Part shown: in pieces, positions 1 to 64,000 of the stretch
Layout of the letters: every line of letters starts with the position of its first letter
Position numbering within the stretch: the first letter of the stretch is position 1
Assembly (NCBI GenBank): GCA_902794895.1
Contig: CADBIY010000003.1
Location: 1-64,000, forward strand
Direction of reading: 5' to 3'
Source of the DNA: Candidatus Avelusimicrobium vaccinum
GTDB taxonomy: Bacteria > Elusimicrobiota > Elusimicrobia > Elusimicrobiales > Elusimicrobiaceae
Length of the DNA: 64,000 nt
The notes under the pieces: model-generated
What the model saw: only the letters and a program-made list of their open reading frames with translations
Database searches by the model: none
Told to the model about the DNA's origin: nothing
Translations under genes and position numbers: made by a program

Positions 1-130
1 CAATATACCCTTCTTCTTTGAGTACGCGCGCAATTTCGGTTTTGATTTTAGAAAAAGGGATATCCACTTTTTCTTTTTTCTTCATATTGGCATTTCTTAT
101 TCTGGTTAAGAAATCTGCAATTGGATCCAT
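1..130 (-). CDS. rpsH: 30S ribosomal protein S8 (partial, N-terminus)
   Basis: Only the first 43 codons are inside the window; the gene runs off the left edge. The translation opens [14 protein letters not shown], the standard S8 start, which binds central-domain 16S rRNA. It follows rpsN in the spc part of the ribosomal protein operon, as in most bacteria. Confidence 0.93.
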
Positions 131-201
131 AGTTTTAAGTTACCGTCCCAAACCACTTTCCTTTCGGAGTTGGCCCGGAGAGCGGTATCTCCTCCTGTAA
201 A

Positions 202-387
202 TTACCAGCTCGATTTTCTAAGACCCGGGATTAATCCCTGGTGTGCCATTTTTCTCAGGCAGATACGGCAAAGACCGAAGTCGCGATAGTAACCACGCGC
301 ACGACCGCAGATTTGGCAGCGGTTGTGGTAGCGTACGGCAAACTTTTGATCTTTCGCCATTTTTGCAACCCATGCTTTCGTAGCCAT
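202..387 (-). CDS. rpsN: 30S ribosomal protein S14, zinc-binding type
   Basis: A 61-residue S14 of the short, zinc-binding (type Z) class. Two CxxC pairs (CQIC and CRIC) near residues 24-43 form the zinc ribbon. It assembles into the 30S head. It lies between rplE and rpsH with short spacers, in the normal spc order. The short length is normal for this class, so nothing is missing. Confidence 0.96.
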
Positions 388-404
388 AAAGTTTTTTGCT
401 CCTC

Positions 405-998
405 TTATTTAGCTGCTTTGCGGAACGGCAAACCCATGTAATCCATGAGCATGCGACCGCTCTTGTCATCAGCAGCAGTGGTAACGAACGTAATGTTCAT
501 ACCATGGGCTTTGGGCGATTTTTCAACATCAATTTCCGGGAAAATATAATGTTCTTTAATACCCAAGTTCAAATTGCCTTGGCCGTCAAAACTGGCATTA
601 AAGCCCTGAAAGTCGCGGATGCGGGGACACGCAATGCAGATGAAGCGTTCCATGAACTCATACATCTTGGCACCGCGCAGCGTGACACGCACACCGATCG
701 GCATACCTTCCCTTAACTTAAAGTTAGAGATGGATTTTTTTGCACGGCGCACCTGGGCGGCTTGCCCGGCAATCGCGGTTAAATCTTCCTTGGCCACTTC
801 AAGGGCTTTGATGTCTTCGCGGGCATCTTTTACACCGATATTGATCACGATTTTCGTCAGTCTCGGCACAGCCATCGGGCTCTTGACGTTCATATCTTTA
901 AGTAACGCCGGAAGCACTTTTTCACGGTAAAGCGTTTGCAACCGGGGCTGGTAGCCTTCGGGCGCTTTCGTTACGTTTTTGGTTTCTTTCTTAGTCAT
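405..998 (-). CDS. rplE: 50S ribosomal protein L5
   Basis: A 197-residue L5 that binds 5S rRNA in the central protuberance. Family segments are visible, including [14 protein letters not shown] and the C-terminal [11 protein letters not shown] chose the ATG at 998 rather than the GTG two codons upstream because an AGG lies about nine bases before this ATG but only three before the GTG. It is about 18 residues longer at the N-terminus than E. coli L5, with a basic lead-in. It is in operon with rplX and rpsN. Confidence 0.95.
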
Positions 999-1013
999 TT
1001 TCACTTACCTAGA

Positions 1014-1322
1014 TTAAATGATCGGCTCATTGCATTTACGGCAGACGCGTGTTTTTTTACCGTCGGCCGCAATTTGCATTTTAGGCGTCATGGCTTTTTT
1101 GCATTTGCTGCAAACAACGGCCACATTAGAAGCGTTTAACGGCGCTTCCATCTTGATAATTCCGCCTTGTTTATTTTGAGAAGGTTTCACGTGTTTGGAA
1201 ATCATATTTACGCCGGTTACCACAACGGTATTTTTGGACGGATTTACAGATTTCACTTCACCCTTCTTGCCTTTGTCCTTACCGGACAATACTAAAACGG
1301 TATCTTTTGTTTTAATGTTCAT
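1014..1322 (-). CDS. rplX: 50S ribosomal protein L24
   Basis: A 102-residue L24, an assembly initiator on domain I of 23S rRNA. The KOW motif is clear at the N-terminus (KDTVLVLSGKDKGKKGEV). The C-terminal half holds a CxxC pair (CSKC) and a second one (CRKC), consistent with the zinc-binding variant seen in some bacteria. It lies directly after rplN, two bases apart. Confidence 0.96.
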   Translation of the reverse strand: MNIKTKDTVLVLSGKDKGKKGEVKSVNPSKNTVVVTGVNMISKHVKPSQNKQGGIIKMEAPLNASNVAVVCSKCKKAMTPKMQIAADGKKTRVCRKCNEPII

Positions 1323-1323
1323 A

Positions 1324-1692
1324 CTATACCACCTCAGGAGCGAGCGAAATAATCTTCAGGAAGTTCTTTTCGCGTAACTCTCTGGCAATCGGGCCAAATA
1401 CACGGGTGCCTTTGGGTTCGCCATTATCGTTGATGATGCAAACTGCATTGTCATCAAAGCGGATATAGGAACCGTCTTTACGTCTTTTTTCGCGGGCTAC
1501 GCGCACAACGACAGCGCGGACCACGTCGCCTTTTTTAATGGCGGAGGTAGGGATCGCATCCCGAACGGAGCACATAATAACATCTCCCAGAGTTGCGATA
1601 TCCCGATGATGGCCGCCGCGCACCTTAAAGCATTGCACTTTACGGGCGCCGGAATTGTCAGCCACATTGACGATGCTTCTTAATTGAATCAT
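1324..1692 (-). CDS. rplN: 50S ribosomal protein L14
   Basis: A 122-residue L14 of standard length. It opens [18 protein letters not shown] and ends with the conserved [20 protein letters not shown]14 sits at the 30S-50S interface and contacts L19. It lies in the S10/spc operon between rpsQ and rplX. Confidence 0.97.
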
Positions 1693-1717
1693 ACTTTAAT
1701 AACTCCGTATTTACAAC

Positions 1718-1987
1718 TTAAGCTCTCGCTTTTTCTACAATTTTGCTCACGCGCCATTTCGTCGTTTTAGAAACGGGGCGGGTGCTCATAATTTCCACTT
1801 TATCGCCGATTTTGGTTTCGTTGGCCTCATCATGCGCGTGGAATTTAGCCGCTCTTCTGAGCGTTTTGCCATAGCGTTCATCGTGCACTAAGCGTTCTAC
1901 GCGGACGGTGCGGGTTTTGTCCATCTTATCGGACACAACAACACCCGTCAGCACTTTTCTTTTGGCACGTGTTTCTTTATTTTCCAT
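1718..1987 (-). CDS. rpsQ: 30S ribosomal protein S17
   Basis: An 89-residue S17 with an OB fold that binds 16S helix 11. The family core KVLTGVVVSDKMDKT is near residues 11-25. It lies between rpmC and rplN in the usual order. Confidence 0.96.
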   Translation of the reverse strand: MENKETRAKRKVLTGVVVSDKMDKTRTVRVERLVHDERYGKTLRRAAKFHAHDEANETKIGDKVEIMSTRPVSKTTKWRVSKIVEKARA

Positions 1988-1998
1988 GGTTTAAACCT

Positions 1999-2202
1999 CT
2001 ATTTTTGCTCTTTCTTTTGGTTAATCAGCGTTTGCAAAAGAGCAATTTCGCGTCTTACAGCACGGATTTCCATCGGATTAGAGAGCGGAGTCGTGCTGTG
2101 TTTGAAAAGAAGGTTAAATTTCTTTTCTTGGGCTTTGCCGAGTGCTTCATTCAGTTCGGCCAACGTTTTGTTTTTTAAAACTTCTTTTTCGTTCGTTTTC
2201 AT
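1999..2202 (-). CDS. rpmC: 50S ribosomal protein L29
   Basis: A 67-residue L29, a two-helix protein at the exit of the peptide tunnel. The hallmark REIALLQTLINQ closes the chain. It starts three bases after rplP ends, so the two are probably translationally coupled. Confidence 0.95.
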   Translation of the reverse strand: MKTNEKEVLKNKTLAELNEALGKAQEKKFNLLFKHSTTPLSNPMEIRAVRREIALLQTLINQKKEQK

Positions 2203-2205
2203 AAA

Positions 2206-2616
2206 CTACCTTCTGCTAACGAGTTTCGTTTTGATGGGCAGTTTGTCGGAAGCTAAGCGCATAGCACGTTTGGTATCTTCCAAGGTAGCGCCTTCCAATT
2301 CGAACAAAATTCTGCCGGGTTTCACCACTGCGGCCCAATATTCGGGTGCGCCTTTTCCTTTACCCATACGGGTTTCTGCCGGGTGTTTGGTGATGGCTTT
2401 ATCCGGGAAAATGCGGATCCACAATTTACCTTTTTTCTTAATAAAGCGGGACAAGGTAATACGGGCAGCTTCAATCTGCCGGGCGGTGATCCATTTGGGT
2501 TCCAATGCTTTGAGCCCATATTCACCAAAGACCACTTCGGTTCCGCGTTTGGCGTTGCCTTTAATGCGCGGGGCGCTGAAGGGTTTGCGGTATTTTACTC
2601 TTTTAGGCATCAACAT
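2206..2616 (-). CDS. rplP: 50S ribosomal protein L16
   Basis: A 136-residue L16 of normal length. It opens [12 protein letters not shown] and carries the conserved arginine-containing loop that reaches towards the peptidyl transferase region. It lies between rpsC and rpmC. An alternative start two codons downstream cannot be excluded. Confidence 0.96.
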
Positions 2617-2628
2617 AAGTAAATTCCT

Positions 2629-3360
2629 CTATTTAACTTCCACTTCCGCGGCGGCAACTTCCGTTACCCCTTCGGTGGCACCGTTTTCCATATCGCGGTG
2701 TTTTTTCAACTCATTCATAATCTCTTTGGGAGATTTGGCAAAGTGAGTCCGTTTAAAGATCCACACTTTAATACCGATTTTACCGCTGATGGTATTGGCT
2801 TCGGTAAAACCGTAGTCAATATCGGCACATAAGGTGTGAAGCGGTACACGGCCTTCACGTTTCCATTCGGTACGGGCAATTTCGGCACCGCCTAAACGAC
2901 CGGATACCATAATTTTAATACCCAGGGCTTTGCCGGAAAGGGCCTTTTCAATGGCTTTTTTCATAGCCGCACCGTAGTGGGCGCGTTTTTCCAGTTGCAT
3001 CGCAATATTTTGTGCAACGAGTTGGGCATCCGTTTCCGGATTTTTAATTTCTACTACGTTGACAAAGGTTTTGCTGCCGGTCATGGCTTCTAATTCTTTG
3101 CGAAGGGCTTCAATATCAGCACCTTTTTTACCGATCACCACACCCGGGCGGGCAGTGTGAACGTTTACGCGCAAGAACGCACCGGCTCTTTCAATACCGA
3201 CGTAACTGACGGCTGCCATTTTGAATTTGTCTTCAATCATCTGGCGGATTTCAAAATCTTCCTTGATGAGCGCAGGCATATTCTTCGGAGCAAACCAGCG
3301 GGAACGCCAATCCTGAATATATCCAAGTCTAATAGACCGGGGATGAATCTTGTGTCCCAT
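2629..3360 (-). CDS. rpsC: 30S ribosomal protein S3
   Basis: A 243-residue S3. The N-terminal part opens MGHKIHPRSIRLG. A KH domain with the GxxG loop (GVVIGKKGADIE) follows, and the C-terminal domain includes VSGRLGGAEIARTEW. It lines the mRNA entry tunnel. The last 20 residues are acidic and Ala/Glu-rich, longer than many homologues. It starts three bases after rplV ends. Confidence 0.97.
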   Translation of the reverse strand: MGHKIHPRSIRLGYIQDWRSRWFAPKNMPALIKEDFEIRQMIEDKFKMAAVSYVGIERAGAFLRVNVHTARPGVVIGKKGADIEALRKELEAMTGSKTFVNVVEIKNPETDAQLVAQNIAMQLEKRAHYGAAMKKAIEKALSGKALGIKIMVSGRLGGAEIARTEWKREGRVPLHTLCADIDYGFTEANTISGKIGIKVWIFKRTHFAKSPKEIMNELKKHRDMENGATEGVTEVAAAEVEVK

Positions 3361-3363
3361 AAA

Positions 3364-3723
3364 TTAGCGACCTCCCTTCTTTTCGTCGGTGACGATAACA
3401 GTCAAGTGGCACATGCTCTTTTTGTATGGCATGGCGCGGCCTTGCGGACCCGGTTGGACTCTTTTGAGATGTCCGCTGGGACCTAAATTGGCAAAGGCTT
3501 CTTTAATGAATACTTTGCTAAAATCCAGCTTTTTGCCGGCTTTTACTTCCAAGTTCGCAGCAGCGCTGTGAATGGTTTTGGCTACTAAATCTGCGGTACG
3601 TTTAGCAACAAACGGCAACACATCTTCCGCCGCCTTCACGTTTTTACCGCGGATTTGATCCAATACCAAGTTTACCTTGCGGCTGCCAAAGCGTTGAAAT
3701 TTAGCTTTTGCACAAGCTTCCAT
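3364..3723 (-). CDS. rplV: 50S ribosomal protein L22
   Basis: A 119-residue L22 whose hairpin lines the exit tunnel. Visible features are the [13 protein letters not shown] helix near the N-terminus and the C-terminal hairpin ([16 protein letters not shown]). It lies between rpsS and rpsC. Confidence 0.96.
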
Positions 3724-3739
3724 ATCAAATCCTCAACTC

Positions 3740-4024
3740 TTATTTCAAGGCGGTGGAATCTTTCGTCATACCACCATGGCCTTTGAACAAACGGGTGAAT
3801 GAGAATTCACCGAGTTTATATCCTACCATACGTTCGGATACGTAAATGGGAAGAAATTTCCGCCCGTTATGCACCAGGAATGTATGACCGACAAATTCCG
3901 GTACAATCGTGCAGGCTCTTGCCCACGTTTTAATAGGTTTCTTTTCGTTGGAAGCATTCATGGCTTGAACTTTTTCCAACAGGTTTAAATCCACAAACGG
4001 ACCTTTTTTAGTTGATCTTCCCAT
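3740..4024 (-). CDS. rpsS: 30S ribosomal protein S19
   Basis: A 94-residue S19, which sits in the 30S head next to S13. It opens [12 protein letters not shown] and contains the conserved [14 protein letters not shown] and KLGEFSFTR. It starts two bases after rplB ends. Confidence 0.97.
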
Positions 4025-4026
4025 AC

Positions 4027-4866
4027 TTATTTAACCTTGTTTTTTCTTCTGTCGCTGACAATCATCCAGCTATACGCTTTTTTGGTAGAGCGTGTCTTTA
4101 AACCGCGGGTCTGTTGGTTCCACGGAGAGCGCGGAATGTTGCCGCCTTTACCGTGACCGCGGCCACCGCCCATCGGGTGGTCTACCGCGTTCATCGCGCT
4201 ACCGCGTACCGTCGGGCGTTCGCCACGGTGGCGGTTGCGGCCGGCGTTACCAATGACAATGTTGGAATGGTCCACATTGCCTACTTGACCGATCGTAGCA
4301 CAGCATGCGCTGGGCACTAAACGGATTTCGCCGGACGGCATCTTAATATGGGCGTAGTCGGCTTCTTTGGCCATAAGTTGAGCTTGGCTGCCGGCGCTGC
4401 GTGCAAGTTGTGCACCTTTACCGACTTTGAGTTCAATGGCATGGATAAAAGTACCTTCAGGAATATTTTTAAGAGCAAGGCAGTTACCCACTTTAATATC
4501 AGCGGCCGGGCCGGACATTAACACATCACCCACTTGTACGCCGAGCGGATGCAAGATATATCTCTTCTCACCGTCAGCATAGTTTAACAGACAGATACGG
4601 GCGCTGCGGTTCGGATCGTATTCAATAGATACAACTTTAGCAGGCACGCCATATTTTTCACGTCTGAAATCAATTTGTCTATAAGCGCGCCGGTGGCCTC
4701 CGCCAATGTGACGCACCATAATCATACCGGTGTTATTTCTTCCGCCGGTTTTGCGAAGACCTTTCGTTAAGCGCTTCTCCGGAGTCGTTTTCGTGATGTC
4801 GGAATAATCGGACACCGTGATCGTTCTGCGGGAAGGAGTATAAGGTCTAAATGACTTAATAGGCAT
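4027..4866 (-). CDS. rplB: 50S ribosomal protein L2
   Basis: A 279-residue L2, required for subunit association and near the peptidyl transferase centre. The catalytic-region segment [16 protein letters not shown] is intact, including the conserved histidine. Full length, in operon between rplW and rpsS. Confidence 0.98.
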
Positions 4867-4886
4867 AGTAAGCAGTTCTCCTTATG

Positions 4887-5180
4887 CTATTTCGATGTGG
4901 CTTCCACCATATCGATTTTATCGCCTTCTTTCAAAGTTACAAACGCTTTTTTATAATCGGGGCGTTTGCCTTCGAAGCGACCCATGCGGTGGGTCTTACC
5001 CGTTACGGAAATTGTGTTAATCTTTACAACGGTAACGTTGAAGATTTTTTCCACAGCGGTTTTAATTTCGCCCTTAGAGGCCGTCGCGGCGACCACAAAA
5101 CCATAGCGGTTATGGGTATCGCGTTCGATTAAACTCTTTTCGGTTAAAAGAGGTTTTTTAAGGGTGGTATAGGTGGTCAT
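4887..5180 (-). CDS. rplW: 50S ribosomal protein L23
   Basis: A 97-residue L23, the docking site for SRP and trigger factor at the tunnel exit. The N-terminal PLLTEKS motif is present and the family's RMGRFEGKRPDYKKA stretch follows. Its start shares one base with the end of rplD, suggesting coupled translation. Confidence 0.96.
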   Translation of the reverse strand: MTTYTTLKKPLLTEKSLIERDTHNRYGFVVAATASKGEIKTAVEKIFNVTVVKINTISVTGKTHRMGRFEGKRPDYKKAFVTLKEGDKIDMVEATSK

Positions 5181-5818
5181 TATTTGGCCTCCTTCACAAA
5201 AGTGCTGACGAGTTTTTCAACGGCATCTTTCGTCAAAATGACTTTGGTGCTGTTGAGCACTACATACGCATTGATGTCTTGCGCAGCCATGTGGGTAAGA
5301 CCCGCCACGTTGCGGCAAGCCAAAGCGGCATTTTCGTCGGCAAAATTATCCATCACGAGCGGTTTGCGCCCGGCAGATAACACGTCCATAATTTCGGCGA
5401 ACGATTTGGTTTTGGGTTCTTTGAGTTTCAAAGAATCTAATACGACCAAATTCCCTTCGGCGAGTTTAGACGATAAAGCCATCGCCAAAGCCGTGCGGCG
5501 TTTTGCCACCGGTAAATATTGGCGATAGGAATGCGGAGTCGGCCCGAAAGCAATACCGCCGTGGCGGAATTGTACGGCACGTAACGAACCCTGGCGGGCG
5601 CGGCCGGTGCCTTTTTGTTTCCACGGTTTTTTACCAGTGCCGGAAACTTCGCTGCGGGTTTTTGTGTCCGCTGTACCGCGTCTTTGGTTCGCCAAAAAAG
5701 CGGTAACGACTTCGTGCAAGAAAGTGGGGTTTGCTTTCACACCGAATAAACTATCCGGCAGGGCAATTGTCCCTTTTTCTTTACCTTTTATATCTAAAAC
5801 TTTAGTTTCCATGGTCAA
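5180..5818 (-). CDS. rplD: 50S ribosomal protein L4
   Basis: A 212-residue L4. The extended basic loop that reaches the exit tunnel is visible (TGKKPWKQKGTGRARQGS). In E. coli L4 represses the S10 operon; whether it does so here is unknown. It lies six bases after rplC. Confidence 0.96.
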   Translation of the reverse strand: MTMETKVLDIKGKEKGTIALPDSLFGVKANPTFLHEVVTAFLANQRRGTADTKTRSEVSGTGKKPWKQKGTGRARQGSLRAVQFRHGGIAFGPTPHSYRQYLPVAKRRTALAMALSSKLAEGNLVVLDSLKLKEPKTKSFAEIMDVLSAGRKPLVMDNFADENAALACRNVAGLTHMAAQDINAYVVLNSTKVILTKDAVEKLVSTFVKEAK

Positions 5819-5823
5819 AGTCC

Positions 5824-6615
5824 TTATTTCTTGTTAGCGGCCTTAGAAGCAGACACTTTGTGTTGCTGCGGCGCTACATAGTGTTTTTTGTATTTGGAAG
5901 TTTCTAAGACGGAAACGATGGAGCCCTTGGCACCCGGAACGGAACCTTTTAAGAAGATAAGACCGTTTTCGTTGTCCACTTTAATAACTTCAATTTTAGC
6001 AACCGTATGGGTGGTGGTGCCGTAATGACCAGCCATGCGTTGGCCGGAAAGCACTTTACCCAAAGAGCGGCGGGAACCCAAAGAACCCGGAGCGCGGCTG
6101 CGGTCGGATTGACCGTGCGAATCCGGTTGGCCGGCAAAGCCATGGCGTTTCATACCGCCGGCAAAGCCGTGTCCTTTGATTTTACCCTGCACGTCTACAT
6201 AGTCGCCGGGTTTAAAGATTTTTTCGAGTGAAATGACTTGACCAATTTCAAAACCGTTCACATCGGCAACACGGCATTCTTTCATGTGTTTGACCGGGGT
6301 GGTATTGGCTTTTTTGAAGTATCCAAGTTCAGGTTTGTTGAGTTTGCTTTCTTTCACTTCGCCAAAACCCACGCATACGGCGTTGTAGCCGTCTTTTTCT
6401 TGGGTTCTGACACGCACAACCTTGCACGGACCCGCTTTTACAACGGACACGCCGTACAGATTGCCTTTTTCATCAAAGAGTTGCGTCATCCCGATTTTTT
6501 CGCCGATTACGAAGCGAAAGGTTTCGGGCGCTTCTTTGACAGTTTCTGCTTTGGCCGCTTCAGCAACGGGAGTTGCCTCTTGGGCACCAGCAGCATTTTT
6601 GATTTCTTCTGTCAT
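5824..6615 (-). CDS. rplC: 50S ribosomal protein L3 with acidic N-terminal extension
   Basis: A 263-residue L3, an early 23S binder. The L3 fold begins near residue 34 with RFVIGEKIGMTQLFD and includes KRHGFAGQPDSHGQSD and GSLGSRRS. Two additions stand out: an Ala/Glu-rich N-terminus of about 33 residues before the fold, and a basic C-terminal tail. Typical L3 is about 205-215 residues. The ATG at 6615 is the only good start upstream; a shorter start inside the extension is not obvious. It lies between rpsJ and rplD. Confidence 0.95.
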   Translation of the reverse strand: MTEEIKNAAGAQEATPVAEAAKAETVKEAPETFRFVIGEKIGMTQLFDEKGNLYGVSVVKAGPCKVVRVRTQEKDGYNAVCVGFGEVKESKLNKPELGYFKKANTTPVKHMKECRVADVNGFEIGQVISLEKIFKPGDYVDVQGKIKGHGFAGGMKRHGFAGQPDSHGQSDRSRAPGSLGSRRSLGKVLSGQRMAGHYGTTTHTVAKIEVIKVDNENGLIFLKGSVPGAKGSIVSVLETSKYKKHYVAPQQHKVSASKAANKK

Positions 6616-6634
6616 AGTTTCGTCAGTTTCCTAA

Positions 6635-6979
6635 TTAGTTGCTTTTAATGGCCACATCTACACCGGCGGGCAAATCCAATTTCATGAGTTCGTCCACAGT
6701 TTTAGAGGTGGGGCTTTTTAGATCAATCAAGCGTTTATGAATGCGCATTTCAAATTGTTCTCTGCTTTTTTTGTCGGTATGGGGAGAGCGAAGTACGGTG
6801 TACTTTTTAATCCGAACCGGCAATAATACAGGACCGGCCACGATGGCGCCCGTTTTTTGAGCCGTTTCCACGATGCGGGAAACAGAGGCGTCCAACATGC
6901 GATGGTCATAAGAACGCAATTTAATGCGGATTCTTTCTTGGCCAATTACATTGGCTTTTTTAGCTGTTTTTTCTGCCAT
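6635..6979 (-). CDS. rpsJ: 30S ribosomal protein S10
   Basis: A 114-residue S10 (NusE), which also serves in antitermination. The core [15 protein letters not shown] and [13 protein letters not shown] are intact. It has about 12 extra residues at the N-terminus ([14 protein letters not shown]). It is the first gene of the operon; a GAAGGAAAA Shine-Dalgarno lies upstream, and a candidate promoter lies about 120 bases upstream. No tuf gene precedes it. Confidence 0.97.
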
Positions 6980-7043
6980 TTTATTTATTTTCCTTCACTT
7001 TTTTTACAAAAAATTTATCGGCAGAAACTCCCTTTCCGGTCCG

Positions 7044-7058
7044 TCTTTTCCGTCGGGC
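7044..7058 (-). promoter_or_regulatory. S10-operon leader motif shared with rplJ leader
   Basis: On the transcribed strand the leader reads GCCCGACGGAAAAGA. The same 15 bases occur in the rplJ leader at 21980-21994, and a 12-base relative (CCCGATGGAAAA) lies just before rplU at 58649-58660. In the rpsJ leader it can fold into a small hairpin closed by CCGG with the GGAAAAGA part in the loop. A regulatory RNA role is inference. Confidence 0.5.
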
Positions 7059-7101
7059 CGGTTAGGAATTTTTGCCTCTCTTGCTAATTTACGTACATTT
7101 T

Positions 7102-7107
7102 ATTATA
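7102..7107 (-). promoter_or_regulatory. Candidate -10 of the S10 operon
   Basis: A perfect TATAAT on the minus strand, which would give a leader of about 115 bases before rpsJ. No convincing -35 is visible at 16-18 bases. Confidence 0.5.
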
Positions 7108-7242
7108 CCAAATTAGCAGGCGTTTGTGCTGTTTCTTTTAGAGCGGTTCACCTTTGCGCTTGGAAAGCAAACAACACGTAAATTCGCTTAGATATATTGT
7201 ATAATAATCGCGAAGTTGTGTAAAGAGGGGAAATTAGAATAA

Positions 7243-7369
7243 TTTTTTATATTGCTCCTGGCACAACCCGGTATAGACAAAACCCGCACCAATAATGCCG
7301 GCAAAACCGCCCTGGACCTAGCGCAAAAAAAGGTTTGAGGAAATCGCCGGGTTGCTAGAAAATAAATAA
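7243..7369 (+). pseudogene. Ankyrin-repeat gene remnant, frameshifted
   Basis: The plus strand encodes a typical last ankyrin repeat (GIDKTRTNNAGKTALDLAQ, then FEEIAGLLENK and a stop). The two parts are in different frames, joined at a run of seven A (7325-7331); removing one A restores a continuous repeat. A stop codon lies immediately upstream (7240-7242) and no start is present, so this is the tail of a lost gene. A related exported ankyrin-like protein survives at 39410-40057. Confidence 0.55.
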
Positions 7370-7439
7370 AAAAAGTCATTTCAAACTTGATTTGGAATCT
7401 TCTACGCATGCCGTTTTATGATAACAACAATCGTTGAAG

Positions 7440-7460
7440 ATCCTGAATCAAGTTCAGGAT
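7440..7460. repeat. Small palindrome, possibly a dispersed repeat
   Basis: ATCCTGAA and TTCAGGAT flank a five-base loop (TCAAG). Intergenic palindromes of this general sequence are dispersed in many bacterial genomes. Only this copy is visible here, so membership in a repeat family is inference. Confidence 0.4.
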
Positions 7461-7480
7461 GACTTGTTAGGGAAGAATTT

Positions 7481-7488
7481 GCTATACT
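7481..7488 (+). promoter_or_regulatory. Extended -10 promoter of apt
   Basis: TATACT at 7483-7488 is preceded by TGC, an extended -10. It would start transcription about 25 bases before the apt ATG. A -35 is not clear. Confidence 0.45.
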
Positions 7489-7519
7489 AGCCAAAGTACG
7501 CTTTTTGTGAGGCCTCGCT

Positions 7520-8056
7520 ATGAAAACCGATTTTGAACTAAAAATTATTAAAGATTACCCCAAACCGGGTGTGAATTTTATTGATATTAACCCAATTTTG
7601 CACCATCCGGATCAATTTTCTGCCGTCATCAATGACTTATGCGAAAAAATAACCGGGCGTTTGTCCGCGGAAGATTTAAAATCCGTGGCCGTTATTGCCC
7701 CGGAAGCGCGCGGGTTTATCTTTGCCGCTCCCGTGGCTTATAAACTAGGACTCCCCCTCCTGCTTATCCGCAAAGAGGGCAAAATTCCCAACAACCCTTA
7801 TCCCTTCCGTATTACCAACGAATATACTTCGTACAATATGGAAGTGGACGGCGAATTGTTAGCCAAATATAACCGCTATATTTACTTGGATGATATTTTG
7901 GCGACCGGGCAAACGTTAGCGTCCGTACGCAACGCGTTGCAAGCAAGAAACAAAGAACTTGTGCTTTCCTTACATGTGACGCAAGTAGCCGCCTTGGCAC
8001 CCGTACGTGCACAAAACGCAGATTTAAAAAACTTGCCGATAGAAACCATCCTGTAA
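7520..8056 (+). CDS. apt: Adenine phosphoribosyltransferase
   Basis: A 178-residue type I phosphoribosyltransferase that makes AMP from adenine and PRPP in cytosolic purine salvage. The PRPP-binding loop is YLDDILATGQTL near residue 116; the flexible loop region (RKEGKIPNN) and the N-terminal DYPKPGVNFIDI segment are characteristic of Apt. Usual Apt has GG in the PRPP loop where this has GQ. It is a single-gene unit divergent from the S10 operon, with only a weak Shine-Dalgarno (GAGG). Confidence 0.92.
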   Translation: MKTDFELKIIKDYPKPGVNFIDINPILHHPDQFSAVINDLCEKITGRLSAEDLKSVAVIAPEARGFIFAAPVAYKLGLPLLLIRKEGKIPNNPYPFRITNEYTSYNMEVDGELLAKYNRYIYLDDILATGQTLASVRNALQARNKELVLSLHVTQVAALAPVRAQNADLKNLPIETIL

Positions 8057-8073
8057 ATTGCACAACTAATTGC

Positions 8074-8102
8074 TTGACAAAACCGCCAAAGTTTTACACA
8101 AT
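8074..8102 (+). promoter_or_regulatory. Promoter of thioredoxin-like lipoprotein gene
   Basis: A consensus -35 TTGACA (8074-8079) is followed after 17 bases by CACAAT (8097-8102). Transcription would begin about 45 bases before the ATG at 8154. Confidence 0.55.
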
Positions 8103-8153
8103 GAGGTACTTACTTGATTTGCTCCCCGCACACACTATACACGGAGCGTAATT

Positions 8154-8846
8154 ATGAAAAAAGGACTATTATATACGTTAAGTTTTATCGGTTTATTGGT
8201 ATTGTGCGCATGTGAACCCGATGATGAAGATTTTGCAAACCTCAATGTGCGCACCTATTCGTCAGGGGAGACATCTCCCTCCGGCAAAAGAGTGATAGAT
8301 CCGGAACCAAATAACCCCTATCCTTTGTACGTGTTCCCTGCATTGGACAAAACCGAACCGGATTTTGCCTTACACTTGGCTTCATCCAACATTTTTAAAA
8401 ACTGGGCTGAGTATCAAAATGCACCTGCGTATTCTAGCCGTGCCGTCGTGGCTGCTATTTATGCCACCGACTGCAAAGATTGTTACGCCCAAGCGCCCTT
8501 TTTTGTACAACTGGCTAAAGATTTTGCAAACACGGATGCGGAATTTGCTGTTTTATTTACCGAAAATGACCCGGAAGAAATAAACACCTGGGATTGGATA
8601 AAAAATTTTAAGAAAAATATACAAGATAACGGCGTTACCAATTTAGGCATCTATTACAGTTCGGAAGATTTTTGTAAAAAAGGTCTCTGTAAATCTTCTC
8701 CTAACGTGATGGTGGACTTTATTTCCGGCGATAAAGTGCAAAAAAGTTTAATAGGATTTCCATTGGATCCTAACGGTCCCATTACTCCACAGCAGGCCGC
8801 ATTTAATTATGAGCAAGCGACCCGCTCGCTGTTAGGCATGGAGTAG
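8154..8846 (+). CDS. Lipoprotein with thioredoxin-like domain
   Basis: A 230-residue exported protein. The N-terminus is a lipoprotein signal peptide with the lipobox LCAC and lipid-carrying Cys20. After a Pro/Ser-rich linker, the segment with CKDC (Cys107, Cys110) followed by AQAPFFVQLAKDF resembles the active-site helix of thioredoxin-like proteins. I infer membrane-anchored periplasmic thiol chemistry, oxidising or reducing unknown. A second Cys pair (CKKGLC) lies near residue 178. The usual cis-proline could be the SSPNVMVDF segment. It is followed 39 bases later by a small pilin-like gene on the same strand. No specific family is recognised. Confidence 0.7.
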   Translation: MKKGLLYTLSFIGLLVLCACEPDDEDFANLNVRTYSSGETSPSGKRVIDPEPNNPYPLYVFPALDKTEPDFALHLASSNIFKNWAEYQNAPAYSSRAVVAAIYATDCKDCYAQAPFFVQLAKDFANTDAEFAVLFTENDPEEINTWDWIKNFKKNIQDNGVTNLGIYYSSEDFCKKGLCKSSPNVMVDFISGDKVQKSLIGFPLDPNGPITPQQAAFNYEQATRSLLGME

Positions 8847-8885
8847 TTACCGTTATGGATATGCGCCGGCAAGGAAATACAATTT

Positions 8886-9125
8886 TTGAATAGAAAATTT
8901 ATAAGACCCATGATTTTACAGCAAGATAAAGGAATATCCCTCTTGGGACTTTTGATAGCATTGTTACTGATTGTGATTTTGCTGAAAATGCTATTACCCA
9001 AATACCAACAAACAACCGTCAAAACACAACAGCAAACCCGGCAAACGTTACAGCAGGTGCGCCAAACATTGCAACAGGCAGAGCAAGCCGCTGCAAAACG
9101 TGCCAATATAGACGAAGGTTTTTAA
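8886..9125 (+). CDS. Small prepilin-like membrane protein
   Basis: A 79-residue protein with a TTG start at 8886, chosen because AAGGA lies ten bases upstream; an ATG at 8910 is the alternative and lacks a ribosome site. A prepilin-type motif (KG then ISLLGLLIALLLI) leads into one hydrophobic helix, residues 17-36. Position 5 after the presumed cleavage is Gly, not the usual Glu, so it may be a non-assembling pseudopilin. The rest is a Gln-rich amphipathic helix with repeats of TRQTLQQV type, probably a short coiled coil. It ends at a strong terminator. Confidence 0.6.
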   Translation: MNRKFIRPMILQQDKGISLLGLLIALLLIVILLKMLLPKYQQTTVKTQQQTRQTLQQVRQTLQQAEQAAAKRANIDEGF

Positions 9126-9144
9126 GCGAAAACCATTTGCATGT

Positions 9145-9176
9145 AAAAAACGCAGACCTAAAAAGTCTGCGTTTTT
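9145..9176. terminator. Bidirectional terminator
   Basis: CGCAGAC and GTCTGCG form a stem with a seven-base loop, flanked by A and T runs. It lies between the convergent pilin-like and Cys-rich lipoprotein genes. Confidence 0.85.
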
Positions 9177-9195
9177 AATACCAAATTTTCCTTTT

Positions 9196-9558
9196 TTATT
9201 TAACGGAATAATTGGGGCGCGCTTTGGGTTTACTCTTGCAAGTACCACGTTCGCACCAGGTTTCAATATCCGTATAGCACATTTGGAGCGTGCAAACGGC
9301 TTTGGCACATTCTTTTTCCCAGCGCGGACGCAAGGCCAACGCCGCCGACTGGTTGACAACTTCTTTGCCTTGGCACAAACAGCACCCTTTGCTGACAACG
9401 GCACAATCCGCATCAATTTGGCATGCTTTATCGGCCGATTCCAACGCCTGCGTGTAGTTTTTGGCTTTTACGTTAATAGGCTGATAGCCGATTTCTTGCG
9501 AGGCGCATCCCGCAAAGAGGAACGCCGCTCCTAATAACCCTGCTACTTTTAAATTCAT
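9196..9558 (-). CDS. Cysteine-rich lipoprotein of unknown function
   Basis: A 120-residue lipoprotein. The start at 9558 is preceded by a strong GGAGGG ribosome site; longer upstream reading is in the fusA terminator and is rejected. The signal peptide ends in LFAGC with lipid Cys18. The mature part has ten further cysteines, including KGCCLCQG and pairs spaced TCKS-like, so a disulfide-knotted periplasmic domain is likely. A TATAAT lies upstream at 9583-9588. No family is recognised. Confidence 0.7.
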   Translation of the reverse strand: MNLKVAGLLGAAFLFAGCASQEIGYQPINVKAKNYTQALESADKACQIDADCAVVSKGCCLCQGKEVVNQSAALALRPRWEKECAKAVCTLQMCYTDIETWCERGTCKSKPKARPNYSVK

Positions 9559-9582
9559 AAATTCCCTCCCTCTTATAAGATT

Positions 9583-9588
9583 ATTATA
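9583..9588 (-). promoter_or_regulatory. -10 of Cys-rich lipoprotein gene
   Basis: Perfect TATAAT on the minus strand about 25 bases before the start codon. The -35 would fall at the edge of the fusA terminator. Confidence 0.5.
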
Positions 9589-9593
9589 CATAA

Positions 9594-9621
9594 AAAGGCC
9601 ACCCAACAGGGTGGCCTTTTT
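9594..9621 (-). terminator. Terminator of the rpoBC-fusA transcript
   Basis: GGCCACCC and GGGTGGCC pair around a four-base loop, flanked by A/T runs on both sides. It lies 20 bases after the fusA stop. Confidence 0.88.
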
Positions 9622-9640
9622 TGTTGCTTTGAAACTATGC

Positions 9641-11749
9641 TTACGCGGCTGCTGCCGTTTTGGCCGCCGTGCGTTTTTCAATAATCGCTTTGGCGACGTT
9701 GGCAGGTACTTCGGCGTAGTGGCTCGGTTCCATTGTAAACGAAGCGCGCCCTTGAGACAAGGAGCGTACGTTCGTGGCGTAACCGAACATTTCAGCCAGC
9801 GGTACTTCGGCACGGACGTAGCGGACGTTTCCGCGTACACCCATTTCGCCGATTTGACCGCGGCGGGAACTTAAATCGCCGATAATATCACCCAAGTTAG
9901 CTTCCGGAGCGACCACTTCTACTTTCATGATCGGTTCCAAGATAACCGGGTTAGCTTTTTTGGCACCGTCTTTCAATGCCATAGAAGCCGCGATTTTAAA
10001 TGCCATTTCGGAGGAGTCCACTTCGTGGAAGGAACCGTCAAACACGGCCACTTTAATATCCACCAAGGGGTATCCGGCTATAGCACCGGAATCCAACGCT
10101 TCGCGGCAACCTTTTTCAATAGCAGGGATGTATTCTTTCGGAATGCGGCCTTGGGTGATTTCGTTAACGAATTCAAACCCTTTGCCTTTTTCCTGCGGTT
10201 CCAAGCGGAGGAATACGTGCCCGTATTGACCGCGACCACCGGACTGACGGACGAACTTGGTTTCTTGTTCCACCGTCTTGGTGATGGTTTCGCGGTAGGC
10301 TACTTGCGGAGCGCCGACGTTGGCCTGCACGTTAAATTCGCGTTTCATGCGGTCAACAATAATATCCAAGTGAAGTTCACCCATACCGCTGATGACGGTC
10401 TGAGCGGTTTCTTCGTCGGTGCGGACGCGGAAGGTTTGGTCTTCTTCGGCTAAGCGCGCCAAGGCGTTGGACATTTTTTCTTCGTCAGCTTTAGATTTCG
10501 GTTCTACAGCAATAGAGATTACCGGTTCCGGGAAGGTAATGCTTTCCAGCACAATCGGAGCATCCGGCGAGCAGATGGTTTGACCGACGCGGGAGTTTTT
10601 AATAGCTACCGTGGCGGCAATTTCACCGGCGGAGAGTTCTTTCACTTCTTCGCGTTTATCAGCCATCATACGCATCATACGGCCGAAGCGTTCGGTGGCA
10701 TTTTTGCCCGGGAAATAAACCGCATCCCCGGCTTTAATAGTACCGGAATAAATGCGGAAGAAACTGAGTTTACCGACAAACGGATCGGTCTGCACTTTAA
10801 AGATAAGTCCGCAGAACGGTTCGCTGTTGGACGGTTTGCGAAATTCTTCTTCGCCCGTGTTGGGGTTGGTCCCTTTGACGGCGGGGACATCTACAGGAGA
10901 GGGTAGATAGTCGTTTACGCAGTCTAGTAAGGGTTGAACGCCTTTGTTTTTGTAGGACGAACCGCAGATGACCGGGAAGAATTTCCCCGTCAGTGTACCT
11001 TTGCGGATAGCCGTCTTAATTTCTTTTTCGGTAAATTCGGTTTCACCATTTAAGTAGCGTTCCATGATGGCTTCATCAAAATCGGCCAATTTTTCAATCA
11101 TTTCCGTACGATATTTTTTGGCGAGTTCTACAGATTCTGCCGGGATTTCTACTTCGTTAAAGGTGGCTCCGTTGTGGTCGCCGTCCCAAATGATGCCTTT
11201 CATTTTGACCAGGTCAATCACGCCGACAAATTTATCTTCGGCGCCGATAGGCAATTGAATCGGGCAGGCGTTACCGCCTAATTTTTCCTTAATGGAGTTA
11301 GCGGAGCGGATAAAGTCAGCCCCGATGCGGTCCATTTTGTTGATGTAAGCGATACGCGGAACGTGGTATTTATCCGCTTGACGCCACACGGTTTCGGATT
11401 GAGGTTCTACACCCTGTACACCGTCAAAGCAGCATACAGCACCGTCCAACACACGCAAAGAACGTTCCACTTCGGCCGTAAAGTCCACGTGGCCGGGAGT
11501 GTCAATAATGTTGAGTTGGCAATCTTTCCACACGCAGTAAATAGCGGCGGACGTGATTGTGATACCTCTTTCTCTTTCCTGTTCCATCCAGTCGGTTACG
11601 GAAGCACCGTCGTGCGTTTCGCCGATTTTGTGCACTTTACCCGTATAGTAAAGGATGCGTTCGGAAGTGGTGGTCTTTCCCGCGTCAATGTGCGCGATAA
11701 TACCAATGTTGCGGATTTTCTCTAACGGATAGGTTTTAAATTCAGCCAT
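9641..11749 (-). CDS. fusA: Elongation factor G
   Basis: A 702-residue translational GTPase that drives ribosomal translocation. Visible motifs: P-loop AHIDAGKT (residues 19-26), switch [10 protein letters not shown] (83-90), NKMD (137-140). Full length, with a short Ala-rich tail. It closes the rplJL-rpoBC-rpsLG transcript, 14 bases after rpsG. No tuf gene follows; a terminator does. Confidence 0.98.
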
Positions 11750-11763
11750 ATCTTAATTCCCGC

Positions 11764-12243
11764 TTAAAATTTGAAATGGGCAAAAGCGCGGTTGGCTTCG
11801 GCCATTTTGTGTACGTCTTCGCGTTTCTTAAAAGCCGTACCTTCTTTTTTGGAGCCCAAGATAATTTCTTCGGCGAGTTTTTCCGCCATCGGGCGACCTT
11901 TGCGGCTTTGCGCGGCACCAATCAGCCAGCGCATAGCCAGCGAAGTGCTGCGAAGCGGTTTTACTTCCGTCGGTACTTGGTAGTTAGCACCACCCACGCG
12001 GCGGGCTTTTACTTCCACGAGCGGGCGGACGTTTTCAATGCATTTGGTGAATACGTCTAATGCATTTTCTTTCGTTTTTTCCGCAATAATAGCCATAGCA
12101 TCATCTAAAATGCGTTCGGCAGTAGTAGTTTTTCCTTCAAAATTTAATTTGTTAATGAACCGGCTCACGAGCACGGAATTATATTTATAGTCCGGCGCGG
12201 GTTGCGGTCTTCTGTCTCTGGGTCTTAAACCTTTTCTCGGCAT
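11764..12243 (-). CDS. rpsG: 30S ribosomal protein S7
   Basis: A 159-residue S7, which nucleates the 30S head and contacts E-site tRNA. MPRKGLRPRDRR opens the chain and RRVGGANYQVPTEV is the signature. It lies between rpsL and fusA as in the classic str operon. Confidence 0.97.
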   Translation of the reverse strand: MPRKGLRPRDRRPQPAPDYKYNSVLVSRFINKLNFEGKTTTAERILDDAMAIIAEKTKENALDVFTKCIENVRPLVEVKARRVGGANYQVPTEVKPLRSTSLAMRWLIGAAQSRKGRPMAEKLAEEIILGSKKEGTAFKKREDVHKMAEANRAFAHFKF

Positions 12244-12262
12244 ACTTATTCAACTCCTAAAA

Positions 12263-12643
12263 TTATTTTCCGGCTTTCGGTCTCTTTACACCGTAAAGAG
12301 AACGGCCTTGTTTTCTGTTTTCTACGCCCGAAGCGTCTAACGCGCCGCGGATGATGTGGTAGCGCACACCCGGCAAGTCTTTCACACGGCCACCGCGCAC
12401 CAGCACGATAGAGTGTTCTTGCAAGTTGTGTCCCACACCCGGAATGTAAGCGGTTACTTCTACTTTAGAAGTCAACTTCACACGGGCGACCTTTCTCAAA
12501 GCAGAGTTCGGTTTTTTAGGGGTTGTGGTGTAAACACGGGTGCAGACACCGCGCCGTTGGGGGCAGGACTGCAACGCCGGGGATTTGGTCCGGTTGGACT
12601 CTTTTGCCCGTCCGTATTTTACTAATTGATTTACTGTTGGCAT
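12263..12643 (-). CDS. rpsL: 30S ribosomal protein S12
   Basis: A 126-residue S12 at the decoding centre. The conserved [12 protein letters not shown] loop is intact, with the lysine that is altered in streptomycin-resistant strains. It begins 14 bases after rpoC, so rpoBC and the str genes share a transcript. Confidence 0.98.
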
Positions 12644-12657
12644 TACTTCTCTCCTGT

Positions 12658-15600
12658 TTATTTTTCTTTGCGTTTTTGTTCAAACTCTTTGGCTACTCTC
12701 CGGGCAGAAATACCAGTTCCCGCCGGGATCAAGTGGCCTACAATCACGTTTTCTTTTAAGCCGGCGAGTTCATCTACCTGGCCCGTGATGGCAGCATCCG
12801 TCAAGACTTTGGTTGTTTCTTGGAACGACGCCGCAGAAATAAATGATTCGGAAGCTAAAGACGCTTTGCTGATACCGAGTAAAATGGTTTCGGCGTCAGC
12901 CAACCGTTTGCCGGCCGCTTTCATTTTGGCGTTTTCGCGAAGCCAGCTTGCGCGGCTTAACACTTCGCCTTTTAAGAAATGCGTGTCTCCAGCATCCAGA
13001 ATTTTTACGTTCCCTAACATCTGACGGACAATCACCTCAATATGTCGGTCATTGATGGTTACGCCCTGCAAGCGGTACACTTCTTGGATAGCGTTTAACA
13101 GGAACTCTTGTGCTTCTTTTTCACCCTTCACGCGCAGCACGTCGTGGGGGTCGATGGCACCGTCGGTAAGGGCTTCCCCTACGCCGACATGGTCACCTTC
13201 GTATACTACTAAGTGTTTGCCTTGCGGAATGCTATACTGCTTAACCTGGTTGGTTTCTTCGTTCCGCACGACAACTTCAATCAAACCTTTGGGCGAAGTT
13301 TCGAGGCTGACAATCCCTTCAAACTCGGAAATAATAGCCGGGTTTTTCGGTCTTCTGGCTTCGAACAATTCGGCAATACGCGGTAAACCGCCGGTAATAT
13401 CTTTGGTTCCGCCCGCTTCGCGCCCGATTTTAGCAAGCACGTCGCCGGGTTCTACTTCTTCCCCGTTTTCTACCATCAGAATTGTATCAATCGGCAACGG
13501 GAAGTTAATTTTCTTGCCTTTGCCTTCAATGCTGATGCGCGGGTTTTTCTTACCCATGCGGCTAGCCGTAATTTTGCGTTCAATAACGCCGGTTACTTTG
13601 TTGCGTTCTTCTTGCAGGGTAATACCTTCCACCACATCCGTTAAGCGGACTGTACCGGAAACTTCGGCCAAGACCGGGATGGAGTGCGGGTCCCATTCAG
13701 CAAGCAAAGAACCTTTTTTCACGGTATCTTTATCACTGGTATAGATAGAGGCACCGTATTGAATCTTGTATTCTTTAATTGTACCATTTCCAGCAGTCAC
13801 AAAGATAGAGCCATTTCTGGAAATACAAATTTTATTATCGTAACGGTTCGTAATAATCTTTACATCTTTGAACGTTACTTTACCGTCAATTTCGGCCACC
13901 GCCTGACTGCGAGAGAGCACGCGGGAGGCCGTACCACCGATGTGGAACGTACGCAAGGTTAACTGCGTACCCGGTTCCCCAATGGACTGGGCCGCAATAA
14001 TACCCACGGAATCTCCCGGGTTGCTCTTGGACGAAGTAGCCAAGGACAAACCGTAACATTTGGCACAAACACCAAACGGGGCTTCGCAGGTAAGTACGGA
14101 GCGGATACGAACAGATTCTACGCCATACTTTTTGACAAGTTTGCTTTGTTCCAAAGTAATTAAATCGCCTTCTTTAATGATGGTTTTATCTTCTTCGGTA
14201 CCGTCAGCCTTTTTGACTTTTACCACCACGTCTTCTAACGCGGTGCGGCCCAAAATACGTTCTTCAATGGGTTCTACCATTTCTTCGCCACTCATTAAAG
14301 ATTTTACTACGATACCGTTGTGCGTACCGCAGTCTTCTTCCGTTACTACTACGTTGTGAGCAACGTCCACCAAGCGGCGGGTTAAGTAACCGGCGTCGGC
14401 CGTTTTCAAAGCCGTATCGGAAAGACCTTTACGTCCGCCGTGCGTAGAGATGAAGTATTCTAGCACCGACAACCCTTCACGGAAGTTAGCGGTAATAGGG
14501 CTTTCAATAATTTCACCCTGACCGCCGGTCAGTTTCTTCTGCGGTTTAGCCATTAGACCGCGCATACCGGCGAGCTGGCGCACCTGCTGACGAGAACCGC
14601 GGGCACCGGAGTCCGCCATTAAATAGACGGAGTTAAAGCGTTGACCGCTGTGTTCTTTGTTGTTCGGATCGTACGGGGCTTCTTCAAATTTTTTCATTTC
14701 TTTGAAGAGTTCGTTGGCTACATCATCCGTAACGCGGGTCCAAATATCAATAACTTTGTTGTAGCGTTCGCCTTCGGTAATGATACCGGCTTCGGCTTGC
14801 GCTTGAATTTGTTTAACTTGTTTTTTCGCGTCGTCAATATATTTTTGTTTGACGGACGGAATCGTCATATCGGCAATGGAGATGGACAAGCCGGACAAGG
14901 TAGCGTAGTGATACCCCATCTTCATGATGTTGTCCAAGAGTTGCACGGCTTCGTAGCGGCCGTATTTTTTGCTCTTATAGCATTCGTCTACCAAGGCACC
15001 GAGTTCTTTCTTGCCGACCGTTTTATTGATAAATTCCCAACCTTTCGGCAAGGCTTGGTTGAAAATAATGCGTCCCACGGAAGTAAAATCTTTCCATTTG
15101 GAAGCATCTTTTTCATCTTTAGCCGAGAGTCCGGGTTCCGGGATAGCGTTAATACCGCGCACTTTGATTTTGGCGTGGTAAGAAAGTTTGCCATATTCCA
15201 AGGCGACCAAAGCATCTTCTTTGCTACCGAAGATAGAACCTTCGCCAATATCGCCGTCTTTAATTTTGGTTAAGAAACTGACACCTAACACCATATCGTG
15301 AGACGGAGCGGCAATCGGTTTACCGGAAGCGGGAGACAAAATGTTGTTAGAAGCCAACATCAACGTGCGGGCTTCCATTTGGGCTTCCAACGAAAGCGGT
15401 ACGTGTACAGCCATCTGGTCACCATCGAAGTCAGCGTTGAAAGCGGCACAGGTTAACGGGTGAAGTTGAATAGCTTTACCTTCAATCAGTACCGGTTCAA
15501 AGGCTTGAATACCCAAGCGGTGCAAGGTCGGAGCGCGGTTTAACATGACCGGGTGCGATTTGGTTACTTTTTCCAAAATATCCCAAATTTCCGGGCGGAC

Positions 15601-16824
15601 ACGTTCCAACATTTTTTTGGCGGACTTTAAGGTTACGCCTTCTTTTTTCATCAGTTCACCAATGATGAACGGTTTGAAAAGTTCCAAGGCCATCAGTTTG
15701 GGCAGACCGCATTGGTGGAGTTTCAAGTTCGGACCTACCACAATTACGGAACGGCCGGAATAGTCCACACGTTTACCGAGTAAGTTTTGGCGGAAACGAC
15801 CATGTTTACCTTTGATGTTATCGGACAAAGATTTAAGCGGTCTTCCACCGGCACCAATGAAGAATTTACCGCGGGCACCGTTTTCAATGAGTGCGTCCAC
15901 AGCTTCTTGCAAGAGGCGTTTTTCGTTGTAAATCATCACTTCCGGCGCGCGCAAGGATTCAATGTGTTTCAAGCGGTTGTTGCGGTTGATGATTCTTCTG
16001 TACAAGTCGTTTAAGTCAGAAGCGGCAAAGCGGCCACCATCTAACGCGACGAGCGGGCGCAAGTCCGGCGGGATGACGGGCAATACGCTTAAGATCATCC
16101 ATTCCGGGCGGTTACCGCTTTCTTTAAATTCTTCCATGGTTTTGATACGGCGCACGAGTTTGGTGCGTTCCATTTCGCTTTGCGTATTACGCAATTGTTC
16201 ATGCAAAGCCGGAATTTCTTTATCAAAATCAATGCCTTCCAAAAGTGTTCTAATGGCCGGAGCCCCAATATCTACTTTTAAGCGGGAACCGTGTTTTTTG
16301 CGGGCTTCGCGCACTTGCACGTCGGATAAAAGGGTACCTTTTTTGTAATCCACACGGCCGGTTACACTGTCTACGCAATCTTCAATCACTACATAAGCAG
16401 CATAGTAAACGACACGTTCCAAATCCGTCGTGCGCATATCCAACAGAATACCGATACGGGACGGATTTTTGCGTAAAAACCAAACATGGGCTACCGGTAC
16501 AGCCAATTCAATATGGCCCATCCGTTCACGGCGGACTTTAGATTCCGTAATTTCTACGCCACAGCGGTCGCATTTAATACCTTTGAATTTTACCCAGCGA
16601 TATTTACCGCAGGAACATTCATAGTCTTTCGTTGGCCCGAAAATACGTTCACAGAACAGCCCGTCTCGCTCCGGTTTAAGCGTGCGGTAGTTGATGGTTT
16701 CCGGTTTTTTTACTTCGCCGAAAGACCAAGCCATAATTTGTTCCGGGCTGGCAATGCCAAGTTTAATGGCGTCAAAGTCAAAGAAATTTAATTCGTTTAA
16801 TTGTTTAACTTTTTTCGTTTGCAT
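12658..16824 (-). CDS. rpoC: RNA polymerase beta-prime subunit
   Basis: A 1388-residue RpoC. The catalytic NADFDGDQM lies near residue 463. The N-terminal zinc-binding cysteines are in CSCGKY and CDRCG, and the second zinc site has [13 protein letters not shown]. The trigger-helix region shows [16 protein letters not shown] near residue 950. Full length. It is 16 bases after rpoB and in operon with rpsL. Confidence 0.98.
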
Positions 16825-16840
16825 GGTTCAAATCCTCGGC

Positions 16841-19800
16841 TTATTTAGCGGCTCCGGCTTTATCTTCAGCCTCTTGTTTGGCTTCCGTTTTTTCTTCGGA
16901 AGCGGACGGTTCTTTCTCGCCGTCGCCTACTTTTTTAAGCAGGTCCACACTGAGGCCTAACGCTTGGAGTTCTTTCACGAGTACTTTGAAAGATTCCGGC
17001 ACGCCGGGCTGCGCAGGCGTTTCGCCTTTGACGATGGATTCGTACATCTTGGTCCGGCCGACAAAATCGTCAGACTTGACCGTTAAAAATTCCTGCAAGG
17101 TATAGGTAGCACCGTACCCTTCCATGGCCCACACTTCCATTTCCCCGAAGCGCTGACCACCGAACTGGGCTTTACCGCCTAACGGTTGGCGCGTAATCAT
17201 GCTGTAAGGCCCGGTAGAGCGGGAGTGTACTTTGTCTTCTACCAAGTGGATCAGTTTCATCATGTACATGTAACCGATCGTTACTTTTTCTTCAAACGGT
17301 TCGCCGGTTCTTCCGTCGTAAAGCGTAATACGGCAGTAATCGTCCGGTAAGTATTTGGCGGCATATTCTGCGCGCGCTTTACCCGTAAGACCTTTATCAT
17401 CTAAGATTTTTTCTTTTGCTTTGCGTACTTGTTCCACTACTTCCGCTTCGCTCGGCCCGTCAAACACAGGCGTCGCGGCGTTGTAATGTAAGTAGTGAGC
17501 CGCCCAACCAAGCATGGTTTCCAACAGCTGGCCCACGTTCATACGAGAAGGAATACCTAACGGCGAAAGCACAATATCAAGCGGTGTGCCATCCGGCAAG
17601 AACGGCATATCTTCTTCCGGCAAGATACGGGCCACAACCCCTTTGTTTCCGTGGCGGCCGGACATTTTATCTCCTACGTGTAATTTGCGTTTAGAAGCAA
17701 TATACACTTTGACCGATTTATTCACCGTTACGGCTAATTCATCCCCTTGTTTGGAGAATTCAATTTCCCGTTCGTAATGTTCCAGCGCTTTCTTTTCTAA
17801 CAATTTGTAAAGCGCATTCAACCGGGCTTCTTCCTTCTTGAGGTCGGCTTCTTTCTTAATGGTTTGTTTAGCATAAGCCAACGCGCGTTTGCGTTGTTCT
17901 TTTAAAAGTTCCAAAGCGGAATCTTTTTCGCTTTCCAACGCATTCAAGCGGGCTTTTTCTTCTGCTTTTGTTAATTTTTCTTTGCGGACAAATACGCGCG
18001 TGCCTACTACTTTTCCGCTCGTTCCGGGCGGTACACGCAAGGAGGCATCCACCACGTCATCTGCTTTTTTACCGAAAATGACTTTTAATAAGCGTTCTTC
18101 CGGGGTGAGTTGTTGTTCGCCTTTCGGGGTTACTTTACCCACTAAAATATCTCCCGGTTCCACCACAGTAGCCGGCAACACAATCCCATCATTATCCAAG
18201 TGGGAAAGAGCATCGGCACCGATATTGGGAATATCGCGGGTGATTTCTTCCGCACCCAATTTGGTGTTGCGGGCGTCCATGGTAAATTCGTGCAAGTGAA
18301 TAGAGGTAAACACGTCGTCTTTTACCAGACGGCTGGACACCAAAATAGCGTCTTCGTAGTTATACCCTTCCCAGCACATAAAGCCAACGAGCATGTTGCG
18401 CCCTAAAGCGAGGTATCCGTTATCCATGGACGGACCGTCCGCAATAACCTGACGGGCTTTTACATTATCCCCGGCTTTTACAATCGGATGTTGGTTGATA
18501 CATGTATCATTGTTAGAGCGTTTATATTTTAACAGTTCGTACACATCTTGCGAACCGTCTTTGGCTTCAATAATAATTTTAGAAGCATCCGCAAATTGTA
18601 CACGGCCATCGCGGCGCGCCACCATGGAAGTTCCCGAATCGCGGGCGACTTCGTGTTCAATACCGGTGCCCACATAAGGGGCTTCCGGCATGAGAAGCGG
18701 CACTCCCTGGCGTTGCATGTTACAACCCATCAAAGCGCGGTTAGCATCGTCGTGCTCTAAGAACGGAATCAAGGCCGCAGACACGCTGATTACCTGAAGC
18801 GGAGAAACGTCCATGTAGTCCACGTTTTTCGGATTAACCATGGGATAATCGGAGCGGACACGGCAAGCCACCAGGTCGGCATCTAATTTACCGTCTTTCG
18901 TGGTGGGAGTGTTCGCCTGAGCCACGAGTTTGTCGTCTTCAGCATCTGCGGTTAAGTTTTCAATTTGGTCCGTTACTTTTCCGTTGACTACTTTACGATA
19001 AGGCGTTTCAATAAGGCCGTACTTGTTTACTTTAGAATAGCAGGCCAACGAAGTGATTAACCCAATGTTCGGACCTTCCGGCGTTTCAATCGGGCAGACA
19101 CGGCCGTAGTGCGTATAGTGTACGTCGCGCACTTCGAAGCCGGCACGCTTTCTGTTAAGTCCACCGGGACCTAAGGCAGACAAACGGCGTTTATGAGTCA
19201 ATTCCCCTAACGGATTAATTTGATCCATAAATTGGGAAAGTTGCGAAGTTCCGAAGAATTTGCGGATAATCGCTTGTACCGGTTGTGCATTGACAAGGGC
19301 ACGCGGCGTAAACGACGTAAGTTCGCGGTTCATGCGGTCACGCGCCGTTTTGGCCATTTGCGATAAACCGATACGAATTTGGTTTTCCAACAATTCCCCG
19401 ATTCCGCGAACACGACGGTTTCCTAAGTGGTCAATATCGTCCACTTTAAAGGAAAAATTTTCTCCATATTCTTTTTGGATCTCTTCACCGGCGTTTAAAG
19501 CGAGTAAATATTTCACCGTTACAATCACATCTTCCGGCGCCAAAGTACGGCGTTTTTCAGATGGTTTTTGGAATTTTTTGAATTTAAATTTGCTAATCAA
19601 ATCAAACATATTCGCAAATTTTTTGTTGATTTTGTAGCGGCCGACAAAACTCAAATCATAGCGGCGGATGTTGTCAAAAATCAAATTGTTCAGGAAGGAT
19701 TCAGCTTGTTCTTTGACTACAAAATCTTGTCCGCGCATCTTTTTGTAAATTTCGGCTTGGGCTTCTGCGGCGGTGCGGATGGAATCTTTGCGGTGTTCCA

Positions 19801-20698
19801 ACGTCGCTAAAATACCCGGGTCATCCTGACGCGGTTTACCCGAAATTACTTTAATCGTTTTTACTTTCTTTTCAATAAGCGTTTTGAAAAGTTTATCATC
19901 AATCGGCAAGGCGGCTTTTTCATCTAAGTTCCAAAGCACTTCCCCTGTAGCCGGATCGTAAATATCATCCGCCGCATAGCGGCCGATTACATTGTCAAGA
20001 CTGCTGGGTTTAACTTCAATATCTTCACATTTATAAAAAGTTTGGATAATTTGTGCGTTGGTCTCCAAACCGCAGGCACGCAGGAAAGTGGATGCTAATA
20101 CTTTTTTCTTGCGGTCAATGCGGACCCACAAGGCGTTCATTAAGTCAAACGAGAATTCAATCCAGGCTCCGCGGTACGGAATAATACGCGCTACATAGAG
20201 GCGTTTACCGAAGGTGGACTGTTTCTTTTCTTCGTCTTCTTCAAAAATAATACCCGGAGATCGGTGCATCTGGCTAACAACCACACGTTCCGCGCCGTTA
20301 AATACGAAACAACCTGCATCCGTCATTAAAGGTAAATCGCAAAGGGTTACATCCTGATCGGAGGCTTCTTTCATTTTACCGTTTTTCTGTTTTACATATA
20401 AGCGCATCCACGCTTTAAGCGGGGCAGAATAGGTGCTGTCACGAACGGTGGCTTCTGCCGGGGTAGCATACCGCGGAGAACCCAGTTCATATTTCAAAAA
20501 TTCTAAGCGCATGCTCCCGTCGGGGGCTTCAATCGGAAATACGTCTTCAAAAGCGGCTTGCAAGCCCTTGAGTTCCCGTTTCGCAGGCGATACATTGAGT
20601 TGCAAAAAATCCACGAAGGACTGCTTTTGCATATCCAACAGGTCGGGCAAGGGAAGTTGGGTGGAAATTTTGCCAAAATTTGTTTGTTTTTCAATCAT
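16841..20698 (-). CDS. rpoB: RNA polymerase beta subunit
   Basis: A 1285-residue RpoB. I set the start at 20698 ([12 protein letters not shown]) because AGGAAG lies seven bases upstream; an upstream in-frame ATG at 20764 would begin inside a hairpin. Family segments such as [17 protein letters not shown] and [18 protein letters not shown] are intact. The C-terminus carries an acidic Ala/Glu/Lys tail of about 25 residues beyond the usual end. Confidence 0.97.
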
Positions 20699-20760
20699 GT
20701 CTGTTCTTCCTGAAGTTGCCATGCTAACCCCGCAACGCACATTTGGTTTTAGCAATGGTG

Positions 20761-20815
20761 GCACCCAACGCTTCTAGGGTGCGAATCCCAACCCCCGAAA
20801 CCGGGGGCTGGGATT
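20761..20815 (-). promoter_or_regulatory. Tandem RNA hairpins between rplL and rpoB
   Basis: The transcript can form a 14-pair hairpin (AAUCCCA-CCCCCG arm, GUUU loop; 20784-20815), then a GCACCC/GGGUGC hairpin (20761-20782). There is no U tract after either, so an RNase III processing site or partial attenuator fits better than a terminator. E. coli has both kinds of element between rplL and rpoB. Confidence 0.65.
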
Positions 20816-20831
20816 AATGAGAGTCTGTTGA

Positions 20832-21215
20832 CTATTTGAGTTCGACGGTACCGCCGGCTTCAGTAATTTTCTTTTTAAGTTCTTCAGCTTCGGCTTTGGC
20901 AACGTTTTCTTTCACGGCTTTCGGAGCACCTTCCACGAGGTCTTTGGCTTCTTTCAAGCCCAAGCCGGTAATTTCGCGAACTACTTTAATAACGCCGATT
21001 TTTTTGGCAGCGTCTACAGCGGTCAACACGACGTTGAATTCATCTTTTTCTTCAGCGGCAGCAGCAGCCGGAGCGGCAGCAGCGGCAACAGCTACGGCCG
21101 GAGCAGCAGCTTTTACGCCGAATTTTTCTTCAATCGCTTTCACGAGTTCGGAAAGTTCCAAAACGGTGAGTTCAGCGATCGCATTTACTAATTCATCTTT
21201 GGTCATTTTAGCCAT
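20832..21215 (-). CDS. rplL: 50S ribosomal protein L7/L12
   Basis: A 127-residue L7/L12. The N-terminal dimerisation part, Ala-rich hinge (roughly residues 33-55) and globular C-terminal domain ([24 protein letters not shown]) are in order. It recruits translation factors from the L10 stalk. Separated from rplJ by 153 bases of structured leader, unusual where the two genes are tightly linked. Confidence 0.97.
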
Positions 21216-21239
21216 TTTATTTATTCCTTTTATTTCTAG

Positions 21240-21298
21240 AGTAGCGGCCTTCTGCTTAACCGGGTTAAGCCCGTACCTTTATCCCTTTCGGGGCTACT
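21240..21298 (-). promoter_or_regulatory. Structured rplL leader, possible three-way junction
   Basis: In RNA sense AGUAGC (21293-21298) pairs with GCUACU (21240-21245), enclosing a CCC-GAAA-GGG tetraloop hairpin (21283-21292) and a GCUUAAC/GUUAAGC hairpin (21254-21270). Together these make a compact three-way junction 25 bases before rplL. This looks like a folded leader; its ligand or protein is unknown. Confidence 0.5.
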
Positions 21299-21327
21299 AC
21301 CGCACTTGGCGGGTTTAGATTTTACCA

Positions 21328-21360
21328 GTTTTCAGTTGGCTGCTAAAGCCAACTGAAAAC
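21328..21360 (-). promoter_or_regulatory. Perfect 14-bp hairpin after rplJ
   Basis: GTTTTCAGTTGGCT (21328-21341) and its exact complement (21347-21360) flank a five-base loop. It lies eight bases after the rplJ stop. The RNA stem ends in AAAAC rather than a U tract, so it is likely a processing or stabilising hairpin that separates rplJ from rplL expression. Confidence 0.6.
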
Positions 21361-21368
21361 CTGACGCG

Positions 21369-21890
21369 TTATTTTTGCTTGTCTTCCAAAGCCTTGATAA
21401 CGTAGGCAAAATCCCGTATCGGAGCTTGCAATACTTGCGCGGATTGTGCAACGGCGTTGTACAATGCACCGGCCAACTTGGACAAGTTTTCTTCTTTGGT
21501 ACCAATGGTAGCCAATTGTTTCACTTGTGCTTCGTCGTACCAGACACCTTCCGAATAGCAAGCACGCAGCTTCAAAGCCGCATTCTTTTTCTGAAAGTCC
21601 ACCAAGGCTTTTGCAACGGCAGCAATATCGCCGCCTACCGCAATTGCCGTCGGCCCTTGAAAGAGTTTTTCGTCCGCTCCTTCAATATTGGCTTGTTTGA
21701 TGGCATGTTCCACAATAGCGTTTCTTTCCACGCGGAATTTTGCTCCCGCGGGAGTTAACGCTTGGCGCACCGCTTCCATTTCGGTAAATTTCAAGCCTTG
21801 GTAGGCTGTGAAAAATACGGTGCCGCCGGTGGTAATTTCAGAAGCCAAGTCTTGCGACTTTTGTTTCTTTTGGTCTTTTGTCAGGTTCAT
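21369..21890 (-). CDS. rplJ: 50S ribosomal protein L10
   Basis: A 173-residue L10, the base of the L12 stalk. N-terminal MNLTKDQKK and the central FQGPTAIAVGG are family features. In most bacteria L10 with L12 represses its own operon through the leader; here a leader of about 200 bases precedes it, consistent with such control. First gene of the transcript that includes rpoBC. Confidence 0.96.
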   Translation of the reverse strand: MNLTKDQKKQKSQDLASEITTGGTVFFTAYQGLKFTEMEAVRQALTPAGAKFRVERNAIVEHAIKQANIEGADEKLFQGPTAIAVGGDIAAVAKALVDFQKKNAALKLRACYSEGVWYDEAQVKQLATIGTKEENLSKLAGALYNAVAQSAQVLQAPIRDFAYVIKALEDKQK

Positions 21891-21979
21891 TTTTTTGCCT
21901 GTTTTTTAACGAAAACTTGTGGTGTATTTTTCTCTTTTTACAGACAGAGAAAACGACAGCCACAGACCCCTTCCCAACA

Positions 21980-21994
21980 TCTTTTCCGTCGGGC
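21980..21994 (-). promoter_or_regulatory. rplJ leader motif shared with rpsJ leader
   Basis: Sense strand GCCCGACGGAAAAGA, identical to the motif at 7044-7058. Here CCCGAC can pair with GUUGGG across a loop of GGAAAAGAU (one G-U pair), giving a clear hairpin about 95 bases before rplJ. Confidence 0.5.
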
Positions 21995-22104
21995 AGAGTC
22001 ATGGTTCTCGTTCAAATCGGGTTTTACTACTACTTAAATTTTATCAAGTTAATCTGCCTAATGCAACCCTTTTTGCATACGTTCTATCCGCAGATTACTT
22101 ACAT

Positions 22105-22133
22105 ATTATAACAAAATCCGTTTTGGCGCGCAA
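22105..22133 (-). promoter_or_regulatory. Promoter of the rplJL-rpoBC operon
   Basis: Minus strand TTGCGC (22128-22133), 17-base spacer, perfect TATAAT (22105-22110). It predicts a leader of about 200 bases before rplJ. Confidence 0.6.
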
Positions 22134-22143
22134 GCAGATCAAA

Positions 22144-24549
22144 CTAATAGTTAAAGGGTTGTCTATCAAGCAGGTCTGATAGATTATCAATCCGGTCCGG
22201 TTGCTTAGCAAGGCTGCCTTGTTCTTGTTTGGTCCTCTTCTTATCCGTTTTTACAGATACAGGGCTAAAAATCTTATTAGAAAAATATTCTTCGGCTTGT
22301 TTTTGTTCTTGTTCTTTTTGGTAACGCTTATAGGCCGCATGAGACATCATGGCCATAGAGGAATCTCTTTCCAAGGGGCCTAAAGCCTCAACCTGCTTTT
22401 GCAGGGAGGCATTTTCTGCTTCTAAAAAATGGACTAATTCTCCTAAGGAGTAGTCTTTTTTCCGCATTTCTTCCCAATTTTTTTCCCCTTCTATAACGCC
22501 TTTATGTGAACAAATGGTGGCAAAATTTTTCTCAATCTGTTCAAAAAGAGTCTGCAAACGCGGATCTTCTGCCCAAAAACCGCGGGCTAGCGCCTGGGAT
22601 TTTATTTGCCACAAGTTGTACCATTCATTCGCGTGTTCCGATATCCACCAATAAGGAGGACGTGCCCAGTATTTTTCCAAACTCATGTATCCTTCTTTTT
22701 GCGCCAAACGGATTCGCTCTTCCTGCGTCTTCTTTGCACGATTAACCAAGTGTTCAAATTGCGTAGGCGACATAAGCAGCGGGTATCCTATATGTTCATC
22801 CATCCCTTGCCAAGGAATCTTTCCCAGCAAACCCATTTTTTCAAGAAGCTCAAATTCAATTTTTGCACACTTCGCTGTTTCCTCACGCCTCAGGGATTCG
22901 GTTTCTCTATCATATTCCATAACACGTTCGTTGATAACTTCGGCGGAAACCTCATACGGATAAGGAAAAAGGAGTTCCGCCACCACTAAAGAAAAAAGAT
23001 AAGGTTTCCCCTCCGCATCCTTGAATTGAATTTCTTCTTTCGACTCGTCGGGTTCCCAGGCAGACTGCTCCCCCTGTTGTGAGATCTTCCAGCTTAAATA
23101 AACCGGGTAACGGCAACTGCTTGAAAACCCCTCTGCAAAAGAAATCCTTTGTTCCACGACCGTATCCCCATTTTCATTTTGCATCACATTCCAGTAAATA
23201 GTGGCTACACCCTGTTCTTTTCCAGGAGCAGAATAGAACAACTCGTTTCCATTCGTTTGCCCAGGGCCGAATTGCCACTGCTCGTTTAACCGATGAATTT
23301 CGCCGGAAGTTTTTAATAAACTCTCCTGGATAAAACTTTCCGGCATTCCTTCTGCATCTTCTATCATAGATGCCAGATTGTCATGCCCATTTTTTAGCCT
23401 TTTATACACATGAGAAGAAGCCTGCGTTTCTCCGGAAATCCCCTTATAAATTATTTGGAAATAATCTTCTAAATGCCCGGCTAAATCTTCTATTATCCCG
23501 TATACACGATCTCCCTGATAAAACAACTGCCATTCTCGCCCTTGTTGATCCGTCGCGGAGGAAATTTCTCCTTTTTGATTATACTTCCACGAAGTAAATA
23601 ATGGAATATACTCCGGCAAATCGGAACGAACCGGCTCGTCAAACAAGTCAAATATTTTCTTTCTTTTAATCGCTCCCGTCCTCGTGTAGTAGGTAATGTA
23701 AAGTTTCTTTTCTATTTGTATAAAAAGGGGTGGGCGGTCAAGCATAAATCCGTTTTTATAATACGCTCCGTCCTCACACATACTTTGCCAACCGCTCGAT
23801 TCGCCGCGTGAATAATGTTTGATGAGGTCAATAAGATTAATCAGCCCATCCACATCGCGGCAGCCAACCTCATGCGCAGTGCTCATCATACTATCCATCG
23901 GCCAGCTGGAACCATACTTAAAGCTTACGTTCGGCAGCGTCCCATTATCCTCATGCAGCCACTCTTTGGCACCCCCATGGTAAAGGTCTGAAAATCCCAA
24001 CCAATGTCCAAATTCATGAGTTATAATCCTTTCCACTTCGACATCATTAAATTTAATCACCATGGTTTTGTCGAGTGGGCTATAAGCGCCCGTATAGAAA
24101 AAAGTCAGATCTTCAACCTTTTTTTTGCCGTCTAGAAAAATAACATCTGGTTTTGGAGCCTTTGAACGAGTTTTCACACGTTTATTAGACGAAGGGCATG
24201 GAACTTCTTCCAGTTCAAGCGGTTGTTCCAGCGCCGCAATAACATCTTCAAATTCGTCTTTATCCAGGCGTCGGTCCAGATATTCCAATGCCTTTAAGCG
24301 CCACGAATCCCAAGCAAAAGAAAACAGGGCGCTGGCTTTTTTCGATAATTTTTTTTGGGCTTCCCCATCCACAACATCCTCGTCGACACAGGCCGCATAA
24401 TAAATTGTTTCCCCATCGATAACTTTTTCCAAATTTGTTTTTTTACCTTTTTTCAAAGCATCCTCTGTTTCTTGCATCAGAATCCAAGCCGACGACGAAC
24501 CCGCCATCATACCCATACAAAAAATAAATAAAAAAATCTTTTTTAGCAT
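22144..24549 (-). CDS. Exported metzincin-like zinc protease
   Basis: An 801-residue exported protein. The start at 24549 is preceded by GGAGA six bases upstream and begins a signal peptide (LKKIFLFIFCMGMMAGSSSA). A zinc site HEFGHWLGFSD lies at residues 178-188: HExxHxxGxxD, with Asp in the third position where most metzincins have His. DSMMSTAHE about 45 residues later is a plausible Met-turn. The remaining 550 residues contain long charged helices near the C-terminus. I infer a secreted or periplasmic metallopeptidase with an unrecognised large C-terminal part. It stands alone, divergent from the kinase gene at 24626. Confidence 0.7.
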   Translation of the reverse strand: MLKKIFLFIFCMGMMAGSSSAWILMQETEDALKKGKKTNLEKVIDGETIYYAACVDEDVVDGEAQKKLSKKASALFSFAWDSWRLKALEYLDRRLDKDEFEDVIAALEQPLELEEVPCPSSNKRVKTRSKAPKPDVIFLDGKKKVEDLTFFYTGAYSPLDKTMVIKFNDVEVERIITHEFGHWLGFSDLYHGGAKEWLHEDNGTLPNVSFKYGSSWPMDSMMSTAHEVGCRDVDGLINLIDLIKHYSRGESSGWQSMCEDGAYYKNGFMLDRPPLFIQIEKKLYITYYTRTGAIKRKKIFDLFDEPVRSDLPEYIPLFTSWKYNQKGEISSATDQQGREWQLFYQGDRVYGIIEDLAGHLEDYFQIIYKGISGETQASSHVYKRLKNGHDNLASMIEDAEGMPESFIQESLLKTSGEIHRLNEQWQFGPGQTNGNELFYSAPGKEQGVATIYWNVMQNENGDTVVEQRISFAEGFSSSCRYPVYLSWKISQQGEQSAWEPDESKEEIQFKDAEGKPYLFSLVVAELLFPYPYEVSAEVINERVMEYDRETESLRREETAKCAKIEFELLEKMGLLGKIPWQGMDEHIGYPLLMSPTQFEHLVNRAKKTQEERIRLAQKEGYMSLEKYWARPPYWWISEHANEWYNLWQIKSQALARGFWAEDPRLQTLFEQIEKNFATICSHKGVIEGEKNWEEMRKKDYSLGELVHFLEAENASLQKQVEALGPLERDSSMAMMSHAAYKRYQKEQEQKQAEEYFSNKIFSPVSVKTDKKRTKQEQGSLAKQPDRIDNLSDLLDRQPFNY

Positions 24550-24619
24550 AGTATCTCTCCACAAATCCCTTTGATTTTTTATGTTAGTATATTTTCTCCT
24601 ATCTTGTAAATTGTTTTGC

Positions 24620-24625
24620 TACAAT
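24620..24625 (+). promoter_or_regulatory. -10 immediately before kinase start (leaderless?)
   Basis: TACAAT ends one base before ATG 24626 and seven bases before ATG 24632, and no Shine-Dalgarno is visible. A transcript starting at 24632 would be leaderless. No good -35 is seen. Confidence 0.35.
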
Positions 24626-25414
24626 ATGGATATGACACAAAAAACAACCCGCGAAATTTTTACGGTCCCCAACACCGGCTTGCCGGAAAATTTTATTCCC
24701 GGTTTGCCAAAGACGTTTAGTGCGTCGGGAGAAATTATCCACAACGCACGAAATCAAATCCGCGTGTACGACGTAAACAATCAAAAAGTAAACGTAAAAA
24801 AATTTTGCATTCCGCCTATTGTCAACCGCATCTTATATTCGTGGGGCTGGCGCATCCCCAAAGCAAAAAAGACATTTTTAAACGCACAGAAAATCGTCGC
24901 CCGTGGGTTTCAAACGCCAAGACCCTATGGCTACATCATTGAACGTAACGGCTGGATGATTAGTTTTTCATACTTTATCAGTCAGCAAGTGCTTGGAAAA
25001 AAACCCATTCGTGAGGCCGGATTTGATAAAGATTTAATTCGTGCGCTGGCCCGGTATACCGCAGATTTGCACCAAAAAGGTTTGATGCACAAAGACTATA
25101 CTCCCGGAAACATTTTATATTCCGTGGAAAACGGAAAATACGATTTTTGGCTTGTGGATATTAACCGCTTCCGCGTGCAAGAAAAACCGATTGCTTTATG
25201 GCTAGTGGTGCAAAATTTGATGCAACCGTTTCACGAAGATGAGCCGCTTAAATTCTTTGTGCTGGAATATGCCAAAGTACGCGGGCTAAGCCCTAAAATT
25301 TATCTTCCGGTGTGGCTAATTCGCCATACCCGTAATTGTTACGATAAAACAAAACGCGCACTTAAAAAATTGCCCGGTGCCAATTTGTTACTTGGGAAAC
25401 CACTAAAAAAATAG
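24626..25414 (+). CDS. KdoK/WaaP-like small-molecule kinase
   Basis: A 262-residue protein-kinase-fold enzyme of the lipopolysaccharide kinase (WaaP/KdkA) type. The catalytic loop is HKDYTPGNIL, with His155, Asp157 and Asn162; the metal-binding Asp follows in DFWLVD about 20 residues later. Such enzymes phosphorylate Kdo or heptose of lipid A-core on the cytosolic face of the inner membrane. No other LPS genes adjoin it, so the substrate is inferred only. Start at 24626 or 24632; the upstream in-frame ATG at 24581 lacks a ribosome site. Confidence 0.75.
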   Translation: MDMTQKTTREIFTVPNTGLPENFIPGLPKTFSASGEIIHNARNQIRVYDVNNQKVNVKKFCIPPIVNRILYSWGWRIPKAKKTFLNAQKIVARGFQTPRPYGYIIERNGWMISFSYFISQQVLGKKPIREAGFDKDLIRALARYTADLHQKGLMHKDYTPGNILYSVENGKYDFWLVDINRFRVQEKPIALWLVVQNLMQPFHEDEPLKFFVLEYAKVRGLSPKIYLPVWLIRHTRNCYDKTKRALKKLPGANLLLGKPLKK

Positions 25415-25417
25415 ATT

Positions 25418-25450
25418 AAAAATCCCCCGGTTGTTTTACCGGGGGATTTT
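25418..25450. terminator. Bidirectional terminator
   Basis: AAAATCCCCCGG and CCGGGGGATTTT flank an eight-base loop, between the convergent kinase gene and the broken gene on the minus strand. Confidence 0.88.
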
Positions 25451-25464
25451 AATTCGTTTAAAAT

Positions 25465-25920
25465 TTATTGTTTAACAACTCGCACCACGTCCGGAACGGC
25501 CATGGCGTCCAGCGCATTGATCCAGCTGACTTTACGTTGCGACGTTTCTTTGCCAAAGGAAACGATATCTTCTTTTTTACGGTCTGCGGATAGCAAATAG
25601 CGCCGATAAACATACTGTATAGACAAAGGAACACCTTTTTGGGAAGTTGTGCGAAATAAGTTAAATTCCAATATATTTCCCTCTATCATGATATACGAAA
25701 CAAGCCCATCTCCCGTTTGTTCGTTGGATGCCAATATGTATTTAATGCCCGGATATTTCTTTGCGTAATTACCTGCAATATATTGCGCGATTTGTAGGGG
25801 AGAGGCATTGACTCCGTTAATTCTAGTGGGCGGATAATTTTTTCAAACAAAATTCGCACAGTTCTAGGCGCAAACGAGGAAGGTATACTGGCGGCACGCG
25901 CGCAAAAAATAAAACACCGA
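25465..25920 (-). pseudogene. Frameshifted exported-protein gene
   Basis: The minus strand is open from about 25848 to the stop at 25465 and encodes GNYAKKYPGIKYILASNEQ and further residues, but the frame has no ATG. A run of six A at 25838-25843 marks a frame change: adding one A joins it to an upstream frame reading CFIFCARAASIPSSFAPR, which looks like the end of a signal peptide. No start codon is found upstream, so the gene is truncated as well. Either a pseudogene or an assembly indel plus a lost start. A shorter gene from TTG 25734 is possible but would leave the extended frame unexplained. Family unknown. Confidence 0.45.
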
Positions 25921-25962
25921 ACTTATGGGGAGAGAAAAATAGCACAACAAAATAAAACTTTT

Positions 25963-26092
25963 CGGTATGTTTTCAAATTTGAGACAGATTTACACCGTAT
26001 GTTACCCCGCAGCGTACGTCTGCAAGACAACGCAAAGCGTTGCAAGTACGTAAGGGGGAAATCGGTGCAAAGATGGCCAAATTTGGAAACCG
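25963..26092. repeat. Long imperfect palindrome
   Basis: The two halves are imperfect reverse complements around AAA at 26034-26036. Matching blocks include CGGT, CAAATTTG, a TTTACACCG/TTTGCACCG pair, CCCC, TACGT, TGCAA and AACGC. The transcript would fold as one long irregular hairpin of about 130 bases. It may be a small mobile-element remnant or a structured RNA. Confidence 0.5.
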
Positions 26093-26114
26093 TTAAATCG
26101 CGACATAACCCCCA

Positions 26115-26148
26115 TTAAAAAGGCCCCTTTTTTATAAGGGGCCTCTTT
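26115..26148 (-). terminator. Terminator of the rRNA operon
   Basis: AGGCCCCTT pairs with AAGGGGCCT; on the minus strand the stem is followed by a U run. It lies about 20 bases downstream of the 5S processing stem. Confidence 0.85.
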
Positions 26149-26155
26149 AATGGAC

Positions 26156-26303
26156 AGAGGCTTTGATGAGACCGACATCGATCTACTCTCTCAGCGCCGA
26201 ATTGGGCGCCAATACCATCGACCCTTACGAGCTTAACTGCCGTGTTCGGAATGGGAACGGGTGTGACCTCGTCGGAATTAATATCAGTCTCATCAAAGCC
26301 TCT
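26156..26303 (-). promoter_or_regulatory. 17-bp processing stem around 5S rRNA
   Basis: AGAGGCTTTGATGAGAC (26156-26172) and its exact complement (26287-26303) enclose the 5S gene. This perfect stem is a likely ribonuclease processing site. Confidence 0.7.
26168..26283 (-). rRNA. rrf: 5S ribosomal RNA
   Basis: Minus strand contains the conserved 5S core CCGTTCCCATTCCGAAC and GCAGTTAAGC. Ends are approximate; the terminal stem pairs CCGAC with GTCGG. Last gene of the rrn operon. Confidence 0.9.
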
Positions 26304-26453
26304 ATGTTAAAAGAACAAATTTGAAAAGGAACCGTATTGCAACAATTCCTTTTACGTTGAAATCTTGCTCGCCGTTTACTAGACGGGTCATCACATCCTT
26401 TCAACGCTAGATAACTTAGAAAAGCGCAAGTGTTTTCACTTACATATTCTATT

Positions 26454-29491
<3,038 letters not shown>

Positions 29492-29810
29492 TACAGATTT
29501 TGGTCATTTCAAATGCTAGATATTGCTATCTATATTTTTGTTTATGATAACCATTAACTTTTCAGTTAATTGCTCTCATGCATCATTGTGTAAGTGTAAG
29601 TATATCTAATCACATTTAAATATACAAACGCTTGGCTTTTCTAAAATATACTTTCATTCTCTTTGCTACCCGCCAGTTTCTTTAATATATTAAGAAACCA
29701 ACTTCTGGAGACTTATAAGAGACGATTGAGTATAAGTTATCTAATTTTCAAAGAACTACAAATCTGACGCAACATATATTAGGATTGCTAAGGTTTTTGG
29801 TCAAAAGTTG
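29492..29810 (-). other. tRNA-Ala to 23S spacer with boxA-like site
   Basis: A 319-base AT-rich internal spacer. It holds a GTTTCTT/AAGAAAC hairpin around 29690 and a boxA-like TTCTTTGAAAA at 29744-29754 on the transcribed strand, as expected for rRNA antitermination ahead of 23S. I see no gene in it. Confidence 0.5.
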
Positions 29811-29883
29811 TGGAGCTGATCGGGATCGAACCGACGACCTCCTGCTTGCAAAGCAGGCGCTCTCCCAACTGAGCTACAGCCCC
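29811..29883 (-). tRNA. tRNA-Ala (UGC)
   Basis: Complete cloverleaf on the minus strand: acceptor GGGGCTG/CAGCTCC, anticodon stem CCTGC/GCAGG, loop TTTGCAA with anticodon TGC, discriminator A. CCA is not encoded (CAA follows). Standard position in the 16S-23S spacer. Confidence 0.96.
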
Positions 29884-29898
29884 ATTAGTACGTTGCTG

Positions 29899-29972
29899 TG
29901 GGCCCGGAAGGAATTGAACCTTCGACCTCACGCTTATCAAGCGTGCGCTCTAACCAGCTGAGCTACGAGCCC
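29899..29972 (-). tRNA. tRNA-Ile (GAU)
   Basis: Cloverleaf with acceptor GGGCTCG/CGGGCCC, anticodon stem CACGC/GCGTG and loop TTGATAA (anticodon GAT). CCA is not encoded. It lies 16S-proximal in the spacer, before tRNA-Ala. Confidence 0.96.
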
Positions 29973-30099
29973 AAGCTATTCAAATAAAGAGCATAAACTC
30001 TAAAAACCTTGCTATGTGCGAGTGGCCGACTTGAAACGGACAGTGCTAAGCACTCCAATTAAAGCTACCGACCTATTCTAAATTCCGAAGAAAATAGAA

Positions 30100-31612
<1,513 letters not shown>

Positions 31613-31902
31613 AATTAATTACCTTTAAACTGCAAGCAATCTAAAGGCAACCAATCGCTAACGATGAGCTGTTGACTTTTGACTCTACTTGTTTTGAATT
31701 AACTTGGTGTCTTATTTTTAAAGTATAAGACTTAACTTAATGAGCTTTGAACTGTTTCTTCCTTACGGATTCTTCCGGTTCAAATCGCCCATTCGCACAT
31801 TGCTGTCAAATTTTCATAGAGCGAAAATCCCTCGTTGCTTTTTCTTTATTTTAAAAAAGCAATGGAATTTTTAACTTCTTACAGCTTCTTTACTGTAAGA
31901 TT

Positions 31903-31931
31903 ATTATAGCAAAAAATTTAATATTTGTCAA
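31903..31931 (-). promoter_or_regulatory. rrn promoter, 16S-proximal
   Basis: TTGACA (31926-31931), 17-base spacer ending in TGC, TATAAT (31903-31908): perfect consensus with an extended -10. Confidence 0.85.
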
Positions 31932-31991
31932 GCCTTTTATTTTGGCTTATTGCTTCAACTACTCAGCTTGTCAATTTCTTACTACATTATT

Positions 31992-32020
31992 ATTAAAGCA
32001 TATTTTTAAACTTTTGTCAA
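31992..32020 (-). promoter_or_regulatory. rrn promoter, second
   Basis: TTGACA (32015-32020), 17-base spacer ending in TGC, TTTAAT (31992-31997). Confidence 0.7.
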
Positions 32021-32336
32021 GTTTTTCTTGATCTACGTCTAACGGCTTGCTTTTTACCTAATTAACTGATTAAACATTAAGCCTTTTTGTACTTCTTGGT
32101 ATATTCAAGGAAGTCATGGCCGCTATGGACCGAAGGGAATAAGACTTAATAACTAATATTATTTTTATAGGTGGTGTAAAACTAACTTGATCAACTTGGC
32201 TCAGTCCACCGGCTGCCTTTTCTAATATAAGGAGGTGTTTCGCTGTTGAAAAGTTTTCTGTTTACAACTTTTATAAAAACTTTATAATTAAAGAAGTTTT
32301 GTTGCTTTTTAAAGATCAATTTAAGACTACTTAAAT

Positions 32337-32365
32337 AGTCTATCAAAAAAAGACAGAAAAGTCAA
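32337..32365 (-). promoter_or_regulatory. rrn promoter, third
   Basis: TTGACT (32360-32365), 17-base spacer, TAGACT (32337-32342). Weaker than the others. Confidence 0.5.
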
Positions 32366-32454
32366 GACCCATTTTTCTAATTTTTTCAAAAACTTGAAAA
32401 AGGGTTCTTGAAAACTTCTGTGGAAACAAACCGTTTTTGTTTCCTTATATAACT

Positions 32455-32483
32455 AGTATAGCAATTTGAAAAACTTTTGTCAA
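32455..32483 (-). promoter_or_regulatory. rrn promoter, distal
   Basis: TTGACA (32478-32483), 17-base spacer ending in TGC, TATACT (32455-32460). The bases after the -35 (AAAGTTT) match the second promoter, suggesting duplication. Confidence 0.7.
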
Positions 32484-32677
32484 CATTTTTTTCTTCGTCG
32501 GGAAAAAATATATTTTGACCGGACACACAAAAACTATATCAAAATTTTCGGTGCAAAATTTTTCAAAGCAACTATATGTAAAAGGATAGTATTTTTTTTG
32601 AAATGAGTCAAATCAATTCGGCCAAAAGAAAAAGGGCTCTTAAACCAACAGAGCCCTTAATGCTTAAGTACCTAAAA

Positions 32678-35600
32678 TTATTCTTCCAGCATTACGGTGG
32701 AACTGCAACCGTCTGCTCCTAACGAAGTGGGTGGCGGTGTTTTGCGGCCCAAGTTTTTGATTTTATCGATTGACTGAGCCCACAAATTCTTGCCGACTTT
32801 CACTAAACTGGAATTGGCTAACATGCCCGGCGTTAACATCACGCTTGCGACAGCAGCAGCTTCCGCGACCACTAAATCCATGCCACTAAATCCGGTTGCG
32901 CCCACCAACCAACGCATCGGGAAAGACATCACGGCCGCTACTGGCATGGTATAGTTAATTAATAAGGCAATTTCTCGGCGATGTTTTGGCGACAGGCCTA
33001 CCATATATTCATACATTTGCGAGAAGAAGTTCCCTACCCCGAAACTTGCAATAATTGCTCCTGCAATCAAAGAAGACACATTGTTCCCGGCCGAAGCAGC
33101 CATCATAGCCGTTCCGCCCAAGGAAAACAGGGAAGATAAAGCATACATACTTCCGCCACTGATACGTCGGCTAATTATATTCCCTAAAATACGGCCCGCG
33201 GACATAGAACCGTACAGGGCTAAAGCCGTATAAGCATTGGCTTGTGCGCCGTCGCCCAATAAATTATGCATGGCAAAGGAAAAACCGTTGGAAACGCTTA
33301 ATTCGTGCATTGTTGCCAACGCCATAGCCGCCACCGACGGAGCCAATTTTGGTGTCATTAAAACTTTCCACAAACTGACATCCCGATGATCTAATGAGTC
33401 AAAGGCTTTCTGCAGTGCTATAGCACCGGTTTCTGCTTCTTCTGCGGAAGCCCCTCGGGCCAGTAATTTTTCACGCAAGGCATTTATACTCTCGGTTTCA
33501 TGTATAGAAACTTGCTTGGCTAAAGATGTCTTAAATTGTCTGATTTCTACGCGGGTCAAATCATCAATACTGGATTTAATTTCTTTCGCCACGCGCATAA
33601 GTATTTCACTCCCTTCTAACGAATGAATCGGTTGTTCGGCTAACGTCGTAGTTGTAGTGGCTAACATCTCTTTGAAATTATTACTGACTGTTGTTAAATT
33701 CATAGGGAAAGCATCTTTGTAAGCAATCCGGCGCAATTTCATGGCAGTCCATAACCCGAATATCGAGTACGGAATATAACTAGCGGAGAAATCTAATCCC
33801 AAGTCAATACCAAACGCATATTTCGCGGCCACATTCGTCATCCAGGGAAAGGCCAAGAATGCCATCGTTCCTAAATTTTTAAACATCGTGGCTGTTTGGA
33901 AAAGGACTACGTCACGCGCAGCCGCAGGAGTTTTGGTAAATACTTCTACAAAACGCCGTCCTAAATATTTTAAATTGTAAGTAGGGGCGGCGGGACCTGC
34001 TTGCGAAGCCGTTTTGGCTGGTTCGCTAAACGAATTTTTGGGAACTATTTTTCCGCGGTTTGCACTGATTAAATTATTTTGTACAAAGCGTGTAATATTG
34101 GTCCCCAAAGCAATCATTACACTTGAACTAATAAATCCGGCCAACTGCAACGAAGTCATTAGGTTATTTCCAAGGGCACCATATAATCCGGAGGCCAATG
34201 CAGTAGCACCCCCTGCCACAAACAGGCCTTGTCCCCAGCGGAGCACTTTTGCTTCTCCATACCGTTTGAGTAAGGGATTCACAAAACCCATCATCACCGG
34301 TAAAACGTTATTAATACTTAACATAATTAAACTCGCAGAAGATTCACCCATTGTAGAACGGGCTTTTAATTCCGGAGCCGTGGTTTTACCTAAACCAATT
34401 TGAAGGAATGGAACCGCCTGTGTTAATATACCGGTTTTATTACGGGTAGAATGAATTTCTAACGAAAAATTTGTACCGGGATTTCTTTGCATCAGCGGCA
34501 CCCAATACTTACTGTCTTCTTTAGGTAACCGGACATAGTAACCTTCTAATAAGGTTTGTTTCCCTTCCGGACCTTCATAATAAATCTTTCCGCTTTTTTC
34601 AAGCAGGATTTTGCCTTCTTGGGTTCCTTTCGGCAGCAATTTAGCATCTACTTCAAACAAAACATTTAATTTTTTCCCACTGTTAAAATCAACTGCCGGT
34701 AATGATACCGCTTTATAACGGACATTTGGACGGCGTTCAAGTTTTACACGTAATTCCCGGTGTAAAAAGGAACTTTCCCCTGCAGAAAGTGCCAATTGAT
34801 ACAAAGCCCCTGTAGAACTGGAAAGTTTAAAGAAAAAGTGTGCCATTTGTTTGGACGGTTGGGTCAAGTTACGGAGTTCAAAAATATGATCTTTTGATAA
34901 AACCACCCGGTTATATCCATCCGCTTTAATACCGGTATCAATAGTTACATCCACATTATGCAAAATACTTTCAACGGCTTCGCTGTTTTCCACAGTTAAT
35001 TTAAACCCGCTTTCTGCCACTTCTGCATGAGAAGGAGCCTCCGCCATTGCCTGCATATCTTCCGCTTCAATGCTTTCACTGGGGGCGAGGGAACGTTCAT
35101 ATACCGGGCGAACGGTATTATCATGCAATCCGGGTTCTTCTCGTATTGCTTGGCGGGTGGGAGTATCTTCTTCTTTGTGCCAGAAACGGCTTAACCAATT
35201 CCAGGCTTTTTCTGTCGTTTTCAAAATAGCAAATACCGGAAGCCCGCCATATAACACTCCGGAAGAAGATGAAGAAACTGCAGTAGTAGTTCCAGCACGT
35301 GCAACCGGTTGCTTTGCGGCAGACCCGGTTACATTTACCGGAAATTCTGTTTGAGGTAACTCGGACGGAGCCAATTGCATCCCAGAGGCCGTACCCAATA
35401 AATTCATGTCTGTTAGATCTGCAACAACACCGGATGCAGCAGGGGCCTGGGAAACAGAAGAAGTTTCGGCCGCGGGTTTTGCGGTCCGTCCTAATTCCAT
35501 CCATTTTTCTGTTGCAGCTAACGAATCGGAAGCATTTAATCCGTTTACTAAACTGCCGCTTTCCAACCAAACCGCTAATCCGGTCACTTGTTGACCCGGT

Positions 35601-36451
35601 TGTGCCGCTACAGAAGGATTTAAAGAAACCGGCAAGTGATTTTCCCGCGCGTAACTTGTTAATCCTAACCAAAATTCACCTTCTTGTTTTAAGGGAGCGG
35701 CCCACTCATTCAATAAGTCATACGCTCCTAACCGTAATAGTCCGCGTCCGGTTAGCCGGGTGGCAACTTCCGCTAACGGTCCACTTGCAGCAGCCTGATA
35801 TAACGAAATTAACGCTTGCGCATCTGCCGCTGTCCCGGTAAGCGCCAATGCCGCCGCATCAGATAAGGCTTTCCGGCAGGATTCGGCTGCATTTACTCCT
35901 TCCGTTGTACTTAATACGGTTCTCATGGATTGGCCGGAAATGGTTTTAAAAGCGGGCAAGTTTTTTTGCAAATCAGATCTTAAGAAATCTAAGGCTGTCT
36001 CTAATTGGGCAGGAGTTACCTGATGGGTTAGGGAAAGCAATACAAATTCATTGCGAAGTAGTGGAGCCTGTTCTAAAACAGGAGTGGCTAAAATGCGTTG
36101 GGCTACTCGGCTATAATCTCCATTAACTGCCAGGGAGGGGATTGCCGTTTTAGCAATCCAAGGCTGGTATTGAACAACCGTAGGAAGTTGCCGTTGCAAC
36201 CGGACCACTTGCCGGGTTGTTTGCGTTTGAATAGCCTGCGTGCGGGCCGTTACATGGGCAATTTGTTTTGTATTAGCACCAACGTTGCGTAATAACGTCG
36301 GCATATGAGTACCCGCTTGTGCAGCAAGACGGCTTGCTTGTGCCCCGGCACGGGAAACGGCGCGTCCTGCAGGAACCAATTGGGCCAAAGCAGGCGACGC
36401 GCTGTTAATCAGAATAGCAAAACTTAATATACCGCACAAAAGCGATTTCAT
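32678..36451 (-). CDS. Exported protein fused to MFS-like membrane domain
   Basis: A 1257-residue protein. Residues 1-23 are a signal peptide ending ALA-Q. Residues 24-690 are a large soluble part: helical Ala/Gln/Arg-rich segments, a Ser/Ala/Thr-rich linker around 340-400, and a beta-rich part (about 480-690). From about 700 the sequence is hydrophobic, with at least ten likely membrane spans in two blocks (about 700-950 and 1070-1230) split by a charged helical loop, a layout like a major facilitator transporter. Homology to a known transporter is not certain. Preceded by a short coupled frame and a terminator-like hairpin. Unlinked to recognisable substrate genes. Confidence 0.6.
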   Translation of the reverse strand: MKSLLCGILSFAILINSASPALAQLVPAGRAVSRAGAQASRLAAQAGTHMPTLLRNVGANTKQIAHVTARTQAIQTQTTRQVVRLQRQLPTVVQYQPWIAKTAIPSLAVNGDYSRVAQRILATPVLEQAPLLRNEFVLLSLTHQVTPAQLETALDFLRSDLQKNLPAFKTISGQSMRTVLSTTEGVNAAESCRKALSDAAALALTGTAADAQALISLYQAAASGPLAEVATRLTGRGLLRLGAYDLLNEWAAPLKQEGEFWLGLTSYARENHLPVSLNPSVAAQPGQQVTGLAVWLESGSLVNGLNASDSLAATEKWMELGRTAKPAAETSSVSQAPAASGVVADLTDMNLLGTASGMQLAPSELPQTEFPVNVTGSAAKQPVARAGTTTAVSSSSSGVLYGGLPVFAILKTTEKAWNWLSRFWHKEEDTPTRQAIREEPGLHDNTVRPVYERSLAPSESIEAEDMQAMAEAPSHAEVAESGFKLTVENSEAVESILHNVDVTIDTGIKADGYNRVVLSKDHIFELRNLTQPSKQMAHFFFKLSSSTGALYQLALSAGESSFLHRELRVKLERRPNVRYKAVSLPAVDFNSGKKLNVLFEVDAKLLPKGTQEGKILLEKSGKIYYEGPEGKQTLLEGYYVRLPKEDSKYWVPLMQRNPGTNFSLEIHSTRNKTGILTQAVPFLQIGLGKTTAPELKARSTMGESSASLIMLSINNVLPVMMGFVNPLLKRYGEAKVLRWGQGLFVAGGATALASGLYGALGNNLMTSLQLAGFISSSVMIALGTNITRFVQNNLISANRGKIVPKNSFSEPAKTASQAGPAAPTYNLKYLGRRFVEVFTKTPAAARDVVLFQTATMFKNLGTMAFLAFPWMTNVAAKYAFGIDLGLDFSASYIPYSIFGLWTAMKLRRIAYKDAFPMNLTTVSNNFKEMLATTTTTLAEQPIHSLEGSEILMRVAKEIKSSIDDLTRVEIRQFKTSLAKQVSIHETESINALREKLLARGASAEEAETGAIALQKAFDSLDHRDVSLWKVLMTPKLAPSVAAMALATMHELSVSNGFSFAMHNLLGDGAQANAYTALALYGSMSAGRILGNIISRRISGGSMYALSSLFSLGGTAMMAASAGNNVSSLIAGAIIASFGVGNFFSQMYEYMVGLSPKHRREIALLINYTMPVAAVMSFPMRWLVGATGFSGMDLVVAEAAAVASVMLTPGMLANSSLVKVGKNLWAQSIDKIKNLGRKTPPPTSLGADGCSSTVMLEE

Positions 36452-36663
36452 AAATTCTCCTTACCTATATTATCCGGAAAAAAAACGACAAAAAATAGGG
36501 CCAAAAGACCTAGATTTTCTAAGTTTTTGGCCCTATTATAAAATGGGACTAAATTGCACTTTTTTCGTATGGATTGGGAAATAGAAATCCGCCCCCCCTC
36601 TGCACACGGGAAAACCCGCTGGGGATTGCACTGACGCACCTGTTGTAAACCGACGCAGTACAT
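36448..36663 (-). CDS. Possible 71-residue leader ORF
   Basis: ATG at 36663 follows a strong AAAAGGAG site. The frame (MYCVGLQQVRQCNPQR and on) runs through a terminator-like hairpin and its TGA overlaps the ATG of the 1257-residue gene. The C-terminal part is what the hairpin and T run encode, so only a leader peptide may be real. Function unknown; translation of it could control the downstream hairpin. Confidence 0.35.
   Translation of the reverse strand: MYCVGLQQVRQCNPQRVFPCAEGGRISISQSIRKKCNLVPFYNRAKNLENLGLLALFFVVFFPDNIGKENL
36496..36535 (-). terminator. Terminator-like attenuator before the 1257-residue gene
   Basis: TAGGGCCAAAA (36496-36506) pairs with TTTTGGCCCTA (36525-36535); on the minus strand a T-rich tract follows. 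It lies between the promoter and the start codon of the large gene, so transcripts must read through it. Confidence 0.65.
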
Positions 36664-36692
36664 AACGACTCCTTTTATCCATCTCCATATAT

Positions 36693-36721
36693 ATTTTAGC
36701 AAACTTAAAATATAGCAACAA
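36693..36721 (-). promoter_or_regulatory. Promoter of the leader ORF and large exported gene
   Basis: TTGTTG (36716-36721), 17-base spacer ending in TGC, TAAAAT (36693-36698). It gives a 5' leader of about 235 bases for the large gene. Confidence 0.55.
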
Positions 36722-36827
36722 GCGGATAAAGGACCTATTTTTCAACTAACTGATTTGGATTAGAAATTTATGTCCACAGAGGAGGTAAGCAATTTTGAAC
36801 GAACGAGAAAAAACCCCTTCTTTATAT

Positions 36828-37310
36828 TTAGTTAAATTTTTCACGAAGTGCGCGTTGTACGCAAGGAGGAACCAGCGTGTCTAAATTTCCACCGCAACGG
36901 GCCACTTCCCGCACGGCGGAAGAACTGATATATTGTACCTGTTCACGGGCGGGTAAGAATACCGTCTCTAATGCCGGATTAAATAACCGGTTATAATGCG
37001 CTTGAGCCATTTCGCTCTCTACATCCGCACCTCCGCGAATGCCCCGCACCAAAATTTTAAGTTGGTGTTTTTGGGCATAGTCTGCCAGCAATCCTGCGGC
37101 GGTATCTACGATAATATCCGGATGATCTGCTAAAGCCTGTTTAAGAAGATCCACGCGTTCCGCTAAAGAAAAAAGGCCCTTTTTCGCCCCGTTTTCCAAT
37201 ACAAGCACTACCAGCGGCCCCCATAATTCCTTCGCTCGAAAAATAATATCCAAATGTCCGTATGTTACCGGATCAAAACTCCCGGCATATAATGCAATCG
37301 TTTTTTTCAT
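36828..37310 (-). CDS. coaD: Phosphopantetheine adenylyltransferase
   Basis: A 160-residue nucleotidyltransferase that makes dephospho-CoA from ATP and 4'-phosphopantetheine. GSFDPVTYGH (residues 10-19) holds the TxGH nucleotide-binding motif, and the C-terminal ISSSAVRE matches the family ISSTxVRE. Normal length. It starts seven bases after the exported NDK gene on the same strand, so the two are cotranscribed although functionally unlike. Confidence 0.95.
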   Translation of the reverse strand: MKKTIALYAGSFDPVTYGHLDIIFRAKELWGPLVVLVLENGAKKGLFSLAERVDLLKQALADHPDIIVDTAAGLLADYAQKHQLKILVRGIRGGADVESEMAQAHYNRLFNPALETVFLPAREQVQYISSSAVREVARCGGNLDTLVPPCVQRALREKFN

Positions 37311-37317
37311 AAAATTC

Positions 37318-38178
37318 TCAAAAATCTAAAACTTCTCCCGGTTTAAACCACAAGGCAATTTCTTGTTCCGCTTCGTCAGGTGCACCCGAAGCGTGTACAC
37401 AGTTTTGAATTACGCCGTTAACGGTATGCCCGTACATCCCGCGAATACTGTTAGGGTCTGCTTTTTCCGGGTTTGTTGCGCCGATTTCCGCACGCACTTT
37501 TGCGATGGCATTTTCCCCTTGGAAAACAAATGCATAAATTTTTTGATTGGGCACATTATTGTATTTTCCCAGCATATACGCAACGACTCCGTCCACAAAC
37601 GGTGTGCCCGCCAAATGTTTATAATGTTCCCGAATGATTTCTTCCGTGGCGGAAACTACTTTAGAACCAACCAGTTGCAATCCCAGTTTATCCAACCGGT
37701 CCAAAATTACTCCACTAATACGCTGTTCAATTGCGTCGGGTTTTATTAAAACAAGCGTACGTTGCAACTTGCCTCCGTTATTGACCCCATTGAATTGTAT
37801 ACTACCAGAGCCCGTTTCTGTTGTCTTCAACGATGTAACTGCCCCTCCCGTTAAAATTTCTTGACGGGGAAGAACCGCCCGGCGGACGGCACGGCTCACT
37901 TTTCTTTGTAAACTAACCGCTAGCGATTCTGTATCTGCTCCGGCCACGAACCCGGTTTTTTGGCCGTTCAAGGACCTACGGCAGGCACCCCTCGTTGCAT
38001 TCCCTACCCCGGCAACAGACACTTTAGGCAGTTGAACTGACACGCGTTCCCCTGCCTCAAGAGCCGCTTTACTGGCCTTGGTCATACCGCGTAGCCCCGA
38101 TACAATGTGTGCCGCCGCAGGAAACGGCACTGTTACAAAAATCAATAAACCGATTAAACAGCCTATGACCGACTTCAT
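37318..38178 (-). CDS. Nucleoside diphosphate kinase with signal peptide
   Basis: A 286-residue protein. Residues 1-23 are a signal peptide (ending FPAAA-H). Residues 24-139 are a low-complexity, basic linker with no recognised fold. Residues 140-286 are a complete NDK domain: Lys146 in IKPDA, Arg229, Thr235 (GATNP), Arg246, Asn259 and the phosphate-carrying His262 (NCVHASG). NDK interconverts nucleoside tri- and diphosphates and is normally cytosolic and about 140-150 residues long. A short insertion (KYNNVPNQ) precedes the KIYAFVF strand. No second, cytosolic ndk is in the window. The export signal is the odd feature. Confidence 0.85.
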   Translation of the reverse strand: MKSVIGCLIGLLIFVTVPFPAAAHIVSGLRGMTKASKAALEAGERVSVQLPKVSVAGVGNATRGACRRSLNGQKTGFVAGADTESLAVSLQRKVSRAVRRAVLPRQEILTGGAVTSLKTTETGSGSIQFNGVNNGGKLQRTLVLIKPDAIEQRISGVILDRLDKLGLQLVGSKVVSATEEIIREHYKHLAGTPFVDGVVAYMLGKYNNVPNQKIYAFVFQGENAIAKVRAEIGATNPEKADPNSIRGMYGHTVNGVIQNCVHASGAPDEAEQEIALWFKPGEVLDF

Positions 38179-38241
38179 ACTTTCTCCTTAATGCATAGTA
38201 TGTGATGTTAATCACCTTTTATATATGGTATCATAATTTAT

Positions 38242-39363
38242 ATGATAAAAAACCCCTTTTCCGATGAAATCTACTTGCGCCGCACCCATCCGCACAAACC
38301 GGATTTGCGGGATGAATTTTTCCGCGACCAAACCAAAATCATTCATTCTTTACCCTTTCGCCGGTTAAAACACAAAACACAGGTTTTTTTTGCCCCCAAT
38401 AACGATCACATTTGCACACGTATTGAACATGTGCTGCATGTGGCAACTATTGCCGCCACGATTTGCCGGGGACTTAAAAAAAGTGGGAATTGGGAGTTAA
38501 GCGAAGACCTTGCTTATGCAATCGGACTAGGACACGATTTAGGCCATGCTCCCTTTGGGCATGAAGGCGAGCGCGCGATTGATGCCTGCATCCGACCCAA
38601 CCGTTTTTTACATGAAGTCAACAGTTACCGGGTTGTAGAACATTTAGCCAACTATGGGGAGGGGCTGAATTTAACCTTTGCGGTAAAAGACGGAATTATT
38701 TGCCACTGCGGAGAAGATTTTGCAAACAACCAGTTGCGCCCGGCGGCCGTTCCCAACGATTTGGAAAAAATTACCGGCCGCAATCAAATGCCCTCCACTT
38801 ATGAAGGATGTATTGTACGGTTGGCAGATAAAATTGCTTATTTAGGCAGAGATATTGAAGATGCGATTAAAGCCGATTTAATCACTACCCAAGACATTCC
38901 CGTATCGGTTCGGGAGGAAATCGGCACTTCTAACGGAGAAATCATTAACACGCTTACCCTGGATTTAATCAACCATTCCAAAGATCAGGATTGTATCGGA
39001 TTTTCTGATGAAAAATTTGCCCTCATTTCGCAATTGCGCACCTTTAATTACGAACGCATTTACCACAATAGCCAAATGCGCCAACGTAAAGAAACCATTG
39101 ATAAATGTATTCACGATTTATTTGACTATTTCCGTCAATTATTTTCACGGTATCAGTTTGACTTTGAGGCTTATCAAAAAGAAGGCAAATTAACGGCTTT
39201 TAATTTCGCCAAATATATGCGTTCCATGCAAGCGGTCTATCACAATGATCCGGCACTGCTTGATACGATTATTGCCGATTATATTGCCGGCATGACAGAT
39301 TCATATGCGCTGGATGTGATGGAAGATGTAATCTTACCAAGTTCTATCAAATTTTTCAGTTAA
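38242..39363 (+). CDS. dgt: dGTP triphosphohydrolase-like HD protein
   Basis: A 373-residue HD-domain enzyme. RRLKHKTQVF (about 34-43), RIEHVLHV and HDLGHAPFGHEGE contain the metal-binding His/Asp set of the dGTPase family, which hydrolyses dNTP to the nucleoside and triphosphate. Length matches the shorter type (dgtpase-like) rather than E. coli Dgt. A promoter-like TATCAT is eight bases from the ATG and there is no Shine-Dalgarno. It ends at a bidirectional terminator. Confidence 0.88.
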   Translation: MIKNPFSDEIYLRRTHPHKPDLRDEFFRDQTKIIHSLPFRRLKHKTQVFFAPNNDHICTRIEHVLHVATIAATICRGLKKSGNWELSEDLAYAIGLGHDLGHAPFGHEGERAIDACIRPNRFLHEVNSYRVVEHLANYGEGLNLTFAVKDGIICHCGEDFANNQLRPAAVPNDLEKITGRNQMPSTYEGCIVRLADKIAYLGRDIEDAIKADLITTQDIPVSVREEIGTSNGEIINTLTLDLINHSKDQDCIGFSDEKFALISQLRTFNYERIYHNSQMRQRKETIDKCIHDLFDYFRQLFSRYQFDFEAYQKEGKLTAFNFAKYMRSMQAVYHNDPALLDTIIADYIAGMTDSYALDVMEDVILPSSIKFFS

Positions 39364-39369
39364 ACAAAA

Positions 39370-39397
39370 AAATCCCCGGGAAAAAACCCGGGGATTT
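39370..39397. terminator. Bidirectional terminator
   Basis: AAATCCCCGGG and CCCGGGGATTT around six A. It separates dgt from the convergent ankyrin-like gene. Confidence 0.88.
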
Positions 39398-39409
39398 ATC
39401 AACACAAAA

Positions 39410-40057
39410 TTAGAATAAATAAGAAGCGTTAGTTTTGAAGAAGTTAATCACACGCGACATACCCGGTTTATCCGCATTGACCAGAGCCGTCTGGGCTACG
39501 GTACGGCCAGCGGCATCTTTACTTAAGGCCAACACAACCCCTTTACGAATTTGAGCCGTTTGCGCCAAAGCACCGCCTTTATCCACGGCCAGCACTTGTT
39601 TAATTTGCGTATCCAATTCACTCCCTTTATACAACAAGAAGAACGTATCGGATTTTCCATAACTAATGTGAGCCATTAACGGAGTTTCGCCCATTTCATT
39701 ACGTTCATTGCGAAGTTGCGTAAAAATATCTTTCATTTTTGCCGGGCTCAACTGCCGAATCACCCGTGCTAATGCTTGCAAGGTATCCGCATTTTTAGCC
39801 AAGTGGAAGCAATTGTTACCAAATTTATCTTTGGCAGAAAATAAGGAGATGTTCTGAATGAGAGAAATCGATGCGACATCCCCCTCTTGCACCATTTTTA
39901 AAAAATCTTCTACGGCTAGTTCGCGGGCTGGACTCTTTTTTAAATAATGAGCAACTAAATCGGCCCGGCGTGAGGAAATATTAACCTCTTCAGCAAACAC
40001 AAAAGAGGTGCATCCCACCATTAAACCCACTGTAAAAATAGAAAGAATTTTTTTCAT
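39410..40057 (-). CDS. Exported ankyrin-repeat-like protein
   Basis: A 215-residue exported protein, signal peptide residues 1-22 (alternatively a lipoprotein, since VGC occurs at 14-16). At least two ankyrin-like units are visible (KDKFGNNCFHLAKNAD and NEMGETPLMAHISYG), with a third weaker unit at DAAGRTVAQTAL. Ankyrin repeats mediate protein contacts; the partner is unknown. Its 5' leader carries a foldable region at 40087-40163. A broken relative lies at 7243-7369. Confidence 0.65.
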   Translation of the reverse strand: MKKILSIFTVGLMVGCTSFVFAEEVNISSRRADLVAHYLKKSPARELAVEDFLKMVQEGDVASISLIQNISLFSAKDKFGNNCFHLAKNADTLQALARVIRQLSPAKMKDIFTQLRNERNEMGETPLMAHISYGKSDTFFLLYKGSELDTQIKQVLAVDKGGALAQTAQIRKGVVLALSKDAAGRTVAQTALVNADKPGMSRVINFFKTNASYLF

Positions 40058-40086
40058 ATTCGGCTCCTCTTATTTACAGTATGTAT

Positions 40087-40163
40087 TTTTTAGGGTGTTT
40101 TAACGAGGGCCTTTGGACCCAGAGGATAGGTTTTTTGGACCTAGATAAATCTAGGCCCTAAAA
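40087..40163 (-). promoter_or_regulatory. Foldable leader of ankyrin-like gene
   Basis: Outer arms TTTTAGGG and CCCTAAAA enclose a CCTAGAT/ATCTAGG hairpin and a GGGCCT/AGGCCC pairing, about 30 bases before the start. The core GACCTAGAT and GGCCCTA also occurs in the attenuator at 36496-36535. Confidence 0.4.
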
Positions 40164-40167
40164 TAAA

Positions 40168-40195
40168 ACGCCCCGGACTGGCACCCGGGGTTTAT
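40168..40195 (-). terminator. Hairpin downstream of tRNA-Gly terminator
   Basis: CCCCGG and CCGGGG pair, followed on the minus strand by a T-rich stretch. Possible second terminator for tRNA-Gly. Confidence 0.5.
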
Positions 40196-40208
40196 TGTAA
40201 ACATTCGT

Positions 40209-40238
40209 TAAAAAACCTCCGGATTACCGGAGGCTTTT
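40209..40238 (-). terminator. Terminator of tRNA-Gly
   Basis: CCTCCGG and CCGGAGG with a four-base loop; a T6 tract follows on the minus strand, directly after the tRNA. Confidence 0.85.
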
Positions 40239-40241
40239 AAA

Positions 40242-40315
40242 TGGAGCGGGCGAAGAGAATCGAACTCTCGTCTCAACCTTGGCAAGGTCGCGTTCTACCA
40301 TTGAACCACGCCCGC
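40242..40315 (-). tRNA. tRNA-Gly (GCC)
   Basis: Cloverleaf on the minus strand with acceptor GCGGGCG/CGCCCGC, anticodon loop TTGCCAA (GCC), discriminator T. CCA is encoded, unlike the two spacer tRNAs. Stand-alone gene with its own terminator. Confidence 0.95.
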
Positions 40316-40370
40316 AAAATCTTTATTTTCAACACTAAAATTATAACAAATTTTAAAGAATCACACAACT

Positions 40371-41342
40371 TTATTTTTTCTTACGCGATTGTTTTTTATT
40401 TTTAGTTGTCGGCGAAGGTTGTTTTTTTGGAGCAACCGGGGCAGCCACGGGTTCCGGGCCCAATATCAAAGAAGCAATGCTGCTCAGTTTTGGATTTTCA
40501 GCCACCGCCTTACGAACTGACGGATTGTTACGCAACGCTTTTAAAGTAGGGCTTCCCTCAATTACCGGTACGGCTTCTTGCGGATGGGAACGAAAATATT
40601 TTCCGGCAGGGCTAATTAATAAATAACTTATAAAACGACTCCCGGCCGTCATTCTTAACAACTGGTCATTATTCAGGACTTGCTGCACCACCTCACTATT
40701 AAAAAATTCCGCCAACCCGGCTTCATCTTGCACAAAAGCAAGCAGCATTTGCGGATCCTCCAGTAACGGGGCAACATCCGCACGGGCCAAAAAGGCTTTA
40801 TCCATCAGATCATTATCCAATAAAATCCGAATTAAAGCAGGGTCCGATATATTTGCTGAAAAGTTGGTGGTAAGTGCCCAGGGGGCGGCACCCACCGTTT
40901 GATAATTGCGGTCCGTAAATGTTTTTAAATTAAAACGGCTAATGATAGGCAAAGTGGATCCTAAATTATCTACTGCTACGTTACGGTCTTGCCCTTCTTG
41001 TACTTGAATATAAGTAACCTCGGTATTAGGGTTAAATTCATTTGCTTCCACTCGCAACCCTTGCAACTGCCCCGGATCTAAAGCCGCCACCAAGTCTTCC
41101 GCACGATTTTTGGCCATTAAATAAAAACTTAAAGTAATCAAAATAAGCAGCAGGCACACTCCGCCAATAACAACTAGCGGTAAATCTTTCTTTTTGATCC
41201 GTCCGCCCAAAGCCATTTCTGCCGGCTCCCCCGGCTGTGATTCCTGCTGTTCCGTTTTTTGGCTTGCTTTGGATGGATTAACCGCATGCGCAGGAGTACG
41301 CAATCTTTTTATAATTTCTTCGGTAGAAAGTCTTTTTTTCAT
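40371..41342 (-). CDS. Single-pass membrane protein with STI1-like repeats
   Basis: A 323-residue protein. The N-terminal 50 residues are cytosolic and polar, one transmembrane helix lies at about 54-75 (LPLVVIGGVCLLLILITLSF), and the rest would be periplasmic. From about 160 on, repeated units of the type DPALIRILLDN, DPQMLLAFVQD, NSEVVQQVLNN, NPSVRKAVAEN resemble the DP/STI1 helical repeats that bind peptides in co-chaperones. The C-terminus is Lys/Pro-rich. No family is recognised; a chaperone-like or scaffold role is a guess. Confidence 0.55.
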   Translation of the reverse strand: MKKRLSTEEIIKRLRTPAHAVNPSKASQKTEQQESQPGEPAEMALGGRIKKKDLPLVVIGGVCLLLILITLSFYLMAKNRAEDLVAALDPGQLQGLRVEANEFNPNTEVTYIQVQEGQDRNVAVDNLGSTLPIISRFNLKTFTDRNYQTVGAAPWALTTNFSANISDPALIRILLDNDLMDKAFLARADVAPLLEDPQMLLAFVQDEAGLAEFFNSEVVQQVLNNDQLLRMTAGSRFISYLLISPAGKYFRSHPQEAVPVIEGSPTLKALRNNPSVRKAVAENPKLSSIASLILGPEPVAAPVAPKKQPSPTTKNKKQSRKKK

Positions 41343-41431
41343 AATTAATATCCAAAAATTTTTGTTTGATTAAAATCAAGTATAATTTATTATATGAAAT
41401 CTGAATCTGTTTGTAGAAGCGGAGAAAAACA

Positions 41432-41806
41432 ATGAAAAAAACCATTTTTTATCATGATACCGATTGCGGAAATGTAGTTTACTACGCCAACTATTTAAAA
41501 TATTTTGAAGAAGCCCGTACCTTATATATGGCCCAAAAAGGCTATTCCGTTGCGGAACTGATGAAACGAGGGCTTTACTTTGTAGTTGCGCGGCAAGAAG
41601 TGGAATATAAATTCCCGGTGCGCTATGGAGATGAAATTACCGTGGACACCAAAGTGGCCGAAGTAAGTGATATTAAAATTGTGTTTGAAAATACAATTAC
41701 CAACCAAAACGGCCGTTTATGCACAAAAGGAAAAACCACCTTAGTTTGTGTAAACGCTCAAGGAATGCCAACCCCCATGGGAACAGATGTAAAAAGTGCC
41801 ATGTAA
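41432..41806 (+). CDS. YbgC-like acyl-CoA thioesterase
   Basis: A 124-residue hotdog-fold protein. The signature YHDTDCGNVVYYANYLKYFE near residues 7-26 holds the catalytic Asp of the YbgC/FadM class, which hydrolyse acyl-CoA thioesters in the cytosol. Usual length. A likely ribosome site (GGAGAAA) lies nine bases upstream. YbgC genes often adjoin tol-pal; here they do not. Confidence 0.85.
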   Translation: MKKTIFYHDTDCGNVVYYANYLKYFEEARTLYMAQKGYSVAELMKRGLYFVVARQEVEYKFPVRYGDEITVDTKVAEVSDIKIVFENTITNQNGRLCTKGKTTLVCVNAQGMPTPMGTDVKSAM

Positions 41807-41847
41807 TGCAGGCACCGTGTATCGCCTTCCGGACACAAAATTCTGTT

Positions 41848-42225
41848 CTACTTTTCCCGGCTTTTGCGTTTCATTTCTTTCCAAACCGCTAAGGCTTCTT
41901 CGGGGCTTTTTGCCTTTACATCCCCAAATACGTGCGGATGACGATAGTGAAGTTTATCATATAAACCTTGAATAACGTCATCAATATCAAAGAGTCCTTC
42001 CTCTTTGGCAAGTTGTGCATGAAACAAAACCTGAAGAAGAACATCCCCCAATTCTTCTTTCATATTTTCGGCATCTTTGTTTTCAATAGCCTCAATAAGT
42101 TCCTCGCTTTCTTCGCGTAAATTTTTAATTAAACTTTCATGCGTTTGCTTTTTATCCCACGGACATCCGTCAGGACCACGTAAGATGGCAAAGGTTTCAA
42201 CTAATTCGGAAAATGTATTTTTCAT
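41848..42225 (-). CDS. mazG: MazG-type nucleotide pyrophosphohydrolase
   Basis: A 125-residue single-domain MazG. The acidic metal-binding set is visible in REESEELIEAIE and EELGDVLLQVLFHAQ, and the HPHVFGDV segment is typical. It hydrolyses (d)NTPs to the monophosphate. Half the length of E. coli MazG, which has two domains. The name does not imply a toxin system; no mazEF is nearby. Confidence 0.9.
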   Translation of the reverse strand: MKNTFSELVETFAILRGPDGCPWDKKQTHESLIKNLREESEELIEAIENKDAENMKEELGDVLLQVLFHAQLAKEEGLFDIDDVIQGLYDKLHYRHPHVFGDVKAKSPEEALAVWKEMKRKSREK

Positions 42226-42272
42226 GAGTTCCCTCTGTTCCCTTCTTAAAAAAAATGCTATACATTTATTAT

Positions 42273-43592
42273 ATGAAAATAAAAATATCTTACACTCTTC
42301 TTTTACTTTTAAGCATTTTTATTCCCTGTTTGGTATCGGCCCAAGTGACCGTAGTCCGGGTCCAAGACCAGACAGTCTACTTAGATACTTCTTCTTTGAA
42401 CCAAAAAGTCCGCCCGGGAGATTTATTTAAACTTATTCTCTCTACCGAAAAATTAATAAACCCCAAAACGGGGAAAGATTTAGGCGACCTGTACCACTAT
42501 TCCGAAAAAGGGAAAATTACCGAAGTACAACCGCTTTATGCCGTCGGCTTGCTACCGCAGGGAGTCACGGCCCAAATCGGGCAAGATGCCGTGATAGAAC
42601 CCCAAATTAATCCTGCCCTGTTACAAAAAAGCCCTGCAACTATTACTCCCGAAGTTTTGTCCTCTAAAAATAAACTTGTTTATGCCCCGGTAGATCAAAT
42701 GATTGTAGGAATCAGCGAAGGACCGATTCTGCACGAACATGCCCAAAACATTGTCACCCTTTCTGATAAAGGATTGGTAACCGTATGGACACGCGCCAAT
42801 GAGAAACTCCGCGAAAATGTTTCCTATCAACTTCCGCCTTTCCGCTCGTCACTTGCGATCTCTGCAATTCCGCTAAGCCACCCCGAAACGGCAGATATTT
42901 TTGTTACTTATTTTGATACACGCCAAAATCGGATTTTCACCGACGTTCTTCGCTATGAAGAACAACAATTAAAGCAAGTTTCTTCTTTACCGTATTACGT
43001 AAAAGAACATGGCTGCGGTACCAAAAAAACGTTGTGGGCACAAAAAACTTTTGTAACCGGAAGTTTCCCCGGCAACGCACATCAACTGGTTTACGAAAAT
43101 AACAAGTTCGTAGTTACAAAAGATTCCTGGGGCACACAACGCAACTGGCTATCCAGTGCCCTTTGGTTCCCGCTGGAAAAAGAAGGCGAAGAAAATTTCA
43201 TCTATACCGCTTCTAACGGTAAAATTACGGCCGTCCTTTCCAACGGGAAAACGGCAGAAAGCAAAGATTTATTTTCCGCCTCTCCAAATCGGGTAAAATA
43301 TAAACAGAATATTGTAAAATTTTATCCGGCCTTACAAGTATTCGGCTCCACCGGAAATGCGGTAATTGCCGGGGTGGAAAACAAATCCAAATTAGGATTG
43401 CTTTCGTCTACGTTTGGCCAATATCAAAACGGAAAAATCTATTTTCTATCGCTTGAAAAAGGCCGGCTGCAAATTAAAGACGCAGTGGAATTAGACGGCG
43501 TTGTATACGATACGGCATGCACAACAAATACGTTGCTTACCGCCGAAGTGCTGCCCAACGGATCCAGTTCTATCGTAGAAATTTTTAACTGA
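42273..43592 (+). CDS. Exported protein, possible beta-propeller
   Basis: A 439-residue exported protein. I use ATG 42273 because it begins the signal peptide (residues 1-22, ending LVSA). After it, VRVQDQTVYLDTSS and KVRPGDLFKL suggest a small beta domain. The remainder repeats strands of SSALWFPLEKEG and AVIAGVENKSK type, compatible with a beta-propeller, though no repeat motif is exact. First gene before thyX, 18 bases away, so it heads that operon. Unknown function. Confidence 0.6.
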   Translation: MKIKISYTLLLLLSIFIPCLVSAQVTVVRVQDQTVYLDTSSLNQKVRPGDLFKLILSTEKLINPKTGKDLGDLYHYSEKGKITEVQPLYAVGLLPQGVTAQIGQDAVIEPQINPALLQKSPATITPEVLSSKNKLVYAPVDQMIVGISEGPILHEHAQNIVTLSDKGLVTVWTRANEKLRENVSYQLPPFRSSLAISAIPLSHPETADIFVTYFDTRQNRIFTDVLRYEEQQLKQVSSLPYYVKEHGCGTKKTLWAQKTFVTGSFPGNAHQLVYENNKFVVTKDSWGTQRNWLSSALWFPLEKEGEENFIYTASNGKITAVLSNGKTAESKDLFSASPNRVKYKQNIVKFYPALQVFGSTGNAVIAGVENKSKLGLLSSTFGQYQNGKIYFLSLEKGRLQIKDAVELDGVVYDTACTTNTLLTAEVLPNGSSSIVEIFN

Positions 43593-43610
43593 TTTATAAG
43601 GAGTTTTACC

Positions 43611-44303
43611 ATGTCACAAACAACTGAAAAAATAAATGTATTAGATAAAGGCTTTGTCCGCTTGGTGGATTTTATGGGCGGAGACCAACGCGCGGTACAA
43701 TCGGCCCGTGTTTCTTTTGGTGCTGTTTCAAAAGGAGAAGAGCAAGATAAACGCTTAATTAAATACTTGATGCAACATGCACACCACACGCCTTTTGAAC
43801 ACTGTTACTTTCAATTTCATATTTGCTGCCCGATTTTTGTAGCGCGCCAATGGATGCGTCACCGCTGGGGTTCCTATAACGAAGTAAGCGCCCGTTATAC
43901 AGAAGTGAAAGATGAATTTTATATTCCGGATACTTTCCGCGGTCAAGACACTAAAAACAAACAGGGTTCTGTGGCCGATTCTCAACTCGATAACCCCACC
44001 TTGCGTAAAATTTATGAAGACAGCGTGGAAGCCTCCTACGCGGCCTATCATAAACTGATTGAGGCCGGTGTTGCACGTGAAATGGCACGCGGTGTACTAC
44101 CCGTCTGCCAATATACTCAATTTTACTGGAGCGTCAATGCGCGCAGTTTATTTAACTTCTTATGTTTACGTATGGATCCGCACGCACAAAAAGAAATCCG
44201 TGTCTATGCGGACGAAATTGCAAAAATCGTAAAGGAAAAAATGCCTTGGTCCTGGGAAGCATTCGAAGCATTAAACAAACAGTTGCCGTTGGGTTCCGAA
44301 TAA
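43611..44303 (+). CDS. thyX: Flavin-dependent thymidylate synthase
   Basis: A 230-residue ThyX that makes dTMP from dUMP using FAD, methylene-tetrahydrofolate and NADPH. The signature RHRWGSYNEVSARY begins near residue 83 and fully matches RHRxxSxNxxSxR. Shine-Dalgarno AAGGAG is ten bases upstream. It starts an operon with glgC, phoH and ybeY. Confidence 0.95.
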   Translation: MSQTTEKINVLDKGFVRLVDFMGGDQRAVQSARVSFGAVSKGEEQDKRLIKYLMQHAHHTPFEHCYFQFHICCPIFVARQWMRHRWGSYNEVSARYTEVKDEFYIPDTFRGQDTKNKQGSVADSQLDNPTLRKIYEDSVEASYAAYHKLIEAGVAREMARGVLPVCQYTQFYWSVNARSLFNFLCLRMDPHAQKEIRVYADEIAKIVKEKMPWSWEAFEALNKQLPLGSE

Positions 44304-44325
44304 ATTCTAAAATAAGGGGTGTTTT

Positions 44326-45537
44326 ATGAGAGTTCTGGGCATGATTATGGCCGGCGGCAAAGGGGAACGTTTGTATCCGTTGACCAAAGACCGTTCCAAA
44401 CCATCCGTTCCGTTCGGTGGGAAATACCGCATTGTTGATTTTGTCCTTTCTAACTTTGTTAATTCGGGAATTTTTTCCTCCTATGTGTTGGTACAATATT
44501 TATCGCAAAGTCTCATTGAATATTTACGCACAACCTGGCGATCGGAAGGGATTATTCCGGATCACTTTTTAACTTGCGTTCCCCCGCAAATGCGCTTGGG
44601 AGAAATTTGGTATCGGGGAACTGCAGATTCTGTACGTCAAAATATCAATTTAGTAAAAGATTTTGCACCGGATTTAGTGGCTATTTTCGGAGCGGATCAT
44701 ATTTACCGCATGGATGTGCGGCAAATGATTGATTTTCACCTTAAAAATAAAGCAGATGTAACCGTAGCCGCTAACACCGTTTCTATCAAAGAAGCCACCG
44801 CCTTCGGTGTCTTAGGCACCGATAAAGACGGTCGTATTATCCAATTTGATGAAAAACCGGCGCATCCGAAAGCCATTCCCGGTAATCCCAAAGCGGCTTA
44901 TGCCTCTATGGGTAATTATATTTTCAATACAGATGTGTTGTTGAAAGTATTGCAAAAAAGATTCTGCGACGTACCTGCCTTGGATTTTGGGAAACATATT
45001 TTACCCAAAATCTTAACCGATTACCGCACCTACGCATATAATTTTCAAAGTCAAACTCTTCCCGGCGCAAAACCGTACGAAGAGCAAGGTTATTGGCGGG
45101 ATGTGGGTACCATTGAATCTTTCTGGCAGACCAATATGGATTTGCTCGGCCCTAAACCTAAATTGGATCTTAACAACCCCGCGTGGCCCATCAGCACGAC
45201 GTTACACCGTGTTCCGGCTACCAAATATTTAGGCGGCACCGTAACCAATTCTATTATCGGGGACGGATGCATCATCCACCCCAAAGCCAAAATTAAAAAT
45301 TGCGTGATCAGTGATAGCGTAATCGTTGGGGAAGGCGCCGAACTGGAAGGATGCGTGATTATGGATAATTGCGAAATCAAGGCCGGGGCGAAAATGAAAA
45401 AAGTAATCATGGACCGTTTTAACACGTTACCTGCCAAACAAACGATTGGGCTGAATATGGAAGCCGACGCACAAAAATATTATATTGACCCTTCCGGGAT
45501 TGTCGTCATTCCGCGCGGTAAAAGTAAATATTCATGA
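44326..45537 (+). CDS. glgC: Glucose-1-phosphate adenylyltransferase
   Basis: A 403-residue ADP-glucose pyrophosphorylase, first committed step of glycogen synthesis. MIMAGGKGERLYPLT is the nucleotide-binding start and the C-terminal half shows left-handed beta-helix repeats (VISDSVIVGEGAELEG). Full length. Its TGA overlaps the phoH ATG. Confidence 0.94.
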   Translation: MRVLGMIMAGGKGERLYPLTKDRSKPSVPFGGKYRIVDFVLSNFVNSGIFSSYVLVQYLSQSLIEYLRTTWRSEGIIPDHFLTCVPPQMRLGEIWYRGTADSVRQNINLVKDFAPDLVAIFGADHIYRMDVRQMIDFHLKNKADVTVAANTVSIKEATAFGVLGTDKDGRIIQFDEKPAHPKAIPGNPKAAYASMGNYIFNTDVLLKVLQKRFCDVPALDFGKHILPKILTDYRTYAYNFQSQTLPGAKPYEEQGYWRDVGTIESFWQTNMDLLGPKPKLDLNNPAWPISTTLHRVPATKYLGGTVTNSIIGDGCIIHPKAKIKNCVISDSVIVGEGAELEGCVIMDNCEIKAGAKMKKVIMDRFNTLPAKQTIGLNMEADAQKYYIDPSGIVVIPRGKSKYS

Positions 45538-46478
45538 TCAAAACACTGCAGTTAAAAAACCAAGATGAAATTTTACTCGCTTTAGGCACCCAAGACCGAA
45601 AACTCCGTGCTTTGGAAAAAATTTTCAAAGTGGTTGTTTTTGTCAAATATGATGAAGACGGGGCCGGTGCTCTTTTATCTGTCAAAGGCACGAACTCCCG
45701 TGTAGATAAAGCCCTGGCCAAAATTCAAAAAGATCTGGCTGATGGTTCCGTGCGCAAACCGTTAGATTTAGTAAAAGATACGCGCCCTTTCGCAGATAAC
45801 ATTATCTTCCGCCCCGAACGCACTAAACCGGTAGAAGCACGCAGCGAAAACCAAAAAAAATATATTGAATCCGTATTTTCGCACGATTTAATTTTGGCTT
45901 CCGGGCCGGCTGGTACAGGCAAAACCTTCTTAGCCTGTGCCTGTGCTTTACGCGCTTTGGAATTAGGGATGGTAGACCGGATTGTCGTTACGCGGCCTAT
46001 TGTGGAAGCCGGGGAAAAATTAGGTTTTCTTCCCGGAGATATTGAAGAAAAAGTAGACCCTTACTTGCGCCCGATTTATGATGCCTTTTACAGTATGCTG
46101 GGCATAGAAAAATTTAATGCATTAAAATATAACCGCACGCTGGAAATCGTACCTCTTGCTTATATGCGCGGGCGCACATTGGAAAAAGCCTTCATCATTT
46201 TGGATGAAGCGCAAAATACACTGCCTGCCCAAATGAAAATGTTTCTTACGCGCCTGGGAGTGGGTTCTAAAATGATTGTAAACGGGGACTTATCACAAAT
46301 TGATTTACCAGCGCATCAACCAAGCGGTTTTGCACAAGCACGGGAAGTGCTCTCCAAAACAAAAGAAATCGCTTTTGTGGAATTTACCGGAGAAGATGTA
46401 GTCCGTCATCCGTTGGTTAAAAACGTAATAGCCGCCTATGAAAAATGGGAGAAAAAAGCGTCCAAGGAATCCAAATGA
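45534..46478 (+). CDS. phoH: PhoH-family ATPase
   Basis: A 314-residue PhoH-like P-loop ATPase. Walker A is GPAGTGKT, Walker B AFIILDEAQNT. An N-terminal RNA-binding-like part of about 110 residues precedes it. The following ybeY overlaps by four bases (ATGA), the common phoH-ybeY pair of rRNA processing and ribosome quality control. Confidence 0.93.
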   Translation: MIKTLQLKNQDEILLALGTQDRKLRALEKIFKVVVFVKYDEDGAGALLSVKGTNSRVDKALAKIQKDLADGSVRKPLDLVKDTRPFADNIIFRPERTKPVEARSENQKKYIESVFSHDLILASGPAGTGKTFLACACALRALELGMVDRIVVTRPIVEAGEKLGFLPGDIEEKVDPYLRPIYDAFYSMLGIEKFNALKYNRTLEIVPLAYMRGRTLEKAFIILDEAQNTLPAQMKMFLTRLGVGSKMIVNGDLSQIDLPAHQPSGFAQAREVLSKTKEIAFVEFTGEDVVRHPLVKNVIAAYEKWEKKASKESK

Positions 46479-46912
46479 TTTCACACATTTTTTATCAAAC
46501 AGACATTCCCCGTTACTTGCGTAAAACCGGACTTTTTAAACAAGCCCTTACCAAAGGACTGAAAAAGTTTGCGCGGCAGAACATCGAAGTGAATGTTATT
46601 TTTGTGGATGAAAAAGAAATTTTGCGTATTAATAAAGAATTTTTAGATCATCACTATGTAACAGACGTCATTTCCTTTAATCACGAACGTCCTCCGTTTG
46701 AAACCGAGGAGCCATGGGCATTTGGCGATATTTTTGTATGTTATCAGGTAGCCCGTAAAAATGCAAAAAACTTTAATCATACCTTCTTACAGGAAATGAT
46801 GATGTATGTAACCCACGGGGCTTTGCATTTGTCCGGCATGGACGATCACGACCCGAAAGACCGTGCCGAAATGGACCGCCAAGCCGAAAAAATTATCAAA
46901 GGTCTGCTTTAA
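46475..46912 (+). CDS. ybeY: Endoribonuclease YbeY
   Basis: A 145-residue zinc endoribonuclease involved in 16S 3'-end maturation. HGALHLSGMDDHD (about residues 114-126) is the metal site, with the three histidines in HGxxHLxGxDH. Start chosen at 46475, overlapping the phoH stop; the longer frame is rejected. Its last four bases overlap the end of the convergent pilin gene. Confidence 0.93.
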   Translation: MISHIFYQTDIPRYLRKTGLFKQALTKGLKKFARQNIEVNVIFVDEKEILRINKEFLDHHYVTDVISFNHERPPFETEEPWAFGDIFVCYQVARKNAKNFNHTFLQEMMMYVTHGALHLSGMDDHDPKDRAEMDRQAEKIIKGLL

Positions 46913-47487
46913 AAATACCAACACCCTTTTGGAAAACTTCCTCTATCAGGCGTACTGGAACCGTCCGTTAAGTTTTGGCATATTTTTGCTACGCGGCTAT
47001 CCCCGTTTCCACAACACCTATTATGTATATTACGTCCTTGGTTGCGACGCAATGCCTTGGAATTATACATTTGTATGGACATGCTTGGAATTTTTTTGAT
47101 GTCAACCGGAACAGCCTGAATTTTACACACTTCACCACCGGTAGTATCCATATAACTAACTTCTACTCTATATTCCCAATTTTGAGAATCCATCCTAACT
47201 GAATAATTACCGTTTTCCAGAATTTCTCCCTGGCCCTTCGCAGTAAGCCCGGCTGGAAGATTTTCTAACTCCTTTAGATCTCTAGGACATTTTCGGTATG
47301 TTAAATAATACAAATCCACACTTTTTTGGAGTTGGTGAACATTCAGCCACGCTTCAGAAATTTTTGCTCTTAAAATAGAATTTTGATACTGCGGAAGCGC
47401 AATACCCGATAAAATACCCAAAATCAGTACCACTACTAATAATTCTATTAATGTAAAGCCTAATCGGCCTATTTTTCGATTTTTCAT
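46909..47487 (-). CDS. Type IV pilin-like protein
   Basis: A 192-residue prepilin. Cleavage at RLG|FTLIELLVVVLI, with Phe+1 and Glu+5 of the classic N-terminal helix. The leader is 10 residues from the start at 47487; an upstream in-frame ATG at 47517 lacks a ribosome site. The C-terminus is Cys-rich (NRCCGNGDS, AKICQNL, KGCWYF), likely a disulfide loop. Genes of this kind build pili or secretion pseudopili; no assembly genes adjoin. Its upstream DNA contains a 17-base T run. Confidence 0.85.
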   Translation of the reverse strand: MKNRKIGRLGFTLIELLVVVLILGILSGIALPQYQNSILRAKISEAWLNVHQLQKSVDLYYLTYRKCPRDLKELENLPAGLTAKGQGEILENGNYSVRMDSQNWEYRVEVSYMDTTGGEVCKIQAVPVDIKKIPSMSIQMYNSKALRRNQGRNIHNRCCGNGDSRVAKICQNLTDGSSTPDRGSFPKGCWYF

Positions 47488-47526
47488 ATACACTCCTTTT
47501 GTTTTAATGTCTACCACAAAAGAAGT

Positions 47527-47551
47527 AAAAAAAAAAAAAAAAATGAGTCAA
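47527..47551 (-). promoter_or_regulatory. T17 tract inside candidate pilin promoter
   Basis: On the minus strand TTGACT (47546-47551) is followed by CAT and then T17 (47527-47543), the tract filling the -35/-10 spacer. No good -10 is visible at the current length (17-base spacing gives TTACTT). Confidence 0.4.
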
Positions 47552-47577
47552 GTGCTTTTGGACTTATCCCGTAAGCA

Positions 47578-48390
47578 TCAGTCCATGCCAGGGCTGGCGG
47601 AATCTGTTACGGTACAAATTTTAGGAGCGGTTTCTCCGCTTTCAATAACCAGGTATTGCAAAAGCCGGTGCATCCCTACATCTACCGGAATGACTTGCGA
47701 TTGTTTATCAATCACAATTTGTTGCACCTGTGTATGTCCAATCACTTGCCAAAGCGGAGGAGTTGTCGGAAAACTTTTAATTAAATCGGTGATATCTTCC
47801 CAAAAAATACCCCCGAAACGGTCTGTCCCGTTGCGGTGGATACTGATGTTAAAAATAGGATGTTTGAAAAATTGGTGACGGATAGATTCTTTAAAAATGA
47901 GGTTGATTAAAACCGCTAAGTTATGCGCGCTGGCATCTTCCAGTTGTTGTTTGAAAATGCGAAGTAGTTTTTGTGTTACGCCGGCATGCGTAAAAAGAAA
48001 TCCTTTATACGCATAAGCACCCCTTAGTTCGCCTTCTAACACTTGGCGGTTTAATTTGGCGCGGATGGTTTTCGCTTCTAATCCTTCCATCCCCGAAATG
48101 ACAAAATTACCCAGCATAATCTCCAGTTCGTGATTGCCTACTAGCCGCACGACTTCACCCGTTGAATTTGCTGCTTGGCGTTGTAATTTATCCAACAACA
48201 AATCCGCCTCTATGGATTTAGGTCCGCGGTCATACACGTCCCCCATTTGAACCAGCCGCGATTCTCCGCCGCACCAATCCCAGTGCTGGTTAATCAAACG
48301 GGCATGCTGTAAGATTTTAACAAACGGTTCTAACTGTCCGTGAATATCTCCTACGACAATCAGCCGTTTTCCAGGTTTATGTGGTTGCAT
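47578..48390 (-). CDS. PPP-family metallophosphatase
   Basis: A 270-residue calcineurin-like phosphoesterase. GDIHGQ (residues 14-19), GDVYDRG and GNHE are the metal-binding signatures of PPP-type phosphatases. Substrate unknown; bacterial relatives are Ser/Thr protein phosphatases or diadenosine tetraphosphate hydrolases. The start could be MQPHK at 48390 or an upstream in-frame codon at 48441. Confidence 0.82.
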   Translation of the reverse strand: MQPHKPGKRLIVVGDIHGQLEPFVKILQHARLINQHWDWCGGESRLVQMGDVYDRGPKSIEADLLLDKLQRQAANSTGEVVRLVGNHELEIMLGNFVISGMEGLEAKTIRAKLNRQVLEGELRGAYAYKGFLFTHAGVTQKLLRIFKQQLEDASAHNLAVLINLIFKESIRHQFFKHPIFNISIHRNGTDRFGGIFWEDITDLIKSFPTTPPLWQVIGHTQVQQIVIDKQSQVIPVDVGMHRLLQYLVIESGETAPKICTVTDSASPGMD

Positions 48391-48452
48391 AAATAAATCC
48401 GCTACACAAATAATATAATATAGTATATCAAACTTATTCAATAGATTCGGTT

Positions 48453-50426
48453 ATGAAAATCCCGGCTAACGTATTAAGAGCCCTGAAAGACTTGGTGGGC
48501 GACCGCCAAGTGCTAACGGATGAAACGTCGCTTCTGTTAAACGGATACGATTGCTCCCTTTCGCGCGCCCGGCCGGATGCGGTGGTATTACTCCCAACGG
48601 CCGATTGCATAGCCCCTGTTATCACCTTACTTTCTAAACATCACATCCCATTTGTTGCGCGGGCGGCAGCCACCAATCACGCCGGAAGTTGCGCCCCTAT
48701 GCGCGGCGGAATTGTTTTAAGTATGACAAAACTGAACCGGATTCTCCAAATCGATACCCAACACCAATTTGCATGGGTAGAACCCGGCGTTGTAACGGCC
48801 CAATTGCAACAAGAACTACGGCCCTTAGGGTTTTTCTATGCACCGGATCCGGCCAGTGAACGCGTATGCACCTTGGGAGGGAATTTGGCGCAAAATGCCA
48901 GCGGCGCCCGGTGTTTAAAATACGGAGGAACCATTGATCATATTTTAGCAGTAAATGTTGTTCTGCCCAATGGGAATGAATTGTTTCTCTCCCGCAAAGA
49001 TAATGGCCCGGATTTGATTGGTTTGCTATGCGGCAGTGAGGGAACGCTGGGCATTATTACCAAATTACAAGTAAAGATTTTGCCACTCGCACAACAGGTA
49101 GAAACCTTATTAGCCACGTTCCCTTCATTAGAAGATTGTGTTCAATCTGTTACCGATTTAGTATCCCAAGGCATTATTCCGCGCTGCGTGGAAGCCATGG
49201 ATCAAATTACCGCGCAAGCGGTGGAAGGTTTTGCACATGCCGGTTACCCGACGGATCAGGCCGCCTTGCTGATCTTGGAATTAGAAGGAACAAAAACGCA
49301 AATGCAACAAGATCTCCAACTCTTACAGGAAATTTGCACCAAAAACAAAGTCCATTCTTTTATCAAGGCTCAAACCGCCGAACAACGGGAAAATTTGTGG
49401 TTAGGCCGTAGGGCTGCTTATGCCGCGATGGCACGTTTATCCCCCAACGTAATGGTAGGAGACGGAACCGTACCGCGCAGTGAATTGCCAAAAGCATTAG
49501 CCGGCGTACGCAAAATTTTAGATAAAAATGGCGTTTTTGCCGGACTATTATTTCACGCCGGAGACGGGAATTTTCATCCGCATTTAATGTTTGATGAACG
49601 GAATAAACCAGAAACAAAACGTATTAGCCAGGTACTACGACAAATTTTACAAGTGTGTGTAGACTGCGGCGGAACAGTATCCGGAGAACATGGAATCGGA
49701 GTAGAGAAACGGGCATTAATGGCGTATCAGTATGATCAAAACACCTTAGCATTGTTTGCAAAAATCAAACAAGCGACGGATCCTCAAAATTTAGCAAATC
49801 CGCTCAAAATTATCCCACTGGATTTTGCGGAAAAAGTACGCCCTTCTACCAACCCTTATGAAAATTTTTCATACAAAATACAATCTTTTGCTCAACGGAA
49901 AACACCTTTTCATATCGTCGGACATAATACCCGTTTTCCATCTGGGCTTGTCCCACAAGTAAGCACCAAATCCTTAAACCGTATTCTGGAAATTGACTTA
50001 CAGAATTATACGGTTACTGCCCAAGCCGGTGTTTCTTTGTGTAATTTACAAAAAACACTTACCGAGCATCATCTATATAACACCTTGCCTGCAGGCCCTG
50101 GAACTTTGGGAGGGGCTTTTTCTTCCGGTCAATTTCCACATTTTTATTCCCAAATCACCGGAATTGTTGCGCTGCTCCCGGATGGATCTTGCGTACAATA
50201 CGGCGGTAAAGTAACCAAAAACGCGGCAGGATATAATTTAATTCGGCTGTTTGCAGGAGCGCAAGGACGGCTAGGGTTGGTTACACAACTTACTTTTAAA
50301 GTATTTGCTACCTCCCAGCCAATCCCGGATGCGGTACCTTTTCCGCAATCCCCTTGGAACGCATGGGCACAAAAACTGGCCAACCAACTCGATCCGCTCC
50401 ATCTTTTAAACCAGGAGAACGCATGA
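48453..50426 (+). CDS. Glycolate-oxidase-like GlcD-GlcE fusion
   Basis: A 657-residue flavoprotein. Residues 1-455 are a GlcD-type FAD-linked 2-hydroxyacid dehydrogenase: PCMH FAD domain (ATNHAGSCAPMRGG, LGGNLAQNASGARCLKYGG) and the C-terminal GTVSGEHGIGVEKR. Residues about 460-640 repeat a smaller PCMH-like FAD domain as in GlcE (PAGPGTLGGAFSSG, GKVTKNAAGYNLIRLFAG). The usual GlcD and GlcE are separate genes. It oxidises a short 2-hydroxyacid such as glycolate or lactate, substrate not predictable. Its TGA overlaps the start of the Fe-S gene. Confidence 0.88.
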   Translation: MKIPANVLRALKDLVGDRQVLTDETSLLLNGYDCSLSRARPDAVVLLPTADCIAPVITLLSKHHIPFVARAAATNHAGSCAPMRGGIVLSMTKLNRILQIDTQHQFAWVEPGVVTAQLQQELRPLGFFYAPDPASERVCTLGGNLAQNASGARCLKYGGTIDHILAVNVVLPNGNELFLSRKDNGPDLIGLLCGSEGTLGIITKLQVKILPLAQQVETLLATFPSLEDCVQSVTDLVSQGIIPRCVEAMDQITAQAVEGFAHAGYPTDQAALLILELEGTKTQMQQDLQLLQEICTKNKVHSFIKAQTAEQRENLWLGRRAAYAAMARLSPNVMVGDGTVPRSELPKALAGVRKILDKNGVFAGLLFHAGDGNFHPHLMFDERNKPETKRISQVLRQILQVCVDCGGTVSGEHGIGVEKRALMAYQYDQNTLALFAKIKQATDPQNLANPLKIIPLDFAEKVRPSTNPYENFSYKIQSFAQRKTPFHIVGHNTRFPSGLVPQVSTKSLNRILEIDLQNYTVTAQAGVSLCNLQKTLTEHHLYNTLPAGPGTLGGAFSSGQFPHFYSQITGIVALLPDGSCVQYGGKVTKNAAGYNLIRLFAGAQGRLGLVTQLTFKVFATSQPIPDAVPFPQSPWNAWAQKLANQLDPLHLLNQENA

Positions 50427-51706
50427 TCCTTTTCCCGAAGAATAAACAACCTGAATTAAAACCAAACCAACATTTAGAGGTGTTGGAAACACCTTTCGGA
50501 GTGCGTGCTCTGTATGATTCGGTTTCTTTTTGCAACCGTTGCGGCACCTGCGCACAAGTGTGTCCTTCTTATCATTTAAGCAGAAATGAAATCGATTCCC
50601 CCCGCGGACGGAACCAAGCCATAAGACTTATTTTAGAAGGGAAATTACGTCCGGATGTCTCTGTTTTACAAACCAGTTTAGCTGGATGTACATTATGTGG
50701 CCGTTGTATGCAATCTTGCGCCGGCAAGATACCAACCTCCGATCATGTACTTGAAGTATACCGTTGGTTGGATAAACCCCGGCTCCCTATATTATTGCAC
50801 CAACTTTTTTCGTTGCGCGGGAGCAACCCACAGAAATTTGCACTTCTTTTCCGGTTTATATTGCATATTCGGTTTTGCTGGAATATAGCCGCGTTTATAC
50901 CCGGCCTCAATTGGCTAAAACAAGCCTCCAAACGCATTACCCAAACGCCTAAACTATTATCAAAAATACTGCAAGCCAAAATATACGAAAATAAAAAAAA
51001 CCCAAATTTCATTTATGTGCCTTCGTTTGAAGCGGAATTTTTAATGCCGGAAATTGCCCTTTCTTCTATAAAACTTATTGCCAAAAAGGGCAAAACAATC
51101 TGTTGGCTCAATACGCCTTGCGGACTTTTCGAATATGTATACGGGAACTTACCGCAAAGCAAGCGCTTGTTGCGCAAGTTCATCCGCAAACACCAAAGTA
51201 TAGAGAATGGTCAAGTTCCTTTAGTTACTGACAGTTTGGATGTGTATCATTTTTTACAGAAAGCCCCTCAACTGTTTGCCAAATATAAGCGAATGCACCG
51301 GCAAGCCGAACAGTTTGCCACACAGGTACGCTACATTACCGATTTTTTCCCTGCACAAATTACGGCTTCTTTTCCGGACCCGGTTTCCCTTGATTACGGA
51401 ACCCTGTTTTCCCGGGAAAGCCACCCTATCCGGCAGGCCCATATATTATTCAAAACACTTTTTAAGCAAAATTTTGTAGAGTGTGGGTATACAGATTTTG
51501 ATACCCCTGCTTTCGGTTATGCTTTCACAGCGGGAAATCTAAATAGCCAGATTATGTTTGAACTTGTAAAAACAATCGCCCAGAAACAAACGAAGCATAT
51601 CTTCACTTTTTCCGGGCTGTGTGCTTTGGAACTGAATACGGCGTTCAACACATTGTACCCCGCCGCCAAAGCGCAACATATTGTGCACCTAGCAGATAAA
51701 ATATGA
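50423..51706 (+). CDS. GlcF-like Fe-S protein with degenerate CCG region
   Basis: A 427-residue partner of the flavoprotein. Two 4Fe-4S sites are visible: Cys37/40/43/47 (CNRCGTCAQVCP) and Cys89/92/95/99 (CTLCGRCMQSC). The C-terminal half corresponds in position to the two CCG domains of GlcF, but the motifs are degraded: the CCG cysteines are replaced (for example AFGYAF where CAG/CCG is expected) and no CCG remains. The electron path past the Fe-S clusters is therefore unclear. Start at 50423 overlaps the previous stop by four bases. Confidence 0.82.
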   Translation: MILFPKNKQPELKPNQHLEVLETPFGVRALYDSVSFCNRCGTCAQVCPSYHLSRNEIDSPRGRNQAIRLILEGKLRPDVSVLQTSLAGCTLCGRCMQSCAGKIPTSDHVLEVYRWLDKPRLPILLHQLFSLRGSNPQKFALLFRFILHIRFCWNIAAFIPGLNWLKQASKRITQTPKLLSKILQAKIYENKKNPNFIYVPSFEAEFLMPEIALSSIKLIAKKGKTICWLNTPCGLFEYVYGNLPQSKRLLRKFIRKHQSIENGQVPLVTDSLDVYHFLQKAPQLFAKYKRMHRQAEQFATQVRYITDFFPAQITASFPDPVSLDYGTLFSRESHPIRQAHILFKTLFKQNFVECGYTDFDTPAFGYAFTAGNLNSQIMFELVKTIAQKQTKHIFTFSGLCALELNTAFNTLYPAAKAQHIVHLADKI

Positions 51707-52935
51707 TGAACGCTTTTGGTCCGACAAACCGCAAACGTACCGCAGAAGAAAAACTAAATATGCTGGTAGAATTCGGAGCGCGTATTTCATGTGAATTGCG
51801 CTTAGATAAACTGTTGGATATTATTGCACAGCAAATTAGTACCATGTTGGACGTTGGGCGTTGCACCATTTATTTAACGGATAACGAGTCGCACGAATTG
51901 TGGTCTAAAATTGCACGCGGCAAAGGATTAGAACATACCGAAATCCGCGTTCCCATGAAAGGCAATGGTATTATTTCTGTAGTTGCCCAAACCGGACAAA
52001 CGATTAATTTGGCAAACGCCTATGAAGATCCCCGCTTTTCCATGGACGTAGACATGGTAACAGATTTTCGCACGCGCTCTATGTTGGCGGTGCCGCTTAA
52101 AAATAATTCCGGCCAAGTATTAGGTGTTTTCCAAGTCGCCAATAAGGCGGACGGCTCTGCGTTTGACAAACATGATGAAGGCATTTTACTGCTGCTGGCT
52201 ACGCTGGCGGGTAGCGCCATTGAAATTGCCAAATTGTATCAGGATATTCATGTTTCCCAGTTAGAAACTATTTACCGGCTGGCCGTTACCGCGGAATACC
52301 GCGACCAACAGGATACCCGTTCCCATTTAAAAAACATTAGCATTATTTCTTATTTACTCGCATTAGCCATGGGGCTAAGCAAAAAGGAAGCCGATTTAAT
52401 CAAAAACGCAAGTCCGCTTCATGATATCGGCAAAGTGGCTTTGGCGGATAATATCTTATTAAAACCCGGCAAACTCACTCCGGAAGAATTTGAAATTATG
52501 AAATCTCACACGCTCTATGGCGGCCGAATTTTAGAGGGAGCCCATTCTAAAGTATTGCAAACCGCCCATAAAATGAGTTTATACCACCACGAAAAATGGA
52601 ATGGAAAAGGTTATCCGAAAGGATTAAAAGGCGAAGAAATCCCCTTGGAAGCACGTATTTTGACCGTGGCGGATGTGTTTGATGCTTTGTGTGTATTCCG
52701 TGTATATAAAAAAGCATGGCCCACCAGCGAGGCGTATGCGTATATTCTGGAACAATCCGGGCAATCCTTTGATCCGCGTTGCGTGGAGGCCTTTAAAAAG
52801 ATTTATCCTTCTGTGCGTAAATTATATGCACATTTATCGGTAAATCAACCGAGATACAAGCCTTCGGCAGAACCACCTTCGAAGCCCAACAACGAACCCA
52901 AAACCATTACCACACCTAACCACAAATTGCCTTAA
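51703..52935 (+). CDS. GAF-HD-GYP cyclic-di-GMP phosphodiesterase-like
   Basis: A 410-residue sensor-effector. A GAF domain (about 20-175) begins with ISCELRLDKLLDII. The HD-GYP domain follows: HDIGK, then HHEKWNGKGYPKGLKG with the GYP motif, both intact. Family members hydrolyse cyclic-di-GMP. The upstream overlap with the GlcF stop (TGATGA) shows coupled translation. No GGDEF protein is in the window. A Pro/Lys/Thr-rich tail of 30 residues closes the chain. The start could be the next codon (51706). Confidence 0.85.
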   Translation: MMNAFGPTNRKRTAEEKLNMLVEFGARISCELRLDKLLDIIAQQISTMLDVGRCTIYLTDNESHELWSKIARGKGLEHTEIRVPMKGNGIISVVAQTGQTINLANAYEDPRFSMDVDMVTDFRTRSMLAVPLKNNSGQVLGVFQVANKADGSAFDKHDEGILLLLATLAGSAIEIAKLYQDIHVSQLETIYRLAVTAEYRDQQDTRSHLKNISIISYLLALAMGLSKKEADLIKNASPLHDIGKVALADNILLKPGKLTPEEFEIMKSHTLYGGRILEGAHSKVLQTAHKMSLYHHEKWNGKGYPKGLKGEEIPLEARILTVADVFDALCVFRVYKKAWPTSEAYAYILEQSGQSFDPRCVEAFKKIYPSVRKLYAHLSVNQPRYKPSAEPPSKPNNEPKTITTPNHKLP

Positions 52936-52968
52936 TTAAATCCCTGGCGCAACCGGGGATTTTTATTT
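52936..52968 (+). terminator. Terminator after HD-GYP gene
   Basis: AAATCCC-GG and CC-GGGATTT around CGCAA, then TTTTTATTTT. It ends the glycolate-oxidase-like operon. Confidence 0.75.
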
Positions 52969-53050
52969 TCTAACCGCTCCCAAAATACTACAATATAGTG
53001 TCCTTTTGGCTTTCAACCTTAAGTACAATTTTTTATTTAACGAGGTTATG

Positions 53051-54133
53051 ATGGAAAAAGAGACTGTTCTGGTCGGCTTGTCCGGCGGCGTGGATTCTGC
53101 CGCGGCCGCCGTATTACTGAAGGAACAAGGATACCGCGTTATAGGAGCAACCATGCTCGTATGGGATCCTTCACTTCCTGTTCCGCAAGGAACTTACCAA
53201 AAAAATGCGTGTTTATCTCCCGAGAAGGAAGATTTAACCGAAATTAAACAAATTGCCCAAAAATTGGGTATTGAGCATATTGAAGTGGATTGCCGCGAGC
53301 AATACCGCAAAGTTGTGCTCGATAATTTTCGCCTGGAATATGCGTGCGGACGCACGCCAAATCCCTGTGTGCTGTGCAATAGTTTTATTAAATTTGGCGT
53401 ACTGCCCAGTTCCGCGCGCGCACAAGGGATCCTGTTTGATAAATTTGCAACCGGACACTATGCACGCGTTTGTTTTGATGAAAATACCGGCAAATATCTG
53501 TTAAAAAAAGCCGTTGATTTATCGCGCGACCAAAGTTATTTTCTACACCGCTTGGGCCAGGTTCAATTAGCAAGCGTACTGTTTCCGCTGGGAGAAAAAA
53601 CAAAACCGCAAATTCGCGAAGTGGCCCGCGCCGCCGGGTTAGCCGTGGCTGATAAAGAAGATAGTCAAGATTTCTACTGCGGTGATTACAATGACCTTTT
53701 GAACTTCCCCAACAAACCCGGAGATATTATTACTACCGACGGAAAAGTGGTTGCGCGTCATAACGGCATTTGGGGATATACCATCGGCAAACGCAAGGGA
53801 CTTGGCATTAGCGGTTTTCCGGTTCCCATGTATGTAGTGGATATTAACGCGGATAAAAACCAAGTCATTATCGGCCCGAAGGAATCCCTCTACAAAAACC
53901 GTTTAACCGCCTGCAACGTCAGTTGGGTAAGCGGAGAACCGCCTGCTCCTAATTTTGATTGCGAAATTAAAATCCGTAATTTACATTTACCTGCCAAAGC
54001 GCACGTTCGCGTATTGGAAGGTACAAAAATAGAAGCCGTATTTGATGCCCCGCAACTCTCCATTACTGCCGGGCAAAGTGCCGTGATGTATAACGGGGAT
54101 ATTGTGCTAGGCGGTGGGATGATTGAATCCTAG
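53051..54133 (+). CDS. mnmA: tRNA 2-thiouridylase
   Basis: A 360-residue MnmA that thiolates U34 of tRNA. PP-loop SGGVDS at residues 11-16. The catalytic Cys pair is in PNPCVLCN and SQDFYCG. Start at ATG 53051 rather than 53048 because GAGG then sits five bases upstream. Independent gene. Confidence 0.93.
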   Translation: MEKETVLVGLSGGVDSAAAAVLLKEQGYRVIGATMLVWDPSLPVPQGTYQKNACLSPEKEDLTEIKQIAQKLGIEHIEVDCREQYRKVVLDNFRLEYACGRTPNPCVLCNSFIKFGVLPSSARAQGILFDKFATGHYARVCFDENTGKYLLKKAVDLSRDQSYFLHRLGQVQLASVLFPLGEKTKPQIREVARAAGLAVADKEDSQDFYCGDYNDLLNFPNKPGDIITTDGKVVARHNGIWGYTIGKRKGLGISGFPVPMYVVDINADKNQVIIGPKESLYKNRLTACNVSWVSGEPPAPNFDCEIKIRNLHLPAKAHVRVLEGTKIEAVFDAPQLSITAGQSAVMYNGDIVLGGGMIES

Positions 54134-54167
54134 CCGGACGAACGGACAGGCAACATTACCGTATTAT

Positions 54168-54205
54168 AAAACTCCCTCTGCTTTTGCAGAAGGAGTTTCA
54201 TTTTT
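54168..54205 (+). terminator. Terminator of mnmA
   Basis: AAACTCC-TCTGC and GCAGA-GGAGTTT with a TTTT loop, followed by TTTTT. Confidence 0.78.
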
Positions 54206-54290
54206 AATAACAAAAGAAGTGCATCAAAAAACAAATCAAGCCCTTTTAAAAATTGCTTCACTTGTTCTTTTCAACAACATAGTAGAATGT

Positions 54291-55406
54291 TTATTTACCA
54301 AATAAATCTTCCAAAAAACTTTTCTTTTTACCGCCCATTTCTGCGGCTAGTGCTTCCAATAATTCTTTTTGTTTGGAAGTGGTTTTTTTGGGAACTTCTA
54401 TCTTTACATTTACCAACAAATCGCCAAAACCTTTTTTCCCGAGTTTCGGCATGCCGTTACCCTGCATTTTAAGCACAGATCCAAATTGCGTACCTTTGGG
54501 AATTGTCATTTCCACTTCTTTACCTTCAATCGTCGGTACTTTGATACTGCCGCCGAGCACCGCTTGCGGGAACGTAATGGGCGCATCCAACAGCAAATCA
54601 TCCCCGGCCCGGCGGAAAATTTTATGTTCTTTGACTTGTACTTCCACGTATAAGTCTCCAAAGCCGCCGCCATTCGTACCAATATCACCGCCATTTGAAA
54701 CACGTAAGGTAACACCCGTTCTCACGCCGGAAGGAACCTTTACGGTAATTTGTTCTTTTACGCGCTTGTGACCGCTTCCGCGGCATTCCGGGCACGGCTT
54801 TTCAACGACGGTCCCTCTACCGCCGCAATCCGGGCATACTTGACGCATACTAAAAAATCCTTGGGAATAAGTAACCGTTCCGGAACCGTTACACGAGCGG
54901 CAAGTCTTTCTTGCACTGCCCGGGGCTGCTCCGGAGCCGTCACAGGCCGAACAATTATCTAACCGCGTGTAATCTACCGGCACTTCTTTGCCGCTAAAGG
55001 CTTCCTCTAACGTAAGCGAAATATCTAATTTTAAATCTTCCCCACGCTGGGCACGCGGTGCTCCGCCGCGACGGCCAAATCCGCCTCCGAAAACATCTCC
55101 AAAAATGGAGCCAAACACATCACTAAAATCCCCAAAACCATTCGCGTTAAATCCGCCAAAACCACCGGCACCGTTTACCCCGTCATGACCATATTGGTCA
55201 TACATCTGTTTTTTTTGCGGATCCGATAAAACGGAGAACGCTTCATTTACTTTTTTGAATTGTTCTTCGGCATTTTTATCCCCGGGGTTACGATCCGGAT
55301 GATATTTCATGGCCTGACGGCGGAAGGCGGATTTGATTTCCACTTCCGTAGCCGACCGTTCAATTCCTAAAATTTGATAGTAATCTTCTTTCATGGTTGT
55401 GGGCAT
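54291..55406 (-). CDS. dnaJ: Chaperone DnaJ, type I
   Basis: A 371-residue DnaJ, co-chaperone of DnaK. J domain with HPDRNPG near residue 36, Gly/Phe-rich region, four CxxCxGxG repeats (CSACDGSG, CRSCNGSG, CPDCGGRG, CPECRGSG), then the C-terminal substrate-binding domains. Starts MPTTMKEDYY or four codons later (MKEDYY); neither has a clear ribosome site. dnaK and grpE are not in the window. Confidence 0.96.
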   Translation of the reverse strand: MPTTMKEDYYQILGIERSATEVEIKSAFRRQAMKYHPDRNPGDKNAEEQFKKVNEAFSVLSDPQKKQMYDQYGHDGVNGAGGFGGFNANGFGDFSDVFGSIFGDVFGGGFGRRGGAPRAQRGEDLKLDISLTLEEAFSGKEVPVDYTRLDNCSACDGSGAAPGSARKTCRSCNGSGTVTYSQGFFSMRQVCPDCGGRGTVVEKPCPECRGSGHKRVKEQITVKVPSGVRTGVTLRVSNGGDIGTNGGGFGDLYVEVQVKEHKIFRRAGDDLLLDAPITFPQAVLGGSIKVPTIEGKEVEMTIPKGTQFGSVLKMQGNGMPKLGKKGFGDLLVNVKIEVPKKTTSKQKELLEALAAEMGGKKKSFLEDLFGK

Positions 55407-55482
55407 ACTGAAAATCTAATTAAAAATTCTTATCTATATTTTATTAAATTTAAAGTGCCTTTGCTCCTAACAGTTAATTTTC

Positions 55483-55488
55483 TATAAT
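55483..55488 (+). promoter_or_regulatory. -10 of first GT2 gene, seven bases from ATG
   Basis: TATAAT ends seven bases before the ATG at 55495; TTGCTC at 55461-55466 is a possible -35. A transcript beginning at the ATG would be leaderless. Confidence 0.55.
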
Positions 55489-55494
55489 AAAATT

Positions 55495-56514
55495 ATGTCC
55501 AATCAACCGCTCATTTCCGTCATTATTCCCGTTTACAATGTGGAAAAATATTTGCCCCGTTGCTTAGATAGCGTGGTAAAACAAACTTATACAAATTTGG
55601 AAATTATTTTAGTAGATGACGGGTCTACGGATTCTTGCCCAAAAATTTGCGACAAATACGCTCAAAAAGACAAACGCATTTTTGTTATTCATCAAACCAA
55701 TAGCGGCTTGCCAGCGGCCCGCAATTCTGGCATGGACCATATGCACGGGGAATTTTTCACGTTTATAGACAGCGACGATTGGGTAACACCCGATTATTGC
55801 CAAACATTGCTAAACACAATCACTCATACAAAAACAGATGTCGCCACCGCTAATTATACTTATGCTTACGAAAAAGATATTAAACCTTCCTTCTGTCCTC
55901 AATCCGGAGACAAAATTTTTTTAACAGAAGAAGAAATACTCCGGTTTGGTTTTACATATCATCATACAGCATGGTTAAAATTATATCGTACCTCTGTTTG
56001 CGCTTCGCTTCGATTTGATCCCAACTATACTTTAAGCGAAGATCTTGATTTCTTTTTTCGGCTCTGCAAACAAATCAAATCGCTGGCCTATACAGAGGCA
56101 GTCTTGCTCTATTATTACCAACACCCTACTTCTTTACTCCGTAGCGTGGATGTAGCCGGACGCAAAAAAATTTTAATTTTATACGAAACGATAGAAAACT
56201 ATTGTAAGGAAAAACATTTCATCAAGGCGCAACCTCTAATTCGCTCTTTTCAATTAGAATACGGATGCATACTTGCCGTTTTGCTCATTGTTGATAACAC
56301 CTCTTTTAAAAACCCGGATTTACAAGAAATTTATAGTTGGGTAAAAAAGAATAAAAGAGATATTTTTCATCTGAAATCCATGCAAATGCTCGGTCATCTT
56401 TTTATACGAATGTTTTATTTTTTCCCGCGCTTAACCGCTTGTATTTTCCGAACACCAGTGATTAAATATCCTCTAAAGAAAATTGTTTTAAAAAGGGTGT
56501 TAAAAGCATGTTAA
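55495..56514 (+). CDS. GT2 family glycosyltransferase (first of three)
   Basis: A 339-residue GT-A enzyme. N-terminal SVIIPVYNVEKYLPRCLDS, the nucleotide Asp in VDDGSTD, and DSDDW (the DxD-type metal site) are all intact. The C-terminal third is basic and amphipathic, suggesting membrane association. It transfers a sugar to a glycan or surface polymer. Overlaps the next gene by seven bases. Its first 117 bases are nearly identical to the next gene. Confidence 0.88.
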   Translation: MSNQPLISVIIPVYNVEKYLPRCLDSVVKQTYTNLEIILVDDGSTDSCPKICDKYAQKDKRIFVIHQTNSGLPAARNSGMDHMHGEFFTFIDSDDWVTPDYCQTLLNTITHTKTDVATANYTYAYEKDIKPSFCPQSGDKIFLTEEEILRFGFTYHHTAWLKLYRTSVCASLRFDPNYTLSEDLDFFFRLCKQIKSLAYTEAVLLYYYQHPTSLLRSVDVAGRKKILILYETIENYCKEKHFIKAQPLIRSFQLEYGCILAVLLIVDNTSFKNPDLQEIYSWVKKNKRDIFHLKSMQMLGHLFIRMFYFFPRLTACIFRTPVIKYPLKKIVLKRVLKAC

Positions 56515-57557
56515 AAACCAAAAATTCCCCGTTAATTTCCGTCATTATTCCCGTTTACAATGTGGAAAAATATTTGCCCCGTTGCTTAGATAGCGTGGTA
56601 AAACAAACTTATACAAATTTGGAAATTATTTTAATTGATGACGGATCTACGGATAATTCTCTAAAACTTTGTCAAAATTATGCACAAAAAGATAAACGTA
56701 TCCGTATTTTTCATCAAGAAAATCAAGGCGTTTCGGCCGCCCGAAATTTAGGGTTAGATAAAGCCACCGGGGAATTTATTACGTTCATAGATAGCGACGA
56801 TTGGGTGCTAACACATTACGTGCAACGTTTATGGGAACTCATACAATGCTATCAAACGGATATTGCGTTGGGCTGTTTAATTGAACAATATGACAACCAA
56901 TCCCCCGTATTTTCTCCGCGTTCATATCATAGTGCATGTATTTCCAGCGAACAGAGTTTTTTGGGGTCTTCTCACCATACACCTGCAAATGCCGCTGCCA
57001 AACTGTATAGAAAATCTGTTATAAATAAACTCCGTTTTGATACAAAATTTGCGTTGGCAGAAGATATCCTGTTTTTCTTGAATGCACTCAAACACGTAAC
57101 AAAAGTCGCATCTACCAACGAACCCATTTATGTGTATTGCCGACGCAATGATTCAGCCACTTCACACCCTTCCATCCAGGCGCGCTATTTAACTTTTACA
57201 CTTTGGCAACAAATACTGGATTTTTGCCAAAAAAACAGCTATCAAACAATTATACACCCCGTATCGGAACTTTTATTAGCCTCAGCCGTAGGCTTATCAG
57301 TTTCGATTCTGGTAGACAAAGAAGATCCGGCCAACCATACTGATTTTATGCGGGAAAGTTTAACCTTTCTGCAGAAGCACAAAGCCTCTATTGTGTCATG
57401 TACCGTAATGGGCCGTGCGGGAAAAGTTTTCATCTATATATATATTCATTTTCCGAAAATGATTACTTTTTGTTGCCGTCTGCCGATAATAAGACCCTTT
57501 TTAAATTATTTGGTGGCCAAAAGACTGGCCCGATATAAAGTACCCGTTTTCCAATAA
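56508..57557 (+). CDS. GT2 family glycosyltransferase (second of three)
   Basis: A 349-residue paralogue of the gene upstream, with SVIIPVYNVEKYLPR, IDDGSTD and DSDDW. The 99 bases 56535-56633 match 55513-55611 exactly, but downstream similarity falls off. The C-terminal region is unlike its neighbour's, so the acceptor is probably different. Confidence 0.88.
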   Translation: MLKTKNSPLISVIIPVYNVEKYLPRCLDSVVKQTYTNLEIILIDDGSTDNSLKLCQNYAQKDKRIRIFHQENQGVSAARNLGLDKATGEFITFIDSDDWVLTHYVQRLWELIQCYQTDIALGCLIEQYDNQSPVFSPRSYHSACISSEQSFLGSSHHTPANAAAKLYRKSVINKLRFDTKFALAEDILFFLNALKHVTKVASTNEPIYVYCRRNDSATSHPSIQARYLTFTLWQQILDFCQKNSYQTIIHPVSELLLASAVGLSVSILVDKEDPANHTDFMRESLTFLQKHKASIVSCTVMGRAGKVFIYIYIHFPKMITFCCRLPIIRPFLNYLVAKRLARYKVPVFQ

Positions 57558-57569
57558 ATCATTATTTTC

Positions 57570-57575
57570 TATAAT
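57570..57575 (+). promoter_or_regulatory. -10 of third GT2 gene, seven bases from ATG
   Basis: TATAAT ends seven bases before ATG 57582 with no Shine-Dalgarno, as before the first GT2 gene. The -35 is weak. Confidence 0.5.
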
Positions 57576-57581
57576 AAACCC

Positions 57582-58589
57582 ATGAAAAATCTCCCTCTTA
57601 TTTCCGTCATTGTTCCCATATATAACGTGGAGGAGTATTTACCGCGTTGCTTAGATAGTATTATCGGGCAGAGTTACAAAAATTTAGAAATTATTCTCGT
57701 AGACGATGGATCCGGGGATTATTCTTCTCAAATTTGTGATCAATATGAGCAGAAAGATTCGCGCATCAAAGTGATTCATCAAAAAAATAAAGGATTGCCC
57801 TCTGCCCGTAACAGTGGCATGGACTTGATGCAAGGGGATTTTTTTACTTTTGTAGATGCAGATGATTGGATCAGAAAAGATTGTATAGAACTTCTTTATC
57901 AAGAACAGCAAAAAACGAATGCCGATTTGATAACAAGTTCTTTTTACTATGCTTTTGATTCTCACATTATAGAAAAACGCTTTATTCCTTTGAATCTTCC
58001 GGTTAATTTGCCCCCCGGGCAATTTTTATTTTCTTTACTTAAGCAGCAAAATTTTTTCGCTTGGAATAAATTATACCGCCGAAGTTGGGTAGCAAACAAT
58101 CGCTTTGATCCCCGTTACAGTATTGCAGAGGATTGGTATTTTGTATCGCACATGTCAAAAAAAGCAGGCCGTTTGGCACACGTAAAAAGTCCGTTGTATT
58201 TTTATTATCAACGCCCGTCTTCGCTTTTACATACCGGCTCTAGCCAACAATGGTATCTGGCTATGCGGCTTGGATTGCACCGATACAACGAATTTAAAAA
58301 AAACAACTATACTCCCCTGCAAAAGGAACTGCAAGGCTCTTTATTCTCTTTTGCCGGGGCTTTTGCATTAGTAGCCTTGCTAGAAAAACCTGCTCCACTG
58401 CATCAAATCCGAAAAGCACGAAAAATTTTCAAAACACATCTGTTGCAACTTCCCACGGCTCCCATTATTGGGATAGCGGGAAAAACTTTCGCACTATTGC
58501 TTGTTTTCTTTCCGCACCTGCTTCACAAACTATGTCAGTTATCGCCCGTCAACCGTTGGTTAAAAGAAATGTTTTCTAAAACTCGATAA
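57582..58589 (+). CDS. GT2 family glycosyltransferase (third of three)
   Basis: A 335-residue third member with SVIVPIYNVEEYLPR, VDDGSGD and DADDW. It is less similar to the first two at DNA level but clearly paralogous. It has its own promoter-like -10. Together the three could build one surface glycan, but no transport or ligase gene adjoins. Confidence 0.88.
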   Translation: MKNLPLISVIVPIYNVEEYLPRCLDSIIGQSYKNLEIILVDDGSGDYSSQICDQYEQKDSRIKVIHQKNKGLPSARNSGMDLMQGDFFTFVDADDWIRKDCIELLYQEQQKTNADLITSSFYYAFDSHIIEKRFIPLNLPVNLPPGQFLFSLLKQQNFFAWNKLYRRSWVANNRFDPRYSIAEDWYFVSHMSKKAGRLAHVKSPLYFYYQRPSSLLHTGSSQQWYLAMRLGLHRYNEFKKNNYTPLQKELQGSLFSFAGAFALVALLEKPAPLHQIRKARKIFKTHLLQLPTAPIIGIAGKTFALLLVFFPHLLHKLCQLSPVNRWLKEMFSKTR

Positions 58590-58607
58590 GATGATTGTGC
58601 TATATTT

Positions 58608-58660
58608 ATGCTATAATTAGAGTAGCGGATTTTCCGATAATGGAAAATCCCGATGGAAAA
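58608..58660 (+). promoter_or_regulatory. rplU promoter and leader hairpin
   Basis: Extended -10 TG-C-TATAAT (58609-58617). A perfect 9-bp hairpin GGATTTTCC/GGAAAATCC (58627-58635 with 58642-58650, six-base loop) follows, and then CCCGATGGAAAA (58649-58660), a relative of the rpsJ/rplJ leader motif, ends three bases before the ATG. Autoregulation by L21 is a reasonable inference. Confidence 0.6.
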
Positions 58661-58663
58661 ATT

Positions 58664-58972
58664 ATGTACGCAATTATTGAAACTGGTGGAAAACAGTACT
58701 GGGTAAAACCCGGTCAAGATCTGCAGGTTGAAAAACTGGACGCGAAGGCCGGCGACAAAGTAGAATTAAAAGTACTTTGGGCCGCTGACGAAGAAGGTAC
58801 CTCAGCAGATACCAAAGCTGCGCAAGCAGCCAAGGTCACCGCTCAAGTGGTTAAACATTTGAGAGGTCCGAAAATCCGTGTCTTCAAAAAACGCCCGAAA
58901 AAAGGTTACGAAAGAACCATCGGACACAGACAGGATTTAACGCAAATTAAAATCACGGATATCCAGCTCTAA
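58664..58972 (+). CDS. rplU: 50S ribosomal protein L21
   Basis: A 102-residue L21. MYAIIETGGKQYWVKPGQ is the family start; the longer in-frame start at 58595 lies in the promoter and is rejected. RVFKKRPKKGYERTIGHRQ is the C-terminal signature. Followed by rpmA after 14 bases, the usual pair. Confidence 0.96.
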   Translation: MYAIIETGGKQYWVKPGQDLQVEKLDAKAGDKVELKVLWAADEEGTSADTKAAQAAKVTAQVVKHLRGPKIRVFKKRPKKGYERTIGHRQDLTQIKITDIQL

Positions 58973-58986
58973 TTGGGAGATAAACA

Positions 58987-59382
58987 ATGGCACATACAAA
59001 AGCACAAGGTTCTTCCTCTAACGGAAGAGACAGCCACGGCCAACGTTTAGGCATTAAACGCTATGGTTCCCAGTTTGTAAACGCTGGGGAAATTATCGTC
59101 CGCCAACGCGGTACCAAATTCTTGCCCGGTACCAACGTTTCCAGAGCGAGCGATGACAGCCTTTTTGCCCGCGTAAGCGGCATTGTTACCTTTGAATGGG
59201 TAACCAGAGGCAAAAAACAAATTTCCGTGTACCCCAAAGTTGCGGAAACCAAAGAAGCCAAAAAAGAGCCTGCTAAAAAAGCCGTAAAGGCCGCGCCGAA
59301 AACCGCTGCCCCCAAAGCTGCCAAGGCTCCCGCTAAAAAAACAGCTGCTAAAAAACCGGCAGCCCAAAAAGCGGATAAATAA
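58987..59382 (+). CDS. rpmA: 50S ribosomal protein L27 with long basic tail
   Basis: A 131-residue protein. Residues 1-85 are a normal L27, starting [15 protein letters not shown] without the cleavable N-terminal extension of Firmicutes. Residues 86-131 are an Ala/Lys/Pro-rich tail ([17 protein letters not shown]), in frame and ending just before the terminator, so it is not a frameshift product. Such a tail is unusual for L27 and might bind RNA or ribosomal surfaces. Confidence 0.95.
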
Positions 59383-59398
59383 ACTTTTGGCCAGTTAA

Positions 59399-59429
59399 AG
59401 CGGCAGGATCCGTCCTGCCGCTTTTTTTG
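59399..59429 (+). terminator. Terminator of rplU-rpmA
   Basis: AGCGGCAGGA and TCCTGCCGCT around TCCG, followed by T7. Confidence 0.9.
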
Positions 59430-59455
59430 TTCAAACACAACGGGTGTGCTACAAT
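59427..59455 (+). promoter_or_regulatory. obgE promoter
   Basis: TTGTTC (59427-59432), 17-base spacer, TACAAT (59450-59455) with TGC before it (extended -10). Its -35 overlaps the end of the preceding terminator. Confidence 0.5.
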
Positions 59456-59484
59456 AAAGTAAGGCCGTTTTTAAAGAGGAATTT

Positions 59485-60861
59485 ATGCAATCGGGAAGTT
59501 TTTTAGACCGCGTTAAAATTTACATCACTGCCGGCAAAGGCGGCGACGGATGTTTGTCCTTCCGCCGCGAAAAATTTATTGAATTTGGTGGCCCCAACGG
59601 TGGCTGCGGCGGCAAAGGCGGGGACGTAATTTTACAAGCCGAACCGAATTTAACCACGCTCTTGGAACTGGCCTACAATCCGCACATTGAAGCACAAAAC
59701 GGCGAAAAAGGCGGTACTTATAATAAAACCGGACGCGCCGGGGAAGACAAAATTATCCGCGTTCCCTGTGGCACGCTCGTTAAAAAAGACGGCGTTGTCA
59801 TTGCCGATTTAACCAAACCCGGCCAACAATTTACCGTTGCCAAAGGCGGCATGGGCGGGCGCGGAAACCAATCCTTCAAAACACGCAATAACACAGCCCC
59901 CCATATTGCCGAAAACGGACAGCCCGGCGAAGAAGTTACCCTGATTTTAGAACTTAAAATTTTAGCGGATTTAGGTCTGGTCGGTTTCCCAAATGCCGGG
60001 AAAAGCACCTTTTTAAGCCGTATTTCGGCCGCACGCCCGCGCATTGCAGACTATCCGTTTACCACCCTTAACCCAAACTTAGGTATTACGCTGCACAAAG
60101 GCCTCAGTTTTGCTACCGCCGACATTCCCGGTATTATTGAAGGCGCCAGCGAAGGCAAGGGGCTGGGCTTTCAGTTTTTAAAACATATTGAACGTACGCG
60201 CGTATTACTACACCTGGTAGATCCGGACGGCTTTGATGGAATGAGTGCGGAAAAATCCATTAAAGTGATTGAAAATGAATTGAAAACCTTTGATAAAAAA
60301 CTGTTTTCAAAACCGCGGATTATCGTAATTAATAAAATGGATTTACCGGATGCTGAACAAGTCTATAAAGCGATCCAAAAGAAATACAAAAAATGCAAAG
60401 TGATGCAAATGTCCGCCGCCACGGGAGAAGGGGTGCAAAAAGTGCTGGACGAAGTGGTTAAGATTTTAGCGGCTACTCCGGTGGAAATTTTGGAACCGGT
60501 ACAAAAATCGACTCCCGTTCACAAAGTAGAACCTATTTTTACCATTGACCGCGACGAGAATGATATTATCCATATTTCCGGTAAAAAAATTGTGGAATTT
60601 ATCGCAATGACCAACTTTTCCCAACCGGAAGCGGTCACGCGGCTTAAAGGTATTTTCAAAAAAATCGGCTTGGAAAAAGCCCTCTTAAAATACGGCGTTC
60701 AAGACGGAGATACGTTAATCGTGGGTGATAAAGAGTTTGAATGGAACGGCGACTTTGATGAAGAAGCACCTGTTTCGCCCGAACACGCCGGTTATAAGCG
60801 GCGCGAAACCAAAGCCGAACGTCTTGCCAAACGAAAGGCTCGCCGCGAAGGGAAAAAATAA
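59485..60861 (+). CDS. obgE: GTPase Obg
   Basis: A 458-residue Obg. Gly-rich Obg fold (about 1-158), then GTPase motifs GFPNAGKSTF, DIPGIIEG and NKMD, then the OCT domain. It acts in 50S assembly and stress control. Placed after rplU-rpmA as in most bacteria. GAGGA precedes the ATG. Confidence 0.96.
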   Translation: MQSGSFLDRVKIYITAGKGGDGCLSFRREKFIEFGGPNGGCGGKGGDVILQAEPNLTTLLELAYNPHIEAQNGEKGGTYNKTGRAGEDKIIRVPCGTLVKKDGVVIADLTKPGQQFTVAKGGMGGRGNQSFKTRNNTAPHIAENGQPGEEVTLILELKILADLGLVGFPNAGKSTFLSRISAARPRIADYPFTTLNPNLGITLHKGLSFATADIPGIIEGASEGKGLGFQFLKHIERTRVLLHLVDPDGFDGMSAEKSIKVIENELKTFDKKLFSKPRIIVINKMDLPDAEQVYKAIQKKYKKCKVMQMSAATGEGVQKVLDEVVKILAATPVEILEPVQKSTPVHKVEPIFTIDRDENDIIHISGKKIVEFIAMTNFSQPEAVTRLKGIFKKIGLEKALLKYGVQDGDTLIVGDKEFEWNGDFDEEAPVSPEHAGYKRRETKAERLAKRKARREGKK

Positions 60862-60865
60862 TCTA

Positions 60866-60895
60866 AAACCGGGAATTACTTCCCGGTTTTTTTAG
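60866..60895. terminator. Bidirectional terminator
   Basis: AAACCGGGAA and TTCCCGGTTT around TTAC, between convergent obgE and the protease gene. Confidence 0.88.
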
Positions 60896-61910
60896 GAGTT
60901 TGAGTAGGTTTTCCACCCGTCTGCGACCGTTTGTTACTGCGGTTCACCATTTCTATTAACACTGAAAAATCTTTCCGCGTTTTAGAAACACAATACGGGT
61001 TGGCCTCTTTGATAGTTAGTTTATCAAAATCACGGCCCATTGTTTCCTTCATAAAATCTATCAGTCCTTTATTAAAAACAGGAAACATAAAGTAATTTTC
61101 TTCTTTCCGCGGACCGTTACCCTGTTGATACCATGTATCAAAATGGCCGGCTACCATGCCGATTAGTTCGCCGGTGTTACTCATCACGCCGCTGCCGCTC
61201 ATCCCCTTACGGATGCCGAAATTTTTTGTATGTGCAAAACCCAAATTCTTTACATAAAACACCGGATTCGGGTCCTGTTTTACTTCGCGTATACCGTCAA
61301 AAATCGCAATGACGGAAATTTTTCTGTCCAGTTCAAAATTTCCTTCATCAAAATATAAAAGAGGCGGAAGTTTAGGGCTCATCACGTGCGCCAAAGCGGC
61401 TTTGGCGCGGCGGTTTTTCTCTAGAAATGCATTAAACTGAGCCGCTGGAATAATCTGTCGGTAATTTTGCTTTGCCGTTGGACGTAAATAATACGTAACC
61501 GGAGCACGGTCCACCGGCAAATACAACAGGGCAAAATCATTTTTGGCAAAAATAGTGGTGTTATATTGCGGATGAACAAATACGATTGGTTTTTTTACGG
61601 TATGTGTAAAACGTGCCAAGGCCGACGGGGAATATTCCAATAAATCCAGTTGGATTTCACACCCGTTTTTACAGGGAGATTTTACACAATGAGCCGCTGT
61701 TACAAACCAATTTCGTGTGATTCGTGTGGCTTGGCATTTACCGATATTGCCGGATTGTTCTCCGGATGCAACAATAAAATACTCAAAAGTATGATAAAAA
61801 TCTTCTTTTTTAGAGTGTTTGTCTTCGTCGACAACCGAAAAGGTTCCCACTTCTGCCCACAGAGAAATTGCACTGGTAACGGCCCAAAGAATAAATAATA
61901 ATTTTCGCAT
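60876..61910 (-). CDS. Exported trypsin-like serine protease
   Basis: A 344-residue exported S1-family protease. Signal peptide 1-19 (ending LWA). Catalytic His in FVTAAHC, Asp in KNDFALLYLP, Ser in GMSGSGVMS. The usual Asp before SG (GDSG) is Met here, so specificity or oxyanion geometry may differ. Extra cysteines in SPCKNGCE suggest a disulfide loop. The tail is Lys/Gln/Thr-rich. Substrate unknown. Confidence 0.82.
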   Translation of the reverse strand: MRKLLFILWAVTSAISLWAEVGTFSVVDEDKHSKKEDFYHTFEYFIVASGEQSGNIGKCQATRITRNWFVTAAHCVKSPCKNGCEIQLDLLEYSPSALARFTHTVKKPIVFVHPQYNTTIFAKNDFALLYLPVDRAPVTYYLRPTAKQNYRQIIPAAQFNAFLEKNRRAKAALAHVMSPKLPPLLYFDEGNFELDRKISVIAIFDGIREVKQDPNPVFYVKNLGFAHTKNFGIRKGMSGSGVMSNTGELIGMVAGHFDTWYQQGNGPRKEENYFMFPVFNKGLIDFMKETMGRDFDKLTIKEANPYCVSKTRKDFSVLIEMVNRSNKRSQTGGKPTQTPKKTGK

Positions 61911-62054
61911 AACTTATTGTATCAATTTTATTTTGTGATAATAAAAGTGTGATTAAATTTTGTTTGCTTTTTTGCTACGTGCAAAAGAGTGGACACGGCT
62001 ATCTTGTAGATCCGGAATCCCCGGGGAGAGATCGCCAGTTTTTATGATAAATTA

Positions 62055-62084
62055 AAAAACCCCGCTCATAAGAGCGGGGTTTTC
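62055..62084 (-). terminator. Terminator of secE-nusG-rplKA
   Basis: AAAACCCCGCTC and GAGCGGGGTTTT around a short loop, 20 bases after the rplA stop. Confidence 0.88.
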
Positions 62085-62103
62085 ATTTGCAAAAGAGAAT
62101 TGC

Positions 62104-62778
62104 TTATTTGTTCGTTACAAACACACCGGGGCCCATGGTAGAACTTAACGAAATGCTCTTCACATAGACGCCTTTAGAGGTGCTGGGTTTTACACGAAGG
62201 ATTGTATCCATAACCGCTTTTGCATTTTCCGCGAGTTTGGCTGCATCAAAAGATGCTTTGCCGATAATCGCGTGAACGATACCATACGCATCTGCTTTAA
62301 ACTCAATGCGTCCGGCTTTTAATGCTTTGATCGTGTTAGCGAGGTCAAAAGTAACCGTCCCGGATTTCGGGTTCGGCATGAGTCCGCGCGGACCCAAGAT
62401 TTTAGCGGCTTTGGCTAAATCTTTCATCGTGTCCGGCGTGGCAACGAGTACGTCAAAGTCAATTTTGCCTTTAATTACTTCTTCCACAATGTCTTCCGCA
62501 CCTACGCGGTCGGCACCGGCTTTTTGCGCTTCTTGAGCGTGTTCACCTTTGGCGATAACAGCGATGCGTTTGGTTTTACCCGTTCCGTGCGGCAAAGCAA
62601 CGGTGGTGCGGACTTGTTGATCCGCTTTTTTGGTATCGATCCCCAATTTCACGTGGATTTCAACGGTTTCGTCAAATTTGGCTTTTGCGTTTTCTTTGAC
62701 GATTTTAGCACCTTCTTCCAACGTGTATACTTTGGATTTATCGTATGCTTTTACGGCTGCTTCCATTCTTTTTCCCAT
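62104..62778 (-). CDS. rplA: 50S ribosomal protein L1
   Basis: A 224-residue L1, the mobile stalk at the E site. MGKRMEAAVKAYDKSKVY opens and LGPRGLMPNPKSGTV is the signature. In E. coli L1 represses its operon. Here it ends the transcript, and rplJL are 40 kb away. Confidence 0.97.
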   Translation of the reverse strand: MGKRMEAAVKAYDKSKVYTLEEGAKIVKENAKAKFDETVEIHVKLGIDTKKADQQVRTTVALPHGTGKTKRIAVIAKGEHAQEAQKAGADRVGAEDIVEEVIKGKIDFDVLVATPDTMKDLAKAAKILGPRGLMPNPKSGTVTFDLANTIKALKAGRIEFKADAYGIVHAIIGKASFDAAKLAENAKAVMDTILRVKPSTSKGVYVKSISLSSTMGPGVFVTNK

Positions 62779-62829
62779 CTTAAATACTCCTTAGGTAATG
62801 CGGGCGTTGTCGCCCTCCCTATATTAAAT

Positions 62830-63264
62830 TTATTTTACTACGTCTACACCCATGCTGCGGCAGGTACCCTTTACCATTTCCGCGGCGTGTTTTACGTCTT
62901 TCGTGTTCAAATCGGGCAGTTTTTGGGCCGCGATTTTTTCACATTGGGCTTGGGTGATCTTGCCGACTTTATCTTTGTGCGGTGCACCGGAACCTTTTGC
63001 TAATTTAAGTTCCTTAATAATCAGCGTAGCCATAGGCGGCATCTTGGTAATAAAGGTGAAAGAGCGGTCTTCAAAAACAGTGATGATGACCGGGATCTTA
63101 ATTCCTTTTTCCATTTTAGCCGTTTTGGCGTTGAATTGTTTGCAGAATTCCATGATGTTTACACCATGTTGGCCCAAGGCCGGACCTACTGGCGGAGCCG
63201 GGTTGGCCGCACCTGCAGGAATCTGCAACTTGATGTATCCTTTAATTTTTTTCTCTTTTGCCAT
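62830..63264 (-). CDS. rplK: 50S ribosomal protein L11
   Basis: A 144-residue L11 at the GTPase-associated centre. [21 protein letters not shown] near the N-terminus is the family signature. Full length, between nusG and rplA. Confidence 0.97.
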
Positions 63265-63306
63265 TTTTTGTTACTCCCTAATTTTTACTGCGTACTTCGG
63301 TAAAAT

Positions 63307-63840
63307 CTAGTTCTTTTCCACTTGGAGGAAGTCCACTTCCACCGGAGTTGCACGGTCAAAAACAGTTACCATTACTTTGAGTTTGTTCTTCTGTTCGTTG
63401 ACTTCTTCCACTACCCCGATAAAGTGTTTGAACGGCCCTTCCGTGATACGGACGCTTTCGCCCCGTTCAAATTCCACCATATGTTTGGGTTTGCCGGACG
63501 GATTATCCGTCAATTCTACAATACCGGCAATTTCTTCTTCGGGCAGAGGAACCGGATTCGGATCCCCTAAAAAACCGGTTACGCCAGTAATCCCTTTGAT
63601 AAACCAATAGGATTCGCTGGTCATGTTCATTTCTACTAATACATAGCCCGGGAAAAATTTGCGTTTGCGAAGGATTTTTTTGTTTTGTTTAACCTCGACC
63701 ACTTCTTCGGTAGGAACGAGCACATTAAAAACGCGGTCGCCAAATCCTTGGATTTCACTGTTTAATTTGATTTTTTCCCGTACTTTATCTTCGTGCCCCG
63801 TTTGGGTATGCACGACGTACCATGCTCTTTCTTCCGCCAT
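63307..63840 (-). CDS. nusG: Transcription termination/antitermination factor NusG
   Basis: A 177-residue NusG. N-terminal [14 protein letters not shown] and the [11 protein letters not shown] segment bind RNA polymerase; the KOW domain ([18 protein letters not shown]) contacts S10 or Rho. Its start shares one base with the secE stop, so the two are coupled. Confidence 0.97.
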
Positions 63841-64000
63841 TAATGTCCTCCAATCAGCGCACCTAAAACGCGCGTAAGGCCAAAGTCAATAATGCCAACG
63901 TAAGCCGACACTAAAGCCACCACAATCGCTACTAAAATAGTAGACTGAATGACTTCTTGACGGGAAAGCCACGTAGATTTCTTAAGTTCGCCTACCGACT
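63840..64000 (-). CDS. secE: Protein translocase subunit SecE (partial, C-terminus)
   Basis: Only the last 53 codons are present; the gene continues past the right edge. ELKKSTWLSRQEVIQSTILV and a hydrophobic helix (VAIVVALVSAYVGIID) match SecE, the essential small subunit of the SecYEG channel. It precedes nusG as in most bacteria. Confidence 0.93.
   Translation of the reverse strand, partial: SVGELKKSTWLSRQEVIQSTILVAIVVALVSAYVGIIDFGLTRVLGALIGGH

Follow-up and report, generated by a model that had tools for sequence, protein, structure and literature searches.

A nucleoside diphosphate kinase gene with a predicted signal peptide and a basic linker in Candidatus Avelusimicrobium vaccinum

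An export signal is unusual on a bacterial nucleoside diphosphate kinase (NDK), a housekeeping enzyme that keeps nucleotides in balance. The excerpts of the literature consulted mostly call the secreted NDKs of bacteria leaderless, which leaves the route and the reason of their release under debate. A natural gene fusion in the 64,000-nucleotide stretch of DNA analyzed here (the window) appears to encode NDK export directly. Is the product made from its upstream start and sent out of the cytoplasm, or is it an ordinary enzyme behind an irrelevant open frame? Our best reading, to which we assign a probability of about 0.7 from sequence comparisons, is that ndk was duplicated, that one copy acquired an N-terminus for export and that its product now works in the envelope.

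The fused gene and its catalytic domain

The fused gene (37318..38178, minus strand) was delineated by open reading frame, profile match and alignment; it starts with ATG and encodes 286 amino acids. Pfam, alignment, AlphaFold and Foldseek placed the catalytic domain at residues 139-286 (37321..37764, minus strand). The NDK profile PF00334 matched residues 139-282 over profile positions 1-134 of 135 with 125 bits (cut-off 27). K146, R229, T235, R246, N259 and H262, which from NDK structures we take to be the catalytic positions, were all invariant in a 12-row alignment. The codon for His262, presumably the position phosphorylated in NDKs, lies at 37393..37395 (minus strand). The open reading frame, the profile match and the invariant residues agree with an earlier note on this DNA, which had described a complete NDK domain with these catalytic residues. 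With these residues intact, the protein is a candidate for phosphotransfer activity.

An AlphaFold model of the protein shows the NDK fold with confidence, the mean pLDDT from residue 141 onward being 82-96 in 12 of 15 ten-residue blocks and 69-77 in the other three. When the protein was compared with the PDB using Foldseek, NDKs occupied all of the best 50 rows (best E 1.4e-15). The bacterial NDK equivalog model NF001908 (PRK00668) gave 125.4 bits, under the NCBI cut-off of 155. Since this cut-off is also missed by the ordinary NDK of the same genome (127.1) and by a similar fusion in a second species of the genus (genome G086; 124.1), the shortfall reflects the lineage and not the fusion.

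A search for a second ndk without a signal, as the earlier note had proposed, located one. The window's genome (G000; 1.45 Mb, 98.9% complete, 30 contigs) encodes a single other NDK, an ordinary protein of 152 amino acids on contig 25 that has neither leader nor linker, and G086 likewise carries a separate ordinary NDK. The catalytic domains of the fused and ordinary proteins of the window's genome are 81% identical and match over 148 columns without a gap, so that both have the short insert before the catalytic His that is seen in comparison with human NDK 3.

Leader, linker and choice of start codon

Residues 1-23 (38110..38178, minus strand) form a predicted Sec signal peptide with A-A-A before the presumed cut. 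We scored leaders with a simple rule of our own in place of SignalP, which asks for a positively charged N-terminal region, a hydrophobic core free of acidic residues and then a small-x-Ala motif, and 8 of 52 automatically chosen window ORFs passed it. The fused NDK and its G086 orthologue passed, while the ordinary NDK and the product of a possible internal start at codon 138 failed. The signal peptide described in the earlier note is thus leader-like by this rule, and its architecture recurs in G086. By the established motif rules, residues 1-23 contain no twin arginine and the N-terminus has no usable lipobox. A lipoprotein was rejected, as Cys7 is preceded by only six residues and the G086 N-terminus has no Cys.

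Among the eight ORFs that pass, one looks by eye like a pilin and another like a membrane protein with a single span; the rule therefore cannot separate cleaved leaders from anchors. An uncleaved leader that tethers the NDK to the inner membrane, facing outward, would suit the marked hydrophobicity of the core (a ten-residue mean of 3.08, exceeded in only one of the 52 ORFs) and the long flexible basic linker. Against this stands the Ala-x-Ala before the presumed cut in both species, and we consider such an anchor very improbable.

The linker (residues 24-137; 37768..38109, minus strand) has a net charge of +11, in keeping with the basic linker noted previously, and its G086 counterpart, at +14, is also basic. 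AlphaFold assigned pLDDT values below 50 to most of residues 1-135, with a weak helix at 81-102 and another drawn with low confidence at 24-41. Pfam searches of the linker gave matches at chance level (best E 0.067).

Is this stretch translated? Frame 0 is open through leader and linker in both fused genes, and the other five frames contain stops in each. The codon-usage score of the window linker was 0.021; off-frame windows reached at most 0.085, and windows within genes had a minimum of 0.002 and a median of 0.396. For the G086 linker, frame 0 scored 0.142 versus 0.135 for one reverse frame, and when the leader was included one reverse frame (0.157) exceeded frame 0 (0.116). Mismatches between the two N-termini were lowest at second codon positions (0.39 vs. 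0.59 and 0.58), in a protein-guided alignment that favours such an outcome. Within the signal peptide, pN (0.30) and pS (0.33) were nearly equal. By these codon and frame measures, the linker has the character of fast-evolving coding sequence under weak constraint. The low linker score, the reverse-frame scores in G086 and the near-equality of pN and pS were counted against our reading.

The upstream ATG has a strong ribosome site in both species: AAGGAG at a spacing of 5 nt in the window (38184..38189, minus strand) and AAGGAGG at a spacing of 4 in G086. According to the earlier note, a second in-frame start near residue 135 with a good ribosome site, if used in vivo, would refute export. As sequence, such a start is present in the window, where GGAGG (37772..37776, minus strand) lies 4 nt before TTG codon 138 (37765..37767, minus strand), but G086 keeps the TTG without a ribosome site. 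Initiation at TTG 138 may therefore work in the window's species, but it does not appear to be a conserved feature of the two fusions.

The strongest rival to our reading, though an unlikely one, is that the gene yields two products, an exported NDK from the upstream ATG and an ordinary-length cytosolic NDK from TTG 138. The GGAGG precedes a TTG that stands exactly at the beginning of the NDK domain, and TTG is the start of 3 of the 52 automatically chosen window ORFs, some of which may be wrong. G086, however, has no site before this TTG, and a GGAGG there precedes another linker TTG (codon 41), so such sites can arise by chance. The ordinary NDKs of G000 and of a further genome, G018, begin MAN and MAT at an ATG three codons before the equivalent of TTG 138, and this ATG is gone in both fusions. 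A cytosolic enzyme is, moreover, already supplied by the ordinary gene. That TTG 138 alone is used, the upstream frame being a non-functional remnant and the protein an ordinary cytosolic NDK, would account for the strong internal site and the poor coding score of the linker. It is hard to reconcile with G086, which has the same architecture, open frame and upstream ribosome site without the internal one, and with homology of the two N-termini at the protein level (below); we regard it as very improbable.

A second fused gene and the history of the locus

Leader plus linker (137 amino acids) were used as a query against 66 genomes of the genus, many of them incomplete. Besides the window gene itself, the sole match of weight was in G086 (E 4.7e-5, 30% identity); eight further weak matches had E values from 0.03 to 0.39. 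The G086 stretch stands directly before an NDK domain in a fused protein of 278 amino acids, encoded likewise between dgt and coaD. The two NDK domains are 90% identical, leader plus linker about 30%. Leader and linker together gave a local alignment score of 113 (shuffle mean 35) and the linker alone a score of 74, and none of 500 shuffles scored as high in either case. These scores indicate that the N-termini of the two fused proteins are homologous at the protein level. Recurrence of the same fusion at the same place also led us to reject an assembly artefact or chimera.

Two complete NDK domains were present in only 2 of the 66 genomes, G000 and G086, a count that is a lower bound since many of the genomes are incomplete; G006 has two NDK fragments, at contig ends. 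No NDK was matched in 11 of the 66 (G011, G030, G064, G031, G015, G019, G032, G004, G022, G020 and G084), among them 6 of the 36 good-quality genomes, while the window's genome has two. In another search, G020 gave a 21-residue NDK fragment at a contig end.

Could leadered NDKs be widespread in the phylum? This was rejected on a survey of NDK frames longer than 200 amino acids, in which none of 20 others among the matches listed was leader-like. For 19 of them, each in-frame start that precedes the active-site motif was put to the leader rule, and 0 of 19 frames had one that passed; by reading, the twentieth (L119) has its sole upstream start directly before the NDK domain. One long frame (L122) continues beyond the end of its contig. 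Within a scan of close relatives, leadered NDKs beyond the genus were rejected as well, since 1 of 13 NDK loci, that of G086, had a leader-like start.

A maximum-likelihood tree of NDKs was computed from 32 rows, 26 of them different, with G036 left out because its motif was not found and Waddlia not represented. A phylogeny of NDK domains with the same linker had been proposed in the earlier note; here the two fused domains form one clade (100/99). With the ordinary copies of G018, G076, G000 and G086 this clade makes up a sub-lineage group of lower support (94/92; an open fork), within which its position is weak (88/66). The fused pair has a dN of 0.055 and a dS of 1.83 (dN/dS 0.030), compared with ratios of 0.020-0.052 for six pairs of ordinary copies and 0.051-0.102 for fused versus ordinary domains (four of eight pairs computable), all of them approximate because dS is near saturation. 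The low ratio suggests that the fused NDK domain is under purifying selection.

The four ordinary copies of the sub-lineage differ from both fused domains at 14 positions, 7 of which fall within residues 241-257. Clustering to this degree was reached in 133 of 20000 random draws, and in 170 of 20000 when draws were limited to variable positions. In sequence, these lineage-specific changes lie near the catalytic residues Arg246 and His262. They allow a bolder proposal, that of a neofunctionalized envelope NDK which the basic linker, and perhaps a large protein encoded nearby, would position, and in which the changes at 241-257 would tune it to a different phosphate donor or acceptor outside the cytoplasm; we put this forward as a speculative and rather unlikely version. 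In that case a gut bacterium that is presumed to be free-living, and is not known to be an intracellular pathogen, would have a Sec-exported phosphotransfer enzyme.

The fused gene is followed, 7 nt downstream, by coaD (36828..37310, minus strand; TIGR01510, 162.7 bits, cut-off 103.3), and its divergent neighbour is a dgt-type HD phosphohydrolase gene (38242..39363, plus strand; TIGR01353, 179.2 bits, cut-off 152.35). The best 30 of 65 coaD matches in the genus were read by script for the offset of the dgt start motif. It was 2115-2143 in 23 of the 30, and 3016 and 3031 in the two fused genomes; in four loci cut by contig ends the motif appeared at 2116-2131 once the missing flank was added. 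One locus had no dgt motif before its contig end, and two gave a second motif match. Thus 27 of the 30 loci have dgt and coaD divergent and directly adjacent, and the fused ndk amounts to about 0.9 kb of inserted DNA.

A four-protein neighbourhood tree of four genomes groups G000 with G076 (98.7% SH-aLRT) if G018 is taken as the outgroup. G076, the closest relative in this tree, is without the fused ndk, which for this one neighbourhood and four genomes points to a probable loss in G076. Its absence there also makes the gene dispensable, a point counted against our reading.

Between coaD and the gene for a large exported protein, G076 has a pilin-like gene (L074, 4309-5643; 444 amino acids, with a prepilin-type start by eye). 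Promoter and terminator scans found no more than in shuffles. A near-palindrome, ATCATATAAATTATGAT (38230..38246), overlaps the first 5 nt of dgt and is closely matched at the corresponding position in G086, G076 and G018. Allowing up to 2 mismatches, it occurs once in the window against 0.06 expected. One of its arms consists partly of dgt start codons, which may account for some of the conservation, and the element is a possible candidate operator of the divergent pair.

Also on the minus strand, at 32678..36451, a gene encodes a 1257-amino-acid protein. Its signal peptide resembles the one on the fused NDK; beyond it come a long soluble part, which has no Pfam match, and a C-terminal stretch with a weak MFS match (E 3e-5, below the cut-off). 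Leader and linker were compared, with 500 shuffles each, with four large proteins, namely this one and three relatives. For leader plus linker, shuffles scored as high in 0, 0, 0 and 1 of 500 cases for G086 and in 0, 2, 16 and 22 for the window. Without the leader, the G086 linker gave 0 and 2 of 500 against two of the large proteins but 393 and 164 against the remaining pair; the window linker was not significant against any of the four (190, 38, 165 and 490 of 500). Common origin with the N-termini of the large proteins is therefore likely for the leader, as far as such scores can tell, and only suggested for the linker. The resemblance between linker and 1257-residue protein that the earlier note had reported resides mostly in the signal peptide; for the window linker by itself it was not significant. 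Proteins with N-termini like that of the 1257-amino-acid protein are encoded close to coaD in G086, G076 and G018, and there is a weak match to its N-terminus on contig 8 (E 0.0096).

Export and relation to known NDKs

Export is supported by the recurrence in G086, at the same locus, of leader, start with ribosome site and basic linker, and further by the separate ordinary ndk in both genomes. The export proposed in the earlier note thus gains from conservation in G086 and from the ordinary copies, with the internal start in the window remaining as a contrary element.

The history that we propose for the envelope NDK would begin with duplication of ndk in the ancestor of a small sub-lineage of the genus. 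The copy would have settled between dgt and coaD, which are divergent, and there been joined to the end of a signal peptide and basic linker resembling those of the nearby large exported protein. Made from the upstream ATG, the product would be exported by Sec and cut after residue 23. The genus has a Gram-negative envelope, and the protein would exert its NDK activity in the periplasm or on the cell surface, where, judging from its family, it would use His262 to transfer the terminal phosphate from stray NTPs to other NDPs. It might also act on host ATP or use another phosphate donor, as the earlier note suggested. The basic linker would probably hold it to an anionic envelope component, and the ordinary NDK on the other contig would keep the cytosolic role.

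The closest published counterpart is in Waddlia chondrophila. According to the excerpts of PMC13318545 consulted, this bacterium has two ndk paralogues, the second of which (WcNdk2) has an 18-amino-acid predicted signal peptide, with a reported SignalP 6 probability of 0.999, and upon heterologous expression is found in host cell compartments in a signal peptide-dependent manner. Excerpts of PMC7143554 also give wcw_1545 ndk2 with a predicted signal peptide. Like the fused NDK, WcNdk2 is, in these excerpts, a second paralogue beside an ordinary one and combines a predicted signal peptide with conserved kinase motifs. As described there, it differs in belonging to another phylum, in the location of ndk2 in a probable operon with ndk1 and in its size of 18 kDa, which leaves no room for a 114-residue linker. 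The fused gene, in contrast, is at a locus other than that of the ordinary ndk, and its product nests among the NDKs of its own genus. That the fused pair forms one clade among these NDKs argues, in a tree without Waddlia, for an origin separate from chlamydial ndk2. A leadered second NDK has thus probably arisen independently here, with a long basic linker and a genomic history that can be traced.

Other secreted bacterial NDKs resemble the fused NDK, in the portions of the sources used, in being outside the cytoplasm and in their proposed action on extracellular nucleotides. Those portions describe them as leaderless, as using other routes or without reporting a leader, whereas the fused gene encodes a Sec-type leader. 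NDKs are called leaderless in the excerpt of PMC5121656, on P. gingivalis, and the excerpt of PMC2275737 describes a PrsDE-dependent NDK without a signal peptide; secreted NDKs are also cited, in passages of the same kind, for P. aeruginosa, V. cholerae and M. tuberculosis. Among the open-licence papers listed, none was recognized as describing an Elusimicrobium NDK with a leader, and 0 papers named both Elusimicrobium and NDK.

The duplication, placed on a tree, provides a matched pair of leadered and ordinary NDKs in each of two genomes. With such pairs one can ask what role an NTP-dependent enzyme has in a place poor in NTPs, and whether relocation is followed by changes close to the active site.

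A search of the window's own genome for the ATP/ADP translocase family PF03219 gave 0 matches, but so did the control search, and the result is therefore no evidence of absence. At least one 5′-nucleotidase C-terminal domain occurs in 65 of the 66 genus genomes; being genus-wide, these enzymes give no specific link to the fusion. Three neighbouring 5′-nucleotidase-type genes lie on contig 15 of the window's genome (27266-30648; L129-L131). By eye, the N-termini of their products are leader-like, that of the third resembling a lipoprotein, which makes nucleotide handling outside the cytoplasm plausible.
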